Positions 1 to 64,000 of a stretch of 64,000 nucleotides of DNA are shown piece by piece. The translations under genes were made by a program, and so were the position numbers. Numbering within the stretch: position 1 is the stretch's first letter; every line of letters begins with the position of its first letter. Source of the DNA: Paenibacillus lutimineralis (GTDB taxonomy: Bacteria; Bacillota; Bacilli; Paenibacillales; Paenibacillaceae); NCBI RefSeq assembly GCF_003991425.1, contig NZ_CP034346.1, positions 4,687,501-4,751,500 of the forward strand, given 5' to 3'. The notes under the pieces are model-generated. The model had not been told where the DNA came from, made no database searches, and was given only the letters and a program-made list of their open reading frames with translations.

Positions 1-17
1 GTAATCGATACTGCCAC
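1..17 (-). CDS. thrS: Threonyl-tRNA synthetase, 5' end only
   Basis: Only the first codons lie in the window; the gene runs off the left edge. A GTG at 17 follows a GGGAGG Shine-Dalgarno at about 8 nt and would read MAVSI-, which fits the start of the N-terminal TGS domain of ThrS. An ATG at 23 is in frame but only 2 nt from the Shine-Dalgarno. Identity is inferred from three things: the T-box leader directly upstream with a candidate Thr (ACC) specifier, the ytxC gene upstream (ytxC-thrS is a known Bacillus order), and the few visible residues. The enzyme would charge tRNA-Thr. Confidence 0.7.
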
Positions 18-62
18 TTTCATTTCCTCCCTCTTATTGTTTGGCCGCCGGAAGCGGACATA

Positions 63-97
63 CAAAAAACGCCCGTCCCGTAAAAGGGACGAGCGTG
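63..97 (-). terminator. T-box terminator before thrS
   Basis: A GCCCGTCCC / GGGACGAGC-type stem is followed on the minus strand by a T6 run just before the thrS Shine-Dalgarno. It is the attenuator of the T-box. Confidence 0.8.
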
Positions 98-363
98 ATT
101 TACCCGTGGTTCCACCCTTATTCGGCTGTCTAAGTTAATAACAAGACAAGCCCTTAATTAAGCATTGTGTAACGGTAATGAACCGGCTATTCCTAATACC
201 GGATAACCGAGCAACAGCTGAATCAACTATAAGCCCGTTCTCCCATGGTTCGGAACAGCAGCTACAAAGGGGTAAACCATGATCGAATCCGAAGGGAATT
301 CCAGCCAAAGTTCCCTCTCTCTGTGCAGTTCAAAATCCGGTTCATATCTTTGTCATCGCTTTT

Positions 364-416
364 AGAGGTAATCCAAAAAGTCACTTTTGACCGACTTCTT
401 GAATCCATACTTAAAT
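364..416 (+). repeat. Intergenic repeat, short degenerate copy (R1)
   Basis: The left end AGAGGTA plus an ATCCAAAAAGTCACTTTTGA segment is joined directly to the right end TTGAATCCATACTTAAAT. The long core seen in other copies is missing. It lies between the thrS promoter and T-box stem I, so it is transcribed as part of the leader. Confidence 0.6.
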
Positions 417-432
417 TACAACTAATGTGTAA

Positions 433-461
433 ATTATATAGCGATCCTGTCCTACAGTCAA
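433..461 (-). promoter_or_regulatory. SigmaA promoter of thrS leader
   Basis: On the minus strand, -35 TTGACT (456-461) and -10 TATAAT (433-438) are separated by 17 nt. The predicted start is near 426, just upstream of the T-box leader. Confidence 0.8.
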
Positions 462-484
462 GGAAATGGGCTAGTTATGGCGGC

Positions 485-1402
485 TTAGGTGCACTGATCC
501 TTCGATCTCTCCGATTGATGGAACATGGTGCATTGTGGGCATTGAGAGCAGATCTCCACCCGCTCTCCAAAAATCTGGCAGATCGTCGAGATCATCTGCA
601 TCTCCGGCCATGGAGTATGGATTAAAATGCGGACTGGTGCTAGAGAAATCAAAGAACTGACAACGGCATTTTCCATCTCCAGCTCCTGATCGGCTATTCG
701 CGCGACCATGCCTCCACCGGCAGGAATATGGATCGACGTAAACTTCTCATCCAAAACAACAAATTCTTGATCCTTTTTGTGCATCAGGTGGACTAGTGGA
801 GTCAACGGCTCCTGAAAATGAACAAAATACTGGAGCAGGCCGATGAATTCTTCATATTGCTTATCAAGTAGAAGCTCATCCACCGCATAATCGATAATCT
901 CATCCAGTTTGTTTATATATTCCCTTAGCCGAAAAGTGATTAGACCATCCAAATGCACAAAAGCGCTTTGCTGCAAATGTTTTTTCAGTTCTTTCTTAAT
1001 TAAGGACATCCGCGTCCGTCTGGCAGATAAACCTGCTTCGTCCGTTCCAAGTAGGCGTAAACTCAGCTTCCATACTGCTTCATAATCTTCAGCTGAAGCG
1101 AAGGAATATTTTCTGGATAGCATTGCGGACAGAATACCCGCCTCTTTCACCTCAACTACATAACGTGCGATTCCCTCTGTTAACCGTTCATGTCCATCGC
1201 CCCATACCGGGTCTGGATACTTGTGTCCGTGTGAAGTCTCACCAGATATCCCAACGAGAACATCCATGATTTTTCCGTCTGTGGAGTAGCTGATTGCTGA
1301 CTGACCTGAGTCAATATACAGATCTTGTCCTGAGAAGCACTCTGTAAAGCGGGCACCCGAGTCTGTACCGTCAATATTGATCCGAATTGTAAAAAAATCC
1401 AT
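485..1402 (-). CDS. ytxC: Putative sporulation protein YtxC
   Basis: A protein of 305 residues. The C-terminal two thirds match the YtxC family: a FRLREYINKLDEIIDYAVDE helix, a FIGLLQYFV segment, a LVHL stretch, and a final cysteine pair (CSQCPQC). The molecular role of YtxC is unknown; the family is confined to spore formers. The gene sits upstream of thrS as in Bacillus. The start at 1402 was chosen because GGGGG lies 7 nt upstream. An in-frame start at 1474 would add 24 residues without a better ribosome site and would make the protein longer than its relatives. The 300-nt T-box leader of thrS separates the two genes, so they are independently regulated. Confidence 0.8.
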   Translation of the reverse strand: MDFFTIRINIDGTDSGARFTECFSGQDLYIDSGQSAISYSTDGKIMDVLVGISGETSHGHKYPDPVWGDGHERLTEGIARYVVEVKEAGILSAMLSRKYSFASAEDYEAVWKLSLRLLGTDEAGLSARRTRMSLIKKELKKHLQQSAFVHLDGLITFRLREYINKLDEIIDYAVDELLLDKQYEEFIGLLQYFVHFQEPLTPLVHLMHKKDQEFVVLDEKFTSIHIPAGGGMVARIADQELEMENAVVSSLISLAPVRILIHTPWPEMQMISTICQIFGERVEICSQCPQCTMFHQSERSKDQCT

Positions 1403-1556
1403 GGACTTTCCCCCTTCCGCTTCCTCTCCACAAGTATATGGTGAGGAGAAAACGGATATACGGATCAAGCCCATGGAATGAAAGGTAGACTTTCCAATGT
1501 TACCTAGACCAGGTCAGCGGCAGTTGGATTAACCTAACTGTGACCTTGGCTCCAGC

Positions 1557-2693
1557 CTAATTCTGCATCACAAAATCCCGTTCAACATGAGATTCCTTAT
1601 CAAACACACGCAGAATATCATACTTCGTATTACGCTGTGCCGGGATTTTCCCTGCTTCACGAATAATGGAAAGAATTGCTTCAATATTTACTTTATACGT
1701 TGCACCTGCCGATGAGACAACATTCTCCTCAATCATCGTACTGCCGAAGTCGTTGCAGCCATACCGCAGGGATAATTTACCTACCTCAGGTCCCATCGTA
1801 ACCCATGAGGACTGTAGATTCTTAATATTATCAAGGACAATCCGGCTGATCGCTACCGTCTTCAGGTATGCTTCCGGTGTTTGTCGCTCCTTCTTCAAGT
1901 TTGTGTTATCCGGCTGGAACGTCCAAGGGATAAAGGCCAGGAAGCCTTCCGAAGGATACTGGTTCTGGATGCATTCGTCCTGGGCTTCACGTACACGCAT
2001 TAAATGGAGTGCACGCTCTTCCATGGATTCTCCAAATCCGATAACCATCGTTGCGGTCGTGTTCATGCCAATCTTGTGAGCGGTCTGCATCACATCCATC
2101 CAATCTCTCCAGGAGCCCTTCAGACGGCTAATCTTCCGCCGTGTGCGGTCATCAAGAATCTCAGCACCACCGCCCGGCAAGGAATCCAGGCCCGCAGCAT
2201 GAATTTGCCGTAATACTTCCTCAAGCGAGAGGCCATCCGAGACTTCCTTCATTTTCATAATTTCAGCCGGAGAGAAGGAATGCATCGTAATGTCCGGGAA
2301 ATGAGTTTTGATTTCTTTTAGAAGATCCGTATAATAGCTAAATGGCAAGTTAGGATTCGTTCCGCCCTGCATTAAAATTTCCGTTCCGCCCACATCAATG
2401 GTTTCCTGGATTTTCTGCAGAATCGTCTCTGTTGGCAGAACATAACCTTCTTCCGATCCAGGCCGACGATAAAATGCACAGAAACGGCAATAGACATCAC
2501 AAATATTGGTGTAGTTCACGTTGCGACCGATGACAAATGTTGTCAATGGCTCAGGATGTTTACGCTCCATCAGATTGTTCGCCACATGTCCCATCTTCTC
2601 AACTTCATCAGATTCGAACAAGGCGATCGTCTCTTCCAGATTAACGCGCTCCCCCTTAAGTGCTTTATCAAGTATATGATCAATAGCTGTCAT
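1557..2693 (-). CDS. mqnC: Cyclic dehypoxanthinyl futalosine synthase
   Basis: A radical SAM enzyme of the futalosine route to menaquinone. MqnC cyclises dehypoxanthine futalosine. The protein is 378 residues, close to the family length. The [4Fe-4S] motif CDVYCRFC lies at residues 65-72, preceded by the GRNVNYTNIC stretch typical of MqnC. GGTEILMQGGTNP and the C-terminal GCNDFGSTMIEENVVSSAG motif are also characteristic. No other mqn gene is in the window, so the pathway must be completed elsewhere. The gene appears monocistronic: metC ends upstream with its own terminator and ytxC follows after about 150 nt. Confidence 0.93.
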   Translation of the reverse strand: MTAIDHILDKALKGERVNLEETIALFESDEVEKMGHVANNLMERKHPEPLTTFVIGRNVNYTNICDVYCRFCAFYRRPGSEEGYVLPTETILQKIQETIDVGGTEILMQGGTNPNLPFSYYTDLLKEIKTHFPDITMHSFSPAEIMKMKEVSDGLSLEEVLRQIHAAGLDSLPGGGAEILDDRTRRKISRLKGSWRDWMDVMQTAHKIGMNTTATMVIGFGESMEERALHLMRVREAQDECIQNQYPSEGFLAFIPWTFQPDNTNLKKERQTPEAYLKTVAISRIVLDNIKNLQSSWVTMGPEVGKLSLRYGCNDFGSTMIEENVVSSAGATYKVNIEAILSIIREAGKIPAQRNTKYDILRVFDKESHVERDFVMQN

Positions 2694-2778
2694 ATAGTGC
2701 CCTCCCTTACTTCAATATAAAACTATCACAAATGTAATTAATTATCAGATAAATTTATCCTAACACACTCAAGCCCAT

Positions 2779-2810
2779 AAAAACAGCACCTGATTTAGGA
2801 TCAGGTGCTA
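2779..2810 (-). terminator. Terminator of metA-metI-metC
   Basis: On the minus strand AGCACCTGA and TCAGGTGCT form a 9-bp stem with a 7-nt loop, followed by GTTTTT. It lies just after the metC stop. Confidence 0.88.
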
Positions 2811-2822
2811 AGCGATGAATCC

Positions 2823-4001
2823 TTAAATCTTACTGCTGCTAAGAGCTTGTTCTAAATCAGCGATTAGATCATCAATATCTTCTAGTCCGACTGAGAATCG
2901 CAGCAAACCATCTCCGATTCCACGTTCCAGTCTAACTTCGCGCGGCATGGAAGCATGAGACATCATCGCTGGATAGGATAGAATACTCTCGACCGCACCG
3001 AGACTCACTGCGACTAGTGGCAGCTTAACCTCGCTGAGCAACCTTTTCGCACGTTCTCCCGAGCCAACATCGAAGGAGACAACCGCGCCATACCCTGTCG
3101 ATTGCTTCTCCTGAATTGCCCGTCCAGGGTGTTGCTCTAGTCCCGGATAGTAGACTGTTTCGATATCATTTCGACTCTGCAACCAATCCGCCAATTTGCG
3201 AGCGCTGATCTCACTGTACGCCATTCGTGCACCTAGCGTCTTCATTCCTCTCATAAGCAACCACGAATCCTGCGCACCGAGCACAGTGCCAAGCCCGTTC
3301 TGCACATATTTTAGGCGCTGGGCCAGCTCCTCGTCACGTGCAACAGCGAGCCCGGCCAGCACATCACTGTGTCCGCCAAGAAATTTAGTCGCGCTATGCA
3401 GCACGATATCTACGCCAAGTTCAATAGGACGTTGATAATATGGGGTCATAAACGTATTATCAACAATGCTGAGCAAGCCGTGCTCTCTAGCCCAAGCAGC
3501 AATCTCGGCCATATCGGTAATTTTCAGCGTCGGATTAGATGGTGTCTCCATATATACAGCTTTCGTATTTGGTCTTAAGGCCGCCTTCACTTGCTCTGGG
3601 TCAGTCATATCGACGAAAGTCGTCTCGATATTCATCCGGCTCAGCACATTCGATAACAGTCGATAAGTTCCTCCGTAGACGTCCTCAGTCACAATCAGAT
3701 GATCTCCCGCCGAGAACAGCATGAAGGTTGTTGATATCGCGGCCATGCCGCTAGCGAATGCAAAGCCCTTCACACCGCCTTCTAATACCGCAATATAATC
3801 CTCCAATGCCTGGCGCGTTGGATTCCCTGAGCGGCTATAATCGTATTCCGGAGGATTATAGATATCATGATGATGGAAGGTGGAAGCTTGATAGATCGGT
3901 ACGCTCGAAGCCCCCGTACTGGGATCCAACTCGCCACCGAAGTGAATCAATTTAGTCTCAAACTTACGATCTTGTTCATCGCCCGAATGGAAGTTACTCA
4001 T
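2823..4001 (-). CDS. metC: Cystathionine beta-lyase, PLP-dependent
   Basis: Cleaves cystathionine to homocysteine, pyruvate and ammonia in methionine synthesis. It belongs to the Cys/Met metabolism PLP family. The substrate-phosphate region reads FASGMAAIS, the cofactor-binding Asp is in SIVDNTF, and the PLP lysine is in HSATKFLGGH. The protein has 392 residues from the ATG at 4001, which has AAGGAGG about 8 nt upstream. A longer frame to 4019 lacks a ribosome site. The first 8 nt overlap the end of metI, suggesting translational coupling. The order metI-metC under an S-box matches B. subtilis metIC, which supports beta-lyase over gamma-lyase. The two activities are hard to separate by sequence alone. 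Confidence 0.87.
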   Translation of the reverse strand: MSNFHSGDEQDRKFETKLIHFGGELDPSTGASSVPIYQASTFHHHDIYNPPEYDYSRSGNPTRQALEDYIAVLEGGVKGFAFASGMAAISTTFMLFSAGDHLIVTEDVYGGTYRLLSNVLSRMNIETTFVDMTDPEQVKAALRPNTKAVYMETPSNPTLKITDMAEIAAWAREHGLLSIVDNTFMTPYYQRPIELGVDIVLHSATKFLGGHSDVLAGLAVARDEELAQRLKYVQNGLGTVLGAQDSWLLMRGMKTLGARMAYSEISARKLADWLQSRNDIETVYYPGLEQHPGRAIQEKQSTGYGAVVSFDVGSGERAKRLLSEVKLPLVAVSLGAVESILSYPAMMSHASMPREVRLERGIGDGLLRFSVGLEDIDDLIADLEQALSSSKI

Positions 4002-5178
4002 GAATCTCTCCTCCTTCAACCTCGACGCTAGCTGCCTCCAAAGCCTGGCCCAAATCCTCGATCAGATCGTTAACATGCTCAATTCCTACCGAGAATCTCA
4101 GCAATCGATCATCAACGCCTACTGCTTCACGAATCTCAAGCGGAATATCGGCATGGGTCTGTACAGCTGGATAAGTCATCAGCGATTCAACACCGCCGAG
4201 ACTCTCCGCGAAGGTAATCAATTTAAGATGTCGCAGCACTGGCTCAACATAGCGAGCGTCCGTCACTTTGAAGGAGAAGATGCCCGTATTGCCGCTGCTC
4301 TGCTGATTTTGAATTTCATAGCCTGGATGGTCTGGTAGAGCTGGGTAGAATACTTCCGCCACCTGTGGATGGTTCTGCAAATATTTAGCGATCGCCAGTG
4401 CATTGCTCTGGTGACGATCCATCCGCAGTGCCAGTGTCTTCATACCTCTCATGAGCTGATAGCTATCAGACGGGCTAAGCACAGCGCCCAAGGAATTGTG
4501 CAGGAAGAACATCTCGGCAGACAGTTTCTCTCCTTTGGTCACAATAATTCCGGCCAAAACATCATTATGTCCGCCCAAGTATTTCGTCGCGCTATGAACT
4601 ACAATGTCTGCACCAAGCTCAAGCGGCCTCTGGAAATAAGGCGTAAGCAACGTATTGTCGACGATAGTCAGCAATTGATGCTGCTTTGCCCAACTGCTTA
4701 CCTTACCGATATCGGTAACCATCATCAATGGATTCGTCGGCGTCTCGATGAATAGAGCCTTTGTATTCGGCTGACGTACGCTCTCCAACTTATCTAGATC
4801 ATTCGTGTCCACATAGGAGGCCGTTACTCCGAATTTCGCCAATATCCGTTCAAGCAGCCGATATGTACCTCCGTACAAATCAAGCGATACGATCAAGTGA
4901 TCGCCTTGGGCGAACATCATAAACACCGTCTGCAGTGCCGCCATACCGGAGCTACAGGCAAACCCGGCATCTCCGCATTCCAATTCGGCCGCCGCTTGTT
5001 CAAGCACCGCTCGAGTCGGGCTCTTCGTACGAGCATAATCGAATCCCGTGCTCTGTCCGAGACGCGGATGGCGGAACGCCGTTGCTTGATATATTGGATA
5101 ATTGACCGCTCCCGTCACCGGTTCCTCCACTGAGCCGATTTGTGCCAGCTTACTCTCAATATGCCACTTCTTATCCAT
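3994..5178 (-). CDS. metI: Cystathionine gamma-synthase / O-acetylhomoserine thiolyase
   Basis: A PLP enzyme that condenses O-acetylhomoserine with cysteine (or sulfide) to give cystathionine (or homocysteine). The protein has 394 residues. The fold-type I signature is clear: CSSGMAALQ, TIVDNTLLTPYFQRP and the lysine in HSATKYLGGHND. It is a paralogue of the downstream metC. The start at 5178 has GAGAGGAAAG in good position; the frame to 5199 does not. It lies between metA and metC in one operon behind the S-box. A 64-bp copy of the intergenic repeat fills most of the gap to metA. Confidence 0.88.
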   Translation of the reverse strand: MDKKWHIESKLAQIGSVEEPVTGAVNYPIYQATAFRHPRLGQSTGFDYARTKSPTRAVLEQAAAELECGDAGFACSSGMAALQTVFMMFAQGDHLIVSLDLYGGTYRLLERILAKFGVTASYVDTNDLDKLESVRQPNTKALFIETPTNPLMMVTDIGKVSSWAKQHQLLTIVDNTLLTPYFQRPLELGADIVVHSATKYLGGHNDVLAGIIVTKGEKLSAEMFFLHNSLGAVLSPSDSYQLMRGMKTLALRMDRHQSNALAIAKYLQNHPQVAEVFYPALPDHPGYEIQNQQSSGNTGIFSFKVTDARYVEPVLRHLKLITFAESLGGVESLMTYPAVQTHADIPLEIREAVGVDDRLLRFSVGIEHVNDLIEDLGQALEAASVEVEGGEIHE

Positions 5179-5204
5179 GCCAATCTTTCCTCTCATCATT
5201 TATA

Positions 5205-5268
5205 TAGATTGTTTAAAAGTCTCCCTTTGATCACGGAGTAATCTGACTTTTTAAACACGGACTTAAAT
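5205..5268 (+). repeat. Intergenic repeat, short copy between metA and metI (R2)
   Basis: GTTTAAAAGTCTCCCTTTGA and TGACTTTTTAAACACGG form the two ends, with the long core deleted. The right end (ACTTAAAT) overlaps the metA stop codon: metA ends in ATT TAA inside the repeat. Confidence 0.7.
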
Positions 5269-6198
5269 CTCATATACGAAATCTTTCGCCTCATCAATGT
5301 TATAAGGTGTCTCTTGATACACATAGTAATTGAGCCAATTGGAGAATAATAAGTTGGCATGCGATCTCCAGGTAGACACCGGCGTTTTGGAAGGATCGTC
5401 ATTTGGATAATAGTGAAGCGGTAGATCGACCACGAGTCCCTTGGCTACATCACGATCATATTCCCATTTCAAAGAGCTCGGGTCATATTCGGAATGACCA
5501 GTTACGAAGATCTGCTTGCCATCCTTGGTGGCTACGAGATAAATACCTGCCTCCTCGGATTCCGCAAGAACTTCCAATTCATCTTTAGCTTCAATATCTG
5601 CTCGTAATACGTCCGTATGACGAGAATGTGGCACCTGGAACACTTCATCGAAACCGCGCAGCAGCTTCACATGAGGCTTATTCACCGTATGAGGGAATAC
5701 GCCGAAGCATTTCTGGTCCAGAGGAATTTTTCGTACGCCATAATGATGATACAAACCGGCTTGTGAAGCCCAACATATATGCAGGGTCGAAGTAACGTGG
5801 GTCTTGCTCCAATCGAATATCTCCTGCAATTCCTTCCAGTAGTTCACTTCTTCGAATTCGAGCTGTTCGACCGGAGCACCTGTAATAATCAGACCGTCAA
5901 AGCGGCGATGCCTGATTTCATCAAAAGTTTTATAGAACATTTCCAGATGCTCCGCCGATGTATTCTTCGACGTATGGGAGCTTGGATGCAAGAGCACGAT
6001 ATCGACCTGCAACGGTGTATTTCCGAGCAAGCGTAGTATTTGTGTCTCCGTTGTTTCTTTTGTTGGCATAAGATTTAGTATCGCAATGCGGAGTGGCCGA
6101 ATATCCTGACGATATGCCCGACTTTCATCCATCACAAAAATGTTCTCTTGATTCAGTACTTCCTTGGCCGGCAAATAATCCGGGATCTTGATTGGCAT
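5263..6198 (-). CDS. metA: Homoserine O-acetyltransferase (MetA family)
   Basis: First committed step of methionine synthesis. The protein has 311 residues from the canonical [11 protein letters not shown] start at 6198 (GAGGAG upstream). Family residues fall at the expected positions: Cys142 in HICWASQAG, and His235 and Glu237 in TGHSEYD. Residue 111 is Glu (GAPVEQLEF). In this family Glu111 is known to favour acetyl-CoA, whereas Gly111 favours succinyl-CoA, so acetylation is inferred. This fits the downstream metI. Expression is controlled by the S-box at 6546-6672. The final codons and stop lie in the end of repeat R2. Confidence 0.93.
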
Positions 6199-6252
6199 AA
6201 TGTTCCCACTCCTCATTTCATGGATTTGAATACAAATCATCTGTCATCTCAA

Positions 6253-6476
6253 AGAGGAAGTTCGAAAATCCGCTTTTGATCACGAAGTGGATCAAGAAGT
6301 AACTCTGCATCGAATCTTGAATTCAGCCGGGTCTAAGCGAATGCTTACGAAGTCATGTTTCCTCCGGAAACATCTCAGGTGCTCACGTACAAAATACGTA
6401 CGCTCCGCGCCTCAGACCCTAGCTTCACCCAACCTTCTCGGTGCTGAAAACCGGATTTTTTGAACACTCATTTAAT
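6253..6476 (+). repeat. Intergenic repeat, long copy (R3)
   Basis: Begins AGAGGAAGTTCGAAAATCCGC and ends CCGGATTTTTTGAACACTC-ATTTAAT. The core has the blocks GCATCGAATCTTGAATTCAG, GCTCACGTAC and CCAACCTTCTCGGTGCTGAA shared with R5b and R6. It carries an extra block of about 45 bp (around 6333-6380) not seen in those copies. It lies inside the S-box-metA leader, between riboswitch terminator and metA, so it is transcribed with metA. Confidence 0.85.
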
Positions 6477-6485
6477 AGCTGGAGA

Positions 6486-6528
6486 TACAACAAATGGCCT
6501 CACTCGTATAAATCGAGAAAGGCCATTG
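6486..6528 (-). terminator. Terminator of the metA S-box
   Basis: CAATGGCC and GGCCATT pair on the minus strand just after the aptamer and are followed by TGTTGT, the expected expression platform of an S-box. The T-run is interrupted. Confidence 0.65.
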
Positions 6529-6545
6529 ATATCTGACTGAATATA

Positions 6546-6672
6546 CCTCTCTCATCTCTCAGAGATCATACGCCGACAGGGCATCTGATCCTGCAAGAAT
6601 TAGCACCGTGCAAAATTCGCCGGTTGCCGGGTATCATCGGGCTAGTCCCTCCACCTACTCTTGATAAGAAAA
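6546..6672 (-). promoter_or_regulatory. SAM-I (S-box) riboswitch
   Basis: On the minus strand the aptamer reads CTTATCAAGAGTAGGTGGAG, then GGACTAGCCCGATGATACCC and GGCAACCGGC. These are the highly conserved S-box blocks. The 3' side of P1 (GAGAGATGAGAGAG) closes the aptamer. High SAM would favour termination and switch off metA-metI-metC. Confidence 0.96.
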
Positions 6673-6718
6673 AATGTATTTTGTATTCAATTGTTTTAAA
6701 TTTGAATTTACTGATCTC

Positions 6719-6746
6719 ATTATACATCATTTCTGCATTTTCACAA
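6719..6746 (-). promoter_or_regulatory. Promoter of the met operon
   Basis: On the minus strand, -35 TTGTGA (6741-6746) and -10 TATAAT (6719-6724) have a 16-nt spacer. They lie about 45 nt upstream of the S-box. Confidence 0.65.
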
Positions 6747-6813
6747 GACTTTCATTTCTTTTGGTTTATTAGCCTCTAACCCCAGCTCGAAATGAACATT
6801 TTTCCTTAAAAAA

Positions 6814-6959
6814 GTTCCAGAAGGCCAGTTTTCAGCACCGAAAGGTTGAATGTGAAATTCTATATCACAAGAAAACCAACCTTTAAATCGCGGTCGCTCA
6901 TCCTTGAATAGCCTCGTTTGAGGTTTTCTTATCAAAGGCGGACTTTTTGAACAACCTCT
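6814..6959 (-). repeat. Intergenic repeat, subtype with different core (R3b)
   Basis: Read on the minus strand it starts AGAGGTTGTTCAAAAAGTCC and ends near CGGTGCTGAAAACTGG. The core (CTATTCAAGGATGAGCGACC) is shared with R4 but not with R3, R5b or R6. Its left end abuts the -35 box of the corA promoter. A 78-codon open frame over it is not a gene. Confidence 0.75.
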
Positions 6960-6988
6960 TGAAACATTTGATGGCACAGCGTTATACT
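6959..6988 (+). promoter_or_regulatory. Promoter of corA
   Basis: -35 TTGAAA (6959-6964) and -10 TATACT (6983-6988) with an 18-nt spacer. The predicted transcript start is near 6995, giving an untranslated leader of about 260 nt. The -35 box touches the end of repeat R3b. Confidence 0.7.
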
Positions 6989-6999
6989 AGACAAGTGTT

Positions 7000-7256
7000 T
7001 TAAAATTCAGGAACAAAGAGGTGAAAAATCCGAGATGGAAGGCGACCCGAGTCCGCAGAGTTATAGGATACAACCGCATAGGAAAAACGGTCAGCAGGCG
7101 ACCTGTGGATTTAGCGCGGGCACTTTCTTGTCACGGAGCTATATGTAGTGGCGCCTCTTTCGCATGTCTGCCTCAACTGACGCTGTCTTTTCCTGTGCTC
7201 GAACCTTAAAGAGAGCATACCTGACGTAATAGCCAGGAAAAGGGAGTGAACTTAAT
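7000..7256 (+). promoter_or_regulatory. Structured 5' leader of corA, class unknown
   Basis: About 260 nt between the promoter and the corA start hold no convincing gene. AAAGAGG at 7015-7021 can pair with CCTCTTT at about 7153-7160, closing a domain of roughly 145 nt with several GC-rich internal blocks. A long leader before an Mg2+ channel gene suggests metal-responsive control. I compared it by eye with M-box, yybP-ykoY, ydaO, S-box and T-box signatures and found no match. A 62-codon frame here has no ribosome site and looks spurious. Confidence 0.5.
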
Positions 7257-8192
7257 ATGAAAATTCGTCATGTCAAGGAAGGTGTATTCACACCAATAGA
7301 GGACGTGGAAATTACGACAACCCCTCCGGAGGAAGGGTTCTATTGGATTGATGCAGATGCCGAGGATCTCGCTCTGCTTCAGCCTCTATTCTCATTGCAT
7401 GATCTGGCAGTGGAAGACTGCCTGTCTGAAGAAGAACAGCGGCCAAAGATTGAAACCTATGAGAATCACTATTTCATCGTTGTGAACAGTATCCGTTACG
7501 ATGATGAGGAAATTTTCCTGCGTGCACTGAACGTTTTTCTTGGACGGCATTATATCATTACAGTTACCAAGCAGAAAATCAATGAACTTCGCGCAGTCAA
7601 GCCGCTTCTTTGGGAGCAGGAGGTTAGTTCGCCAGACTGGTTCCTCTATCTGCTGATCGACCTTGTCGTTGACAACTACTTTACCGTTGGCGACCGGATT
7701 GAAGTGAAGATTGAGAATTTGGAAGAAGATATACTGATGCATACGAAGCGCTCGCACCTGAATGAAATTATCGGTCTACGAAGCGAAATACTATGGCTGA
7801 AGAAAGTCCTTGGCCCGCAAAAAGAAGTTATTAACATTTTAAATAAAAAAGATTTGCGCCTGATCGATGATCAATTGCAAAAATACTTTAGCGATATCTA
7901 TGAGAACGCGGTAAAAATCGCCGAAAACTTTGATACGTTTCGCGAACTGGTCGGAAACTTAAGAGAAGCCTATCAGGCTTCGATCGCTAACCGGGCGAAC
8001 GAAATCATGCGCGTGTTTACGGCAATTACGACGATCTTCATCCCTCTAACCCTAATAACGGGTATTTACGGAATGAACTTCGACAATATGCCTGAGCTGC
8101 ATTGGAGATACAGCTACTATGTTGTCCTTGGCATTATGGCCATACTTGGGGCAGGGATGTTCTATCTCTTCCGCAAGCGGGACTGGATTTGA
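7257..8192 (+). CDS. corA: CorA-family magnesium/cobalt transporter
   Basis: A pentameric inner-membrane channel for Mg2+ (and Co2+). The protein has 311 residues. It has a large N-terminal cytosolic domain, a long stalk helix, and two C-terminal membrane helices (about 250-270 and 284-305) separated by the signature GMN at 272-274 in IYGMNFDNMPEL. The basic tail FRKRDW is typical. The start at 7257 has GGGAGTG upstream. It is monocistronic: its own promoter and long leader precede it and a strong terminator follows. Confidence 0.94.
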   Translation: MKIRHVKEGVFTPIEDVEITTTPPEEGFYWIDADAEDLALLQPLFSLHDLAVEDCLSEEEQRPKIETYENHYFIVVNSIRYDDEEIFLRALNVFLGRHYIITVTKQKINELRAVKPLLWEQEVSSPDWFLYLLIDLVVDNYFTVGDRIEVKIENLEEDILMHTKRSHLNEIIGLRSEILWLKKVLGPQKEVINILNKKDLRLIDDQLQKYFSDIYENAVKIAENFDTFRELVGNLREAYQASIANRANEIMRVFTAITTIFIPLTLITGIYGMNFDNMPELHWRYSYYVVLGIMAILGAGMFYLFRKRDWI

Positions 8193-8199
8193 ACAGATA

Positions 8200-8252
8200 G
8201 CGAGGAATATTCACCATCGGGTCTTCCCTTGATGGATATTCCTCGCTTTTTC
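8200..8252 (+). terminator. Terminator of corA
   Basis: GCGAGGAATAT and ATATTCCTCGC form a long stem followed by TTTTTC directly after the corA stop. Confidence 0.9.
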
Positions 8253-8288
8253 TTGCAGGGCAATCTATAATTACGAGTCCAACTACCT

Positions 8289-9293
8289 CTATACCGCTTT
8301 CCGAACCGAACCCGCATTGCGTCTGAAAGAGAGACGAATCAGTCTTAGACGCTCATATAGCAGATCCACTTGACTGTCCTCTGTAGCCTCTGCTCCAAAC
8401 ACACGCAATAACACCGGCTTAAGGAGATTATCACCTAGCTCTTCGAACGCTTGCCATACTGCCACTTGCTCTTGCTCAGGCATACTCTGAAGCTCTAGCT
8501 TGATCAGATCATCCATCTGATAGCCGTCCTTCTCCAGACTCTCAAGCAGTTCTAACGCCTCCCTGCGTTCGAGTCCGCTATGAAGACAGATATCGCTGAT
8601 ATTCTGTCCTTCTGCCAAGCATTCCAGCACTTTGCGACGCAGGCTGAACTTCTCCATCTCAGCACGGTATTTAGCCTCCTTCTGCTTGTATACCCAGGAT
8701 CGGAAGACTTCATCATCAATCCTCTCCTCCACCCAATCGAGTGGGAACGCTCGAGGTTGTTCACGAACCTTCGACAGCTCTACTAGCTCGGCTCCATATT
8801 CATTCGCCTTATTCTCGCCAACACCAGGAAGCTGCAATAATTCTTCCTTGCTATGCGGACAAAACACACTAATCAGCTTAAGCAGACGATTGCTAGCAAT
8901 CAAGTAAGGGGCTTTGCGTTCCATGGATGCCTTCCTTCTACGCCAAGAGGCCAGTTCAGCATAAAATTCCTCATTAGGATGCAGTTCACTGTAACAGATC
9001 AGCCTCTGTGCGACCATTCCCCGACCCTGCGCAATATCCCGCTCATCCCATATGCCATCGATAATCGGCCTGAAGCCTTCACTCAGCTTGGCAGCCAGAC
9101 GATGACGATATACGAGCAGCATTTCCGACCACGATGCCCCTTCGAACCAGATCGTCTCCCGCTGACCTTCCGACTCCAGCTCATTCCAGCCCATATGCCA
9201 TATACCTTCATCTTCGCCAATCCAAATCTGTGCCTCAATCGTCCTGTCCTCCAGGGTCTTTCTCTCCAAGCTGTTCAAAAATACGATCCGCAT
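8289..9293 (-). CDS. HRDC domain protein
   Basis: A protein of 334 residues. An HRDC (helicase and RNase D C-terminal) domain occupies roughly residues 110-185, with the family-like segments APYLIASNRLL and LLQLPGVGENKANEYG. HRDC domains bind nucleic acids and usually sit at the end of RecQ or RNase D. Here no helicase or nuclease domain accompanies it. The N-terminal 100 residues are unrecognised, and the C-terminal half is helical and charged, with a possible winged-helix-like stretch. The function is unknown; a DNA- or RNA-binding role is inferred. The gene converges on corA. Confidence 0.75.
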   Translation of the reverse strand: MRIVFLNSLERKTLEDRTIEAQIWIGEDEGIWHMGWNELESEGQRETIWFEGASWSEMLLVYRHRLAAKLSEGFRPIIDGIWDERDIAQGRGMVAQRLICYSELHPNEEFYAELASWRRRKASMERKAPYLIASNRLLKLISVFCPHSKEELLQLPGVGENKANEYGAELVELSKVREQPRAFPLDWVEERIDDEVFRSWVYKQKEAKYRAEMEKFSLRRKVLECLAEGQNISDICLHSGLERREALELLESLEKDGYQMDDLIKLELQSMPEQEQVAVWQAFEELGDNLLKPVLLRVFGAEATEDSQVDLLYERLRLIRLSFRRNAGSVRKAV

Positions 9294-9349
9294 TCTTCTA
9301 TTTCGCCTCCTCTATGTTTTCAGCAACGCTATAGGGCGCTAACAACGAC

Positions 9350-9385
9350 AAAAAGCACCCCCCTGCCATAGCAAGAGAGGTGCTT
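9350..9385 (-). terminator. Hairpin with T-tail upstream of the HRDC gene
   Basis: On the minus strand AAGCACCTC and GGGGTGCTT pair, followed by TTTTG. It lies only about 60 nt upstream of the HRDC gene, so it either stops read-through from ypcP or attenuates the HRDC transcript. Confidence 0.6.
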
Positions 9386-9519
9386 CCCCTAAACGTATAC
9401 TGTTATTCCTAATTGTACCATTTTATAAAGTACTGTCAACGATGAATGCTGTTTTCCCACAAATGCCATTTTTTCAGATATAATGACAAAAGACATTGCA
9501 TTTTAAGGAGGGCTATACT

Positions 9520-9819
9520 ATGACTGGCTCAAATGATCTTGATTTCTTATCCGATAGCACTGAGAGCACTTCAACAAGATTTGTAACCTTCATCGGACAT
9601 TCATTGAAGCGCTTTGATCTTGCTGTAACGACAACGAACCGCTTCTACGGTAAGAAGCTTGTTACCGATTTACAAAATGGACGTACGGCCATCCTTGGCA
9701 CCGATGACCTCGAAGAGGAAGGCTACCTAGAGCATATCTTCTCTCTCGAAGAACAAGAAGGCGAGGACATGCGCAGTTTCCTGTATCAAGTCGTAGGGGA
9801 CCCTTATTTTACGGATTAA
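9520..9819 (+). CDS. DUF3055 (SAV0927-like) family protein
   Basis: A protein of 99 residues of unknown function. The core TTNRFYGKKLVTDLQNGRTA with LGTDDL and EHIF matches the DUF3055 family of Firmicutes. The start at 9520 (MTGSNDL) has AAGGAGG 7 nt upstream; the frame beginning at 9496 includes the ribosome site and is too long. The first 20 residues are rich in Ser and Thr and are probably disordered. It is monocistronic and divergent from the HRDC gene. Confidence 0.82.
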   Translation: MTGSNDLDFLSDSTESTSTRFVTFIGHSLKRFDLAVTTTNRFYGKKLVTDLQNGRTAILGTDDLEEEGYLEHIFSLEEQEGEDMRSFLYQVVGDPYFTD

Positions 9820-9841
9820 GCATCAAATCAACGTTACAATA

Positions 9842-9878
9842 ACAAATAATAGGCCCCCATTCACTCTGAACGGGGGCT
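9842..9878 (-). terminator. Terminator of ypcP
   Basis: GCCCCCGTTC and GAATGGGGGC form a strong stem. On the minus strand it is followed by a T-rich tail (TATTATTTGTT). It may also stop the converging DUF3055 transcript. Confidence 0.7.
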
Positions 9879-9950
9879 GGTGACTGCAAGCATTCAACTG
9901 CCATATAAATCGCCGTCAGCAGCGTCTGTGTTCTGCCTGGTATGTTGTGT

Positions 9951-10838
9951 CTATCTTGCTACCGCCAATCCCATCCATGAAGAGACGCTCGCCATTTCGA
10001 GCTCTTCAAATTTGGATACAACAAGCGCCGGGTTCAACTCGAAGCAGCAGGCCTCAACCGTACACTCCAATTCTACGTCACAGCGGATTTCGGCAAGCTG
10101 TCTTGAGAGATGGAGCATATCCAGATCATTCTCGATTTTCGTGCGAACCGACTTGGACAGCCCGTCCAGATTGGACAAAATACCGTCCACAGAGCCATAT
10201 TCTTGGACCAACTTCATCGCAGTCTTCTCTCCGATCCCGCGAACACCAGGATAATTGTCGCTTGGGTCGCCCATCAAGCCTTTCATATCGATAATCTGTG
10301 CCGGTTTTAACTGCTTCTCCTCCATCAGACTCTCCGGCGTATATACCATATAATTGCCATGGCCTTTTTTCATAATGATTACGCTGGTTCGATCAGTCAC
10401 AAGCTGAAGCATATCATGATCACCAGTCAGGACGAACACTTCCATGTCCTCGCTGAATTTGACGGACAGCGATCCGATGCAGTCATCCGCCTCAAACCCA
10501 GGCGAACTGACATTAGGAATACCCAAGCTATCCATCACTTCGCGAATCACACTGAACTGTGGAATTAGCTCATCAGGGGCATCCGAACGGTTACCTTTAT
10601 AGGCTGAGAACTGCTCGGTACGAAAGGTCTTACTACCTAGATCCCAGCAACAAGCAATGTGGGTTGGCCCGAACTTCTGCACAACATCCCAGAAATAACG
10701 CATAAATCCATAGACGGCATTGGTCGGCAGACCCTCTTTGGTGCGCCGAATATATCCGGTTGCAGCCGAAGCATAGAAAGCCCGGAACATCAATGCCATC
10801 CCATCAACTAACAATAAACGCTGTTTTGTTTGTTCCAT
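9951..10838 (-). CDS. ypcP: 5'-3' exonuclease (YpcP / PolI N-terminal domain family)
   Basis: A free-standing flap endonuclease/5'-3' exonuclease of the DNA polymerase I N-terminal family, active in Okazaki fragment and repair processing. The protein has about 295 residues. Metal-binding acidic motifs are visible: LLLVDGMALMFRAFYA near the N-terminus, FEADDCIG, and VLTGDHDMLQL. The helix-hairpin-helix GVRGIGEKTAMKLVQEYG follows. No polymerase domain is present. The ATG at 10838 was preferred; a TTG at 10850 lies too close to the GGGGAG site. It is 28 nt downstream of the ArsC-like gene, probably in one operon. Confidence 0.88.
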   Translation of the reverse strand: MEQTKQRLLLVDGMALMFRAFYASAATGYIRRTKEGLPTNAVYGFMRYFWDVVQKFGPTHIACCWDLGSKTFRTEQFSAYKGNRSDAPDELIPQFSVIREVMDSLGIPNVSSPGFEADDCIGSLSVKFSEDMEVFVLTGDHDMLQLVTDRTSVIIMKKGHGNYMVYTPESLMEEKQLKPAQIIDMKGLMGDPSDNYPGVRGIGEKTAMKLVQEYGSVDGILSNLDGLSKSVRTKIENDLDMLHLSRQLAEIRCDVELECTVEACCFELNPALVVSKFEELEMASVSSWMGLAVAR

Positions 10839-10866
10839 AATCGTAAACAAGCTCCCCTATTAAAAT

Positions 10867-11232
10867 CTATTTGTCTCCCCACGACTGTTCATAGCTATCC
10901 TCTTTAAAGCCTACGGTAACTTTATGTCCGTCCGTTACAAGCGGTCGTTTAATCAGCATACCATTAGAGACGAGTAACTGGATCGCCTCTTCGCGTGATA
11001 AACCTGGCAGCTTGTCCTTAAGCCCTAGCTCTTTATATACCTCACCGCTCGTATTGAAGAACTTCTTAAGCTCAAGCCCGCTGCGGTCGATCATCTCTGA
11101 CATTTGTTCACTTGAAGGAGTTGTCTCCTTCAGATTGTGCAGCTCCAGATGATGGCCATGCTCCTCCAACCATTTAACCGCTTTGCGGCAAGTACCGCAT
11201 TTAGGATAGTGATAAACTGTAAGTGTACTCAT
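10867..11232 (-). CDS. yusI: ArsC/Spx-family thioredoxin-fold protein (YusI-like)
   Basis: A protein of 121 residues with the ArsC/Spx fold. The N-terminal redox motif is CGTC in YHYPKCGTCRKAVKWL, followed by the family segments LKETTPS and RPLVTDG. Relatives such as YusI are of uncertain function. Spx proper binds RNA polymerase and has a CxxC of this type, but the overall sequence is nearer the YusI/ArsC branch. The start at 11232 has GAGAGG upstream. A frame extending to 11286 runs into repeat R4 and was rejected. Confidence 0.82.
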   Translation of the reverse strand: MSTLTVYHYPKCGTCRKAVKWLEEHGHHLELHNLKETTPSSEQMSEMIDRSGLELKKFFNTSGEVYKELGLKDKLPGLSREEAIQLLVSNGMLIKRPLVTDGHKVTVGFKEDSYEQSWGDK

Positions 11233-11256
11233 AGTATCGTTCCTCTCTAAATGGTC

Positions 11257-11392
11257 GTTCAAAAAGTCCACTTTTGATAACCTCAAAAGGGGCTATTCAA
11301 GGATGAGCGACCACGATTCTCCGCTACTCAGTCCCTAACTTCATCCAACCCTCTCGGTGCTTAAAACGTCCTTTTTGAACACGCACTCTAAT
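11257..11392 (+). repeat. Intergenic repeat (R4)
   Basis: Begins GTTCAAAAAGTCCACTTTTG and ends GTCCTTTTTGAACACGCACT followed by CTAAT. The core CTATTCAAGGATGAGCGACC is shared with R3b, then CTAACTTCATCCAACC with R3, R5b and R6. The right end contains the TAG stop of rluD. It fills the gap between rluD and yusI. Confidence 0.85.
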
Positions 11393-12338
11393 TCAACCTT
11401 TTCTGTAAATGAGCCATATCTGCAGGCAACGAAGCAGAGAATACGATCTGTTCGCCCGTTAACGGATGAATGAATCCAAGCTCAGCGGCATGGAGAGCCT
11501 GCCGATCAATAAGAGCATCCAGTGCATTCATGCTTGCCCGCTCCTGCTCATTAAGCTCGTCGAAGCCTAAGTAGCGATACATCTTGTCGCCAATCAACGG
11601 GTGACCGATTGAGGTCATATGAACGCGGATTTGATGCGTTCTCCCTGTCTCCAGCCTAAGCTCCACCAGAGCCCCTTCTCCATAACAAGCCTTTACCTCA
11701 TAATGAGTCAATGCAGGATAGCCATCCGCCGTCACGATGCGGCGATGCGGTTCCTGTGGATCACGATCAATAGGACCGTCAATCGAGGCGCTCGCAGGCT
11801 GCGGACAACCGTGTACGAGAGCAATGTATTTCTTGGATACTTGCCCCGCTATAAGCTGCTCCGAAATATGCTGATGGATATAGGCATTCTTGGCGATCGC
11901 AATAATCCCGCTCGTCTCCTGATCCAGACGGTGCACTGGACGAAATCGGTACTTCTCGCCTTTGGCCTGCCAGTAGTGTACAACCCCGTTGGCCAGCGTG
12001 TTCATATAATGACCATGTGTTGGATGAACGATGATCCCTGGTTCCTTGTTAACGATCAGCAGTGCGTTATCCTCATACACAATATCGAATGGAATCGGCT
12101 GTGGCAAAATATCCTCTGACATCTCCTGCTCCAATGAGATGGATACGATATCGCCCGCTCTTACTGCCACGCTGATGTACACTCGCTCCCCATTCAACAT
12201 TACACCGCGTTCCGTCAGCTTGATTCGTGACAGCAGCTTTCGCGATACGCCTAAGCGCCGCTGCAACACCGTCTTCACCAGCCAACCTTCCTCTAGCTCT
12301 GTTACCTGATAAGTAATCGGTTCATAGTAATCTGTCAT
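11388..12338 (-). CDS. rluD: RluD-family pseudouridine synthase
   Basis: Isomerises uridines in rRNA (or tRNA). The protein has 316 residues: an S4 RNA-binding domain (about 15-75) followed by the RsuA/RluD catalytic domain. The catalytic aspartate is Asp139 in VHRLDQETSG, and LETGRTHQIRVHM is the second signature. The exact target uridine cannot be told from sequence; B. subtilis has several paralogues. Its ATG overlaps the stop of the upstream cobalamin adenosyltransferase gene by 4 nt (ATGA). Its stop lies in repeat R4. Confidence 0.9.
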   Translation of the reverse strand: MTDYYEPITYQVTELEEGWLVKTVLQRRLGVSRKLLSRIKLTERGVMLNGERVYISVAVRAGDIVSISLEQEMSEDILPQPIPFDIVYEDNALLIVNKEPGIIVHPTHGHYMNTLANGVVHYWQAKGEKYRFRPVHRLDQETSGIIAIAKNAYIHQHISEQLIAGQVSKKYIALVHGCPQPASASIDGPIDRDPQEPHRRIVTADGYPALTHYEVKACYGEGALVELRLETGRTHQIRVHMTSIGHPLIGDKMYRYLGFDELNEQERASMNALDALIDRQALHAAELGFIHPLTGEQIVFSASLPADMAHLQKRLN

Positions 12339-12904
12339 GATTTATTGCCAAACACCTTCCGACTGCGCAAATATTCTATATCGGGAACCGCCAGACGCGC
12401 GTTAGCTGTCCTGGCCACCGTGAAGAAGAAATCAGATAGCCTATTGATATATTTCAAAGCGTCCTCGTTAATTTCCGTTTTATGGCTCAGTGTTACTACT
12501 CGGCGTTCAGCGCGGCGGCAGACTGTACGACAGACGTGAAGAACAGCTGCCAGTTGGGAACCGCCAGGCAGAATGAAGCGCTCAAGCTTAGGATTTTCCT
12601 GTTCATAGCGGTCCACCCACTGCTCCAATCTCTCCCATAGCTCAGACGTTACTTTGTATTTGCTCTCTTTGATCTTGACGTAGGCCAGATCAGATCCACA
12701 ATCGAACAACTCCTGTTGAACCAGCAGAAGATCCTCGTGAAGATCGGCGAATTTCTCCCCTTCTGCAAGGCTCACAGCCTGTCCAACAAAAGAGTTCAAT
12801 TCATCTATCGTGCCGTAGGCTTCTACTCTCTCATCATCCTTATATACTCTCCCGCCGATCACTGAGGTCTGCCCCTGATCACCAGTACGCGTGTAAATCG
12901 TCAT
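12335..12904 (-). CDS. pduO: PduO-type ATP:cob(I)alamin adenosyltransferase
   Basis: Transfers the adenosyl group of ATP to cob(I)alamin to make coenzyme B12. The protein has 189 residues. The ATP-binding N-terminus TIYTRTGDQGQTSVIGG is clear. RVEAYGTIDELNSFVG and the helix with CRTVCRRAERR and INRLSDFFFTVAR are the other family motifs. The start at 12904 has GGGGGAG at 8 nt; the frame to 12952 was rejected. No other B12 gene lies nearby. It is translationally coupled to rluD. Confidence 0.93.
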   Translation of the reverse strand: MTIYTRTGDQGQTSVIGGRVYKDDERVEAYGTIDELNSFVGQAVSLAEGEKFADLHEDLLLVQQELFDCGSDLAYVKIKESKYKVTSELWERLEQWVDRYEQENPKLERFILPGGSQLAAVLHVCRTVCRRAERRVVTLSHKTEINEDALKYINRLSDFFFTVARTANARLAVPDIEYLRSRKVFGNKS

Positions 12905-13033
12905 TAGAGAAACTCCCCCTATCCTTAGAAATCGATATTCCCAATATACCATAAAACGATGCTGAGGGCTTTTCCAGATGATTACTAGGCTTCTTCAACT
13001 TCTTGCAACCCTCTCGATAACCCTGAATCGCAT

Positions 13034-13060
13034 AAAAAAGAAGATCTGTAAAAGATCTTC
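13034..13060 (-). terminator. Terminator of the Spo0E-like gene
   Basis: GAAGATC and GATCTTC pair with a 7-nt loop, followed by T6 on the minus strand. Confidence 0.85.
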
Positions 13061-13095
13061 TTCAATCGACTGAACTCTGTCAGGTCGCTACTTGA

Positions 13096-13365
13096 TTATT
13101 GTTTCTTACTCCGCTTCTTCATAAATTCATTAATCTTCAGATCCAGCAAACGGCTGATTTCGATTACAATATCCGAGGTAAAAGACTTCTCTTGCAAGAA
13201 CATCTTTTCCATTCTATTACGAAGTATATGAATTTCATCCTCCAAGGTTACTGCTTGTGGTGAAGTCTTACGGTTCGCTTCTACCATCCACTTGTTTGAT
13301 TCATTGTCTTCAGCGATCAATAGCCCCGCCATATCATATACTAGATTGTATTCACCACAACCCAA
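13096..13365 (-). CDS. Spo0E-like aspartyl-phosphate phosphatase
   Basis: A protein of 89 residues whose C-terminal half fits the Spo0E two-helix fold: EDEIHILRNRMEKMF then VIEISRLLDLKINEFM. The SRLLD segment aligns with the SQELD signature. Such proteins dephosphorylate Spo0A-P and delay sporulation. That role is inferred from the family. The N-terminal 40 residues are unrecognised. The TTG at 13365 was kept because GGGAGGG lies 7 nt upstream; no better in-frame start is seen. It stands alone with its own terminator. Confidence 0.7.
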   Translation of the reverse strand: MGCGEYNLVYDMAGLLIAEDNESNKWMVEANRKTSPQAVTLEDEIHILRNRMEKMFLQEKSFTSDIVIEISRLLDLKINEFMKKRSKKQ

Positions 13366-13509
13366 AAGTTATCCCTCCCCGAGAAACTATAACCTTCCTC
13401 CGAAAACATATTATACCATATTAATTGGACAATGATCAATTAATAAATGAAAGAAATGTTAAATAGAACCATTTTCCCGGGTGAATAGTTCATGGTCACA
13501 GCGCCAGAC

Positions 13510-14718
13510 CTAGCCTTGCTTCAGCTTATGGACGAATTGGCCCATTCGGTGTAGTGCTTCGTTAAGTTGACTGACCGATGTCGCATAGGAACAACGTAGG
13601 AAGCCTTCCCCGCCACCGCCAAAAGCGTTGCCAGGTACAGCTGCCACCTTTGCTTCCATAAGCAGTCTCTGCGAGAATTCCTCGGAGCTAAGTCCAGTCG
13701 ATTGGATACTTGGGAAGGCGTAGAATGCCCCTTGGGGATCATGGCAGGACAAGCCGATGTCCCGCAGTCCCTGTACGATCAGGCGTCTTCTCTGGTTATA
13801 CGATTCTACCATATGATCCTTCTCTCTAAGGCCGTTCTTCAGAGCCTCGAGCGCAGCCACTTGGCCCATAACTGGAGCGCACATCACGGTATATTGATGG
13901 ATCTTCAGCATTGCGTAGATCAAGTCAGGATGTCCGCATACATATCCCATGCGCCAACCTGTCATGGCAAAGGCCTTGGAGAAGCCGTTAACGAGCAAGG
14001 TACGGTCCTTCATGCCAGGGATCGAAGCGAAGCTGACATGCTTGTGATCGTAGGTCAATTCCGAATAGATCTCGTCGGCGATGACGATCAGATCATTCTC
14101 CTCCACCACTTTGGCAATCGGCAGCCAATCCTCATAGGTCATAATACCGCCTGTCGGATTGCTCGGATAATTTAAAATTAATATTTTGGACTTCGGCGTA
14201 ATCCTAGCTTGCAAATGCTCAGCCTTCAGCTTGAAGCTGTCCTTAGCAAAAGTCTCGACTTCTACCGGTACTCCTCCGCCAATTGAAGTAATTGGGGAAT
14301 AGGAGATATAGCACGGAACCGGCACGAGAACCTCATCCCCTGGCTCGATCAAAGCTCTAAGAGCAAGATCAATCGCTTCGCTTCCGCCCACAGTAACGAT
14401 CATTTCATCTTTGGGATCGTATTTCAGATCATAGCTATTATATAGGTACTCCGCAATGGCCTCGCGAAGCTCAGGCATACCTGCGTTGGATGTGTAGCTC
14501 GTAAACCCACGCTCCAGCGAATATACGCAAGCTTCTCGTACATGCCAAGGAGTTATAAAATCCGGCTCACCGACACCTAGAGTAATAATATCCTTATTGC
14601 CACTCACCAAATCAAAAAAACGACGAATACCCGAAGGCTGTATCTCCCTTACGACGGGAGACAGATAAGATGTCATAGATTTGCTATTGTTCTCTACATC
14701 CTGTGAATTTACACTCAT
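13510..14718 (-). CDS. alaT: Alanine transaminase, class I/II aminotransferase (AlaT/YugH)
   Basis: A PLP aminotransferase of 402 residues. PSGIRRFFDLVSGNKDIITL and GVGEPDFITPWHVREA closely follow B. subtilis YugH (AlaT). The PLP lysine is in NGFSKAFAMTGWRMG, the Asp in VIADEIYSELTYD, and the carboxylate-binding Arg in FLRCSYATS. It would form alanine from pyruvate. It lies 13 nt after the Lrp-family gene, as alaR-alaT in B. subtilis, which strengthens the assignment. AAAGGAAG precedes the ATG. Confidence 0.88.
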   Translation of the reverse strand: MSVNSQDVENNSKSMTSYLSPVVREIQPSGIRRFFDLVSGNKDIITLGVGEPDFITPWHVREACVYSLERGFTSYTSNAGMPELREAIAEYLYNSYDLKYDPKDEMIVTVGGSEAIDLALRALIEPGDEVLVPVPCYISYSPITSIGGGVPVEVETFAKDSFKLKAEHLQARITPKSKILILNYPSNPTGGIMTYEDWLPIAKVVEENDLIVIADEIYSELTYDHKHVSFASIPGMKDRTLLVNGFSKAFAMTGWRMGYVCGHPDLIYAMLKIHQYTVMCAPVMGQVAALEALKNGLREKDHMVESYNQRRRLIVQGLRDIGLSCHDPQGAFYAFPSIQSTGLSSEEFSQRLLMEAKVAAVPGNAFGGGGEGFLRCSYATSVSQLNEALHRMGQFVHKLKQG

Positions 14719-14731
14719 ATTATTACTTCCT

Positions 14732-15232
14732 TTACGGAGATATCAAAAGTCTGCGATCCTCTTCAGGATCTTCAAAAATAATGCCATCCTGCTTATACTT
14801 CTTCAAAATAAAATGCGTCTTGGTAGATAGTACGGACTCAAGTGTAGACAGCTTGTCGGACACGAAGCTGGCCACTTCCTTCAGGTTACGGCCCTCCACC
14901 TCAACCAACAAATCATATGCACCGGACATCAGATAGACACTCATTACTTGCGGGAACAAATAAATGCGCTCGGCGATCGTCTCAAACCCTCTTCCACGCT
15001 CAGGCGTAATTTGTACTTCGATTAACGCCGTCACCTTCTCATCGTCCAGCTTGCTGGAATTAACCACCGTAGCGTACTTCACGATCACGTTATCCTCTTC
15101 CAATTCCGCGATCGCCTCCGCTATCTCCTCAGGAGTCGCGCCGAGCAATGTCGCCAGCAAATTAGGGTCACGCCTCGCGTCCTCTTTCAGAAGATCCAGC
15201 ACTTTCAGCTTAAGCTCGCTTATTTGTCTCAT
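14732..15232 (-). CDS. alaR: Lrp/AsnC-family regulator of alaT (AlaR/YugG)
   Basis: A protein of 166 residues. An N-terminal winged helix (LKVLDLLKEDARRDPNLLAT) is followed by a RAM ligand-binding domain with the YLMSGAYDLLVEVEG motif. Lrp-family proteins act as dimers or octamers and sense amino acids. It is the first gene of the pair with alaT and by analogy with B. subtilis AlaR should control alaT in response to alanine. Directly upstream is a non-coding stretch to the coat-gene terminator. Confidence 0.88.
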   Translation of the reverse strand: MRQISELKLKVLDLLKEDARRDPNLLATLLGATPEEIAEAIAELEEDNVIVKYATVVNSSKLDDEKVTALIEVQITPERGRGFETIAERIYLFPQVMSVYLMSGAYDLLVEVEGRNLKEVASFVSDKLSTLESVLSTKTHFILKKYKQDGIIFEDPEEDRRLLISP

Positions 15233-15355
15233 CCTTCATCCTCCAGCGCTGTTCCGGCAAATGTCAGGGTGGTAGTTCGTATGCATTCTCCACGCACCGC
15301 CTGCCGAAAACTAAATTTAATACTAATATTACATGAATTTCATGTATCTGCAAAG

Positions 15356-15400
15356 AAAAACCGTCCGTCATAAGGATGAGTTATCCCCTGGACGGACGGT
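15356..15400 (-). terminator. Terminator of the coat-protein pair
   Basis: ACCGTCCGTC and GACGGACGGT form a long stem followed by TTTTTC on the minus strand, after the coat-protein gene and before alaR. Confidence 0.88.
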
Positions 15401-15459
15401 CGCTGAACTATAGCCGGTAAGCCGAACTAATCGCTTCTCCAGCCGCTTGAACGGTTAGG

Positions 15460-15858
15460 TTAAGTATATGGATTCTGTACGTTCGAAGTGTGATTCGACA
15501 CATTGTTCTGATGGTAGAAAGCACCGGATTGCATACCGTGCTGCTGACTCATCTGATGCGCTTGTTGATGATCCTGTTGCGCAGTCTGAATCTCCTTATC
15601 AATCATTTGGCGCGGTGCTGGAGAAGGCGCGGTATACATTTTATTTTGCTCCATCACCTGAAATAATTCACCCTGCAATCGCAGCGTGCTGTTGGTCAGA
15701 TCCGTGAACATGCGTCTGACAACAGGACATGCCGATTCTGTCGTGGCCGTTGTGTATTCACGCACCGTTCTCTTCAGATCGGATAGAATAACATTCAGGT
15801 AATCGGACTCGTTCATCATTTGCTGACCCTGTGATTGATTCTGTTGTTGATTCATCAT
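15460..15858 (-). CDS. CotF-like spore coat protein
   Basis: A protein of 132 residues. A helical CotF-family core (about 18-75, with DYLNVILSDLKRTVREYTTA and ESACPVVRRMFTDL) is flanked by Gln-, His- and Met-rich tails. Such proteins coat spores of Bacillales. The ATG at 15858 follows GGAGGATAGGA; the next ATG codon is almost as good. It lies 36 nt downstream of a second small protein of the same style, and the two probably form one operon. Confidence 0.78.
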   Translation of the reverse strand: MMNQQQNQSQGQQMMNESDYLNVILSDLKRTVREYTTATTESACPVVRRMFTDLTNSTLRLQGELFQVMEQNKMYTAPSPAPRQMIDKEIQTAQQDHQQAHQMSQQHGMQSGAFYHQNNVSNHTSNVQNPYT

Positions 15859-15894
15859 TCCTATCCTCCTAGATATTTATTAAAGAACTGTTGG

Positions 15895-16128
15895 TTAATG
15901 ACTTTGCGTCGGTGCCATTTGTTGGTGCTGCTTCAGCATTTCGATCATCTGATGTGTATGCTGCTCATGAACCTGCAGATGCTGATCTATGACCTGGCTG
16001 ATTTGCGCGTTGGCCGATACGCTTCTTGCTGTCGCATACAGCTTGATAAGCATATTCTCATTGGATAGTGAATCGGCGATGTAATCCAATTCCTTGCCTG
16101 AGAGAGGCTTCATTTGCATATTGTTCAT
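15895..16128 (-). CDS. Small CotF-like spore coat protein
   Basis: A protein of 77 residues, helical, with a His/Gln/Met-rich tail (HLQVHEQHTHQMIEMLKQHQ). KPLSGKELDYIADSLSNENM resembles the N-terminal part of CotF-family proteins. The start at 16128 has CAGGAGG 7 nt upstream; longer frames lack a ribosome site. It is paired with the 132-residue coat protein downstream and would be expressed late in the mother cell. No sigma factor site was identified with certainty. Confidence 0.72.
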   Translation of the reverse strand: MNNMQMKPLSGKELDYIADSLSNENMLIKLYATARSVSANAQISQVIDQHLQVHEQHTHQMIEMLKQHQQMAPTQSH

Positions 16129-16246
16129 GCCTATTCCTCCTGATTTTTGATTCAATTCTTGCCTATTATGCTCCCGCAAGTGATTTTTTATGATGTCTCT
16201 AATTGGACATACTAACGACAATCTCGTGAACAACAGCAACCTTATT

Positions 16247-16300
16247 GAGTTACTTCTTGATTCACTTCGTAATCAAAAGCGGACTTTTTGAACTACCTAT
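16247..16300 (-). repeat. Intergenic repeat, truncated tandem copy (R5a)
   Basis: Read on the minus strand: AGGTAGTTCAAAAAGTCCGC to GAAGTGAATCAAGAAGTAAC, then the similarity stops. It follows R5b head-to-tail without spacer. Confidence 0.75.
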
Positions 16301-16484
16301 TTAAATCCATGTTCAAAAAGTTTGGTTTTCAGCACCGAGAAGGTTGGATGAAGCTAGGGGCTGAGGAGCGGAGCGTACGTAGTGGGTACGTGAGCACCGG
16401 AAGACCCGGCTGAATTCAAGATTCGATGCCGAGTTACTTCTTGATTCACTTCGTGATCAAAAGCGGACTTTTTGAACTTCCTCT
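16300..16484 (-). repeat. Intergenic repeat, full-length copy (R5b)
   Basis: The best-preserved copy, about 185 bp. On the minus strand it runs from AGAGGAAGTTCAAAAAGTCC to AACTTTTTGAACATGGATTT. The two ends form an imperfect inverted repeat of about 25 bp: GTGATCAAAAGCGGACTTTT versus GTGCTGAAAACCAAACTTTT, both followed by TGAAC. A central palindromic block surrounds CACGTACCCACTACGTACG. The ribosome site of the FAD oxidoreductase starts directly beyond its end. Confidence 0.9.
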
Positions 16485-16500
16485 AAAGGAGTGGCCTATT

Positions 16501-17730
16501 TTGAAGCTGCATTCCGGTCATTATTACTGGCCCACCGTATCTCCCGAGCCTAGCAAATACCCCACCTTAAACACGGATATCTCCTGCGATGTATTGGTTG
16601 TCGGAGGGGGGATGGGCGGAGCAATAACTGCATTTCTTTTAACCCAGAGGAACATCAATACTGTTCTGGTTGAAAGTCATCAAATCGCCTCCGGCAGTTC
16701 CCTAGCAAATACAGGCCTACTCCAATTCTCCAATGATAAGACGTTAACCTCACTGATTCATACGTTTGGCGAGCAGGAGGCCGTGCATTTCTACCGACTC
16801 TGCCGTGATGCTAACCAGCATTTAATCCGTCTTAGTCAGGATTTTCCCGAAGTGGCCCGACTGCTTCCCCGCGGAAGCTTATATTTCGCCAGCACGCCTG
16901 AGGACGCCGATATGCTTAGAGAGGAGCATAGAACCTTGCAACGCTACGGTTTTGATGCTTCGTGGTGGAATGAAGACCAAATCTCAACCCACTTCTCATT
17001 CAAAAAAACCGCTGCCATCTATACCAAAGGGGATGCAGAGGTTAACCCTTATGCCTTCGTTCATAGCCTGGTTGAACATTCAGTCCAGCAGGGAGCGCGG
17101 GTCTATGAAGAATCCGCGATCAGCAGCTGTGAATTTACCCAAGATCGGGTGATCTGTCGATGCGGGCAGTCACAGATTACAGCAAGGCATGTTATTTTTG
17201 CGACTGGATATGAGACACAGCAATACAAGCGCGAGAGAGGCGCAGAATTAACAAGCTCCTATGTCATCGTTACTGAACCGCTCAAGGACTTTAGGGACTG
17301 GTACGAACAATGCCTGATCTGGGAGACGGCCCGGCCTTATTACTATCTACGAACTACCCGGGACGGAAGAATTATAGCCGGAGGCTTAGATGAACTCTTA
17401 CCTGGAGGCAGACTTGTAGAGGGACGCTATCTAGCCAAGAGCAAACAGCTACTTGATTATGTACATCAAATGTTCCCGAGATCTGCTACAATCCAAGCGG
17501 AGTATAGCTGGGGCGCAGTGTTCGGGCATACTCATGACGGACTTCCTTATATCGGTACCCACCCTGATTACCCGCATTGTTATTTTCTCGAAGGTTATGG
17601 CGGCAATGGTACGGTATGCAGCACGATTGCCGCAGAGATGATTACGGATATCATCAGCGGAGTTGATCGACCTGACATACAGATGTTCTCTTTAACGCGC
17701 ACTCCCCATCCTACTCCTAAACTCCATTAG
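16501..17730 (+). CDS. FAD-dependent oxidoreductase (DAO family)
   Basis: A protein of 409 residues from TTG. An N-terminal Rossmann motif for FAD is clear (DVLVVGGGMGGAITAFLL, glycines at about 35-40), followed by VLVESHQIASGSS. The C-terminus has GLPYIGTHPD and FLEGYGGNGTV, as in glycine/D-amino-acid oxidase-like proteins. The substrate cannot be told. The TTG at 16501 has AAAGGAG 9 nt upstream; 25 more in-frame codons upstream are encoded by the end of repeat R5b and are probably not translated. It is a single gene, converging on the zinc-ribbon gene. Confidence 0.82.
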   Translation: MKLHSGHYYWPTVSPEPSKYPTLNTDISCDVLVVGGGMGGAITAFLLTQRNINTVLVESHQIASGSSLANTGLLQFSNDKTLTSLIHTFGEQEAVHFYRLCRDANQHLIRLSQDFPEVARLLPRGSLYFASTPEDADMLREEHRTLQRYGFDASWWNEDQISTHFSFKKTAAIYTKGDAEVNPYAFVHSLVEHSVQQGARVYEESAISSCEFTQDRVICRCGQSQITARHVIFATGYETQQYKRERGAELTSSYVIVTEPLKDFRDWYEQCLIWETARPYYYLRTTRDGRIIAGGLDELLPGGRLVEGRYLAKSKQLLDYVHQMFPRSATIQAEYSWGAVFGHTHDGLPYIGTHPDYPHCYFLEGYGGNGTVCSTIAAEMITDIISGVDRPDIQMFSLTRTPHPTPKLH

Positions 17731-17767
17731 ACTCCCGATTGGTATTCTGCCTAAGCGTTACTAAATA

Positions 17768-17810
17768 TAAAAAGAACCTTCAATTCCAATCACGGAAATG
17801 AAGGTTCTCC
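17768..17810 (-). terminator. Bidirectional terminator between the oxidoreductase and zinc-ribbon genes
   Basis: AGAACCTTCA and TGAAGGTTCT pair. On the minus strand TTTTTATATTT follows; on the plus strand the tail is weaker (CCTTCTC). Confidence 0.82.
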
Positions 17811-17825
17811 TTCTCAAGCTTACTC

Positions 17826-18359
17826 TTATTCTTCTTCGGTCACTGTACGAATGAGATGCATTCTCTCGTCTTCTGTTAGGAAATGACTCACATGAAAACA
17901 AGCCGAGCAAATATAGGTGTCCAGCTTAGCCGCCTTCTGCACTAACGGCCTCGCCAATCCGGTCGGAACTGCAGGTACGAAGCTGTCCGGCAATGGTTGG
18001 CTTCCAGCAAATAGCATGTACTCACGGCAATGAGGGCACTCAGGTACCTCTTCCTGGCCATCCAGTACTTTCTCCACTCCGGAGTCATAAGCCAACAAAT
18101 CTCCGCCCGCCTTGGCAAAGGTCTCTACTCTACGAATCGCATCGAGATGTCCGCTCTCTTCATGTTCCCAAAAGACCTTCTGATCCTGATCTTCATCCCC
18201 GTCGTACTCGTTCTCTTCATCCTCAATCTCATCAATCCCAATATTCAGAGTACGATACCCCTTCAACTCATTGTTGCAATAAGGGCAGTACTCCTCGGGC
18301 CCTATTTCTTCATCCCATACAATTTCTGTCTGGCACCATGGACAAATTGTCGTCTCCAT
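17826..18359 (-). CDS. Zinc-ribbon protein of unknown function
   Basis: A protein of 177 residues. Four CxxC pairs are present: CPWC and CPYC near the N-terminus, CPHC in the middle and CSAC near the C-terminus. They could form two zinc ribbons. Between the first and second pairs lies a very acidic linker (EDEENEYDGDEDQDQ). I do not recognise the family beyond that. The start at 18359 has AAAGG 9 nt upstream; the longer frame to 18422 reads through repeat R6. It may be co-transcribed with mutS2 and the 27-residue membrane peptide upstream. Confidence 0.7.
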   Translation of the reverse strand: METTICPWCQTEIVWDEEIGPEEYCPYCNNELKGYRTLNIGIDEIEDEENEYDGDEDQDQKVFWEHEESGHLDAIRRVETFAKAGGDLLAYDSGVEKVLDGQEEVPECPHCREYMLFAGSQPLPDSFVPAVPTGLARPLVQKAAKLDTYICSACFHVSHFLTEDERMHLIRTVTEEE

Positions 18360-18378
18360 CGTCCCCATCCTTTCTTTA

Positions 18379-18549
18379 ATCCAACTTTGATCACGAAGTA
18401 GTACTGGTAGCTTAATCGGCATCGAATCTTGAATTCAGCCGGGCCTTCCGGTGCTCACGTACAAACTACGTACGCTCCGCTCCTCAGGCCCTAGCTTCAT
18501 CCAACCTTCTCGGTGCTGAAAGCTGGAATTATTAAACACGCACTTAAAT
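18379..18549 (+). repeat. Intergenic repeat, nearly full copy (R6)
   Basis: Shares GGCATCGAATCTTGAATTCA, GGTGCTCACGTAC and CTAGCTTCATCCAACCTTCT with R3 and R5b. The left end is degenerate (CCAACTTTGATCACGAAG). The right end is ATTAAACACGCACTTAAAT and stops a few bases before the stop codon of the 27-residue gene. Confidence 0.85.
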
Positions 18550-18554
18550 GCGTA

Positions 18555-18638
18555 TTAAGCCACCCAGAGATAGATAATCCCAGCGACAATGAAGCATACG
18601 GCAGCCGCGAATAAAACCCTGACCAGGTTCTTCAGCAT
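18555..18638 (-). CDS. 27-residue single-pass membrane peptide
   Basis: Short reading frame MLKNLVRVLFAAAVCFIVAG with the tail IIYLWVA. AGGGGGAG lies 7 nt before the ATG. A positively charged start (K3, R7) is followed by a hydrophobic stretch long enough for one membrane helix, N-in. It sits 42 nt downstream of mutS2 on the same strand, and its stop lies a few bases from repeat R6. I do not recognise the peptide. The ribosome site and amphipathic design make translation likely but unproven. Confidence 0.55.
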   Translation of the reverse strand: MLKNLVRVLFAAAVCFIVAGIIYLWVA

Positions 18639-18680
18639 GATCTTACTCCCCCTACATGGATCATATTCGTTCCATACGAA

Positions 18681-21044
18681 TTATTTAAGCTCCGCCACCG
18701 TAACTCCTGTGCCGCCTTCTCCGTAATTTCCAAGACGGTAGCTCTTGATATGCTTATGTCTACGCAGATAGTCGGATATTCCGCTGCGCAGAATCCCGGT
18801 TCCTTTACCGTGGATAATATAGATTTGACCCAGATTGCTCAGGTACGCCTCATCAATAAAGCGATCTACCTCAATCAATGCCTCTTCCAGATTGGCTCCA
18901 CGCAGATCCAGCTCTGTCCGCACATGCTCATCCCGCGTACGCTTCACATTAGCTGCGGTTCGCTGAACCGGCTTCGTAACGGGAGCTGAACCAATCAGCT
19001 CGAGGTCATCAAGCGCAACCTTCATCTTCATAATTCCCAGCTGGACAAGTGCTTCCTTGTCGCCGGACAGCTCGACAACATGCCCCTTCTGATTCAGGCT
19101 GTGTACCTTCACCTCATCACCAGGCTGGATCGAGCGTTTTGGCTTGGCAGCCTTATGAGCTATAGACTTCTTACGCATCGCTGGCTCAGCTTCGTCAAGC
19201 TGCTTGCGGGCAGCGATCAGCTTATGCTCCTTCACCGAGGCTCCTTCTTCCATGGCAAGCAAGCGCAGCTCATCGATAATCTTCTCCGCTTCGCTGCGAG
19301 CCTTAGCGATAATCTCCCTCGCTTCCTCATCCGCCTTCTCTAGATAACGCTCCTTCTGCTGCTCCAGCTTCTCAAGCTCGGCCTCATGCTTACTGCGCAG
19401 GCCTTCCATTTCCTTGCGTAGTTTCTCAGCGTTCTCACGCTCTTGCTCAGCGATATTCCGATTCTCTTCGAGCTTGGCAATCATATTCTCCACCCGAAGG
19501 TCTTCTTCCTTAACTTCACCCCGGGCGAATTCAAGAATCGGAGCCGGAAGCCCGAGCCGCTCAGCTATTGCAAATGCATTACTTCGGCCAGGTACACCTA
19601 CCAGCAAGCGATAGGTTGGGCTCAATGTATTGATATCAAACTCCATGCTGGCATTGATGACACCCTTACGTTCATAGGCGTAAGCCTTAAGCTCGCTATA
19701 GTGTGTTGTCGCCACCATTCTGCAACCCAGCGAATGTATATGCTCCAATATCGCGATCGCCAATGCCGAGCCTTCAGCAGGATCCGTCCCCGCCCCAACC
19801 TCGTCGAGTAGAACAAGGCTCTTCGGCGTCATATTTTTCAGAATGGAGATGATGTTCGTCATATGGCTGGAGAAGGTACTCAGGCTCTGCTCAATACTCT
19901 GCTCATCGCCGATATCCGCATAGATTGCGTCAAACACACATAATTGACAGCCTTCTTCAACCGGAACGAACAATCCGGACATCGCCATCAAGCTGAGCAG
20001 ACCGATCGTCTTCAGCGTAACCGTCTTACCGCCCGTGTTAGGACCGGTGACGATAATCGTCGAGAAGTGATTGCCGAGCTCAACGTCAATCGGTACGACC
20101 TGGTCGATCGAGATGAGTGGATGGCGTCCTCTCCGCAGCTTAATGAAGCCGCGGTCATTCATTCGCGGCAGCGTGGCCTTCATCTCGCGCGCCAGACGTG
20201 CCTTGGCGAACATAAAATCAAGCTGGGCCAGAATATCGATATCATATATCAGAAGTTCCGCCTGCTCACCTACAAGCGCAGTTAGTTTCTGCAGTATAAC
20301 CTCGATCTCCCGCTCCTCGCGTAGCTTCGTCTCACGCAGCTTATTATTCATCGCGACAATCGACTCCGGTTCAATGAACAGGGTCGCCCCTGAGCCGGAC
20401 TGATCGTGTACGATTCCGCCAAAATGCGAACGGTATTCCGCTTTAACGGGAATAACAAAACGATCACCGCGAATCGTAACGATCTGATCCTGCAGCATCT
20501 TCGACACCGTTGACGAACGAATCATCGAATCCAGCTTCTCACGGATCCGTACTTCTCCACCACGAAGTTCACGGCGAATTTGCGACAACTCCGCACTTGC
20601 CGAGTCCATAATTTCCGCACTGTCATCCACACAGCGTTTGATTGCATCCTCTAACGGCTTCTGCTCACTTAAGGAATCGCTCAGTGTAAATAATATTTCC
20701 ACCGGATTATCCTCATGCACTGCAGACAGGTAGCGTTTGATCCGTCTTGAACCTTCAAGCGTTGTCGCAATTCCTAGAAGTTCGTGAGGATTCAGCGTAC
20801 CGCCAATGCGGGCTCGTCTAACAGCCGACGTTATATCTACAACTCCCCCGAAGGAAGGATAACCCTTGAGCCGGTCAACGGTAAACGATTCCTCCGTCCC
20901 CTGCAGCAACAATTTCACATCTTCCAAGCGTGTCACTGGCTGTAATTCCTCTGCCATTTGCTTGCCTAGTGAGGTCTGCGTATAACGGGCTAAATGATTT
21001 ATAATTTTTGGATATTCCATCGTATGCAGTATTTTCTGATCCAA
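18681..21044 (-). CDS. mutS2: MutS2, DNA/ribosome-associated ATPase with Smr nuclease domain
   Basis: A protein of 787 residues. It has the MutS core and ATPase with Walker A GPNTGGKT at 334-341 and Walker B in VLLDEVGAGTDP. A long coiled coil (about 510-620) and a C-terminal Smr domain (about 712-787, LDLRGANLEEALIEVDRF and IIHGKGTGILR) follow. It lacks the mismatch-binding domain of MutS1. Known roles of MutS2 are suppression of homologous recombination and rescue of collided ribosomes. In B. subtilis mutS2 lies in the pheST-zapA neighbourhood; the same is seen here with two plus-strand genes in between. Confidence 0.96.
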   Translation of the reverse strand: MDQKILHTMEYPKIINHLARYTQTSLGKQMAEELQPVTRLEDVKLLLQGTEESFTVDRLKGYPSFGGVVDITSAVRRARIGGTLNPHELLGIATTLEGSRRIKRYLSAVHEDNPVEILFTLSDSLSEQKPLEDAIKRCVDDSAEIMDSASAELSQIRRELRGGEVRIREKLDSMIRSSTVSKMLQDQIVTIRGDRFVIPVKAEYRSHFGGIVHDQSGSGATLFIEPESIVAMNNKLRETKLREEREIEVILQKLTALVGEQAELLIYDIDILAQLDFMFAKARLAREMKATLPRMNDRGFIKLRRGRHPLISIDQVVPIDVELGNHFSTIIVTGPNTGGKTVTLKTIGLLSLMAMSGLFVPVEEGCQLCVFDAIYADIGDEQSIEQSLSTFSSHMTNIISILKNMTPKSLVLLDEVGAGTDPAEGSALAIAILEHIHSLGCRMVATTHYSELKAYAYERKGVINASMEFDINTLSPTYRLLVGVPGRSNAFAIAERLGLPAPILEFARGEVKEEDLRVENMIAKLEENRNIAEQERENAEKLRKEMEGLRSKHEAELEKLEQQKERYLEKADEEAREIIAKARSEAEKIIDELRLLAMEEGASVKEHKLIAARKQLDEAEPAMRKKSIAHKAAKPKRSIQPGDEVKVHSLNQKGHVVELSGDKEALVQLGIMKMKVALDDLELIGSAPVTKPVQRTAANVKRTRDEHVRTELDLRGANLEEALIEVDRFIDEAYLSNLGQIYIIHGKGTGILRSGISDYLRRHKHIKSYRLGNYGEGGTGVTVAELK

Positions 21045-21208
21045 GAAACTTCACAACCTCTCTCGAGCTATGGTTACATTATATCGAAACCGCTCAAATT
21101 TCGCTATTTAGCCTTAATTTAAAAATAAAGGCACATAAGAACCGACTTTCATGAACATCATAATATAGAGTTGCCACATGTATTTCATTAAAAAAGGAGG
21201 CAAATACC

Positions 21209-21571
21209 GTGCATTTTCTTGGGCATGTTGTCCGTTTTATCGTCTCCGCCCTGGTACTGCTGGTTGTGGGCTGGCTCGTTCCACAATTCAGTGTAGGTGG
21301 GTTCTGGAGCGCTCTTGTGCTCGCTCTTGTAATTGCCTTATTGGGTTGGGCCATTGAGGGCATATTCGGCAAGAAGGTTACTCCATTTGGACGCGGCATC
21401 GTCGGTTTTCTGGCCAGTGCACTCGTGATCTGGCTCGCTCAATTCGTCGTATCCGGTGTCTCGGTGTCTGTAATCGGCGCCTTACTGGCGGCACTAGTGA
21501 TCGGGATTATCGACTTGTTCATCCCCGTATCTACGCCCTTTGAGGCAGGCCGAGATAATGGCTCTCGATAA
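21209..21571 (+). CDS. YvlD-like small membrane protein (phage-holin-like family)
   Basis: A protein of 120 residues with about four hydrophobic helices and the motif WAIEGIFGKKVTPFGRGIVG typical of the PF04020/YvlD family. GTG start at 21209 with AAAGGAGG about 8 nt upstream. The family name refers to holins, but chromosomal members are not known to lyse cells. In B. subtilis yvlD belongs to an envelope-stress operon; no such partners are here. It is divergent from mutS2 and followed by a terminator. Confidence 0.8.
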   Translation: MHFLGHVVRFIVSALVLLVVGWLVPQFSVGGFWSALVLALVIALLGWAIEGIFGKKVTPFGRGIVGFLASALVIWLAQFVVSGVSVSVIGALLAALVIGIIDLFIPVSTPFEAGRDNGSR

Positions 21572-21605
21572 GCTTACTAAGTAAAAGCTACAAGATGCAG
21601 CAAGA

Positions 21606-21652
21606 ACTACCCCCGCGCCCCTATATCTGGAGGCTTCGGGGTAGTTTTCTTT
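21606..21652 (+). terminator. Terminator of the YvlD-like gene
   Basis: ACTACCCC and GGGGTAGT pair around a long GC-rich loop, followed by TTTTCTTT. Confidence 0.82.
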
Positions 21653-21808
21653 ATGGACTCATATTTCACGATTACATTCACATATGAAAATCTGAGAAAT
21701 ATGGAAAATGTTCACTAATTATTCATACCGTCCCCCTCTTTTGATTGAAAACCTGCGCTATAATATTCTTAAATTTGTCACAATAATACTATATTGCAGG
21801 TGATGATT

Positions 21809-22180
21809 ATGAAGAAGACTATTGCATTTATGGCTACATCTGTGTTATTGCTCGTCTTGGCTGCTTGTGGCAGCGGTTCCAATACCAGTTCCGAAAATAA
21901 CAACATTACACCAGAAGCCGAGCTCACGATCGAAGCGACCGATTATCAATTCGATCAGCCTGAGTACCACTTGAAGAAGGGCGTTCCGGTGAAGATCACT
22001 TTCAAGAGCAAGGAAGGCAATCATGGGATGCTCGTGCCTGGACTTAAGCTGCAGTTAAGCGGCAAGAGCCAGTCCAAGACGATCATCCCAGAGGAAGCCG
22101 GGGAATTTGAATTGGCCTGCTCCATTATGTGCGGAACCGGACATTCAACCATGATCTCCAAAATTATTGTAGAAGAATAA
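21809..22180 (+). CDS. CuA-type cupredoxin lipoprotein
   Basis: A protein of 123 residues. It has a lipoprotein signal with lipobox LAAC near residue 20, then a Ser/Asn linker and a cupredoxin domain. The C-terminal CSIMCGTGHSTM has the C-x3-C-x3-H-x2-M spacing of the binuclear CuA site of cytochrome oxidase subunit II, and a candidate first His lies in GNHGML. It lacks the subunit II membrane hairpin. It may carry electrons or deliver copper on the outer membrane face. The start at 21809 uses AGGTGATG. No oxidase genes are nearby. Confidence 0.82.
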   Translation: MKKTIAFMATSVLLLVLAACGSGSNTSSENNNITPEAELTIEATDYQFDQPEYHLKKGVPVKITFKSKEGNHGMLVPGLKLQLSGKSQSKTIIPEEAGEFELACSIMCGTGHSTMISKIIVEE

Positions 22181-22187
22181 ATCAACT

Positions 22188-22205
22188 AGAGGTAGTTCAA
22201 AAAGC
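22188..22205 (+). repeat. Intergenic repeat, left-end fragment (R7)
   Basis: AGAGGTAGTTCAAAAAGC matches the outer 18 bp of the family's left end; the rest is replaced by a terminator hairpin. It is 7 bp after the lipoprotein stop. Confidence 0.5.
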
Positions 22206-22210
22206 ACAAT

Positions 22211-22250
22211 AAGGGTCCTTGGGCGAATCGCCTAAGGACCCTTCATTTAG
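22211..22250 (+). terminator. Bidirectional terminator between lipoprotein gene and zapA
   Basis: AAGGGTCCTT and AAGGACCCTT pair around GGGCGAATCGCCT, itself a small hairpin. Tails are CATTTAG on the plus strand and ATTGTGCTTTTT on the minus strand. Confidence 0.72.
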
Positions 22251-22270
22251 TACCGTGACTATTCACAGTG

Positions 22271-24481
22271 CTAGTTATTATCCTGCTCGATCAATTCAAT
22301 CCACTCGTCATACTCTGTCTGCAGCTTCGCATAATCTTCCTTCAGCCGCCTATATTCCTGCTCAAGCTTCTGCGTATTCTCTTGGTCCAGTTCCTTGGCT
22401 GATTTTAACAGATGATACTCATGCGACACAATTTCGTAGCCTTCAGTAATTTGCCGAAGCTGCTCTGACATCTGCCCCTTCTCCTGCTGCAACGCATCGT
22501 ACTGCTCGTTCAGGTCCTCGACCTTCTCCGAGCTGGCCGCGCATTCCTGCTGCCATGTATTCAATTGTCGCTGCAAATCCGCCTCGATCTCCCGCCAAGA
22601 AGCCAGTTCCTGCTCTGCTGAAGCCAACTGGGTCCTCCAGGCCTGCTCCTGCTGCTCGGCATCCTTGCGTGCCTGTTCTTGCTCTTCCGCAAGCTGGGCG
22701 TAACCTTTGGCTTCTTCCTCTAAGGAACAAATACGATCACCTAGACTTTGAACCATCTCATTCAATCGGCTCTTCTCCGCTTCACTTGCTTCTGCAAGCT
22801 GAGCATAGCCCCCGGACTCCTCTCTCAGCTCCCGAATACGTTCATCCAGACTCTGAATCTCCGTTTGGAGCTGCTCTTTCTCGGCTTCACTAGCCTCAAC
22901 GAGCTGAGCGTACTCCCGGGACTCTTCTTGCAATTTCTGAATCTTCTCACCAAGACTCTCAATCTTCTCACTCAAGCGCTTCTTCTCGGCTTCACTTGCT
23001 TCCACAAGCTGGGCATGGACCCCAGTCTCTTCCTTCAGCCCACGAATACGTTCTTCAAGGTTTTGTACTTCCACTTGCAAATGGTTCTTCTCGGCTTCAC
23101 TCGTTTCTGCAAGCAGAGCATAGTCTTGTGACTCCTCCTGAAGAATCCGGATCCGATCTTCAAGATTATGGACTTTCTTCCGCAGCTGTTCATTCTCTGC
23201 TTCGCCAGATTCTACAAGCTGATCATAGTTCTTAGCCTCTTCTTCCATACCTTGAATGCGATCGACAAGACTTTGAATCTCATTTTGCAGACGATTCTTC
23301 TCTACTTCGCTCGCTTCCGCAAGCTGAGCGTAGCCCTTGGACTCTTCTGCCAGCTCACTTATACGTTCACCCATACTTTGAATCTCTTCTTGCAAACGGT
23401 TCTTCTCCGCCTCGCTCGCTTCCGCTTTCATAATAGCGGTTCCTCGATCCGACAGCGCTTGCTTCAATTTAATACGCAACTCTTCCAATTCACCAGCAGT
23501 CCGCTTAAGCTTGTCCTGTTCAACCTGCAGACCTTGGCGAGCGGCATTCGCTTCCTTCGTTGCGAATTGTAGCTGCTGCTCGTTCTTCTCTAGCTCTTCG
23601 GATACCGCGAGTATCTTCGTCTCGAGACCACTCAGCTCCTCATTACGTTTCTCAGCCAGCTTCTGCCACGATTTCTCATTCTGCAGGACGCCATCTAATT
23701 CGGAGCGGAGCTTGTTCTCCCTTTCATTCGCTTCCTGCACATGCTGCTGCAGCTTCTTGGTCTCTGCTTCTGCACTCTGTAGCGATTCCTGCAGACCTTT
23801 CTTCTGCATCTCCAGTTTATCCACGTTTACTTTCAACTGTTGTCCATCAGCCTTAGCTGCTTCTTCACGCTGCTGCACAGCCTTCAATTGAGCGCTAAGC
23901 TTGTCGTGCTCGCTCTTCTCCCGCTGTACATTTTGTTCTGAAGCACGTAGCTTATTCTGCAGTTGAGTGTTACTGTTCCGCTGTTCGCTCAGCTGACGTT
24001 CCAGTTCCTGCACTTTGTTCTTGTGCCTCAGGTTCTCGGCCTCTTGTTCCTTGGCCTGCTTAGAACTTTCAGCTTCATGCTGTTTGAACGTTGCTTCGGT
24101 AGCCGTGAGCTTGTCAGACAACGCCTTCCTGTCGTCCTTCAAATTGCCATACTCCTCCTGAAGCTTGGCATATTGCTCTTCTTGCTTGCCATTTAACGTC
24201 TTCAGCACTTCAAGCTCCTGAATGATGGACGCCTTCTCCTGCTGCAAGCTCTTCAATTCACCTTCAAGCTGATTGACTCTGGCAGCCTCTTCTGTCATCC
24301 GAACAGCAGTCAGCACCGCTAGACGAGGAGTATCCAAATGTGAATACGCCTTGGAAATGGAACGCATCTGCTCGTCCACTCGCTTAGCGATCTGTTTCAT
24401 ATACGCTTCATTACTGCCAACAATTTTATAAGAAGTACCGTAAATATCTACGTTTACACTAATTCGGTCAGGGGTATTCAA
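22271..24481 (-). CDS. zapA: ZapA fused to a very long coiled coil with seven 35-residue repeats
   Basis: A protein of 736 residues. The first 70 match ZapA, the FtsZ-ring stabiliser: RISVNVDIYGTSYKIVGSNE, then the KQIAKRVDEQMR helix and PRLAVLTAVRMTEE. The rest is a nearly unbroken Glu/Gln/Lys/Leu-rich coiled coil. Residues 353-597 are seven contiguous 35-residue units of the type AEASEAEKNRLQEEIQSMGE. A typical ZapA has fewer than 100 residues, so this one is extended about eightfold. TTG at 24481 has AAAGGAGG 8 nt upstream; a frame to 24550 would include the ribosome site. The position directly after pheT matches the Bacillus order. A role in the divisome is inferred from the ZapA domain; the extension's role is unknown. 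Confidence 0.85.
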   Translation of the reverse strand: MNTPDRISVNVDIYGTSYKIVGSNEAYMKQIAKRVDEQMRSISKAYSHLDTPRLAVLTAVRMTEEAARVNQLEGELKSLQQEKASIIQELEVLKTLNGKQEEQYAKLQEEYGNLKDDRKALSDKLTATEATFKQHEAESSKQAKEQEAENLRHKNKVQELERQLSEQRNSNTQLQNKLRASEQNVQREKSEHDKLSAQLKAVQQREEAAKADGQQLKVNVDKLEMQKKGLQESLQSAEAETKKLQQHVQEANERENKLRSELDGVLQNEKSWQKLAEKRNEELSGLETKILAVSEELEKNEQQLQFATKEANAARQGLQVEQDKLKRTAGELEELRIKLKQALSDRGTAIMKAEASEAEKNRLQEEIQSMGERISELAEESKGYAQLAEASEVEKNRLQNEIQSLVDRIQGMEEEAKNYDQLVESGEAENEQLRKKVHNLEDRIRILQEESQDYALLAETSEAEKNHLQVEVQNLEERIRGLKEETGVHAQLVEASEAEKKRLSEKIESLGEKIQKLQEESREYAQLVEASEAEKEQLQTEIQSLDERIRELREESGGYAQLAEASEAEKSRLNEMVQSLGDRICSLEEEAKGYAQLAEEQEQARKDAEQQEQAWRTQLASAEQELASWREIEADLQRQLNTWQQECAASSEKVEDLNEQYDALQQEKGQMSEQLRQITEGYEIVSHEYHLLKSAKELDQENTQKLEQEYRRLKEDYAKLQTEYDEWIELIEQDNN
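22691..23425 (-). repeat. Seven tandem 105-bp coding repeats inside zapA
   Basis: Each unit encodes 35 residues (five heptads). Conserved anchors are EASEAEK at the unit start and EES-x-YAQL at its end. Units differ at the DNA level, so the array is not a recent amplification. Units read on the minus strand from 23425 down to 22691, followed by a broken eighth unit. Confidence 0.9.
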
Positions 24482-24542
24482 ACTTTGTGCCTCCTTTATT
24501 GCGCTTTGTTCTAGGTGTCTGAAATATGCATTTTTTTGCACG

Positions 24543-24588
24543 AAAGTCACATCGAATCGTTTACTTGTACTTGATTCGATGTGACTTT
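24543..24588 (-). terminator. Hairpin between pheT and zapA
   Basis: AAAGTCACATCGAATC and GATTCGATGTGACTTT form a perfect 16-bp stem. It has no good T-run on either strand, so it may be a weak terminator or an RNA-processing/stability element. Confidence 0.55.
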
Positions 24589-24600
24589 GTACAATTCCTG

Positions 24601-27051
24601 CTATTTTCTTAATTCAGCTGCAAAAGTTTGCTCAAGTGCATTGACCACAGATCCATGAACTGCAGTGATCTCCTCATCCGTCAATGTCCGTTCCTTGTTG
24701 CGGTATACGAGAGACAAGGCCACACTCTTCTTGTCTTCTCCCAGCTTACTGTCGATGAATATATCGAATACCTCAACGGATTCCAGCAATTCGCCTGCGT
24801 TCTGACGGATCGTCCCGATCAAATCTCCGGCCTGAACTTCCTGGCCAACCACAACAGCGATATCACGCTGCATCGAAGGGAAACGCGGTAAATCACTATA
24901 TGCTACCGTTGCTCCTGCATAGCGGTAGATCGGTTCAAGTAACAATTCTGCTGCATACGTATCCACTAGCTCTATTTCACGCTGAAGATCTGGATGAAGC
25001 TGTCCTATGGTACCGATCCATAGCTTGCCTTCCGGTGTATCGAGATACATAGAGGCAGAACGTCCCGGATGGAATCCAACTGGCTTGTTCGCTTCATAAA
25101 AGACTTTTTCGCTTAACCCCAGCGCTTCAAACACACTTTCCAGCGCTCCCTTGATATCGAAGAAGTCCACCTTCTCCGCAGGCATATTCCAGCGCTTCTC
25201 GCCACGATTTCCAGTCAGCAACATTCCGAGCAGAGGCAACTCTTGTGGTTGCTTCGTCAGCTTCTCTTCTGTAGATAGGAACCCATTACCGATCTCGAAC
25301 AATGCCAGATTATCCTGCTTGTGTTTGCGGTTATATGCCGCGATCTCAGTAAGTCCTGGCAGCAGGCTGCTGCGCAACACGCCCCGTTCCTCACTCATCG
25401 GCATTGCCAACTTCACTTCATATTCTCCTGCACCCAGACGCGGGAACAGCTTAATACTGCCTTCCTTCACGAAGGAATAGCCCATCGCCTCCTGCCAACC
25501 GCCATGTACCAGCAGTTTGCGCAAGGAACGACGTAGAGCCTGCGACTTCGTATATCCGCCAGCAGTTGTCGGCCCTTCTATTACTGTAGTAGGGATGTTG
25601 TCATATCCGTATATGCGGGCAACTTCTTCGATCAAATCGACATCACGGGTAATATCCCCGCGGCGTGTAGGTACGCGCACTTCAATGGTATTATCGGCCA
25701 TATCTCCACAATCAAAATGCAATCTGCTCAGGATCGTCTTCGTCTCAAGCGTTGAAATATCCGTTCCAAGGAAAGAATTCAATTTGCTAAGTGATAGAGA
25801 AATGATATTCTCCTGCGGTTGTTTGACAACTGTCTCCACTACGCCTTGATGAACACTGCCAGAAGCATGCTTCATCATAAGTCCTGCCGCCCGGTTCAGG
25901 GCCGGAATTACAGAGTTCGGATCAACCACTTTCTCAAAACGCAAGGATGCCTCAGAACGTAGTCCCAGATGACGGGATGTAATCCGTACCGAGCTGCCGC
26001 TGAATTTGGCCGATTCCAGCACAATATTCGTCGTCTGCTCAGTTACTTCCGAGTTAAGGCCACCCATAACTCCGGCGAGAGCGATCGGGTTATCCTCTCC
26101 GTCCACGATCAAGAGCGTTCCCGCCTCCAACTTGCGCTCCTGCCCATCCAGTGTAACCAGGCTCTCATCTGAGCTAGCCTCGCGCACACCGATCACACCG
26201 CCGGCAATCTTGTCAGCATCGAAAGCGTGCAGAGGTTGACCATATTCCAGCATAACGTAGTTCGTGATATCAACGATATTGTTGATCGGGCGAACCCCCG
26301 CAGCCATCAGACGATTCTGCATCCAGAGCGGCGAAGGAGCGATCTTAACGCCTGTGATATAACGAACTGCATAGTGGTCGCACAATGCCGATGCATCGAT
26401 CTTCACAGCGACATAATCATTAGCTGGCTTCTGTACTTCTACCAAATCCTTCTCCGGCGTTGGTAGCTTAACTTCTCTTCCGAGAATCGCACCCACTTCG
26501 TATGCCGCGCCCAGCATACTTAAGCAATCGGAACGATTCGGCGTTAAATCGAAGTCCAGAATTTGATCGTCAAGTCCAAGCAGGTTCGTGATCGGCGTGC
26601 CGATCTCAACTTGCTCTGGCAGCACGAGAATTCCTTCCTGCTGATCCTTCGGCAGTAGCTTGTCATTCAGCCCCAGCTCTTTAGCGGAGCAAATCATGCC
26701 ATGGGAAGGAACACCACGCAGCTTCGCCTTCTTGATCTTCAATCCACCTGGCAGCTCAGCGCCCACAAGCGCTACGGCAACCTTCTGGCCAGCGTCAACA
26801 TTTTTGGCTCCGCAGACGATCTGCAAATCCTCGTCCTCGCCAGCATCTACTGTACACACGTTCAGCTTGTCAGCATCCGGGTGCTTCTCCTTATGCTTGA
26901 CATAACCGACAACAACCTTAGTCACACCTTTGTTGCGGTTCTCGATCGAATCAATCTCAATGCCCGAGCGTGTAATTTGCTCTGCGAGCTCAGTAATATC
27001 TACATTTTCAAGCGATACATATTTAGATAACCATTCGGCTGATACTTTCAT
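24601..27051 (-). CDS. pheT: Phenylalanyl-tRNA synthetase beta subunit
   Basis: A protein of 816 residues, the usual bacterial length. N-terminal EMAP-like tRNA-binding domain (about 40-150, with KHPDADKLNVCTVD), B3/B4 editing domain, B5 domain (about 400-480), core domain, and a C-terminal ferredoxin-fold anticodon-binding domain (RFPSMQRDIAVVV). It works as an alpha2-beta2 tetramer with PheS. The ATG has a GGGGAAAG site; the gap to pheS is 21 nt, so the two are one operon under the T-box. Confidence 0.97.
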   Translation of the reverse strand: MKVSAEWLSKYVSLENVDITELAEQITRSGIEIDSIENRNKGVTKVVVGYVKHKEKHPDADKLNVCTVDAGEDEDLQIVCGAKNVDAGQKVAVALVGAELPGGLKIKKAKLRGVPSHGMICSAKELGLNDKLLPKDQQEGILVLPEQVEIGTPITNLLGLDDQILDFDLTPNRSDCLSMLGAAYEVGAILGREVKLPTPEKDLVEVQKPANDYVAVKIDASALCDHYAVRYITGVKIAPSPLWMQNRLMAAGVRPINNIVDITNYVMLEYGQPLHAFDADKIAGGVIGVREASSDESLVTLDGQERKLEAGTLLIVDGEDNPIALAGVMGGLNSEVTEQTTNIVLESAKFSGSSVRITSRHLGLRSEASLRFEKVVDPNSVIPALNRAAGLMMKHASGSVHQGVVETVVKQPQENIISLSLSKLNSFLGTDISTLETKTILSRLHFDCGDMADNTIEVRVPTRRGDITRDVDLIEEVARIYGYDNIPTTVIEGPTTAGGYTKSQALRRSLRKLLVHGGWQEAMGYSFVKEGSIKLFPRLGAGEYEVKLAMPMSEERGVLRSSLLPGLTEIAAYNRKHKQDNLALFEIGNGFLSTEEKLTKQPQELPLLGMLLTGNRGEKRWNMPAEKVDFFDIKGALESVFEALGLSEKVFYEANKPVGFHPGRSASMYLDTPEGKLWIGTIGQLHPDLQREIELVDTYAAELLLEPIYRYAGATVAYSDLPRFPSMQRDIAVVVGQEVQAGDLIGTIRQNAGELLESVEVFDIFIDSKLGEDKKSVALSLVYRNKERTLTDEEITAVHGSVVNALEQTFAAELRK

Positions 27052-27072
27052 CTGACTTTCCCCTTTCCGCTA

Positions 27073-28107
27073 TTAAATTCTGGCAAACTGCTGCAAGAAA
27101 CGAAGATCATTGCTGAAGAAGTGACGGATATCGTCCACACCATATTTCAGCATCGCGATCCGCTCCACACCCATACCGAATGCAAAACCGCTATAAATTT
27201 CAGGATCATAGCCGCTCATCTCTAGCACGCGTGGGTGTACCATGCCGCTACCCAGAATTTCAAGCCATCCGGTGTGCTTGCACACCCGGCAGCCATTGCC
27301 ACCGCATTTAACACAAGTTACGTCGACCTCAACACTAGGCTCAGTGAATGGGAAGAAGCTTGGACGAAGCCGGATTTGCGTATTCGAGCCGAACATCTTC
27401 TTTGTGAACTCCAGCAAGGTCCCCTTCAAATCACTCATCCGGATTCCTTTGCCGACAACCAGACCTTCAATCTGATGGAACTGGAAGGAGTGTGTCGCAT
27501 CATCATCATCGCGACGATATACTCGTCCCGGACAAATGACCTTAATCGGCACCTCGCCCTTCATTTGCTCCATCGTGTGTACTTGAACCGGAGAAGTTTG
27601 TGTACGCATCAGCAACTCTTCCGTTAAATAGAAAGAATCCTGCATATCGCGAGCCGGATGATCCTTCGGTAAATTCAACGCTTCAAAGTTATAATAATCG
27701 GTCTCAACCTCAGGACCCTCAGCAATCCGATAACCCATACCAATGAAAATATCTTCAATGTCCTGGATAACCTGATTCAGCGGATGAATCGCACCTTGCT
27801 TCATCGGACGGCCCGGCAAAGTCACATCTACCTGCTCGGCAGCCAGACGCTGTTCAGTAGCCAGACGTTGGAAAAAGTCAATCTTCTCTTCCACCAGTGC
27901 TTCAATAGCCCCGCGAACTTCATTGGCCACCTGACCGATAACAGGGCGTTCCTCAGCACTTAAAGATCCCATACCGCGCAAAATTTCCGTAAGTGCACCC
28001 TTCTTACCCAAATATTTAACACGCAGCTCAATCAGATGATTACCATCCGCAACCTTGTGAAGCTGTTCCAATGCTTCCTGTTTGAGTGCTTCCAAACGAT
28101 CTTTCAT
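27073..28107 (-). CDS. pheS: Phenylalanyl-tRNA synthetase alpha subunit
   Basis: A class II synthetase subunit of 344 residues. It has an N-terminal coiled coil and a catalytic domain with motif 2 ([20 protein letters not shown]) and motif 3 ([17 protein letters not shown]). [13 protein letters not shown] cysteine cluster resembles a zinc site seen in some PheS proteins. AGGGAGG lies 8 nt before the ATG. The T-box leader upstream controls it. Confidence 0.97.
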
Positions 28108-28149
28108 GAATTTTTCCTCCCTAAACGTTAAAAATCATGTTGAAATCCA

Positions 28150-28475
28150 AACAAAAAAGGCCTTCTCTCCCGAAAAGGGACGAAAAGACCGTGGTACCAC
28201 CCTTGTTAGAGCCTGGTGCGTGCAGCACACGCACCAGGCGTATCGCTGTTACAACAAAACTCTCACTTTAACGAATAACGGCTCGTGACCGGTATCCTCT
28301 ACTTCCTTATTCCCTTCAGTGGGAACAGGCGGTTCAAGGAACTGCTCCGGAGTGAACTTCAGCAGTCTAAATTTCGTAGAGACGCTCTCAATCTGCGGCG
28401 TCCCCTCCCTGTAAGAAGGCTTCTGCTTACTCTTCTCCATCATAGCATTTACATGTTTGGCTTGACTGATTACAC
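28150..28475 (-). promoter_or_regulatory. T-box leader of pheST
   Basis: The T-box core AGGGTGGTACCACGG lies at about 28190-28204 on the minus strand and precedes an intrinsic terminator with T6 (28152-28190). A candidate specifier TTC (Phe) lies at 28354-28356, 3' of a stem I-like region. A second GC hairpin (GCCTGGTGCGTG / CACGCACCAGGC) lies at about 28211-28240. Uncharged tRNA-Phe should allow read-through. A 64-codon frame here is not a gene. Confidence 0.88.
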
Positions 28476-28484
28476 TTATCCCAT

Positions 28485-28513
28485 ATTATATGCAAACTCC
28501 CCCCAAATGGCAA
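28485..28513 (-). promoter_or_regulatory. SigmaA promoter of pheST
   Basis: On the minus strand, -35 TTGCCA (28508-28513), a 17-nt spacer and -10 TATAAT (28485-28490). Confidence 0.8.
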
Positions 28514-28618
28514 GCTTCCTGGACCCTAAATGACAGTTCCGGCTCCCCCAATCGTAGTTAGATACAAGTAACCTGAATTTATAGAAGAGGATCAATAGAT
28601 ATTTATTCAAAAAAGGTC

Positions 28619-28647
28619 TTGCCTTCCATCTCTAAAAATGATATATT
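28619..28647 (+). promoter_or_regulatory. Promoter of the tRNA pair
   Basis: -35 TTGCCT (28619-28624) and -10 TATATT (28642-28647) with a 17-nt spacer, about 40 nt upstream of tRNA-Pro. Confidence 0.7.
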
Positions 28648-28690
28648 ATTTCTTGTCTTCAAAAGGAGTCAAATTCTTAGATTAAGACAA

Positions 28691-28767
28691 CGGGATGTAG
28701 CTCAGCTTGGTAGAGCACCTGGTTTGGGACCAGGGGGTCGCATGTTCAAATCGTGTCATCCCGACCA
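28691..28767 (+). tRNA. tRNA-Pro (anticodon TGG)
   Basis: 77 nt with encoded CCA. Acceptor ends CGGGATG and CATCCCG pair. The anticodon stem CCTGG/CCAGG holds the loop TTTGGGA with TGG. The T arm contains GTTCAAATC. Confidence 0.97.
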
Positions 28768-28779
28768 TATTTCATATTT

Positions 28780-28850
28780 GCGGGTGTAGTTCAATGGTAG
28801 AACTCCAGCCTTCCAAGCTGGTAGCGTGGGTTCGATTCCCATCACCCGCT
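28780..28850 (+). tRNA. tRNA-Gly (anticodon TCC)
   Basis: 71 nt to the discriminator; CCA is not encoded. Acceptor GCGGGTG pairs with CACCCGC. The anticodon loop CTTCCAA contains TCC. The T arm GGGTTCGATTCCC is canonical. It is co-transcribed with tRNA-Pro, 12 nt upstream. Confidence 0.97.
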
Positions 28851-28859
28851 TACTCATGT

Positions 28860-28894
28860 AAATCCCTTGCGATGCAAGGGATTTTCTGTTTTTA
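28860..28894 (+). terminator. Terminator of the tRNA operon
   Basis: AAATCCCTTGC and GCAAGGGATTT pair around a tiny loop, followed by TCTGTTTTT. Confidence 0.85.
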
Positions 28895-28958
28895 TCTCAC
28901 AATTATGAATGCTTCTACTGAAATGTTCCTCTGCTCTCTATCGGCGAACGCCTCATAT

Positions 28959-28990
28959 AAAAAAGCTCCTAGCCGGCAAGCCGACTAAGG
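28959..28990 (-). terminator. Terminator overlapping the end of the GGDEF-EAL gene
   Basis: The last codons and stop (CGGCTTGCCGGCTAG) form the stem, followed by AGCTTTTTT on the minus strand. Confidence 0.7.
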
Positions 28991-31077
28991 AACTCATTCT
29001 CAAATACGCCTGCAGGAACAGGCTTACTGAACAGGAAGCCCTGCCCCTCATGGCAGTTCTGCTGCTTTAGAAACTCAAGCTGCTCCTCGCTCTCGACCCC
29101 TTCGGCCGTCACTTTGAGCTGCAGATGGTGTGCCATTGTCGTAATTGTAGATACGATGGCGGCATCATTTCCATCCAACATTAGCTCCTGTACGAAGGCT
29201 CGGTCAATCTTCAAGCGGTCAATGGGTAGGCTCTTCAAATAGTAGAGCGAGCTATATCCTGTTCCAAAATCATCGATACTAATATGTATTCCGAGCTGCT
29301 TCAAGCTGTATAACTGGCTTAACGCCGTCTCAATATCATAGGTCATACTCTCCGTAACCTCAAGCTCCAGATACTTCGCTTCCATTCCAACTTCCTTTAG
29401 GATCGCTCCCACCCTCTCAGCCAGGTTATATTGACGGAATTGGCGCATCGAGAGATTGACAGAGATACATATTGGCGGATAACCAGCTAATTGCCAGTTC
29501 TTATTATACTGACAGGCTGTCCTTAATACCCACTCTCCAAGTTGAACGATCAAGCCGCTATCCTCAGCGATCGGAATGAATTCCCCTGGTGAAATGATCC
29601 CACGCTTCGGATGTCTCCACCGCACTAGCGCTTCCATTCCTACCATCTGATTGGTCTGCAGACTGAATTGCGGCTGAAACTCCAGGAAGAATTGCTCCTG
29701 ATCTAGCGCCTTGCGCATATCGTTCTCCAATTCGATTCGGGCCTGGGTTACCAGCTTTAATTTATCAACGTAACGCGAAAATTCCTGCCCTTGATCCTTG
29801 GCATGATGAACAGCCATATCAGCGTATTGGATGACCTGCTCAACGGATGCTCCATCTGCAGGATAGACGGCTAAACCCATCGAAAGTGAGATGTGGTACT
29901 CTGTCTCATCGATAATGACGGATGGATTCACTGCATGAAGCAAGCATACTGCACGGCGTTCAGCCGCCTTTGCATCACCCACTTCGCCTAAAATGAGAGC
30001 AAATTCATCTTCTCCCATTCGGTAGACCTTCTCTGCACCCCGGCACACCTCTGACAGTCGTTCGCCTACCTCCGTAAGCACTTTGTCGCCAGCGCTATAA
30101 CCAAGAGAATCATTAATTGCCTTGAAGCGATCGATATTGATCACGGCAATACCGATACATGAAGCGCAAGAAAGGGCCGCTTGACCAAGCTCCTCCTTCA
30201 TCCGCCGCAAATTAGGTAATCCGGTCAGTTCATCATGATCGACCATATGCTTCATCAAAGCTTCAACAGCCTGTTGGCTACGGAACGGCTCTTCAATAGT
30301 AAGGCGGTATACTCCCTTCATCACAAAATAATAAGAGAGAACCATATACCATTCGCCGACAGCATGAAGCAAGCTAGCCTGCATGTCTACTAACATAAGC
30401 AGAATATGCCCCAGCAGCATGAACATCAACGCCTGAACCATCGTTATCGCTGCAGACGAGCTTGCCTTGCGCGATCGGCGAACCATGGATATCATCGCCA
30501 ATAAGATGATCGGCAGAGTAGCTATCCAAATTACCGAATTGCCGAGGCTGCGTCCGTTATACTCCAGCCATTCAGGGTGCTTCCATTGATATGTATATAA
30601 CAGTCCGATCCCGATCGCACTGACCAATGCACCACCGATAAAGGCCATAAATTTATGTTTGCCCAACACCTGCCTATCTTCTGTACAGAAAATAAACAGA
30701 ATCCCCAAAGCCCCAAGCAAATGCGAAATCGCAAGCAACGTATTCGATAAATGAAGCCCGGTCTCTATTCCGAACAGCTTAAGTCCGCTATATGCCGAAA
30801 TATGTAATACATCCAATAATCCGATTATGAAAAAGAGGACCGCGGTGTACAAACGCTGTCTAGACAGCTTGTCCGCAAACAAAATCCAGCCTTGAGCAAA
30901 AATCGCAAATGATATTGTTCCGATCACCAATCCGGCCAGGATCAATAATGCTCGCATGCTATCCGCGGAAATCCCCAAGCTGTCTAACCTAACGGATGCT
31001 ATAATGAAGGCCAGCATACCTGCCAATCCGATTCCTCCCTGGATTAAAGCTGTTCTTCTCTCTGTCCTTGTACCCAT
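28969..31077 (-). CDS. Membrane GGDEF-EAL protein, probable c-di-GMP phosphodiesterase
   Basis: A protein of 702 residues. Residues 1-260 form about eight membrane helices resembling a MASE-type sensor (HISAYSGLKLFG, then a helix rich in His and Leu). A GGDEF domain follows (DHDELTGLPNL at 280-290) with a changed active-site motif, GEDEF at 355-359. The EAL domain keeps its catalytic residues: EALVRW at 482, DDFGTGYSS at 602-610 and TAEGVE. I infer phosphodiesterase activity with the GGDEF domain inactive or regulatory. The Shine-Dalgarno is weak. It is a single gene. Confidence 0.88.
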   Translation of the reverse strand: MGTRTERRTALIQGGIGLAGMLAFIIASVRLDSLGISADSMRALLILAGLVIGTISFAIFAQGWILFADKLSRQRLYTAVLFFIIGLLDVLHISAYSGLKLFGIETGLHLSNTLLAISHLLGALGILFIFCTEDRQVLGKHKFMAFIGGALVSAIGIGLLYTYQWKHPEWLEYNGRSLGNSVIWIATLPIILLAMISMVRRSRKASSSAAITMVQALMFMLLGHILLMLVDMQASLLHAVGEWYMVLSYYFVMKGVYRLTIEEPFRSQQAVEALMKHMVDHDELTGLPNLRRMKEELGQAALSCASCIGIAVINIDRFKAINDSLGYSAGDKVLTEVGERLSEVCRGAEKVYRMGEDEFALILGEVGDAKAAERRAVCLLHAVNPSVIIDETEYHISLSMGLAVYPADGASVEQVIQYADMAVHHAKDQGQEFSRYVDKLKLVTQARIELENDMRKALDQEQFFLEFQPQFSLQTNQMVGMEALVRWRHPKRGIISPGEFIPIAEDSGLIVQLGEWVLRTACQYNKNWQLAGYPPICISVNLSMRQFRQYNLAERVGAILKEVGMEAKYLELEVTESMTYDIETALSQLYSLKQLGIHISIDDFGTGYSSLYYLKSLPIDRLKIDRAFVQELMLDGNDAAIVSTITTMAHHLQLKVTAEGVESEEQLEFLKQQNCHEGQGFLFSKPVPAGVFENEFLSRLAG

Positions 31078-31207
31078 CTTTGCGCTCTCAACCCCCGGAG
31101 GTATATTCTTTAGTTGTACAATTCAACATCATCCGCTATTTTCCTGCCTTCTCCCTAATCCAAGGACAAAAATCGCTAAAATACGCGTCACTTTTCTGAA
31201 CACTCAG

Positions 31208-31244
31208 AAAAAGCCCGGCTATTCGAAGATAACCGGACTTTTTC
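31208..31244 (-). terminator. Terminator of the aldolase-like gene
   Basis: AGTCCGGTTAT and ATAGCCGGGCT pair, flanked by A5 and T5 runs, so it can work in both directions. It is 14 nt from the stop. Confidence 0.85.
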
Positions 31245-31257
31245 TATATATATTCTA

Positions 31258-32218
31258 TTACTTCTTCTTAAAGTTCACTTCAGGCGTCGTAAGCTTATCA
31301 TAGAAATCAACGACTTTATCCTTATCGTCTGATACACGAAGCGCCATAGCTGAACGCGGATGCTCGTCCAACGTTCCGGTAATCATGTAGGGGATCAGGT
31401 AACCCCACTCCTCCTTCTCGCGAAGCGGCACCATCAGTTCTTCAAGAACAACAAGCAGTGGACGAAGATTATATTTCGTATTTTTTAAATGAGTGACGAG
31501 CAGTTCTGTAGGACAGTTGCCCGCTGCACGACCCATCCCGTATACAGAAGCGTCAAGAAATTCTACCCCGTTATCTGCTGCAACTAGCGTATTTGAGAAA
31601 GCCAACTGCATATTGTTATGGGTATGAACGCCCAAGCGTTTATTAGGCAAATGGGTCTTGAATTTGTCCACCAAGTACTCCATATCTTTATAATCCAGAC
31701 TACCGTAAGAATCGACGACATACACAACGTCAACTACGCTCTCCTTAATCATCTCGAACGCTTCTAGCAATTCATTCTCCATCACGTTCGACAAAGCCAT
31801 AATATTCAGCGTCGTCTCATACCCGCGATCATGGAACAATTGTACAAGCTCCAGAGCTTTATCGACATCCTTGATGTAGCAAGCTACTCGAATCAGATCA
31901 AGCATACTCTCGCTGCGGGGCAAAACATCATTCTCATCTACCCGACCGATATCGACTAGGGCAGACAGCTTGGTGGTTCCTTTCTGCGGGATCACCTTAC
32001 GAAGGAAATCGTCGTCCAGGAAGCGCCATGGCCCTGCCTCATCAGCTCCCTTAAGCAGTTTCGGGGAGTTTTTTATACCCAATTTCCATATAATCCACGC
32101 CTGCTTCATTCAGACCTGCATACAATTTTTGTACAAAATCCACACTAAAATCCCAATTATTGACTAACCCGCCATCTCGGATAGTACAATCGACAATCTT
32201 ACATTGGTTCGCTTTCAT
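31258..32218 (-). pseudogene. DRE-TIM metallolyase-like aldolase, frameshifted
   Basis: Two overlapping frames together encode one protein of about 320 residues. The N-terminal part (from the ATG at 32218, AGGAAG upstream) has CKIVDCTIRDGGLVNNWDFS and ends at YMEIGYK. The rest continues in another frame from NSPKLLKGADEAGPWRFLDD to the stop at 31258 and contains LGVHTHNNMQLA, a metal-binding motif of HMG-lyase/4-hydroxy-2-oxovalerate aldolase relatives. The break is at an A6 run (32069-32074): removing one A restores a single frame. A real mutation, an assembly error or slippage are all possible. The substrate is unknown. Confidence 0.8.
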
Positions 32219-32358
32219 CTTCCTATCCCTTTCACTCGTTTGTTTTATTATCCATCTTACTTGAAGGTAAATGAAAATGTAAAGTGAAAGATACAAAACG
32301 CTGTGATTCATATCACAGTTGTTTATTTTCCGGTTTGCTATATTTATTGAGAACCAAT

Positions 32359-32377
32359 GAGAGTGATTATCAATATC
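32359..32377 (+). promoter_or_regulatory. Fur-like box upstream of feoAB
   Basis: GAGAGTGATTATCAATATC resembles the 19-bp Fur consensus and contains TGATTATCA. It lies 147 nt before feoA in an AT-rich promoter region. Iron repression is inferred. Otherwise 32219-32523 shows no gene. Confidence 0.75.
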
Positions 32378-32523
32378 AGATTATTAGATAAGAAATGCTA
32401 TCATTTAATATTAATTATTGTTGGATAGATATTCATACAGAAGTTTATTAATAGTACCTAAATTAATGAAGCAAATAAAATTACCAGTTCTAATCCTTTC
32501 ATTATAATAAGGGGCGATCTACC

Positions 32524-32766
32524 ATGTCTGACTGCCAAAACTGTCTGCTCGGTCTGAGACCGGGAATCTCCGCTGAAATACGTCACTTCGGATCCATTGA
32601 TCCTGCGCTGAAGCGCCGTCTTACTGATCTTGGCATCTCTGTTGGCTCAAATATTACGATCAAGCGATATTGCCCATGCGGAGGACCATTAATGCTGGAA
32701 TGCAGCGGTCAGCTATTCGGAATCCGTCAGAAAGAAGCAGCGGAAATTAAGGTGGCTGTCTCATGA
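32524..32766 (+). CDS. feoA: FeoA, ferrous iron transport accessory protein
   Basis: A protein of 80 residues with an SH3-like fold: LRPGISAEIRHFGSIDPALK, RRLTDLGISVGSNITIKR and LFGIRQKEAAEI. It binds FeoB and is needed for Fe2+ uptake. Extra N-terminal cysteines (CQNCLLG) and a CPCGGP segment could bind metal. GGGGCGAT is the nearest ribosome site. The stop overlaps the feoB start (ATGA). Confidence 0.92.
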   Translation: MSDCQNCLLGLRPGISAEIRHFGSIDPALKRRLTDLGISVGSNITIKRYCPCGGPLMLECSGQLFGIRQKEAAEIKVAVS

Positions 32767-34781
32767 ACAATGCGGCCCTTATCGGCAATCCAAATACAGG
32801 TAAAACCTCCCTATTCAATACGCTCACCAGTTCATACGAATATGTAGGTAACTGGTCAGGAGTAACTGTTGAGAAGAAGGTTGGACATCTCAAGAATAAA
32901 AGTGGAGAACTGACCGATCTCCCTGGCATTTATACCTTGCATCCCTTATCGAGGGATGAAGGTGTCGCTGCTGAATATTTGGTGTCGGAATCCCCTAGCC
33001 TAATAGTTAATATCGTTGATGCTTCTCAACTTGAACGAAATCTTTATTTAACTTTTCAGCTATTGGAATACGGGAAGCCCGTTGTAATTGGTCTCAATAT
33101 GATCGATGTTGCTAAATCGAACGGTCTCAGCATTAATCTAGAGGCCTTGGCAGAGAGTATCGGCGTTCCTGTAATGCCCCTTGTAGCCCGTACGGGAAAA
33201 GGCGCTGAAGAACTGCTTGATCTAATCAGCAACTCTTCGGTAAAAGCACCTGATTTTCGCATCGATTACGGAAATGCCGTCGAAGCAGCAATCAGCAACA
33301 TTTCCCGGGAATTAAATTCTGTCATCCCTGATCATATTTCGTCCGAACGCTTCATCGCCCTTCAGTTGCTGGAGCGCAATGAAGCTGTTATTCGTTCACT
33401 TAAGCTCAGCGATGAGCAGATCGCCAAGGTACAATCTATTTGCGATTTGGCAGAACAGCGGTTGCACATGGCAGGAACCCCATCCACTTTACAGGAGTAT
33501 ATCCGCTCAGTAAGAACGAAGCATATTCAAGAAATCTGTGCAAAGGCTGTCGATACGACCCATCGCAAGCCTAACACACTCACGGAGAAAATAGATGCCG
33601 TAGTGACCCACCCGATCTGGGGGATACCAATATTCCTCGTCTTCATGATGTTTACCTTCAAGTTGACCTTTGATTGGCTTGGTAATCCGTTATCCGATCT
33701 ACTGGAATCCTTCTTCTCTGGTCCACTTAGTACATGGATACAGAACGGACTAGTTGCTGTGGGCGCCTCAGAATTTACGCGTGCACTCTTGATCGACGGA
33801 ATTATCGGCGGTGTAGGGGGTGTGCTTGTATTCATTCCGCAGATTTTCATTATGTTCCTGATTATTTCCTTCATTGAGGATTCAGGCTATATGGCACGGA
33901 TTACCGTTATGATGGATAAGATCATGGAACTAGCAGGACTTAATGGCAAGGCACTCATCCCGTTCATTATCGGCTTCGGCTGCAACGTCCCTGGCATTAT
34001 GGCCTCGCGCAGCATTGAGCAACCGAAGGAACGGATGCTGACCATGCTGCTCGTTCCGCTGATGTCCTGCTCAGCCCGTCTGCCCGTCTACGCCCTGTTC
34101 GCAGGTATATTCTTTGCCCGAGCCCAGGCACTCGTTGTTTTCTCTTTGTATCTGCTTGGGATCGTGCTAGCGTTAGTATTAGCCAAGCTATTCTCGCTGT
34201 TCATGTTCAAAGATTCGAAGTCCTTCTTCATGGTTGAATTGCCGCCATACCGCATGCCGCAGTCTACCACCCTGTTCCGTAGCACTTGGGAGAAGGGCAA
34301 AGGCTTCTTACGCAAAGCAGGGACGTTCATTCTTGGCGGATCTGTATTGATCTGGCTGTTGTCCTATGTTGGACCAGGAGGAGTAGCTGATACGATGGAC
34401 GATAGCTTCCTTGCTTATATCGGCGGGCTGTTCGCTAACCTTCTTCATCCACTTGGCTTTGGAACATGGCAATCCGGAGCCGCCCTCATTACTGGCTTCA
34501 TGGCCAAAGAGGTCGTCGTATCCACGATGAATATCATCTATCATGTGCCTGATATGGCTGGACTACAAGGCCAAATTGCGCTGTCCTTTACGCCACTGCA
34601 AGCAATCAGCTTCATGGTATTTGTACTATTATATACACCTTGTCTCGCTACGGTAGGTGTTCTTCGCAAGGAGACAGCCTCCTGGAGATGGACAGCGTTC
34701 GCTGTCTTCTATTCCTTAACACTTGCCTATATCATGTCGTTCATTATTTATCAGGGTGGAATACTGCTGGGGTTTGTGTAA
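32763..34781 (+). CDS. feoB: FeoB, ferrous iron transporter
   Basis: A protein of 672 residues. An N-terminal G domain has G1 GNPNTGKTS (8-16), G3 DLPG and G4 NMID. A helical GDI-like domain follows, then a membrane domain with two Gate regions (FLIISFIEDSGYMARI, FGCNVPGIMASR). It imports Fe2+ across the cytoplasmic membrane. It is translationally coupled to feoA and followed by a small Cys-rich membrane protein. The Fur-like box upstream suggests repression by iron. Confidence 0.96.
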   Translation: MNNAALIGNPNTGKTSLFNTLTSSYEYVGNWSGVTVEKKVGHLKNKSGELTDLPGIYTLHPLSRDEGVAAEYLVSESPSLIVNIVDASQLERNLYLTFQLLEYGKPVVIGLNMIDVAKSNGLSINLEALAESIGVPVMPLVARTGKGAEELLDLISNSSVKAPDFRIDYGNAVEAAISNISRELNSVIPDHISSERFIALQLLERNEAVIRSLKLSDEQIAKVQSICDLAEQRLHMAGTPSTLQEYIRSVRTKHIQEICAKAVDTTHRKPNTLTEKIDAVVTHPIWGIPIFLVFMMFTFKLTFDWLGNPLSDLLESFFSGPLSTWIQNGLVAVGASEFTRALLIDGIIGGVGGVLVFIPQIFIMFLIISFIEDSGYMARITVMMDKIMELAGLNGKALIPFIIGFGCNVPGIMASRSIEQPKERMLTMLLVPLMSCSARLPVYALFAGIFFARAQALVVFSLYLLGIVLALVLAKLFSLFMFKDSKSFFMVELPPYRMPQSTTLFRSTWEKGKGFLRKAGTFILGGSVLIWLLSYVGPGGVADTMDDSFLAYIGGLFANLLHPLGFGTWQSGAALITGFMAKEVVVSTMNIIYHVPDMAGLQGQIALSFTPLQAISFMVFVLLYTPCLATVGVLRKETASWRWTAFAVFYSLTLAYIMSFIIYQGGILLGFV

Positions 34782-34814
34782 GAACCATATGAGTTCAATG
34801 AAAGGAAAGTGATA

Positions 34815-34997
34815 ATGATGGCCGATATCCTAATCATTGGTGTGGTCTTCGGATTTGCACTTTTTGCTCTCTATCGCGGCTTCAAAAAGAGCAAGAAAGG
34901 CGAATGCGCTGGCTGCTCACAGCGTAATTCCTGCGCGGCCTGCGGGGATGTCAATCAGACATCATCTTCTCCCCACTGTGAATCTCAATCTCCATAA
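34815..34997 (+). CDS. FeoB-associated Cys-rich membrane protein
   Basis: A protein of 60 residues. One N-terminal membrane helix (MADILIIGVVFGFALFALYR) is followed by basic residues and a cysteine cluster (CAGCSQRNSCAAC). This architecture and the place after feoB are typical of the small FeoB-associated protein family. AAAGGAAA precedes two adjacent ATG codons; the first was chosen. A role as iron-binding partner is inferred. Confidence 0.85.
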   Translation: MMADILIIGVVFGFALFALYRGFKKSKKGECAGCSQRNSCAACGDVNQTSSSPHCESQSP

Positions 34998-35014
34998 GTC
35001 AACAATTTATACTG

Positions 35015-35058
35015 AAAAAAAAGGTATCTCATCCTTGTAACGATGAGATACCTTTTTC
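35015..35058 (+). terminator. Bidirectional terminator between feo genes and the kinase
   Basis: AAAAAGGTATCTCATC and GATGAGATACCTTTTT form a long perfect stem with T-runs on both strands. It ends both converging transcripts. Confidence 0.9.
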
Positions 35059-35072
35059 TCTTTATACAAAAT

Positions 35073-36179
35073 CTATACCATGGGGAGCCAGATCTCAAAG
35101 ATTGTACCTGCTCCTTTGATACTATCGACGGAGATCGTTCCCTTGTGGTTCCTTACGATCCGGTAGCTAACCGATAGGCCAAGCCCAGTTCCCTTCTCCT
35201 TCGTCGTAAAGAAAGGATCGAAGAGGTGGGCTAACAGCGTCTTATCGATGCCATTCCCGTTATCCTGAATAGATATATTCACATATTTCCCTTCGGGCTT
35301 TGCTGTGATATTAATAACTCCGGAGTGATCGCATTTTACCTCTTCAATCGCATCCAGCGCATTTTTGATAATATTTAATAGAACCTGCTTAATCTGCTTC
35401 ACGTCAATGGACACATTCATGTTTGCATCCTCGGACAAGAGAAGGTTGATTTCGCAGCCTTTCATATGCCCCTCGCTTTCCGTCAGGAGCACAACTTCTT
35501 TTAATAAGGAGTAGACACTAACAACAACCATTTGCGGGGCGGTGGGCTTGGAAGAGTTGAGAAATTCAAAAATAATATCATTGGCGCGATCAATTTCGGC
35601 CAGAATAATTCTTGCATATTCATCCTTGCCCAATTGGACAAGATGAGGGCGAAGCAGCTGAATGAAGCCGCGGATGGTTGTCAGCGGATTGCGGATCTCA
35701 TGGGCAATAGCTGCTGATATTTTCCCAAGCATGGCCAGCTTATCATTTTGATATGCAGTTTGCTCAATTTGTCTGAATTCAGAAACGTCCTTCACGCTGA
35801 GCAAGAAATCTCCATCCATCTGGTCTCCATACTTCACCGTAATTAACCAATGACGGCCATATTCATCAATGACCTCATGATTCTTCTTGCGATAGAAGAT
35901 TGTCTCGCGATAAATACGCAGAATCTTCCTCTTCTTAAATTGGTTCAGATGTGGGTGAAGCAGTATTTGCAACAAGTTACATCCGATCAATGCGTGACGC
36001 GGGGTTTCAAGGAGCTTAGCCATCTGCACATTAATAAAAGTCAGCACTCCCTCACTATCAAACAGCATAATTCCGCTATCCATATGCTGGAGCACATTTT
36101 CATACTTGTTCATTACAAGCTGGGTTGATTGAAATGCTTTGACGGACTCAAGTAATGTATCCTGGAATTCACTCAACAA
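35073..36179 (-). CDS. PAS-domain sensor histidine kinase (sporulation-kinase type)
   Basis: A protein of 368 residues with no membrane helix. It has a PAS domain at about 25-135 (MDSGIMLFDSEGVLTFINVQ), HisKA with phospho-acceptor His160 in AIAHEIRNPLTTIRGFIQLL, and HATPase_c with NIIKNALDAIEE, DNGNGI and GTGLGLSVSYRIV. HEIRNPLTTIRGF is the form seen in Spo0A-phosphorelay kinases such as KinA-KinE. No response regulator is adjacent, so it is an orphan, consistent with a phosphorelay role. TTG start with GGGGG 6 nt upstream. The 335 nt upstream (36180-36514) hold no gene that I can see. Confidence 0.85.
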   Translation of the reverse strand: MLSEFQDTLLESVKAFQSTQLVMNKYENVLQHMDSGIMLFDSEGVLTFINVQMAKLLETPRHALIGCNLLQILLHPHLNQFKKRKILRIYRETIFYRKKNHEVIDEYGRHWLITVKYGDQMDGDFLLSVKDVSEFRQIEQTAYQNDKLAMLGKISAAIAHEIRNPLTTIRGFIQLLRPHLVQLGKDEYARIILAEIDRANDIIFEFLNSSKPTAPQMVVVSVYSLLKEVVLLTESEGHMKGCEINLLLSEDANMNVSIDVKQIKQVLLNIIKNALDAIEEVKCDHSGVINITAKPEGKYVNISIQDNGNGIDKTLLAHLFDPFFTTKEKGTGLGLSVSYRIVRNHKGTISVDSIKGAGTIFEIWLPMV

Positions 36180-36478
36180 GTTGATCCCCCTTTTTCAAAT
36201 GATCTACCTGCCTATATACGTCAACCTACGGTCTACGGTCATTTTGCAATAGTCCCATTCCACGTTCTTACGGCATTGATCTTTACTCAAAGGTTCTTGC
36301 TCTTAAATTCTTAAGGAAACCCCTCAACACGGATCATAACCAACTCCTTATACGCTTGTACAATAACCCTAATTAAATCATAGTAAACTTTTCCAGAAAA
36401 CGTCAATCAGAGATACTGTCGAAAAAAGAGGTATCGCTTAAATTTACCCATTTTCTCCAAAAAAATATCCAAAAAGGT

Positions 36479-36507
36479 TAAAAAGCACTCCCAATTGGAA
36501 GTGCTCT
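36479..36507 (-). terminator. Terminator of codBA
   Basis: AGCACTTCC and GGGAGTGCT pair around AATT, followed by TTTTT on the minus strand. Confidence 0.85.
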
Positions 36508-36514
36508 TGTCATT

Positions 36515-37783
36515 TTATCTATTAAAGTCAACTTTTTCTGTTTCATTGCCTAGATTAATTGTTGTCTCACTAGGCTTCGTCTCGGAGATAAGTTTGCCGT
36601 TTCGGAAGGAATAGCGAACGGTCGCTTGCTTCCGGATGGCCTCATATTCATTCTCTGCCGACAGGACGATGAAATTCGCAGGCTTGCCTGACTCAATGCC
36701 ATACTTTTCTTCAATTTGCAGCGTCTTGGCACTGTTCGTCGTTATCATATCAATGGAATTTACAATCTGCTCGTAACCCATGAGCTGAGCGGCGTGAATT
36801 CCCATATGAAGGACTTGAAGCATCTTCCCTGTACCCAGCGGATACCATGGATCGAAGATATCATCATGCCCAAAGCATACGTTAAGTCCTGCTTCCAGCA
36901 GCTCTTTTACACGGGTGAGACCTCTGCGCTTCGGATACGTATCGAATCGGCCCTGAAGATGAATATTGACGAGCGGGTTAGATACAAAATGAATGCCCGA
37001 CATTTTCAGTAGACGGAACAGCTTGTACGCATAAGCGTCATTATAGGAGCCCATTGCTGTTGTATGGCTTGCTGTCGTACGTGCTCCGAGGCCACGCTCA
37101 AAGGCTTCTTTGGCAACAACCTCGACGAACCGAGATTGTTCATCATCGATCTCATCACAATGGATATCCACCAGACGGTCGTATTTCTCAGCCATGTCAA
37201 AGACGATCTTCATGGAATTGACGCCATATTCACGTGTAAATTCAAAATGCGGAATCCCGCCAACCACATCCGCTCCTAACTTCATCGCTTCCTCCAGCAA
37301 TTCTACGCCGTTCGGGAACGATAGGATGCCCTCTTGTGGAAAGGCGACGAGCTGGATATCTACATAAGGGGCCATCTCTTCCTTCACTTCAAGCAGCGCC
37401 TTCAAAGCGGTCAGATCGGGATCTGTCACATCAACATGGGTCCGAACATGCTGAATGCCTTGGGCAATCTGCCATTTAAGTGCCGTCTTGGAACGGAGTA
37501 CTACATCATCATGAGTCAACGTCTCTTTACGCTGCGACCAACGCTGAATTCCTTCAAATAATGTGCCGCTTTGATTCCATTCCGGTTCACCAGCTGTGAG
37601 CGTCGTATCCAGGTGAATATGCGGTTCAATAAATGGTGGAAGTACGAGCGAACCGGCAACATCGATCACTTCATGGCCCTCAACATTCACCGGAGACTCC
37701 GTAATGCTCACAAATTTCCCATCCTGTACAACGATATTCCATAGTCCCTCTTGTGCTCTTAACTTTGCATTTTGAATAATCAT
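36515..37783 (-). CDS. codA: Cytosine deaminase
   Basis: An amidohydrolase of 422 residues that converts cytosine to uracil and ammonia. Metal-binding HIHLD (His55, His57) follows PPFIEP. Further sites are [23 protein letters not shown] and [14 protein letters not shown], the last typical of CodA. Its start overlaps the codB stop (ATGA). Related isocytosine or creatinine deaminases cannot be fully excluded, but pairing with codB supports cytosine. Confidence 0.92.
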
Positions 37784-39048
37784 TGATGTACCCCCTCATT
37801 AATCAGTTTCTTTGTTGTTTGCTCCTCTCGCAGAGGAAAGCATTTCATTGCGATCACATAAATCACTGCTGTGCCCAAAATCCCGTTGACCGGCGGAATC
37901 CCTGGTACAAACTTGGCGATAAGTACGCCCCCTACCCATGCGATTAGAGCGTTCCAATTCACTTGTCTGAATTTCATTTCCTCGAACTTCTGATACTTAC
38001 CGCGTTTCAGCAAGAAAAAATCGGTCAGTAGAATCGCCCCGATCGAAGGCAGAACAGAGCCCAATACCGTAAGGAATCCAACAAAATTGTTATAAAGCCA
38101 CATCGCCGCAACCGTACCTAGAAGCCCATTTCCAATTACAAATTTATTACGCGATAACTTCGTAATATTAGAGAAACCTAAACTTGAAGCGTACAAGGCA
38201 TTTTCGTTGGTAGTCCAAATATTCAGACCAAGTACGATGATAGCTGGAATGATTAATCCTTGCAGATACATCACGTCAGAGATATCTGATTCCCCGTATA
38301 CAATCGCCCCAACGGCACCAAATAAGAACATTAATGAATTACCAAGGAAGAACGCCACCACCGTGGATACTACTGCAGAGCGAGCCGATTTTGCAAATCT
38401 TGCAAAATCGGGCGTCAACGTCCCACCGCTAATAAAGGAGCCGATACAAACCGAGAGGGCCGTAGCAATCCCGATTGCTTGGGCCGGCTCATAGGACAGT
38501 AAGCCCTGGAGGCCTCCTGCCTTGTTAGTTGCCTCGAGCACCGAGTAACTCCCCAAGATCGCAATCGAAGGAACGGAGACAATGCCGATAATCGCCAGTG
38601 CTTTAATTCCGTAAATAGCAGTGACCGTCATCAGCACTCCGAAAATAAGAATCAGCACATATACGTTCATGCCAGTCATCTTCTGTACTGGAACGGCGAA
38701 CATCGCGACACCTACACCAAACCAGCCTACCTGCGTTAAGCCGAGCAGCAATGAGGATAGATAAGACCCTTTCTCCCCAAATGCATATCTGGTCAGCAAA
38801 TGAGTCGACAGCCCTGTTTTTGCAGCGATATAAGCCAGTGCCCCGGTATAGACACCAAGAATCAAATTCCCGGCCAGAACAATCCAGATGAATTGAGAAA
38901 ACTTAAGTCCGTTGCCAAGGGTTCCGCCTGCCCACATGCTGGCAGAGAAGAAGGTGAAGCCCAGCATGACGGCGAGAATTTTCCAAAATCCGTTGCGATG
39001 TGCCTGGGGCACAGGTTCTAATGAGAATTCCAAATCTACTTTTTCCAT
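37780..39048 (-). CDS. codB: Cytosine permease
   Basis: A nucleobase:cation symporter-1 family transporter of 422 residues with about twelve hydrophobic helices. Motifs include [30 protein letters not shown] and [20 protein letters not shown]. The start at 39048 has TTTGGAGG 5 nt upstream. The longer frame to 39138 reads through leader DNA and a poly-A tract. It is the first gene of codB-codA, downstream of a PyrR-type attenuator. Confidence 0.92.
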
Positions 39049-39138
39049 AGCAGCCTCCAAATAACATGATGATTGATACCGCATGATGCTTGTACATGCT
39101 TGGAGAGCACCGAACCGTGCAAAAAAAAAAAATTGCAA

Positions 39139-39176
39139 TAAAAAAGACGCATTGCCGTTTCTGACAATACGCCTCT
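39139..39176 (-). terminator. Attenuator terminator before codB
   Basis: GAGGCGTATTGTC and GGCAATGCGTC pair on the minus strand and T6 follows. It is the termination element of the PyrR leader. Confidence 0.85.
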
Positions 39177-39272
39177 TCTACTTATGATCAAACCAAATAG
39201 ACATAAAAATGCCTTGTTGGATCATAAGGTCCGCTGTCCTTGCCAGTCTCACGGGACTGATTTAAAGGTATC
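39177..39272 (-). promoter_or_regulatory. PyrR-binding attenuator leader of codBA
   Basis: On the minus strand TCAGTCCCGTGAGACTGG with AAGGA matches the PyrR-binding loop of Bacillus pyr leaders: stem CAGTC/GACTG, loop CCGTGA, lower CCTT/AAGG. A perfect CTTATGATC/GATCATAAG stem follows, then the terminator at 39139-39176. When UMP is high, PyrR would bind and allow termination. Control of cytosine salvage by PyrR is inferred from this layout. Confidence 0.8.
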
Positions 39273-39335
39273 AATATAAAGTTGTTAACATTATTACAGA
39301 AAAAATCTTCATTGTCACTGGAAATACATGGGAAT

Positions 39336-39740
39336 CTATTTCTGCAGCAATTTGGTTCTACGTCGACTCATTACTGCTAACCGCTTCTTAAGCTCTCTTT
39401 CCCACTTGTCATCGCCGATATGCTTCGAGAAAGCCAAAAGGTCAAGCGCCATATCGATTTGGCTCTGAACAATATCAAGCGGGTCCTCTTCCTCACAGTT
39501 CACACAATTGCAGAAGATCGATTCTTCATCCTCCATTACGAAATCCTGAAAATCAATTTCCGAGACACCATCACCATGTGCGTACTCAGCCAAAATCTCA
39601 TATTCATTCTCCACTTTGTAATGGACTTCGACCCGATGGCATACCGGGCAGAACAGCAAGGGAACATTATGGACCTGGGTACGATAATGCTTCAAAGTCC
39701 CCTTAGTTCCAAGCATACTAGCACCGCAGCAAAAACTCAT
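39336..39740 (-). CDS. Cysteine-rich protein of unknown function
   Basis: A protein of 134 residues. Cysteines appear as CC near the N-terminus, CPVC at about 31-34 and CNCVNC in the middle, a pattern suited to zinc binding. The middle is acidic, and the C-terminal helix is basic (KKRLAVMSRRRTKLLQK). I do not recognise the family. The start has AAAGGGTGACAGGGG upstream. Codons and strand fit the surrounding genes. Confidence 0.65.
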   Translation of the reverse strand: MSFCCGASMLGTKGTLKHYRTQVHNVPLLFCPVCHRVEVHYKVENEYEILAEYAHGDGVSEIDFQDFVMEDEESIFCNCVNCEEEDPLDIVQSQIDMALDLLAFSKHIGDDKWERELKKRLAVMSRRRTKLLQK

Positions 39741-39898
39741 CCCCTGTCACCCTTTCCAGATCCTTGTTCATACACTCAAGTATTATATCCACCTTCAATA
39801 TGTGATTTCAAATAATTTATTCGAGAAAGGTGCGAGTAATTCCTCTGTAGAATACGAAATTATTACCAAATATCTATGACCAACGACATACCTTGGGC

Positions 39899-39935
39899 AA
39901 AAAGCCCCCTGCATGGAACACCTGCAGAGGGCTTG
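39899..39935 (-). terminator. Terminator of the peroxiredoxin gene
   Basis: AAGCCCTCTGCAGG and CATGCAGGGGGCTT pair, followed by TTTG on the minus strand. Confidence 0.82.
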
Positions 39936-39940
39936 AAATG

Positions 39941-40489
39941 TTACTTCGAATGAAGATTCTTGTCTCCAGGTTTCCAATCTGCGGGGCAGAGGCCACCAGA
40001 TTGAAGAGCCTGAAGAACGCGGAATGTCTCGTCAACACTACGTCCTACATTGTTATGGTTAACGACCTGGTATCTCACTTCGCCCTCCGGGTCAATGATG
40101 AACAGGCCGCGAAGTGCAACGCCCTCTTCCTCGATGAGGACACCATAATCACGGGCAGCACTCTTCGTCATATCGGACGCAAGCGGGAAGTTCAATTGCC
40201 CCAGGCCATTACTATCCTTCGGCGTATTAATCCACGCTTTATGGCTATGCTCAGAGTCTACGCTGCAGCCAAGAACTTCAGCATCTAGCTTCTTGAACCG
40301 TGGGTAAGCCTCACTCAGCGCCATAATCTCAGTCGGGCATATATCTGTGAAGTCCAACGGATAGAAGAAGAACACCAGCCATTCGCCACGATAATCGGAC
40401 AGCTTCTTACGTCCAAATTCCTGGCCGTCTCCGTTTACAATCGCGAGATCGAATTCCGGAGCTGGTCTGCCTACCAAACGTTCTGCCAT
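39941..40489 (-). CDS. 2-Cys peroxiredoxin (AhpC/Prx1 type)
   Basis: A protein of 182 residues that reduces peroxides with thiol partners. The peroxidatic Cys is in FYPLDFTDICPTEI and the resolving Cys in GGLCPADWKPGD. The length and C-terminal resolving motif put it in the typical 2-Cys class, near B. subtilis YkuU, rather than the Bcp class. The ATG follows GAGGAAATTTTCAG. It is a single gene between leuB and the Cys-rich gene, not beside ahpF. Confidence 0.93.
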   Translation of the reverse strand: MAERLVGRPAPEFDLAIVNGDGQEFGRKKLSDYRGEWLVFFFYPLDFTDICPTEIMALSEAYPRFKKLDAEVLGCSVDSEHSHKAWINTPKDSNGLGQLNFPLASDMTKSAARDYGVLIEEEGVALRGLFIIDPEGEVRYQVVNHNNVGRSVDETFRVLQALQSGGLCPADWKPGDKNLHSK

Positions 40490-40584
40490 CTGAAAATTTC
40501 CTCCTCAACAAATGGTAAGAAACAAAAGGCGCTTCTATTTTTAGGTTGGACTACTTATTTTCATGCTATGCATACAAAATTATG

Positions 40585-41661
40585 TTATTTCATCGCAGCG
40601 ACGATAAGATCGCCCATCTCCTTCGTACCGATCGCCTTGCTCTTATCAACGGCGATATCACCGGTACGATGTCCTGCATTAAGTACATCAGATACAGCCT
40701 TTTCGATCGAATCTGCAGCATCCGCATAGCCAAATGTCATTCTAAACATCAGAGCCAGCGACAAGATCGTCGCGATCGGGTTAGCTAGATTCTGGCCAGC
40801 AATATCCGGGGCAGAACCATGGACGGGCTCGTACAGACCGAAGCTGCCTTCACCCAGCGATGCGGAGGACAACATGCCGATTGATCCAGTCAACATCGCA
40901 GCTTCATCACTAAGAATATCTCCGAACATATTCTCAGTTACGATAACATCGAAGCTGGCCGGACGGCGAAGCAGCTGCATTGCACAGTTATCCACCAGTA
41001 CATGCTCCAGCTCAACATCCGGATATTCCGGAGCAATCCGGATTACTACCTCACGCCATAGGCGGGAAGTCTCAAGCACGTTCGCCTTGTCAACGGAAGC
41101 AAGCTTCTTGCGACGCTTCTGAGCGATCTCGAACGCTTGACGCACGATCCGCTCCACTTCACTCACATTATAAGCGCAAGTGTCAACCGCTTCCTGTCCT
41201 TGCTCCGTATCACGGCGGAACTTCTCACCGAAATAAATACCGCCTGTTAACTCACGTACCACGATCAGATCCGTACCTTCTAATACTTCCGGCTTCAAAG
41301 TGGAAGCGTCCTTCAGACAGTCGAAGACAACGGCTGGACGCAGGTTGGAGAATAAGCCGAGCGCTTTCCGAATACCGAGCAGCCCTGTCTCTGGACGAAG
41401 CTCCTTCGGGTTGTTATCCCATTTCGGTCCGCCAACCGCTCCAAGCAATACCGCATCCGCACTGCGGCAAATATCGAGCGTCTCTTGCGGTAACGGTGTT
41501 CCCTTCTCATCGATTGCAATTCCGCCGAACAAGGCATGCTCTGTCTCAAAGCGGTAGCCGAACAGTTCCTCCGCACGTTTCATTACTTTTTCTGTTTCAG
41601 CAACAACTTCCGGTCCGATCCCGTCGCCGGCAATAACGGCTATTTTTTTTACGTCAGCCAT
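40585..41661 (-). CDS. leuB: 3-isopropylmalate dehydrogenase
   Basis: A protein of 358 residues that oxidises and decarboxylates 3-isopropylmalate in leucine synthesis. Motifs: [23 protein letters not shown] (substrate arginine and tyrosine region), and [14 protein letters not shown] with NAD-binding loop. The start at 41661 has AGAGGAAG upstream. It lies apart from leuA, separated by gldA and a methyltransferase, and leuCD do not follow, so the leucine genes are split. Confidence 0.95.
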
Positions 41662-41804
41662 GATTATCTTCCTCTCCTCAAGCATTTCACGAATAACATC
41701 CTTACTCTGTTGTAACACAATCGGAGAGGCTAGACCAAGATATAGATTCTATTATACTAATAGGTTTTAACTATAAGCTATTTAAAGGGCTATCTAGGTG
41801 GAAT

Positions 41805-42407
41805 TTATTTCTTAGCATCAAGTATAAACATGGACGCATCCTGATTCATGAATATTTTACTTCCCGTATAAAAAGTTTTAGCCGTAACATCTTTGAAGCC
41901 CATCTGATTCATCAGATTTATAAGCTGCCCTTGATCAAATCCATTATGAACCATGTCTGAGGCAATCTCTTTATTTTTATCAAAATCAATAATTAGCAAA
42001 TGGCCATCTGGGTTGAGAACCTCATACAACTTGGATAACACGGGCTCCACATTGCTGATATGAAGCAAAACCTGAGCCATAATAACGTAATCAGCACGGA
42101 TATCTGAGCGGAATGCCGTTTCAAAATCAAAGCATAACGTAGCCGCATTCTGAATATGGGCCTCAGCCATTTTTTGCTCGATCTGTCTAAGCATATTTTG
42201 CGAGGTATCCAAAAAAGTCACGGAACGAAATTCATCCAGCAGATCCATTCCAACGAGTCCAGTCCCACATCCAAAATCGATCGCACTTTTATTTTTACCG
42301 TCCGATATGTATTCACGAACAGCATTAGATATAATTTTGGCGATTCTAATTCTTTCGGGTGTATCATATCCACTCGCCATCGAATCAAAAATATCGGTAT
42401 TTCCCAT
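41805..42407 (-). CDS. Class I SAM-dependent methyltransferase
   Basis: A protein of 200 residues. Motif I is AIDFGCGTGLVGMDLL, motif II VTFLDTSQNM, and the post-motif region reads MAQVLLHISN and LNPDGHLLIIDFD. The substrate is unknown; small-molecule methyltransferases of this type are common. The start at 42407 has GGGGG 7 nt upstream. It sits between gldA and leuB without obvious link to branched-chain synthesis and looks more AT-rich than its neighbours, which may point to insertion. Confidence 0.82.
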   Translation of the reverse strand: MGNTDIFDSMASGYDTPERIRIAKIISNAVREYISDGKNKSAIDFGCGTGLVGMDLLDEFRSVTFLDTSQNMLRQIEQKMAEAHIQNAATLCFDFETAFRSDIRADYVIMAQVLLHISNVEPVLSKLYEVLNPDGHLLIIDFDKNKEIASDMVHNGFDQGQLINLMNQMGFKDVTAKTFYTGSKIFMNQDASMFILDAKK

Positions 42408-42505
42408 GATTGTACCCCCAGTCCGTTTCTTTCTTAAAATTCTTTTTGTGCATTTCAATGTTTATCTTGTAATAGCTACAGTATCATATCATGAGCTTTG
42501 ATATC

Positions 42506-42558
42506 AAAAAAGGCAGGGTGTCTCTCCTTTTAAATTTCCAAGAGCACCACCCTGTCTT
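42506..42558 (-). terminator. Terminator of gldA
   Basis: GACAGGGTGGTGCTCTT and GGAGAGACACCCTGCC pair, with T6 after the stem on the minus strand. Confidence 0.85.
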
Positions 42559-42577
42559 CTGTTGTCAGCTATGTCCC

Positions 42578-43687
42578 TTAATCATGATACGATTCAGCAA
42601 TTGCATTCGCTGTTACGATCGCTTGGTATACATCATCCGGACTGACCGGGAACGGCATATTCCCCATGGTGTCGCCCTCTGCACATGCATCAATTGCAAC
42701 CTGGCGCCATTCCTTCTCCTCAAACTTTTCCATTCCGAGATCCTTCAATGTTAGCGGCAAGTTAACGGCTTTGATGAGATGAATCACCGTCTCCAATTCT
42801 TCACGTGGAGCATTCTCCAGTACTAACTGAGCCAACAGACCAAAGGTCACTTTCTCCCCATGCTGCGCTTTGTGCAATGATTCTACAGCTGTCATTCCGT
42901 TGTGAATCGCATGTGCTGCGGCCAATCCCCCAGATTCCGCACCTACACCGCTCAAGTAAATCGTAGCTTCGATCGTCTCCTCCACAGCACGCGTCACAAC
43001 ATGGTTATCCACAGCGATTTTAGCCTCGACCGCATTTTTCAATAACGATTCATAGCAGAGCCGTGCAATTCCAAGCCCGGTTGCGGAAGGCTTCATGAGC
43101 ACCAGATTGTCGCCAAATGACCGATAGCAGGCTCTCGCTTCAAAATAGGTTGCCAGCGCATCACCGATTCCTGCAGCAAAGAAGCGGGAAGGCGCAGCAG
43201 CCAGTATTCCTGTATCAGCCAGTACAATATCCGGGTTGCTCGGCAGGAATAAGTACTCGTCGAAGGAGCCGTCTTCTTTGTATATTACAGCCAGGGCTGT
43301 ACAAGGTGCATCAGTAGATGCAATCGTCGGGAAGATCACGACCGGCAGCTTCTCATAGTAAGCCGTAGCCTTGGCCGTATCCAGTGTCTTGCCTCCGCCG
43401 ATGCCGACAATGATATTAGCCCCTGCCTTACGCGATAAATCGCGGTGCCGTTCAATTTCCTGCTTCGTGATCTGATAATTGAACTTCTCAAATATGGCTT
43501 TATTGCTCCCATTCTTTATGGACTTTCCAGCTTCCTCTTTCGCCCGTTCCAGGATGAATTCATCGCAGATTACATAAGCTGAATCACCAAATGTTTTCAT
43601 GTAATCGTTAATTGAAGCAAGCAGACCCTGTCCGATAATAAACTTCTTAGGCGAGGTCACCGACTTCACATATTTGGCACTGGTCAT
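42578..43687 (-). CDS. gldA: Glycerol dehydrogenase, iron/zinc-type
   Basis: An NAD-dependent dehydrogenase of 369 residues that oxidises glycerol to dihydroxyacetone. NAD-binding GIGGGKTLDTAKA and TIASTDAPCTALAV are present. Metal ligands are the Asp in GIGDALATYFEA and His in AAAHAIHNGM and KAQHGEKVTFG. AAAGGAGA precedes the ATG. It has its own terminator and lies between leuA and leuB, an unusual place. Confidence 0.93.
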   Translation of the reverse strand: MTSAKYVKSVTSPKKFIIGQGLLASINDYMKTFGDSAYVICDEFILERAKEEAGKSIKNGSNKAIFEKFNYQITKQEIERHRDLSRKAGANIIVGIGGGKTLDTAKATAYYEKLPVVIFPTIASTDAPCTALAVIYKEDGSFDEYLFLPSNPDIVLADTGILAAAPSRFFAAGIGDALATYFEARACYRSFGDNLVLMKPSATGLGIARLCYESLLKNAVEAKIAVDNHVVTRAVEETIEATIYLSGVGAESGGLAAAHAIHNGMTAVESLHKAQHGEKVTFGLLAQLVLENAPREELETVIHLIKAVNLPLTLKDLGMEKFEEKEWRQVAIDACAEGDTMGNMPFPVSPDDVYQAIVTANAIAESYHD

Positions 43688-43782
43688 TTATAAATCTCCT
43701 TTTATCGCTCGTTTTCGCCGCTTTTAGGCATTCTTAGAATGCACAGGTACGCTCAACATTATAATTTCCCGGATATGTATGC

Positions 43783-43818
43783 AAAAAGAAAGAGCCCCAA
43801 CTCTTAGTTGGGACTCTT
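43783..43818 (-). terminator. Terminator of leuA
   Basis: AGTCCCAACT and AGTTGGGGCT pair, then CTTTCTTTTT. It marks the end of ilvB-ilvN-ilvC-leuA. Confidence 0.85.
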
Positions 43819-43830
43819 CACATGAGATTG

Positions 43831-45354
43831 CTATAGCTTCTGTATCGCTTTCTTCTCAATCAATCGATTCAATGCATCAACATAAGCTCGGGCACTCGCT
43901 TCCAAAATATCCGTGCTTACGCCCCTGCCCTGTACAGTGAGTTCATCTTGCGTCATGACGACGTGAACCTCACCCTGAGCATCCTTACCATAGCTAATCG
44001 ATTTGATAGTGTAATCGGACAGCGTTACCGTCTCTCCGGTAGCTTGATCGATCGCATTGTATATAGCATCTACCGAGCCATTGCCTTCCGCTTCCCGCTC
44101 CAGTGTCTTGCCGTCGGCTGTCAGGATGCGCACCTTGGCCGATGGCGTCGATTCATTGCCGTAGGACACATGGATCGCTTGCAATTGATAAGCTTCCGGT
44201 GTGTCCACCAGCTTCTCTTGCAGCAGAGCATGCAAATCCTGATCGGTAACATCCTTCTTCTTATCGGCCAACACTTTGAATTTGGCAAAAGCTTCGTTCA
44301 GCCTCTCATCATCCAGCTTGTAGCCTAGCTCAATCAATCTTTCGCGGAAAGCGTGGCGTCCGGAATGCTTGCCAAGCACCAGCTTGCTCTCCTTCAGGCC
44401 GATCGTCTCCGGAGACATGATCTCATAGGTCGTCTTCTCCTTCAGCATACCATCCTGATGAATCCCCGACTCATGAGCAAAAGCATTCGCGCCAACAATC
44501 GCTTTATTCCCCGGTACGACCATACCTGTCAACCGGCTAATCAGACTGCTCGTGCGAGCGATCTCCGACAGTTCAAGCGATGTCTTGGCTCCGAAGAACT
44601 CACTGCGCGTCTCTAGCGCCATTGCTACTTCCTCCAGAGCGGTATTGCCGGCTCGTTCGCCAATCCCGTTGATCGTTCCCTCGATCTGATCGGCCCCGCC
44701 AAGAATTGCGGCCAATGAATTCGCTGTTGCCATTCCCAGATCGTCATGACAGTGCGCACTCAATTGGATCTTCTCGATGCCTGGAACTCTCTCCTTCAAG
44801 GTTTTGAAGATATTTCCGTATTCATAGGGATACAGATACCCTACTGTATCCGGGATATTTACAACCGATGCTCCTTCACGGATCGCCATCGCCGTCATTT
44901 CGCACAGGAAGTCAATCTCCGTACGACCAGCATCCTCACAAGAGAACTCGATCTTGGAGAAGTACTGACGCGCATATCTGAGCGCAGCCTGAGCTGTCTC
45001 CAACACCTGATCCTTCTCCATCTTCAGCTTGTATTTACGATGAATCGGACTAGTAGCAAGGAAGATATGAATGCAAGGATCTTCCGCCCCCTGCAGCGCC
45101 TCTCTTACCGCATCGATATCCTGGGTCCGCGAACGGGACAAACCGATAATCGTTGAGTTCTTGATAGCCTTGGCGACCGCATTTACCGCTGCCAAGTCAC
45201 CCGGCGAAGCAGCCGGAAAGCCCGCCTCAATCCGATCAATGCCAAGCTTCTCCAATTGATAGGCGATTTCCAATTTCTCACGGGTATTCAGATTCACTCC
45301 CGGGGATTGTTCTCCATCCCGCAGTGTTGTATCAAACATATAAATTTTGCGCAC
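43831..45354 (-). CDS. leuA: 2-isopropylmalate synthase
   Basis: Condenses acetyl-CoA with 2-oxoisovalerate, the first step of leucine synthesis. The protein has 507 residues: a DRE-TIM barrel with FDTTLRDGEQSPGVNL and AHCHDDLGMATANS, and a C-terminal regulatory domain (about 390-507) for leucine feedback. GTG start at 45354 with AGGAGG 8 nt upstream. It is the last gene before the operon terminator. Confidence 0.96.
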   Translation of the reverse strand: MRKIYMFDTTLRDGEQSPGVNLNTREKLEIAYQLEKLGIDRIEAGFPAASPGDLAAVNAVAKAIKNSTIIGLSRSRTQDIDAVREALQGAEDPCIHIFLATSPIHRKYKLKMEKDQVLETAQAALRYARQYFSKIEFSCEDAGRTEIDFLCEMTAMAIREGASVVNIPDTVGYLYPYEYGNIFKTLKERVPGIEKIQLSAHCHDDLGMATANSLAAILGGADQIEGTINGIGERAGNTALEEVAMALETRSEFFGAKTSLELSEIARTSSLISRLTGMVVPGNKAIVGANAFAHESGIHQDGMLKEKTTYEIMSPETIGLKESKLVLGKHSGRHAFRERLIELGYKLDDERLNEAFAKFKVLADKKKDVTDQDLHALLQEKLVDTPEAYQLQAIHVSYGNESTPSAKVRILTADGKTLEREAEGNGSVDAIYNAIDQATGETVTLSDYTIKSISYGKDAQGEVHVVMTQDELTVQGRGVSTDILEASARAYVDALNRLIEKKAIQKL

Positions 45355-45518
45355 TTATGTACACCTCCTGTACAAACTACCTATAAAACCCAATGCGGCA
45401 CACGCGAAGGGCACGGCCGCATTGGGGGGATGGATAGAAATTTGAATTCATGTTTGAAAGACAACGTCGCTACGCTACATACATATGACGCTCGGTGAAA
45501 TCTATAACGGGAAAGATA

Positions 45519-46610
<1,092 letters not shown>

Positions 46611-46698
46611 TTAGCGAAGTGCAGACGATGACTGGACCGCTCCTCTCAAACCCCCGCTCACAGGAACGGAAGGTATTACGTACAATGAATCTAAATAA

Positions 46699-47181
46699 TT
46701 AACCGCGCGTCATTGCTGTTACGCCGGTTCGCGACAACTCGCGGATACCGTAAGGACGGAGCAGCTCGATCATCGCGTCGATCTTCTCGGTATCGCCTAT
46801 GACCTGAACCATCATGCTCCCTGCGCCGATATCAACGACTGCGGCGCGGAATGTCTCCACGACACCCATGATTTCTGGGCGCTCGGCCGGCTCTGCCTTC
46901 ACTTTGATCAATGCCAATTCTCGTGACACCATCGGGTTGGCACTCAAATTAACAACCTTGATGACATCGATCAACTTATAGAGCTGCTTCTCAATCTGCT
47001 CCAGCGTCGTGTCATCTCCTTCAGTAACAATGACCATCCGGGACAATCCTGGCTCCTCCGACTGACCAACCGTAATACTCTCGATGTTGTATCCGCGGCG
47101 TCCGAACAATCCGGACACACGCTGCAGAACACCTGGCTGGTCGTTCACTAATACAGCAATAACATGATTCTTCGTCATCAT
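46699..47181 (-). CDS. ilvN: Acetolactate synthase small (regulatory) subunit
   Basis: A protein of 160 residues. An N-terminal ACT domain (NHVIAVLVNDQPGVLQRVSG) binds valine; a second ACT-like C-terminal domain follows. It activates IlvB and gives feedback inhibition. The ATG overlaps the ilvB stop (ATGA), so the subunits are translationally coupled. Confidence 0.95.
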   Translation of the reverse strand: MMTKNHVIAVLVNDQPGVLQRVSGLFGRRGYNIESITVGQSEEPGLSRMVIVTEGDDTTLEQIEKQLYKLIDVIKVVNLSANPMVSRELALIKVKAEPAERPEIMGVVETFRAAVVDIGAGSMMVQVIGDTEKIDAMIELLRPYGIRELSRTGVTAMTRG

Positions 47182-48923
47182 TCACAGTCCCCCATCAGCA
47201 TTTGATCAATGGTGGAACCTTGAGTAACCATCGGATATACATTCTCTCCCTTGTGAACCACGAATTCCACCAGCACCGGTCCATCGTTATCAAGCGCTTC
47301 CTGCCAAGCACGCTCAGCTTCTTCCTTGCTGGTAGCTCTAAGTCCCTTCACTCCGTAAGCTTCAGCCAGCTTCACGAAATCCGGACTGCCGGCGAGGTCG
47401 ATGTGGCTGTAGCGGTTGTCGTAGATCAGTTCTTGCCACTGCCTTACCATTCCGAGTACTTGGTTATTAATGACCACGATCTTCACTGGAATTTTGTTGA
47501 TTGCACAGATCGCAAGCTCCTGCGCACACATCTGCATTCCACCGTCGCCGTTGATGGAGATGACCAGTCGATCGGGATGAGCCATCTGCGCGCCAATCGC
47601 TGCCGGGAAGCCGAAGCCCATCGTGCCAAGTCCGCCGGAAGTGATGAAGGAACGAGGCTGGTTAAATTTATAATACTGAGCCGTCCACATCTGATGCTGA
47701 CCTACATCGGTCGTTACAATTGCTTCGCCATGGGTCGTGTCATTCAACATCTCAATCACCCATTGCGGCTTCAGTACATCCTCGGAATCTTTGTACTTGA
47801 ACGGCTTCTCTTGCTTCCATCTGCTAATCTGTGCTCTCCAAGCATCAGCCTTGCTGCTATATCCTACCATCGGATTCAGCATTTCAAGCACGGTCTTCAC
47901 ATCACCGACAATCGGGATATCCGTCTTGACGTTCTTGCCGATCTCTGCCGGATCAATATCGATGTGAACGATCTTGGCATGCGGTGCGAACCCGTCGAGA
48001 CGCCCTGTGACGCGGTCATCAAATCTTGCTCCGATGCTGATCAGAAGATCCGATTGCTGGATTGCCTGATTCGCGGTATAAGTACCATGCATTCCCGGCA
48101 TTCCCATCCACAGATCATGTCCGCTTGGGAAGGCGCCTAGCCCGAGCAATGTCGTCGTGATCGGAATGCCTGAACGAGTAGCGAATTCCAGCAATCCTTC
48201 ATGTCCTCCGGAATAGATGACACCCCCGCCGGCCAGAATAACCGGCCGTTCCGCTTCGGAGATTGCTGCTACCAGCTTATCAAGCTGCAGGCGATTGGGT
48301 ACAACCGTTGGATGGTAGCCGCGCAGGTCAATCGAATGTTCGGGCTCGAATCTTACTTTCTGTGCTGAGACATCCTTCGGAATATCGATCAGTACAGGGC
48401 CTTTCCGTCCGGTGTTGGCGATATGAAATGCTTCGTGGATAATCCGTGGTAGATCCTCTGCATCTCTAACCAAGTAACTATGCTTCGTAATTGGCATCGT
48501 AATGCCCGTAATATCCGCTTCCTGGAAAGCATCGGTACCAATCAGACTCGTTGCCACGTTACCGGTAATCACCACCAGTGGAACTGAATCCATATAGGCC
48601 GTGGCAATTCCTGTTACTGTATTGGTTGCTCCTGGTCCGGAGGTCGCGATGCAAACTCCTACTTTGCCGCTGGCGCGTGCGTAACCATCTGCCGCATGAA
48701 TCGCTCCTTGTTCATGTCTGGTTAACAGGTGGTGGAAATCATCGAATCCGTACATCGCGTCATAAATATACAGGACCGCGCCACCTGGATAACCGAAGAC
48801 ACATTCGACACCTTCCAAAAGCAAACTGCGAAGCAAGATTTCCGAACCTGAAATGACTTCCGGTTTCATCCATTTCTCACGTAATTGTTCTGTAGACCGC
48901 ACTGCTGGAATTTGCGCGCTCAT
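47178..48923 (-). CDS. ilvB: Acetolactate synthase large subunit
   Basis: A thiamine diphosphate enzyme of 581 residues that makes acetolactate from pyruvate (or acetohydroxybutyrate). N-terminal FGYPGGAVLYIYDA with the catalytic Glu in RHEQGAIHAADGYAR, a central FAD-binding domain, and the ThDP/Mg motif NGDGGMQMCAQELA. AAGGAGG lies 7 nt before the ATG. It is first in ilvB-ilvN-ilvC-leuA, under the T-box leader. Confidence 0.96.
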   Translation of the reverse strand: MSAQIPAVRSTEQLREKWMKPEVISGSEILLRSLLLEGVECVFGYPGGAVLYIYDAMYGFDDFHHLLTRHEQGAIHAADGYARASGKVGVCIATSGPGATNTVTGIATAYMDSVPLVVITGNVATSLIGTDAFQEADITGITMPITKHSYLVRDAEDLPRIIHEAFHIANTGRKGPVLIDIPKDVSAQKVRFEPEHSIDLRGYHPTVVPNRLQLDKLVAAISEAERPVILAGGGVIYSGGHEGLLEFATRSGIPITTTLLGLGAFPSGHDLWMGMPGMHGTYTANQAIQQSDLLISIGARFDDRVTGRLDGFAPHAKIVHIDIDPAEIGKNVKTDIPIVGDVKTVLEMLNPMVGYSSKADAWRAQISRWKQEKPFKYKDSEDVLKPQWVIEMLNDTTHGEAIVTTDVGQHQMWTAQYYKFNQPRSFITSGGLGTMGFGFPAAIGAQMAHPDRLVISINGDGGMQMCAQELAICAINKIPVKIVVINNQVLGMVRQWQELIYDNRYSHIDLAGSPDFVKLAEAYGVKGLRATSKEEAERAWQEALDNDGPVLVEFVVHKGENVYPMVTQGSTIDQMLMGDCE

Positions 48924-48974
48924 CAGTCATCCTCCTTCCAAGATTTAAATCATCTCTTGATTAATGAATTTGAT

Positions 48975-49346
48975 ATACAACAAAAAAACCTTCCATCCGC
49001 CGAAATAGTCTCCTATTCCGAGGGACGAAAGGTTGTTGCTTCCGTGGTACCACCCATGTTTACCTGACACTTCACAGTATCAAGCCTTGACAAGTATTCG
49101 CGATCTGTTGCCTTCTCGCGCTTACCTGTGGTCTCTAACGCAGACCTGACGATTTTCCCTAATAAGTTTCGACTGGACTTTACCTAGGATAAGTCCGCTA
49201 GCCTTTCAGGAAAACAGCTCCGAGGTGAGCTCGCATTTAAGGGATATTGGTGGTGGTCTCAGCAAATCCATCCACTCTCTGAGCAAAGAGCCCCTAAACC
49301 TTCGTCCTCATCATCGCCGATTCAATATTTTGTCATGAAAATGTTT
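48975..49346 (-). promoter_or_regulatory. T-box leader of the ilv-leu operon
   Basis: On the minus strand the T-box core ATGGGTGGTACCACGG lies at about 49043-49058 and precedes the terminator at 48979-49033 (T7 run). A candidate specifier CTC (Leu) lies at 49227-49229 in a GAGCTCACC context, as expected for ilv-leu. Uncharged tRNA-Leu would permit read-through. The leader starts near 49346. Confidence 0.88.
48979..49033 (-). terminator. T-box terminator before ilvB
   Basis: AACCTTTCGTCC and GGATGGAAGG pair at the base of a longer stem, with T7 following on the minus strand. Confidence 0.82.
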
Positions 49347-49352
49347 AGAAAC

Positions 49353-49382
49353 ATTATATGATCACTTTACATCCAGAGTCAA
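49353..49382 (-). promoter_or_regulatory. SigmaA promoter of the ilv-leu operon
   Basis: On the minus strand, -35 TTGACT (49377-49382), an 18-nt spacer, and -10 TATAAT (49353-49358). Confidence 0.8.
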
Positions 49383-49548
49383 TACCCTTTTTTTCTAACA
49401 AAAATCAAGACGTAGGGTCTTTAGCCCAGTAGGAACCCTTCTCCCCCCTAGTGTCATATGATAAAAAATAACGCCTAATTTCTAGCATATTTCCGCTGAA
49501 AACCAGGATATTGTGATCTCCACCTAACACAAAAAGGAGGTTGACTGA

Positions 49549-50004
49549 ATGATCCGCTATCGAAGACCCAGGCAGGATGATCCTGTCATTATCGATTTGA
49601 TTGAGAAGGAGCTTGTCCCCTATTCCCACCTTCCGCCTGAGGAAATAGCTACGATTTTCAAAGACCTCCCCAAGCGATTAGCACGTGGTATTACACTAGT
49701 GGCTTCGCCATATTATGAAGCCGATTCGGTTGCCTTTATTCACTTTATGATTCATGGCGAATTGTTATATATTGACATGACGGCAGTCGCACCCGCGCAT
49801 CGGCGGCAACGACTGGGAAAAACGCTGATGTCCCATGCCGAGCAGTATGCCGGTTCACGCGGATGCAAACGGGCCAAGGTGATGGTCGATCAAGGAAATT
49901 CCCGAGCCCACTCCTTCTATCGCAAGCTCGGGTACAAGACCATTCGTTATATCGATCAATCGGAATGTTATGAACTAGAGAAGATGCTTCCCATCCGGGT
50001 ATAG
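49549..50004 (+). CDS. GNAT-family acetyltransferase
   Basis: A protein of 151 residues. The acetyl-CoA-binding motif A is MTAVAPAHRRQRLGKTLMSH (RxxRLG type), followed by the B region NSRAHSFYRKLGYK. The N-terminal part has YRRPRQDDPVIIDLIEKELV. The substrate is unknown. AAAAGGAGG lies 10 nt before the ATG. It is a single gene between the T-box promoter and the Gly/Tyr-rich gene. Confidence 0.88.
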   Translation: MIRYRRPRQDDPVIIDLIEKELVPYSHLPPEEIATIFKDLPKRLARGITLVASPYYEADSVAFIHFMIHGELLYIDMTAVAPAHRRQRLGKTLMSHAEQYAGSRGCKRAKVMVDQGNSRAHSFYRKLGYKTIRYIDQSECYELEKMLPIRV

Positions 50005-50013
50005 GCGGAGGGC

Positions 50014-50340
50014 TTAGAAGAAAGGCCCATAGCCGTTCCCATACGGACCAACACCGCCATACCCATGTCCGCCATATCCGCCATAAGGGCCATATGGACC
50101 ATACCCACCGCCAGGGTATCCATTCCCAAAAGGCGCTGTGCCGATCGCGAGCAAATCAAATAATACGAGCGGGATCAGTGCCTTCGTCTTCACTTTTTTG
50201 CCCGAATCTTGCTTCAGTACCAAGCTGTTGCCGCTAATCTTTACGAGTTTGCCGGTTACGAAGCCGCCATCCTTCTTGTACGCAACGATAGATTTGCCAA
50301 TCCACTTCTCTGCTTCCTTCCTGGTTACCGTTCTACCCAT
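50014..50340 (-). CDS. Gly/Tyr-rich small protein of unknown function
   Basis: A protein of 108 residues. The first 75 are ordinary: GRTVTRKEAEKWIGKSIVAY then KLVKISGNSLVLKQ, which looks like a small beta-barrel. The tail is a Gly/Tyr/Pro repeat (GGYGPYGPYGGYGGHGYGG), the sort of tail seen in spore-coat and other surface proteins. A coat role is a guess. The start at 50340 has GGAAGGAGG about 7 nt upstream; the 153-residue frame was rejected. It converges on the GNAT gene within 10 nt. Confidence 0.7.
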   Translation of the reverse strand: MGRTVTRKEAEKWIGKSIVAYKKDGGFVTGKLVKISGNSLVLKQDSGKKVKTKALIPLVLFDLLAIGTAPFGNGYPGGGYGPYGPYGGYGGHGYGGVGPYGNGYGPFF

Positions 50341-50473
50341 CACAATAACCTCCTTCCAGAGTCGTCCGTGAATCCCCTGACAAAGCACCCAGCTTCTTGT
50401 TCTGGAGCGCGCCCTATCTTCCATCAGCTTATTCAACAGCGATTCCCTCCGCATATGCCATCGCCTTGATAAC

Positions 50474-50505
50474 AAAAAACAGGCATCCCAAAAAGGATGC
50501 CTGTC
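50474..50505 (-). terminator. Terminator of infC-rpmI-rplT
   Basis: ACAGGCATCC and GGGATGCCTGT pair around T5, followed by T6 on the minus strand. Confidence 0.9.
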
Positions 50506-50522
50506 CTGCTTTATTTATAAAA

Positions 50523-50882
50523 TTAAGCGTTGATTTTTTGTTTAGCTACGTTAGCCAAAGAGTTGAACGCTTCAAGATCGTTCACAGCAAGATCCGCAAG
50601 CATTTTACGGTTGATGTTCACTTCAGCCAGTTTAAGGCCGTGCATCAATTTGCTGTAAGTCAAGCCGTTCATGCGTGCAGCCGCGTTAATACGCACGATC
50701 CACAATTTGCGGAAATCGCGTTTTTTCGTACGACGATCACGGTATGCATATTGCATGGATTTCATAACTTGCTCGTTAGCTGTTTTGTAGATGCGGTGTT
50801 TCGAACCAAAATAACCTCTAGCTAATTTCAATACTTTTTTATGACGACGACGAACCACGAATCCGCCTTTTACTCTTGCCAT
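50523..50882 (-). CDS. rplT: Ribosomal protein L20
   Basis: A protein of 119 residues. The N-terminal basic extension ([20 protein letters not shown]) and the globular part ([24 protein letters not shown] region) match L20. It binds 23S rRNA early in assembly. In Bacillus it also represses its own operon by binding the leader. A ribosome site AGGAGG-like (GGGAGGTTTATT) precedes it. Confidence 0.97.
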
Positions 50883-50914
50883 AGTAATAAACCTCCCAGA
50901 AAAGTTGTGTTAGA

Positions 50915-51115
50915 TTATTTCAAATTTGCAAGCTGCTGTTTCATGCGGCTAACGTCACCCGAATAAGCTACTGGGCTGTTAGCCAATACACGTTTGCCGC
51001 GTTTGGACTTGTGAGACAGCAAGTGGTTGCGGTTCGCTTTGTAGCGTCTTACTTTACCCGTTCCAGTAATTTTAAAGCGTCCTTTCAGACTGCTGTGGGT
51101 TTTCATTTTAGGCAT
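50915..51115 (-). CDS. rpmI: Ribosomal protein L35
   Basis: A protein of 66 residues: PKMKTHSSLKGRFKITGTGK, then RRYKANRNHLLSHKSKRGKR. Standard length for L35. It lies between infC and rplT in the conserved order, after GAGGGGGATATACC. Confidence 0.97.
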   Translation of the reverse strand: MPKMKTHSSLKGRFKITGTGKVRRYKANRNHLLSHKSKRGKRVLANSPVAYSGDVSRMKQQLANLK

Positions 51116-51190
51116 GGTATATCCCCCTCAAATTGTGTGATTCGGTGCTCATCAGAGATTGCTCAGAGCATTCTCTGATGAAACGCTCGA

Positions 51191-51703
51191 TTAATTGCTT
51201 TTAGGTGCTAAAATCATAATCATACTGCGGCCTTCCAATTTTGGAATGCGTTCAATTGACGAGATTTCTGCTACCTCATCCTTAACTCGTTCAAGGATCT
51301 TCTTCCCAATGTCAGCATGGGTAATTTCCCGGCCGCGGAAGCGTACCGAACATTTTACCTTATCGCCATCCTTCAGGAATTTGATAACATTGCGAAGCTT
51401 GGTCTGATAATCATGCTCCTCAATGTTGGCACGGAACCAAACTTCCTTGACATCGACAACCTTCTGATTCTTGCGAGCCTCTTTCTCTTTCTTCTGCTGT
51501 TCGTAGCGGAATTTGCCATAGTCCATAATCCGACATACCGGCGGCTTAGCTGTAGGGGCTACGTTAACGAGATCAAGGTTCAAGTCCATGGCCATCTGCA
51601 GTGCTTCACGGATCGGCTTAATGCCAATTTGCTCACCTTCAGCACCTACCAAGCGGACTTCCTTCGCACGAATCTCATCATTGATCATATGTTCCTTACT
51701 AAT
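51191..51703 (-). CDS. infC: Translation initiation factor IF-3, AUU start
   Basis: A protein of 170 residues. From an ATT at 51703 the protein reads (M)SKEHMINDEIRAKEVRLVG, the standard IF-3 N-terminus; GGAGG lies 9 nt upstream. The ATG at 51688 would remove five conserved residues and has no ribosome site. A rare AUU start on infC is conserved in bacteria and permits IF-3 to limit its own translation. The central linker (FRYEQQKKEKEARKNQK) and C-domain (KVKCSVRFRGREITHADIG) are intact. It is first in infC-rpmI-rplT. Confidence 0.93.
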   Translation of the reverse strand: MSKEHMINDEIRAKEVRLVGAEGEQIGIKPIREALQMAMDLNLDLVNVAPTAKPPVCRIMDYGKFRYEQQKKEKEARKNQKVVDVKEVWFRANIEEHDYQTKLRNVIKFLKDGDKVKCSVRFRGREITHADIGKKILERVKDEVAEISSIERIPKLEGRSMIMILAPKSN

Positions 51704-51903
51704 AGTTCTCCACCTCCGAAAAATATTCTGGTCTTACAACCGATATCTTCAAAAGAAAAGGGATGCAGGTCAACGCCCGCATCCCACTTGATCGTCAATT
51801 CGTCATGAATTTACATTCATCAATTAACGGATCAATACCAGCCAACAATACGTCGGACAGGTGAGAAGCCACGGCCTCTGCTTGCAATCCTAAATAATAA
51901 CCG
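51704..51903 (-). promoter_or_regulatory. L20 leader (autoregulatory attenuator)
   Basis: A 200-nt leader precedes infC. It ends in a strong terminator, GGGATGCGGGCG/TTGACCTGCATCCC followed by TTTTCTTTTG (51751-51785 on the plus coordinates), the usual L20-leader attenuator of low-GC Gram-positives. L20 would stabilise the terminator. The fold itself was not modelled. Confidence 0.78.
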
Positions 51904-51909
51904 CTAATT

Positions 51910-51939
51910 AATGTATCATACTCTTATATCCTATGTCAA
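51910..51939 (-). promoter_or_regulatory. Promoter of infC operon
   Basis: On the minus strand, -35 TTGACA (51934-51939) and -10 TACATT (51910-51915), 18-nt spacer. Confidence 0.68.
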
Positions 51940-51956
51940 GAGTTGAATCCGAAATA

Positions 51957-53195
51957 TTAGCCTTGCTTGCTCTGAACCTCTTCCAAGCGCACCACTCTGG
52001 TATGCTGTGTATGGCTCCAATGTTTGTTGTTCTGTGTGAAGAAAGCATAGAACGTAATCGGCCACCAGGAGATCAGGTAAATCGGGAACAAGATCAAATA
52101 AGCGTAGACCTTCTTGGATTTAACCTTCTCCAAAATCATCGCTGCCAAGAAAATAAATACGTTGGCGGCGATTGCCACGAACGAAATCCACAGCGGCATG
52201 TAACCATACAAGGTATCCAAATGCGGCCCGCTAAGCAGTGACTGGTCGACCCAAATGACCGCAGTCAGCAAAAACGTAAGCAGAACGATATATACGTTCA
52301 CACCATAGAGCGCCATATCCAGCTTGACCAGATTACGCTCCTTGATGCTCTTCCACAGCAGCGGGAAGAAGTAGCGGCGGGCAACCGTAAAGTGCCCTTG
52401 CATCCAGCGTAAACGCTGGCGTGCCGAAGCCTTGAACGTGAGCGGCTTCTCGTCGAACAGCTTGGCATCGTAGTTGAACACCGGATATACACCGCGATCA
52501 ACACAACGCATCGTGAACTCGAGGTCCTCTACAAGACTGGTTGCGCCCCAGCCCATTTCCTTCAGCAGGTTAGTCTCAAAGCACATGCCCGTACCACCAA
52601 GGAAATTCGCCATACCCAGATTGTGGCGAGACAACTGCCACAAACGATTACAGTACCAATACGAGATTCCATATGCAGCAGTAATCCAGGAGTCCTCTGG
52701 ATTCTTTGTATCGATATAGCCCTGAATGACACGCGCGCCACTGCACAGATCATTGTTCATCTCATTCAGGAAATCCGGATGAGCCAGATTATCGGCGTCG
52801 AACATTACTATCGCGTCATATTGACGGGGCATTTTCCACAATTCCTTCAGCATCCATTCGATCGCATAGCCTTTACCACGTAAATTCGGGTTGCTGCGAA
52901 CGCAGGCATTCATACCGTGGCTGCGAACGATCTCAGCCGTACGGTCCGTACAGTTATCGCAAATTACGAACACATCATACAACTCTTTTGGGTAGTTCAG
53001 GTGCTTGAGGTTCTCCATCAAGGCCCCTACCACTTTCTCTTCGTTATGCGCTGCTACAAGTACGGCAAATGATTTTTGTGGTTCGTAATGTACTTTGCTC
53101 TTTTTCTTGTACAAGCCGAACAATGATAAGCCGAACTGATAGATCCCTACAACAGCGAGCACAACCTGCAGTACAATCAAAATAGCCTGAAACAT
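51957..53195 (-). CDS. Membrane glycosyltransferase, GT2 family
   Basis: A protein of 412 residues. N-terminal membrane helix (about 4-26), a GT-A domain with FAVLVAAHNEEKVV, the metal-binding DADN, an SLVEDLEF acidic motif and the processive-type QRLRWMQGH, then three C-terminal helices (about 305-400). This layout is that of cellulose/hyaluronan/NAG synthases that polymerise and export a sugar chain. The product is unknown. The start is 12 nt from GGGGG, a loose fit. Upstream, 53196-53775 is AT-rich with no convincing gene. Confidence 0.87.
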   Translation of the reverse strand: MFQAILIVLQVVLAVVGIYQFGLSLFGLYKKKSKVHYEPQKSFAVLVAAHNEEKVVGALMENLKHLNYPKELYDVFVICDNCTDRTAEIVRSHGMNACVRSNPNLRGKGYAIEWMLKELWKMPRQYDAIVMFDADNLAHPDFLNEMNNDLCSGARVIQGYIDTKNPEDSWITAAYGISYWYCNRLWQLSRHNLGMANFLGGTGMCFETNLLKEMGWGATSLVEDLEFTMRCVDRGVYPVFNYDAKLFDEKPLTFKASARQRLRWMQGHFTVARRYFFPLLWKSIKERNLVKLDMALYGVNVYIVLLTFLLTAVIWVDQSLLSGPHLDTLYGYMPLWISFVAIAANVFIFLAAMILEKVKSKKVYAYLILFPIYLISWWPITFYAFFTQNNKHWSHTQHTRVVRLEEVQSKQG

Positions 53196-53775
53196 GTTGT
53201 TTTTGTACCCCCTTAAACTCCATCTCTTATTTTTGTTTTACGGAGTTTTTTTTGACCCTTCTTCTTCATTATTTCTGAAAAACATTTTCTTACATTGCAT
53301 TACGATTTTCCACGACTTCGGCACATTTGTCAAAAACGATGTAACGCCTCCCTAGCGGAAATATCGGCCGGAGCCAGCTTTTATTCATGCATGATCCACT
53401 GCAACTCTTTTTCAGTGCAGTATGGTCTTATTTTCATCACTTTTGACGGTTTTTATTTCTTCAGACCCCCTTTTTTTAACGCAGTGTTAAATTTTTTGGT
53501 TTTCCAGCTCATTCTTAATAACGAAAACAACACAAAAAAGTTACTTAATTCTCCAATATTGTTTACAGAAGTCTGTTATCATTAAAACATTGTAATGCGC
53601 CTTGAACCAGAAATCAAAAAATAGCGCCCTACCCTTGAAAAGGCCGCGAAATAAAAATATGATAAGTCTAACTCGGAAATGCCATGCTACAAACTGATGA
53701 AGCATCGATCATCAAATGAACAGCTCATGAATTTTGCTCGGCCCGTTACAGAGCCCTACAAATCGGAGGTATCCT

Positions 53776-54303
53776 ATGAATTCCTTGCTTCAAAAGCTTA
53801 CATCTCTCGATCGGAAAATATTTAAAGGAATTAACGGACGTTTACATCGTAAATCCTTGAGTATCGGATTTTATTATATCACTCATCTAGGTGGAGCCTG
53901 GTTTACTATTATTGCCACTTTATTGATCTGGTATTTCAGCGCGAATCCTTGGAGTCGTCTAGGTATTCAGGCCTTGGTTGCCTTGGCTTTAAGTCATATT
54001 CCTGTAGCTATAGCCAAGAAAGTATATCCGCGCATTCGCCCATATCTGGCACTTCCTGGCACGAATACTTTTCCCAATCCGCTGACGGACCATTCCTTCC
54101 CTTCCGGGCATACAACAGCGATCTTCTCAGTCACGATGCCGTTTATGGTCGTCATGCCATCGCTCATTATTGTTCTTGGTCCGCTTGCTCTGGTCGTAGG
54201 AATATCCAGAATTTATCTGGGGCTTCATTACCCGTCCGACGTGCTTGCAGGGGCCGTAATCGGTTCCTCTGTAGCGTTCGGAACTGTTGCATTATGGGCG
54301 TAA
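53776..54303 (+). CDS. PAP2-family phosphatase (undecaprenyl-diphosphate phosphatase-like)
   Basis: An integral membrane protein of 175 residues with the three acid-phosphatase motifs in order: KKVYPRIRPYL, HSFPSGHTTA and SRIYLGLHYPSDVLAG. It would remove phosphate from a lipid such as phosphatidate or undecaprenyl diphosphate. The start at 53776 has CGGAGG upstream. It is 50 nt before a UgtP-type glucosyltransferase gene on the same strand, so a lipid role is likely. Confidence 0.9.
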   Translation: MNSLLQKLTSLDRKIFKGINGRLHRKSLSIGFYYITHLGGAWFTIIATLLIWYFSANPWSRLGIQALVALALSHIPVAIAKKVYPRIRPYLALPGTNTFPNPLTDHSFPSGHTTAIFSVTMPFMVVMPSLIIVLGPLALVVGISRIYLGLHYPSDVLAGAVIGSSVAFGTVALWA

Positions 54304-54353
54304 ACGGGATATTGTAGTTGGTAGAAAACCTTGCAGGAAAAGGTGAAACCAAA

Positions 54354-55508
54354 GTGCAAAAACAAAGAGTATTGCTTTTATCTGAGGGGTTTGGAGCAGG
54401 TCATACGCAAGCGGCATATGCACTTTCCAGCAGTTTACGCAAAATTGCTCCACATGTTCAGACGAGAGTGCTGGAATTGGGTAGTTTTCTCAACCCTAGA
54501 GTAGCGCCGGTCATTATAACTGCCTATAAGAAGACGGTCTCCTCCCAGCCTCGGCTCGTTCGCATGATGTATCGCAGCAATTATAATAAATCTTTAAACC
54601 GATTGACGACGCTGGCACTTCATCGGATATTTTATACGCGAACTTTACAGATCATCCGTCAGCTGCGTCCCGATGTCATCGTCTGCACTCACCCAATCCC
54701 AAGCGTCGTGATCTCCCGGATCAAGCGGCTTGGCTTTGATGTACCACTGTGCACCGTTATCACTGACTATGACGTACACGGAGCATGGGTAAGCCGTGAA
54801 GTGAATCGCTATCTCGTATCGACCGAGCAAGTGAAGGAGAAGCTTCTTGAGCGCGGTGTCGGTGCATCAAAAATTCAAATTACCGGCATTCCTGTACACC
54901 CTAACTTCTGGGAGAGACATCAAAAGGATGATATCCGGGCACAGTTTGCTCTTAACAATTTGCCTACGGTACTCGTTATGGGCGGCGGTTGGGGCTTTAT
55001 GAAGGATGAAGCTGTCAATTCCTTGCTAGCTTCCTATCGCAATGAGATTCAAATTATATTTTGCTTCGGCAATAACACGAAACAGCTTGAGAAAATGAAA
55101 AAGGATCCGCGGTACATTCACCCTAACATCCATCTACTCGGCTTCACTAAAGAGGTTGATAAATTGATGGAAGTAGCTGATCTGTTAATTACGAAGCCCG
55201 GAGGCATGACTTGTACCGAGGGCTTGGCGAAGGGAATTCCCATGCTGTTCCATAAGCCCCTTCCTGGCCAGGAAGAAGAGAATTCGCAATATTTCGCATC
55301 GCAGGGTTGGGGAACCGAGATCCACTCATTGGGCGATATCGAAGGTTGGATCCATCGTCTGTTATACAATTATCCTGAAGTGCTCCGTACCCGTGAAGAA
55401 GTTCTAGAACATATCGCTAGCTATCACCCCATGCAGAGTGCTCAGGCGATACTGGATCTGCTGGCAGATAATCACAAATGGAAAATGGACAATCAAGAAA
55501 TTAAATAG
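54354..55508 (+). CDS. ugtP: Diacylglycerol glucosyltransferase (UgtP/MGDG synthase family)
   Basis: A GT28-type glycosyltransferase of 384 residues that would add glucose to diacylglycerol, making the anchor for lipoteichoic acid. N-terminal MGDG-synthase motif SEGFGAGHTQAAYAL, nucleotide-binding C-terminal motif ITKPGGMTCTEGLAKGIPM and PLPGQEEENSQYF. The length is very near B. subtilis UgtP. GTG start at 54354 with AAAAGGTG 8 nt upstream; a TTG at 54318 is an alternative. The pairing with a PAP2 phosphatase supports a lipid pathway. Confidence 0.85.
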   Translation: MQKQRVLLLSEGFGAGHTQAAYALSSSLRKIAPHVQTRVLELGSFLNPRVAPVIITAYKKTVSSQPRLVRMMYRSNYNKSLNRLTTLALHRIFYTRTLQIIRQLRPDVIVCTHPIPSVVISRIKRLGFDVPLCTVITDYDVHGAWVSREVNRYLVSTEQVKEKLLERGVGASKIQITGIPVHPNFWERHQKDDIRAQFALNNLPTVLVMGGGWGFMKDEAVNSLLASYRNEIQIIFCFGNNTKQLEKMKKDPRYIHPNIHLLGFTKEVDKLMEVADLLITKPGGMTCTEGLAKGIPMLFHKPLPGQEEENSQYFASQGWGTEIHSLGDIEGWIHRLLYNYPEVLRTREEVLEHIASYHPMQSAQAILDLLADNHKWKMDNQEIK

Positions 55509-55551
55509 TTGCCTGTTTACTTAAACGTTTTCGGCAACATGCGACAATAAT

Positions 55552-55584
55552 CGCCTTCGGCACTAATTATGCTGAGGGCGTTTT
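55552..55584 (+). terminator. Terminator of PAP2-ugtP
   Basis: CGCCTTCGGC and GCTGAGGGCG pair around ACTAATTAT, then TTTT. Confidence 0.75.
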
Positions 55585-55599
55585 GGCGTTATATTAATC

Positions 55600-55644
55600 A
55601 AAAATGCTGCTTCATGCGGTCGTAACCACATTAGAGCAGCATTT
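55600..55644 (-). terminator. Terminator of trmB
   Basis: AAATGCTGC and GCAGCATTT pair, then TTGATTAATAT on the minus strand, 14 nt after the trmB stop. Confidence 0.72.
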
Positions 55645-55657
55645 AGAAGTTTAATAA

Positions 55658-56416
55658 TTAAAATTCATCCATCTTATGTTCATGATAGCGTCTTAAAGCT
55701 GCTTCTCCAATAATGACTTCACAGCGGTGAATCGGCATCCCCTTGCCGACGAACTTGCCTTCATACTCGGTCATCACATGCTTCTCGTTAATGCCGCCCT
55801 CATGTAGGCTAAGCGATATATCGTTCATCTGCAGACCCGTTGCAGCGAAAGAATTAAGCGAGAATTGGAACAAAGAACGTGAATCCGTCTTAAAATGGAT
55901 CTCTCCATTCTCGTTCAGAATAGAACGGTATTTATTTAAAAAACGCGGATGCGTAAGACGTCTTCTGGCATGCTTCTTCTTCGGCCATGGATCGCTGAAG
56001 TTCAAGTAGATCCGCTCAATCTCTCCAGGTGCGAATATCTCCTCGATCTGTTCCACATTGCCAAGCGCAAGCCGAACATTGAATGAACTCCCTTCGCCAG
56101 CTGGAGTGACTTCAATTGCCCGATCCGGCTCATCAGCCTCTTCTTGATCAACTTGGCCCTGAATCGCGCGTACTTTCTCACTGCCGCGACGGATCAGTTC
56201 ATCGTACATGTCCATCCCGATGAAGTTCACATCCGGATATTTGACACTCATACCGCTAATGAACTGACCTTTGCCCATGCCTAGCTCCACATGGATCGGA
56301 CGATCGTTGCCGAACATCTCGGACCAACGTCCTTTATATTGCTTGGGATCAAGCACAACCAGTTCAGGCTGCTGCTCCAGATTTTCCCTAATACCTTTTC
56401 TACCGCGTAAACGCAT
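55658..56416 (-). CDS. trmB: tRNA (guanine-N7-)-methyltransferase
   Basis: Methylates G46 of tRNAs. The protein has 252 residues, some 30 more than usual; an insert near residues 88-108 (VDQEEADEPDRAIEVTPAGE) accounts for the difference. Motifs: HVELGMGKGQFI (SAM), NFIGMDMYDELI, and LNFSDPWPKKKHARRRLTHP, the TrmB signature. AGTGGAGG-type site precedes the ATG. It is a single gene converging with ugtP. Confidence 0.94.
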   Translation of the reverse strand: MRLRGRKGIRENLEQQPELVVLDPKQYKGRWSEMFGNDRPIHVELGMGKGQFISGMSVKYPDVNFIGMDMYDELIRRGSEKVRAIQGQVDQEEADEPDRAIEVTPAGEGSSFNVRLALGNVEQIEEIFAPGEIERIYLNFSDPWPKKKHARRRLTHPRFLNKYRSILNENGEIHFKTDSRSLFQFSLNSFAATGLQMNDISLSLHEGGINEKHVMTEYEGKFVGKGMPIHRCEVIIGEAALRRYHEHKMDEF

Positions 56417-56449
56417 GATATTCCTCCACTTTCCTGTGATTATACTATA

Positions 56450-56492
56450 AGAGGTTGTTCAAAAAGTCCGTCTTTTTGAACATGCACTATTA
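56450..56492 (+). repeat. Intergenic repeat, minimal copy with ends joined (R8)
   Basis: AGAGGTTGTTCAAAAAGTCC is followed at once by GTCTTTTTGAACATGCACTA. Only the inverted ends remain, with no core. Confidence 0.75.
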
Positions 56493-56862
56493 CAGAGATC
56501 ATTCAAAAGATTTTCCACTTTGGATCACTTTTTGCTTTTTGCAAAATAAACCGATTACTGAAATATTGTGCCGAAGTTCGTCGGAAAAGTAAAGAGTAAC
56601 AGAGAAAAAGGAACCCTCCATACCGCCGGGGAGACAGTGGGAAAGATTCCTTTTTCATATATTTTGGAATTGGGGTCCAACGAATGTTATTACAATCAAA
56701 ATAACATAATCAGTTAACCATCGCAAGAAAAGTACGTAGGCCTTCATTCCCTTTTTTAATTGAACTTTGATACAATAAACTCGTAAGAGCCTGTCAGAAG
56801 GCTGACTTTGCTAGTCATGATACTAATTCGCATATTTCTGTGACAAATAAAGGAGTTTTTCA

Positions 56863-57813
56863 ATGAATACCTCATTATCTGCTTCCCCACTGCTCTGGTC
56901 TGACAAAAGATTCCATACATGGAACTACGAGATGCGGCATGAATTTGGCGATAAAGTGTTCAAAGTGATGCTAGATGCCGGATTTACCTGCCCGAATCGG
57001 GACGGCTCCATTGCCAAGGGCGGCTGCACCTTCTGCAGCTCAAGGGGGTCTGGTGATTTCGCAGGCAGCAGGCGAGATGATCTAGTGACGCAATTCAACA
57101 AAATTCGCGACAAACAGCATCAAAAGTGGCCGCATGCCAAATATATCGGTTATTTCCAAGCTTATACGAATACTTACGCTCCGGTCGAGGTTCTTCGTGA
57201 ATATTACGAAGCAATTCTTGAACAGCCCGGGGTCGTTGGTCTCTCTATAGCTACGCGCCCGGACTGTCTGCCTGATGATGTCGTGGATTATCTGGCCGAA
57301 CTCAATGAACGGACCTATCTATGGGTGGAAATGGGACTGCAGACGATCCATGATACAACCTCTGAACTAATTAACCGGGCCCATGATACACAATGCTATG
57401 TGGACGCTGTTGAGAAGCTGAGAAAGCGAAACATCCGCGTATGCACTCATATCATCTACGGATTGCCTCAGGAATCACATGAGATGATGCTCGATACCGG
57501 CCGTGCAGTTGCAGCAATGGATGTTCAGGGCATTAAGATTCATCTGCTTCATCTGATGCGCAAGACACCGATGGTCAAGCAATATGAAGCAGGACTGCTC
57601 CGTTTCCTAGAGATGGATGAATATGTGAAGCTGATTGTGGACACATTGGAATTCCTGCCGCCAGAAATGATTGTTCATCGTCTAACCGGGGATGCGCCGC
57701 GTGATTTACTGATCGGGCCGACGTGGAGCCTGAAGAAATGGGAAGTGCTGAACGCGATCGACGCCGAACTGAAGAACAGAGACTCCTGGCAAGGCAAGTA
57801 TTGGAGGGGTTAA
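56863..57813 (+). CDS. mnmL: Radical SAM tRNA-modification enzyme MnmL (YtqA)
   Basis: A TIGR01212-family radical SAM protein of 316 residues. The cluster motif is unusual, CPNRDGSIAKGGCTFC, with a longer spacing than CxxxCxxC. YFQAYTNTYAPVEVL and GLSIATRPDCLPDDV are family motifs. In B. subtilis YtqA (MnmL) acts with YtqB on mnm5s2U in tRNA; the pairing here is identical. AAAGGAG lies 7 nt before the ATG. Confidence 0.88.
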   Translation: MNTSLSASPLLWSDKRFHTWNYEMRHEFGDKVFKVMLDAGFTCPNRDGSIAKGGCTFCSSRGSGDFAGSRRDDLVTQFNKIRDKQHQKWPHAKYIGYFQAYTNTYAPVEVLREYYEAILEQPGVVGLSIATRPDCLPDDVVDYLAELNERTYLWVEMGLQTIHDTTSELINRAHDTQCYVDAVEKLRKRNIRVCTHIIYGLPQESHEMMLDTGRAVAAMDVQGIKIHLLHLMRKTPMVKQYEAGLLRFLEMDEYVKLIVDTLEFLPPEMIVHRLTGDAPRDLLIGPTWSLKKWEVLNAIDAELKNRDSWQGKYWRG

Positions 57814-57814
57814 G

Positions 57815-58396
57815 ATGGGCTTTCTATCCGTACTAAGCTTTGCTCATAAGCTGGTCGCAGACAGACTCCAGCCTGGAGAATTGTCTATCGACGCTACCGC
57901 AGGCACTGGAGCCGACACCTTGTTTCTAGCCAAAGCCTGCGGACGAAGAGGTCTCGTGTGGGCATTCGATATTCAGGCTGAAGCGCTCCGTCTAACCCAG
58001 GAGAGATTGGATCGCGAATCCGGTGATGAACTGGCCCAGGTCACCTTGCTGCAGCAGAGCCATGCCGAGATGAAGGAACAGCTTCCAAGCTCGACCCGCG
58101 GCCAGATTGGGGCTGTTATGTTCAATCTGGGTTACCTGCCGGTCGAAGAGGCTGATCAATCGCTGATCACACTACCAGAGAGCACGATCGCCGCACTGGA
58201 GACAGCTGTCTCACTTCTGCGCCCGCGCGGGATCGCAACGATCGTCCTCTATCCAGGACACCCTGGCGGGGACCAAGAGGCCGAGGCTGTACATGCCTGG
58301 GCGGCGAACCTGCCTTCATCGATCGGCCAGACGATTCTGTACCGACAAATTCAACGCCCGCATGCACCTTATCTCATAGCGATCGAGAAGAAATAA
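57815..58396 (+). CDS. mnmM: tRNA methyltransferase MnmM (YtqB)
   Basis: A class I SAM-dependent methyltransferase of 193 residues. Motif I reads LSIDATAGTGADTLFLAKAC; MFNLGYLPVEEADQSLITL and RPHAPYLIAIEKK are conserved in YtqB. It is known to methylate the aminomethyl group at wobble uridine of tRNA. Its start is 2 nt after the mnmL stop, with TGGAGGGG inside the end of mnmL. Confidence 0.9.
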   Translation: MGFLSVLSFAHKLVADRLQPGELSIDATAGTGADTLFLAKACGRRGLVWAFDIQAEALRLTQERLDRESGDELAQVTLLQQSHAEMKEQLPSSTRGQIGAVMFNLGYLPVEEADQSLITLPESTIAALETAVSLLRPRGIATIVLYPGHPGGDQEAEAVHAWAANLPSSIGQTILYRQIQRPHAPYLIAIEKK

Positions 58397-58451
58397 CTGT
58401 AAACTGGAATTAGACATAACAGGCTAATTGGGAGAGGAAGTGTCCTTATAA

Positions 58452-59381
58452 ATGCAAGAGAACACCTTTACTTTCGAAAACGACGCCGATCAACCCGTGT
58501 TCGTCTATCATTGGTATCCGGACGATACGATGCTGCCGTTACGCGGCGTTGTGCAGATTGCCCACGGTATGGCGGAGACCGCCAAGCGCTATGCCCGTTT
58601 CGCGGAGGCGCTCACCGCCTCCGGATTCCTCGTGTACGCGGGTGATCACCGCGGTCACGGCTTGACGGCAGCGAATCAATCCGGGCTGGGATGGCCCGGT
58701 AAGGACGGTTTGAACGGTATGGTCCGGGATATGACGAAATTAAGAGATATAATCCACAGTAAGCACCCGAATTTGCCTCTCTTCTTGTTGGGCCACAGTA
58801 TGGGGTCCTTCCTGACGCAAAAGGTGATGTACGCTGCACCCGAGCATTATACCGGCTTTATACTGTCAGGAACCAACGGACCGAGAGCTTTTCTCGGCTT
58901 CGGTGAAGGGCTTTCCAAGCTACAGATGAAGCTGCGGGGACCAAGCCATCCGAGTGTACTTATGAATGCAATCTCCTTCGGCAGCTTCAACCGCCAATTC
59001 CGTCCTGTACGAACGGCCTTTGATTGGCTGTCCCGTGACGAGGCGGAAGTCGACAAATTTATTGCCGATCCTTATTGCGGATTCCTATGTAGTACGGAAT
59101 TCTTCCAAGGCTTATTCGGGATTTTAAGAGATATTCATCGTCCGGACCATGTAAGCCAGATTCCGAAGGATAAGCCGGTCTACATATTTTGCGGTGATCA
59201 CGACCCGGTCGGATTAAGCGGCGTTGGCGTCAAACGACTGGTGCAATTATATGAACAATTGGGCATAAAGGACCTGGAACTGAAATTATATCCTGGCGGA
59301 AGACATGAAATGCTTAATGAGATCAACCGCGATGAGGTCACAAACAATGTTATTAACTGGCTGGAGCGACATGTATCTTAA
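58452..59381 (+). CDS. Alpha/beta hydrolase, monoacylglycerol lipase-like
   Basis: A serine hydrolase of 309 residues (S33/Hydrolase_4 type). The nucleophile is Ser in LFLLGHSMGSFLTQ, the acid Asp in IFCGDHDPVG and the His in YPGGRHEMLNE. IAHGMAETAKRYARFAEAL is typical of monoglyceride lipases and lysophospholipases. The substrate is inferred only from family. It follows mnmM after 55 nt and may share its transcript. Confidence 0.9.
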   Translation: MQENTFTFENDADQPVFVYHWYPDDTMLPLRGVVQIAHGMAETAKRYARFAEALTASGFLVYAGDHRGHGLTAANQSGLGWPGKDGLNGMVRDMTKLRDIIHSKHPNLPLFLLGHSMGSFLTQKVMYAAPEHYTGFILSGTNGPRAFLGFGEGLSKLQMKLRGPSHPSVLMNAISFGSFNRQFRPVRTAFDWLSRDEAEVDKFIADPYCGFLCSTEFFQGLFGILRDIHRPDHVSQIPKDKPVYIFCGDHDPVGLSGVGVKRLVQLYEQLGIKDLELKLYPGGRHEMLNEINRDEVTNNVINWLERHVS

Positions 59382-59449
59382 TGTGGTAGTGCAATAGCGT
59401 TCTGTAGTTTCGTTATAAAAATGAACAGGGGAAACTCTTTGGAGGCTAA

Positions 59450-60625
59450 TTACTTCGCCCACTCAAAGGATTTCCCCTCGATTTGTTGCCGCATCGTATT
59501 GAATAACCAGGTTACGCCCGTCCACCATTCCGGGTCCTCCGCATAGGTCTGATTCAACCATTGAATCGGATGATCATCTCCCAGACGACGACTGCTTATA
59601 TTCTTGACCGTCTTGGCAGCAATATCAGCCGATACCTCGATGGTCGTGTTATAACTCTCCCAGCTGCCAAATACGTTGAACGGATTATTCGCTATTTGCT
59701 TCGCTTGCTTTTGATCCTTCGGCACAAAACCCTGCTCCTGTCCCGTAATCGCGAACAACAGTAATGGATGAACATCATATCGCTTCGCCGATGCAATGAT
59801 CGCTGACAGATACGGTTCTTCAGCCAGCAAAGAATTTCTATCCTGTAAAAATAGTGATAATCGCTTCTTATCCACATCCATATAGCGAAGTTCGGCAGGA
59901 ATACCACCAGCTCTCCGCAAGCTCTCCCGCTCACGAATATCGCGCAGCATAATCTCCATCACGCTTGGATATGTCTGTGCTCCGGCCGTAGGTTGCTCGT
60001 TCCGGAAGCTGTTCATTGTGAACACAAGGATGATCGCAGCAGCCACACAACTTGAGACTATCGCCATCATGGCCCAAGGGCGGACCATCCATCTTCTAGG
60101 GGCTGTTGGAGTATATAAATCTGCCATATTCGCCATGTTGGCTGTCTCAACAGATACAGCTATCTCTTTAGCGACGCAGCTAGCCTCATTCATGTGCTGA
60201 GGGGCATCTGAAGCTTGGGACCTTGCCTCCACCAACGCGTTCAAGGAGATTTGATCGGGTGAATGCTGGGACCATTGTAATAGGGTATCCCTAAGTCTCT
60301 CACGTTCCAAAGGCACGGCGGATCTACTGCTTACCCATACTGTCAGAGCACCCAACAACTCATCCTGATTCAAATCCAGAGTCAGGCACTCACGCAATGC
60401 ATCATCCTGATGAAGGATCAGCGTATCCCTCTGCTTGTTCAGCAGCTCAAATCGTACCTTCTCCTTCACTTCATCCGGAAAAGAGGGCAGACGGCTGTCG
60501 ATGACCCGATGAGCTGCATCTGACCAAATAGCCCGTCTCTGCTCTGAGTCAAGATCCACGTACTTTTTCTCTATGTACTTCTTTAGCCGAACCGCTTCTC
60601 CATCCGATAAAATAAATGGTTGCAT
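59450..60625 (-). CDS. Membrane-anchored glucosaminidase-like protein
   Basis: A protein of 391 residues. The first 175 residues are charged, helical and soluble-looking; one membrane helix lies at about 183-204 (MMAIVSSCVAAAIILVFTMN). The C-terminal domain resembles lysozyme/glucosaminidase folds: HPLLLFAITGQEQGFVPK (with a candidate catalytic Glu), NNPFNVFGSWESYN and WLNQTYAEDPEWWTGVTWLF. With the N-terminus inside, that domain would face the cell wall. The role is inferred. It converges on the hydrolase gene and precedes nos by 18 nt on the opposite reading order. Confidence 0.68.
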   Translation of the reverse strand: MQPFILSDGEAVRLKKYIEKKYVDLDSEQRRAIWSDAAHRVIDSRLPSFPDEVKEKVRFELLNKQRDTLILHQDDALRECLTLDLNQDELLGALTVWVSSRSAVPLERERLRDTLLQWSQHSPDQISLNALVEARSQASDAPQHMNEASCVAKEIAVSVETANMANMADLYTPTAPRRWMVRPWAMMAIVSSCVAAAIILVFTMNSFRNEQPTAGAQTYPSVMEIMLRDIRERESLRRAGGIPAELRYMDVDKKRLSLFLQDRNSLLAEEPYLSAIIASAKRYDVHPLLLFAITGQEQGFVPKDQKQAKQIANNPFNVFGSWESYNTTIEVSADIAAKTVKNISSRRLGDDHPIQWLNQTYAEDPEWWTGVTWLFNTMRQQIEGKSFEWAK

Positions 60626-60643
60626 TTATGTATCCCATCCCTA

Positions 60644-61765
60644 CTAATAGCATTTATCCTGCGTATAGAAATTGGGAGTGATGTACGAATTATCGTACTG
60701 CTTATGCCATATATGCGTGGTTGCCGGCGACATCGGCGGGATTAACCAAGTCCAGTTCCCAGTGACAGCGCGTTCCTGCTTCGCCTCCCTTTGCTCGAAC
60801 AGAGCGAACTGCTCTGCCGCTGTATGATGATCGACAATGCTCACACCTGCTTCACGGTAGGACTGCAGCACGGCGGCATTCAATTCGATCATAGCTTTAT
60901 CCTTCCATAAGGAGCGGTTGGATGTCGTGTCTAATCCCATCGCCTCAGCCATCGCGGGCAGCAAATTGTACCTGCCTTCATCGGCAAGATTTCGGGCCCC
61001 GATCTCGGTTCCCATGTACCAGCCATTAAAAGGCGCAGCCGTGAAATGCAAGCCTCCGATCTCCAACCCCATATCTGAGATGATAGGCACACCATACCAC
61101 TTGATATTCAATTCATTAAAGCGAACATATTCAGGATGCCTGATTGGAACCTCCAGAATCGAGCCGTCTTGCAGGGCAAATACCTGCGGTTGCTGTTCAT
61201 TCACCTGCACCACAATAGGCAGAAGATCGAAAGGAGTCTCTTTCCCTACCCAGCCTAATTGCTTACATTGATTTGTAAAGGCCATAGAGATTGGGTCGCC
61301 GATGACTCCCTCCTCTTCAGCATAACCTGCATACCGAATCAACTGATGATTCCAGATGCGAATATGGAGATCGGTCGTACATTGATGGAATATCGTGATG
61401 GTCGGGCGAATCTTCCCGCCGTTCGTGGCATAATCGATATGCTGCAGCAATGCCTCCACGATCTCCTCCTCTGTGGACAAGCGCCGTGCATCGATTACGT
61501 TCAGAGAATCCCAGAACAACCGGCCTATACAGCGATTGCTGTTCCTCCAGGCCATTTTTGCCCCGTGCTCCAGTTCTTCATAGGTTAATTCATAAGTTCC
61601 CAAGCGTTCTATCTCCGCCTCAATCCCAGCCAATCGACGCTTAGCCTCTTCCTCCGATTTATTCAATTCGCCATAACATTGACGGATGAACTCCTCGGCT
61701 TTGACATAGAGGATACGATCACTTTCTTTATCCCGCTTATTGGTCTCTGTGTCCATGATGCTCAA
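60644..61765 (-). CDS. nos: Nitric oxide synthase, oxygenase domain
   Basis: A bacterial NOS of 373 residues without reductase domain. Heme ligand Cys79 lies in AWRNSNRCIGRLFW. Substrate and pterin sites include FNGWYMGTEIGARNLAD, RYNLLPAMAEAMGLDT and the C-terminal WTWLIPPMSPATTHIWH. It makes NO from arginine with a borrowed reductase. The TTG at 61765 has GGAGG 8 nt upstream; the first ATG is 17 nt away. The glucosaminidase-like gene follows 18 nt after its stop, so the two are probably an operon. Confidence 0.95.
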   Translation of the reverse strand: MSIMDTETNKRDKESDRILYVKAEEFIRQCYGELNKSEEEAKRRLAGIEAEIERLGTYELTYEELEHGAKMAWRNSNRCIGRLFWDSLNVIDARRLSTEEEIVEALLQHIDYATNGGKIRPTITIFHQCTTDLHIRIWNHQLIRYAGYAEEEGVIGDPISMAFTNQCKQLGWVGKETPFDLLPIVVQVNEQQPQVFALQDGSILEVPIRHPEYVRFNELNIKWYGVPIISDMGLEIGGLHFTAAPFNGWYMGTEIGARNLADEGRYNLLPAMAEAMGLDTTSNRSLWKDKAMIELNAAVLQSYREAGVSIVDHHTAAEQFALFEQREAKQERAVTGNWTWLIPPMSPATTHIWHKQYDNSYITPNFYTQDKCY

Positions 61766-61801
61766 TAATGACACCTCCACTTAAACTCTAAGCTATCAAC
61801 A

Positions 61802-62038
61802 TTAGTCGAGTCCTTCGATAGTTCCCTCTTTCAAGATGAAGAAGCCTTTTTGAGCAAAGGCAATAATCTTACTTACGCTAATTCCTGTCTGCCGAGATAT
61901 ATCGATCACCATCATATCAGGTTTAACCTCGGCGATGCTGCGAATTTTGAAGTAGGCGTCCTCACAACTCGGACACATTTTCCGGCTTCTTCTCTCCGAT
62001 AAATTACCGCAGAAATCACATATTTGATAGTTTCCCAT
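61802..62038 (-). CDS. Small zinc-ribbon/HTH protein (YvyF-like)
   Basis: A protein of 78 residues. A zinc ribbon (CDFC at 7-10, CPSC at 22-25) is followed by a helical segment with DISRQTGISVSKIIAFAQKG, which looks like a helix-turn-helix. The layout resembles YvyF/TIGR03826 flagellar-operon proteins, although no flagellar gene is near. It is 36 nt upstream of nos on the same strand, so it may belong to its transcript. Function unknown. Confidence 0.65.
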   Translation of the reverse strand: MGNYQICDFCGNLSERRSRKMCPSCEDAYFKIRSIAEVKPDMMVIDISRQTGISVSKIIAFAQKGFFILKEGTIEGLD

Positions 62039-62137
62039 GAAGTCTCCTTATACGTAATCTTGATATCATCTATGATCATTATCCAGTAATATTGTACTTT
62101 AAATTAATTAATTACTCTATATATGCAGAAACATGTA

Positions 62138-62170
62138 GAAAAAAACAGGAAGTTTTAATGCCTCCTGTTT
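62138..62170 (-). terminator. Terminator of the radical SAM gene
   Basis: AAAACAGGAGG and CTTCCTGTTTT pair, followed by a T-run on the minus strand. About 90 nt after the stop. Confidence 0.75.
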
Positions 62171-62260
62171 TCTTGATTTAACATGTTTAACTTGGATTCA
62201 TCGAAGAATTTTAGGACAGCTCACCAATGCAATGCACCCTTCCCAGGGCACAGAAGCATC

Positions 62261-64000
62261 TTATTCCTGCACAACTGCCACAGTTAACGGAAGCGGATAG
62301 TAAACCGGATGCTCGTCAGCTTCCTGCTGGTACAGAACAATAAGCAGTGTTCCGTTGCCTTCCTTGGCTTCTGCAGCGACATCTAGCATGGTAGACTTGC
62401 CTCCTAGAACATCGGTAAGCGAGAATGGCAGCTCCTCAATGACCGCATATTTCATAAGCTCTCGCTCGTCCAGATTCCTTGCAGCGAGCTCGATAGGTAT
62501 ATCCATCTCACCTGAAGCCAGAGCCTTGAAGTAGCTGTTCCGTGCATGCTTATGCATGCGGTCTTCCCACCATATTTTGCGCGGCTTATACTTATGTCCC
62601 AAATAGTAATCGAGCTTCATCAAGCCAAGCACGATCTCTGGCTCTTTAAGCCCGTGCTGGGTTAGGAATTCATACAGCCGAGAGAACAAATCCTCCAGCT
62701 GATGGCCGATCCGCTGCCAGCCCCGTTCTTCCCAATAGTCACCGAACTCCTGGAAGAAATCGAATGGTGACGTGAATTCCTGTGAAATGAGGTATTCGAT
62801 CGTATGATCCATGCGGTGATCGTTCCAATACTTCTCCAGTACATCCTCCAGCCGCTTCAGCCTGATTACATCACGGAAAGGAAGCACATCATTGCTCAAT
62901 ATTTCATATGGCGCATGATCCATGAACGTATATCCATACTTATCAGCATCATTACGGAGTCCGGTGCCGCGCAGCATTTTCAGGAAGCCGAGTTGCAGCT
63001 CTTCGGGGCGCATCTCGAACACATCATTGAACGTCTTGCGGAAGGTCGAATAATCCTCCTCCGGTAGACCAGCAATCAAGTCAAGATGCTGATCGATTTT
63101 GCCGCTCTCTTTAATCTTGGTCACGGTACGCGTCAGCTTGGTGAAGTTCTGCCGACGCTTCACCAGCAGATTCGTCGGGTCATTCGTCGACTGCACGCCG
63201 ATTTCAAAACGGAAGATTCCCGGCGGTGCATTCTCAGCCAGAAAATCAAGTACTTCCGGCCTCATAATATCAGCGGTGATCTCGAACTGGAACACGCAGC
63301 CGCGATGGTTATCGATCAGGAACTGGAACATCTCCATCGCATAACTGCGGTTAATGTTGAACGTCCGGTCGAGGAACTTGATAACCTTTGCCCCATTATC
63401 GATCAGATACATGATATCCGACTTCACACGCTCGATATCATAGTATCGTACCCCAACCTCAATGCTGGACAAACAAAATTGACAGCTGAACGGACAACCA
63501 CGGCTCGTCTCGAAATAAATGATCCGTTTGCTAAGGTTCGGAAGATCCTCGGGAAACCGGTGCGGTGAAGGCAGCGTGTCCAGATCCGACTTCGGCCGTC
63601 CCGGGTTGACGATGACCTCATCACCCTTGCGATACGCAGCCCCAAATACGAAATGCAGCTTGCGCTCACCAGACAATTCCTGTAATAAGTGATGGAACGT
63701 CTCTTCCCCGTCCCCCATCACGATCGCGTCGATGTTCGGACAACGATTCATCCAGTACTCTGTATCGTAGGACACCTCGGGACCGCCGAGCACGATGAAC
63801 GTGTCGGGCAGCACCTTTTTTAATAAATCTACAAGCTTGAGCGTCTCTTCCATATTCCAGATATAACAGGAGAATCCGATGACATCCGGCTTTCGCTGAT
63901 ACAGATCAGACACGATATTCATCGCCGGGTCTTTAATCGTGTACTCTACCAGATCGATATCGAACTCATGGCCACTGTAAGCCTTGAGTAATCGGATCGC
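62261..64000 (-). CDS. B12-binding radical SAM protein (DUF4080), 5' end missing
   Basis: The frame stays open to the right edge of the window, so the start is outside; at least 579 residues are present. An N-terminal cobalamin-binding-like Rossmann domain (KPDVIGFSCYIWNMEETLKL, VLGGPEVSYD, VMGDGEETFHHLL) is followed by a radical SAM domain with FETSRGCPFSCQFCLSS, then a DUF4080 region. The B12-binding site lacks a clear DxHxxG in the visible part. The family is uncharacterised in most bacteria. A 150-nt gap and terminator separate it from the YvyF-like gene. Confidence 0.88.
   Translation of the reverse strand, partial: AIRLLKAYSGHEFDIDLVEYTIKDPAMNIVSDLYQRKPDVIGFSCYIWNMEETLKLVDLLKKVLPDTFIVLGGPEVSYDTEYWMNRCPNIDAIVMGDGEETFHHLLQELSGERKLHFVFGAAYRKGDEVIVNPGRPKSDLDTLPSPHRFPEDLPNLSKRIIYFETSRGCPFSCQFCLSSIEVGVRYYDIERVKSDIMYLIDNGAKVIKFLDRTFNINRSYAMEMFQFLIDNHRGCVFQFEITADIMRPEVLDFLAENAPPGIFRFEIGVQSTNDPTNLLVKRRQNFTKLTRTVTKIKESGKIDQHLDLIAGLPEEDYSTFRKTFNDVFEMRPEELQLGFLKMLRGTGLRNDADKYGYTFMDHAPYEILSNDVLPFRDVIRLKRLEDVLEKYWNDHRMDHTIEYLISQEFTSPFDFFQEFGDYWEERGWQRIGHQLEDLFSRLYEFLTQHGLKEPEIVLGLMKLDYYLGHKYKPRKIWWEDRMHKHARNSYFKALASGEMDIPIELAARNLDERELMKYAVIEELPFSLTDVLGGKSTMLDVAAEAKEGNGTLLIVLYQQEADEHPVYYPLPLTVAVVQE

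Follow-up and report, generated by a model that had tools for sequence, protein, structure and literature searches.

The zapA gene of Paenibacillus lutimineralis encodes a protein of 736 residues in which a ZapA head is joined by a very long coiled-coil rod to a conserved C-terminal tip, an arrangement that is very probably designed as a two-ended spacer. ZapA is a widely conserved partner of FtsZ and is normally a small protein of about 90 residues. The sequence reads most naturally as that of a ZapA extended by a very long coiled coil, which would act as a bridge or tether over a long distance. Such long ZapA proteins are widespread in the order to which Paenibacillus belongs. The features of the gene and its neighbors in the window, that is, the whole 64,000-nucleotide stretch of DNA that was analyzed, are as follows.

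22271..24481, minus strand: zapA-long, 736 codons plus stop, TTG start
24490..24497, minus strand: Shine-Dalgarno sequence AAAGGAGG, 8 nt ahead of the TTG start of zapA-long
24272..24481, minus strand: ZapA head, residues 1-70 (Pfam match 9-90), from Pfam, the 2mmv match and a dN/dS of 0.03
23417..24271, minus strand: proximal coiled-coil rod, residues 71-355, from periodicity and dN/dS
24017..24049, minus strand: hendecad insertion of 11 residues (145-155) that the 515-aa relatives lack, from alignment
22682..23416, minus strand: seven tandem 35-residue (five-heptad) repeats, residues 356-600, from self-identity and alignment
22355..22681, minus strand: distal rod, residues 601-709, with many genus-conserved columns, from alignment and dN/dS
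22274..22354, minus strand: C-terminal tip, residues 710-736, containing KEDYAKLQTEYDEWIELIEQ, from motif conservation
24601..27051, minus strand: pheT, upstream neighbor of zapA-long, from context
18681..21044, minus strand: mutS2, downstream of zapA-long on the same strand, from context

The zapA locus and the ZapA head

The reading frame of zapA-long (22274-24481, minus strand) contains no internal stop, ends in a stop codon at 22271-22273 and yields a 736-residue product. The preliminary description had left room for separate genes or an internal start behind the long frame. Both seem unlikely, as the frame is uninterrupted here, no internal stop was found in 38 rows from the genus, and the head, the proximal rod and the tip all have a low dN/dS against two 736-aa relatives. 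The starts picked in 170 ZapA relatives are preceded by sequences matching AGGAGG at 4-6 of 6 positions, which is weak support for these starts because they were chosen by that very match.

A PheT match lies upstream of zapA and on the same strand at 80/80 named loci, at a median distance of 167 bases, and PheT matches were likewise found at 6/6 short-ZapA loci. MutS2 is on the zapA strand at 75/80 named loci. The stretch that separates zapA from mutS2 encodes, on the other strand, a phage-holin-superfamily-IV-like membrane protein (21209-21571, plus strand), with matches at 73/80 named loci, and a CoxB/cupredoxin-like protein (21794-22180, plus strand), with matches at 61/80, whose cupredoxin and CoxB matches are both below the curated cut-offs. 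A MASE3-GGDEF-EAL protein (28969-31077, minus strand) is encoded upstream of pheS.

The identity of the head is well defined. The Pfam ZapA domain (PF05164) spans residues 9-90 with a score of 44.6 bits (cut-off 23.8, E 1.8e-11), in agreement with the preliminary description, which took the N-terminal 70 residues for a normal ZapA domain. The best sequence match among solved structures is 2mmv, the Geobacillus ZapA (E 4.1e-8). When the model of a 149-aa relative was searched with Foldseek, 2mmv was found at E 1.1e-6 with a TM score of 0.75 over the target, and other ZapA structures ranked 2-11 (E 1.4e-3 to 1.8e-2). The protein is the sole ZapA over the cut-off in the 6.5 Mb genome, the second place being below it at E 0.9. 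The NCBIfam equivalog of short ZapA (PRK14126) matches residues 6-77 with 50.5 bits, which is under its cut-off of 80, and the protein is therefore not filed as an ordinary short ZapA. With the short ZapA proteins (PF05164; 28 distinct ones here, and the structures 2mmv, 4p1m of E. coli and 9isj of Klebsiella), it has the head domain and the place beside pheT in common. It differs in length (82-107 aa in the short proteins versus 736 in this one, with a maximum of 1,740 among relatives), in a tail that has moved far from the head, and in the Trp of its tip.

In profile searches, the rod resembles the coiled coils of SMC and Rad50, although the protein scores 77.5 bits against the SMC equivalog, for which the cut-off is 567. 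One source names a 513-aa relative from P. anaericanus (P0001) 'chromosome segregation ATPase' and another names it ZapA; the former name may stem from the likeness of the rod to SMC/Rad50. Because of such a label, long ZapA may have been easy to overlook. No description of it was found in the titles or abstract openings of the openly licensed literature on ZapA, Paenibacillus, EzrA and coiled-coil length, and searches of that literature for coiled-coil rod length and for Geobacillus ZapA found no paper.

Long ZapA across the order

Our counts of ZapA rest on genome searches because searches of protein databases gave just two relatives. It should be noted that the frame lengths in these genome searches run from stop to stop, lengths being confirmed for the fetched loci, that the fetched loci were chosen from the listed rows and are not a random sample, and that the named set overlaps the other set. 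ZapA was detected in 38/40 genomes of the genus, with frames of 510-922 aa, in 391/394 genomes of the family, covering all 19 genera, and in 89/89 genomes of the order, with frames of 129-1746 aa. The occurrence in the family and the order rules out a freak of one strain. Across the family, for which the preliminary description had proposed a comparison of zapA length, the frames measure 275-1616 aa among the matches listed. The two genomes of the genus without a ZapA match are G027 and G032, the latter rated 100% complete in 180 contigs.

The smaller families of the order have short or intermediate frames: 129 aa in f61, 179-196 in f67, 182-186 in f66, 222 in f62, 221 in f68, 238-425 in f64 and 306 in f63. 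Short and long forms also occur inside one family, with 164 and 699 aa in f65 and a range from 139 to 1746 in f2. In the class, ZapA was detected in 392/398 genomes, and its frames outside the order measure 81-219 aa among the matches listed. In the phylum, it was detected in 122/139 genomes, and none of the six outlying rows fetched (frames of 266-666 aa) is a coiled-coil-long ZapA. Two of these rows (L357 and L358, the ZapA of G824 and G940) have an open frame of 666 aa versus the 107 aa that are translated in the match frame, one with a frame of 286 reads 123 aa, and three are proline-rich (8-12%). One more row, of 205 aa, lies beyond the six examined.

The complete proteins of at least 440 aa comprise 150 distinct sequences of 459-1740 aa, or 200 with the named set, and the series of complete proteins analyzed here spans 138 to 1,740 aa. 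The closest named records, Paenibacillus sp. GM2 and D2_2, have head identities of 97 and 96%, and both are 736 aa long. In P. terrae and P. ottowii, ZapA has 674 aa. A record titled Neobacillus mesonae MER 107 (L309) carries a Paenibacillus-type ZapA of 975 aa and is probably mislabelled. A frameshift seems to interrupt zapA at L140, L147, L222, L266, L299, L300 and L330, where the tip follows further down in a different frame; these shifts are either real or assembly errors.

The rod and the selection acting on it

Residues 76-711 are free of proline and form about 640 residues of heptad coiled coil, close to the roughly 650 residues estimated in the preliminary description. Hydrophobicity along the rod has its peak at a period of 3.50 residues with a power of 10.2, the maximum in 1000 shuffles being 2.9. 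The heptad signal is weak in windows centered on residues 140 and 175, around an 11-residue insertion: compared with three relatives of 515-516 aa, the protein is longer by 11 residues following residue 143 or 144. Self-identity of the rod has maxima at lags of 35, 70 and 105, and the repeat array is longer than in the 515-aa relatives by 210 residues, or six 35-mers, which appear as a single block in two alignments and as 74 + 136 in the third. In 26 distinct proteins of the 515 class, which share the place of the tip motif and align without gaps, the heptad phase lies between -103 and -142 degrees in windows centered from residue 88 to residue 494. With a helix rise of 0.1485 nm per residue, residues 53-736 would measure 102 nm if fully helical, in line with the 90-100 nm suggested beforehand.

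Of the two predictions that had been proposed as a check, coiled-coil periodicity bore out the rod at 3.5 residues, but the AlphaFold2 model of it was poor, with a pTM of 0.23. This single-chain model has helix at 51-155, 212-415 and 501-735. Residues 156-211 and 416-500 are mostly without helix and of low confidence, with a pLDDT below 50 at 165-174, 180-186 and 418-497. The input alignment had 21 rows, few of them over the repeat array, and the helix breaks are taken as a weakness of the model. There may be a hinge near residues 150-200.

The rod is under purifying selection, with a dN/dS of about 0.08. Comparison with a first 736-aa relative (L124) gives dN/dS values of 0.03 for the head, 0.08 for the proximal rod, 0.19 for the repeat array, 0.08 for the distal rod and 0.07 for the tip. 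Against a second one (L125), it is 0.03, 0.08, 0.12, 0.03 and 0.02, respectively, in a comparison where dS reaches 2.1 and tip differences are few. Prolines are nearly absent from the long rods in general, with 17 in 121,178 residues and 138/150 rods without any. Indels in the rod tend to keep its register: 53/80 are 0 or 4 mod 7 (p 5e-12; 39 close pairs, picked greedily by identity rather than on a tree, with each protein used once), and 48/52 of those of 5-44 residues are sums of 7 and 11 (p 6e-13). It is important to note that repeat slippage has a share in this pattern and that the mod-7 enrichment is not pure evidence of selection, because slippage of tandem repeats alone gives multiples of seven.

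Rod length itself differs between lineages. On a PheT tree of 151 rows, which includes some genomes twice, the 98 distinct tip positions among the 146 rows with a rod length need 98 changes, and nearly every rod length therefore belongs to one clade. This diversity of length, together with the 35-residue tandem repeats, could reflect mere slippage that lengthens a weakly constrained coiled coil, giving a reach without function beyond that of an ordinary ZapA. Such a bloated linker is very improbable in our estimation, as the dN/dS is 0.08 in the rod and 0.12-0.19 even in the repeat array, proline is nearly absent, and the indels keep the register. The 515 class also argues against it, with 26 distinct proteins of identical reach in spite of pairwise rod identities down to 29% (median 50%). 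Rod length is shown to be evolvable, since relatives differ by units of 7, 11 or 35 residues, mostly in register and with both ends fixed.

A rule for two-stranded coiled coils is that their d positions are rich in Leu and their a positions mixed. This is the pattern of the rod, and it bears on whether two dimers might overlap along their full length as an antiparallel tetramer, tip against head, which would be shaped like a dumbbell, 100 nm long and with heads at either end. A study of short ZapA describes a dumbbell tetramer with a coiled-coil domain (PMC12216130), and both ends of the long protein are conserved, as a full overlap would lead one to expect. Nevertheless, we consider this arrangement unlikely, since the Leu-rich d and mixed a positions fit a two-stranded rod and since rod sequence and length vary strongly among relatives, which is hard to reconcile with a four-helix overlap over the full length.

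The tip and the division ring

The tip, with the consensus EYxKLQxEYNEWIEL[IL]E and recognized by the motif E[YFH][ND][ED]W[ILMTV], occurs once and within 30 residues of the end in 165 of the 170 complete distinct proteins of at least 110 aa, a count that excludes L043 and L099, where the wrong strand was read, and loci truncated at the edge of the contig or of the locus (L158, for example). Among the five exceptions, four have a frameshift that leaves the tip further down in a different frame, and the fifth, L195 with 123 aa, has no Trp. Of the proteins of the named set, 77/80 carry the tip, and the other three, from two genomes, likewise have it further down in a different frame. Position statistics were gathered on proteins selected with this motif, so that E-4 and the Trp are fixed and positions -3, -2, -1 and +1 restricted; they cover 146 of the 150 long proteins, the four that end four residues past the Trp being left out. 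Outside the search pattern, L-14 and L-7 are conserved at 100%, Y-10 at 97%, L+3 at 94%, Q-6 at 93%, and K-8 and Glu +5 at 92%. Within it, N is preferred over D at -2 in 98% and E over D at -1 in 99%. In the 515 class, one of the two core heptad positions is taken by the Trp and two Leu and the second by two Tyr, and the surface heptad positions of the tip are conserved as well as the core.

A tip-like segment is also found in short ZapA. The 34 short ZapA rows hold 28 distinct sequences, and a weight matrix of the tip places 18 of their tails above the 99% level of 2281 rod fragments and ten below. The segment follows directly on the core, near residues 56-60, and the best-scoring one, ADEYFKLQQEYEDLIKLIE, reaches 20.5 versus a rod maximum of -0.2. 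The tip is thus apparently the old ZapA tail, with a rod that would have grown between core and tail. This descent is uncertain because 10/28 short tails miss the 99% level, and the likeness could also have arisen by convergence.

The tail segment of short ZapA belongs to the tetramer-forming stalk. In E. coli, the coiled-coil substitution I83E turns ZapA into dimers that do not complement (PMC12216130, PMC7246612). If the tip keeps the tetramer role of the short ZapA stalk, the result would be a dumbbell with heads 100-200 nm apart. We regard as the best explanation overall, with an even chance of being right, a parallel dimer with its head on FtsZ and its tips paired tail to tail. From what is known of the ZapA family, the heads would dimerise and sit on FtsZ filaments. 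From the head, the helices would run side by side in parallel and form a single in-register coiled coil, which would measure about 100 nm in this protein and as much as 250 nm in relatives. At the tip, where Tyr, Leu and Trp occupy core positions, one dimer would pair tail to tail with another. Heads at both ends could then cross-link FtsZ filaments over some 100-200 nm, versus the short span of ordinary ZapA.

Self-association of the tip is favored over a separate partner on account of its likeness to the old ZapA tail, while the conservation of surface as well as core heptad positions would be explained equally well by a partner protein; we would call self-association about a coin-toss. The role of a partner is illustrated by systems in which ZapA and a coiled-coil protein link the Z ring to the chromosome, namely ZapA-ZapB-MatP of E. 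coli (PMC4388696) and ZapA-ZauP-ZapT of Caulobacter, where ZauP is described as the functional homologue of ZapB (PMC7188993). In both, the coiled coil is a separate protein, whereas in Paenibacillus it is part of ZapA; ZapB and ZauP were compared with the long ZapA by role only. A radial tether of this kind, with the head on FtsZ and the tip bound far down in the cytoplasm to a partner that may or may not be chromosome-associated, would have one protein do the job of ZapA plus ZapB (or ZauP) plus MatP (or ZapT), a possibility that we hold to be less likely than not. The tip residues K-8, Q-6, N-2 and E-1 are conserved outside the a/d core, as a partner-binding surface would be, and the layers of the E. 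coli system are on the scale of the rod, with ZapB placed about 40 nm to the inside of FtsZ and MatP about 30 nm deeper still (PMC4388696). However, no second tip-bearing protein was found in the genome itself, where the next matches are at E 0.46 and 1.97, although a partner of unrelated sequence would still be possible, and the same kind of segment ends the short ZapA proteins, whose stalk is known to serve in oligomerisation.

EzrA is a long helical regulator of the Z ring in Bacilli and in this respect is like the long ZapA. It differs in being membrane-anchored (PMC4113482) and built of linear triple-helical repeats (PMC4243239). The preliminary description had the long ZapA do a task performed in Bacillus by EzrA, SepF and GpsB. 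This found no support in the form stated, as SepF is present in the genome together with two proteins of the DivIVA family (frames of 219 and 140 aa, the second GpsB-sized), and EzrA alone went undetected: EzrA (PF06160) had no match in the genome at E 1e-3 and was not among the Pfam matches of the 736-aa protein. Among 29 relatives, 9 have weak EzrA matches at E 1e-3, and 2 of these matches (G758, G695) are over the cut-off. At E 1e-10, EzrA was detected in 50/81 genomes of the class, including one member of the family (G381). The proteins behind the matches in G758, G695 and G381 look like different membrane proteins, which we take to be TPM-domain-like. At L274, L275 and L276, large membrane proteins with EzrA-repeat matches have another, secreted-looking N-terminal domain, presumably TPM-like, and Gly/Ser-rich tails. 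Several other families of the class have no EzrA at E 1e-10 and yet a short ZapA. A replacement of EzrA by long ZapA thus finds no support as a general rule, and we do not claim it, because these EzrA-negative families keep ZapA short.

One precise required reach is argued against by lengths that span 138 to 1,740 aa. A tentative reading, which we hold to be possible though less than probable, is that the order has turned ZapA into an evolvable spacer with a rod of about 60-250 nm in the longer forms, so that the reach of a Z-ring cross-linker, from filament to filament or inward to the nucleoid, would be a tuned species trait, changed in heptad, hendecad and 35-residue steps, fixed within clades and different between them. 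More generally, a long rod between a ZapA head and a near-invariant tip suggests a long-reach spacer in the division ring. A ZapA of 5-20 times the normal length with both ends fixed provides a natural series of reach lengths, which could show which distance matters in division, that between FtsZ filaments or that from the Z ring to the chromosome.
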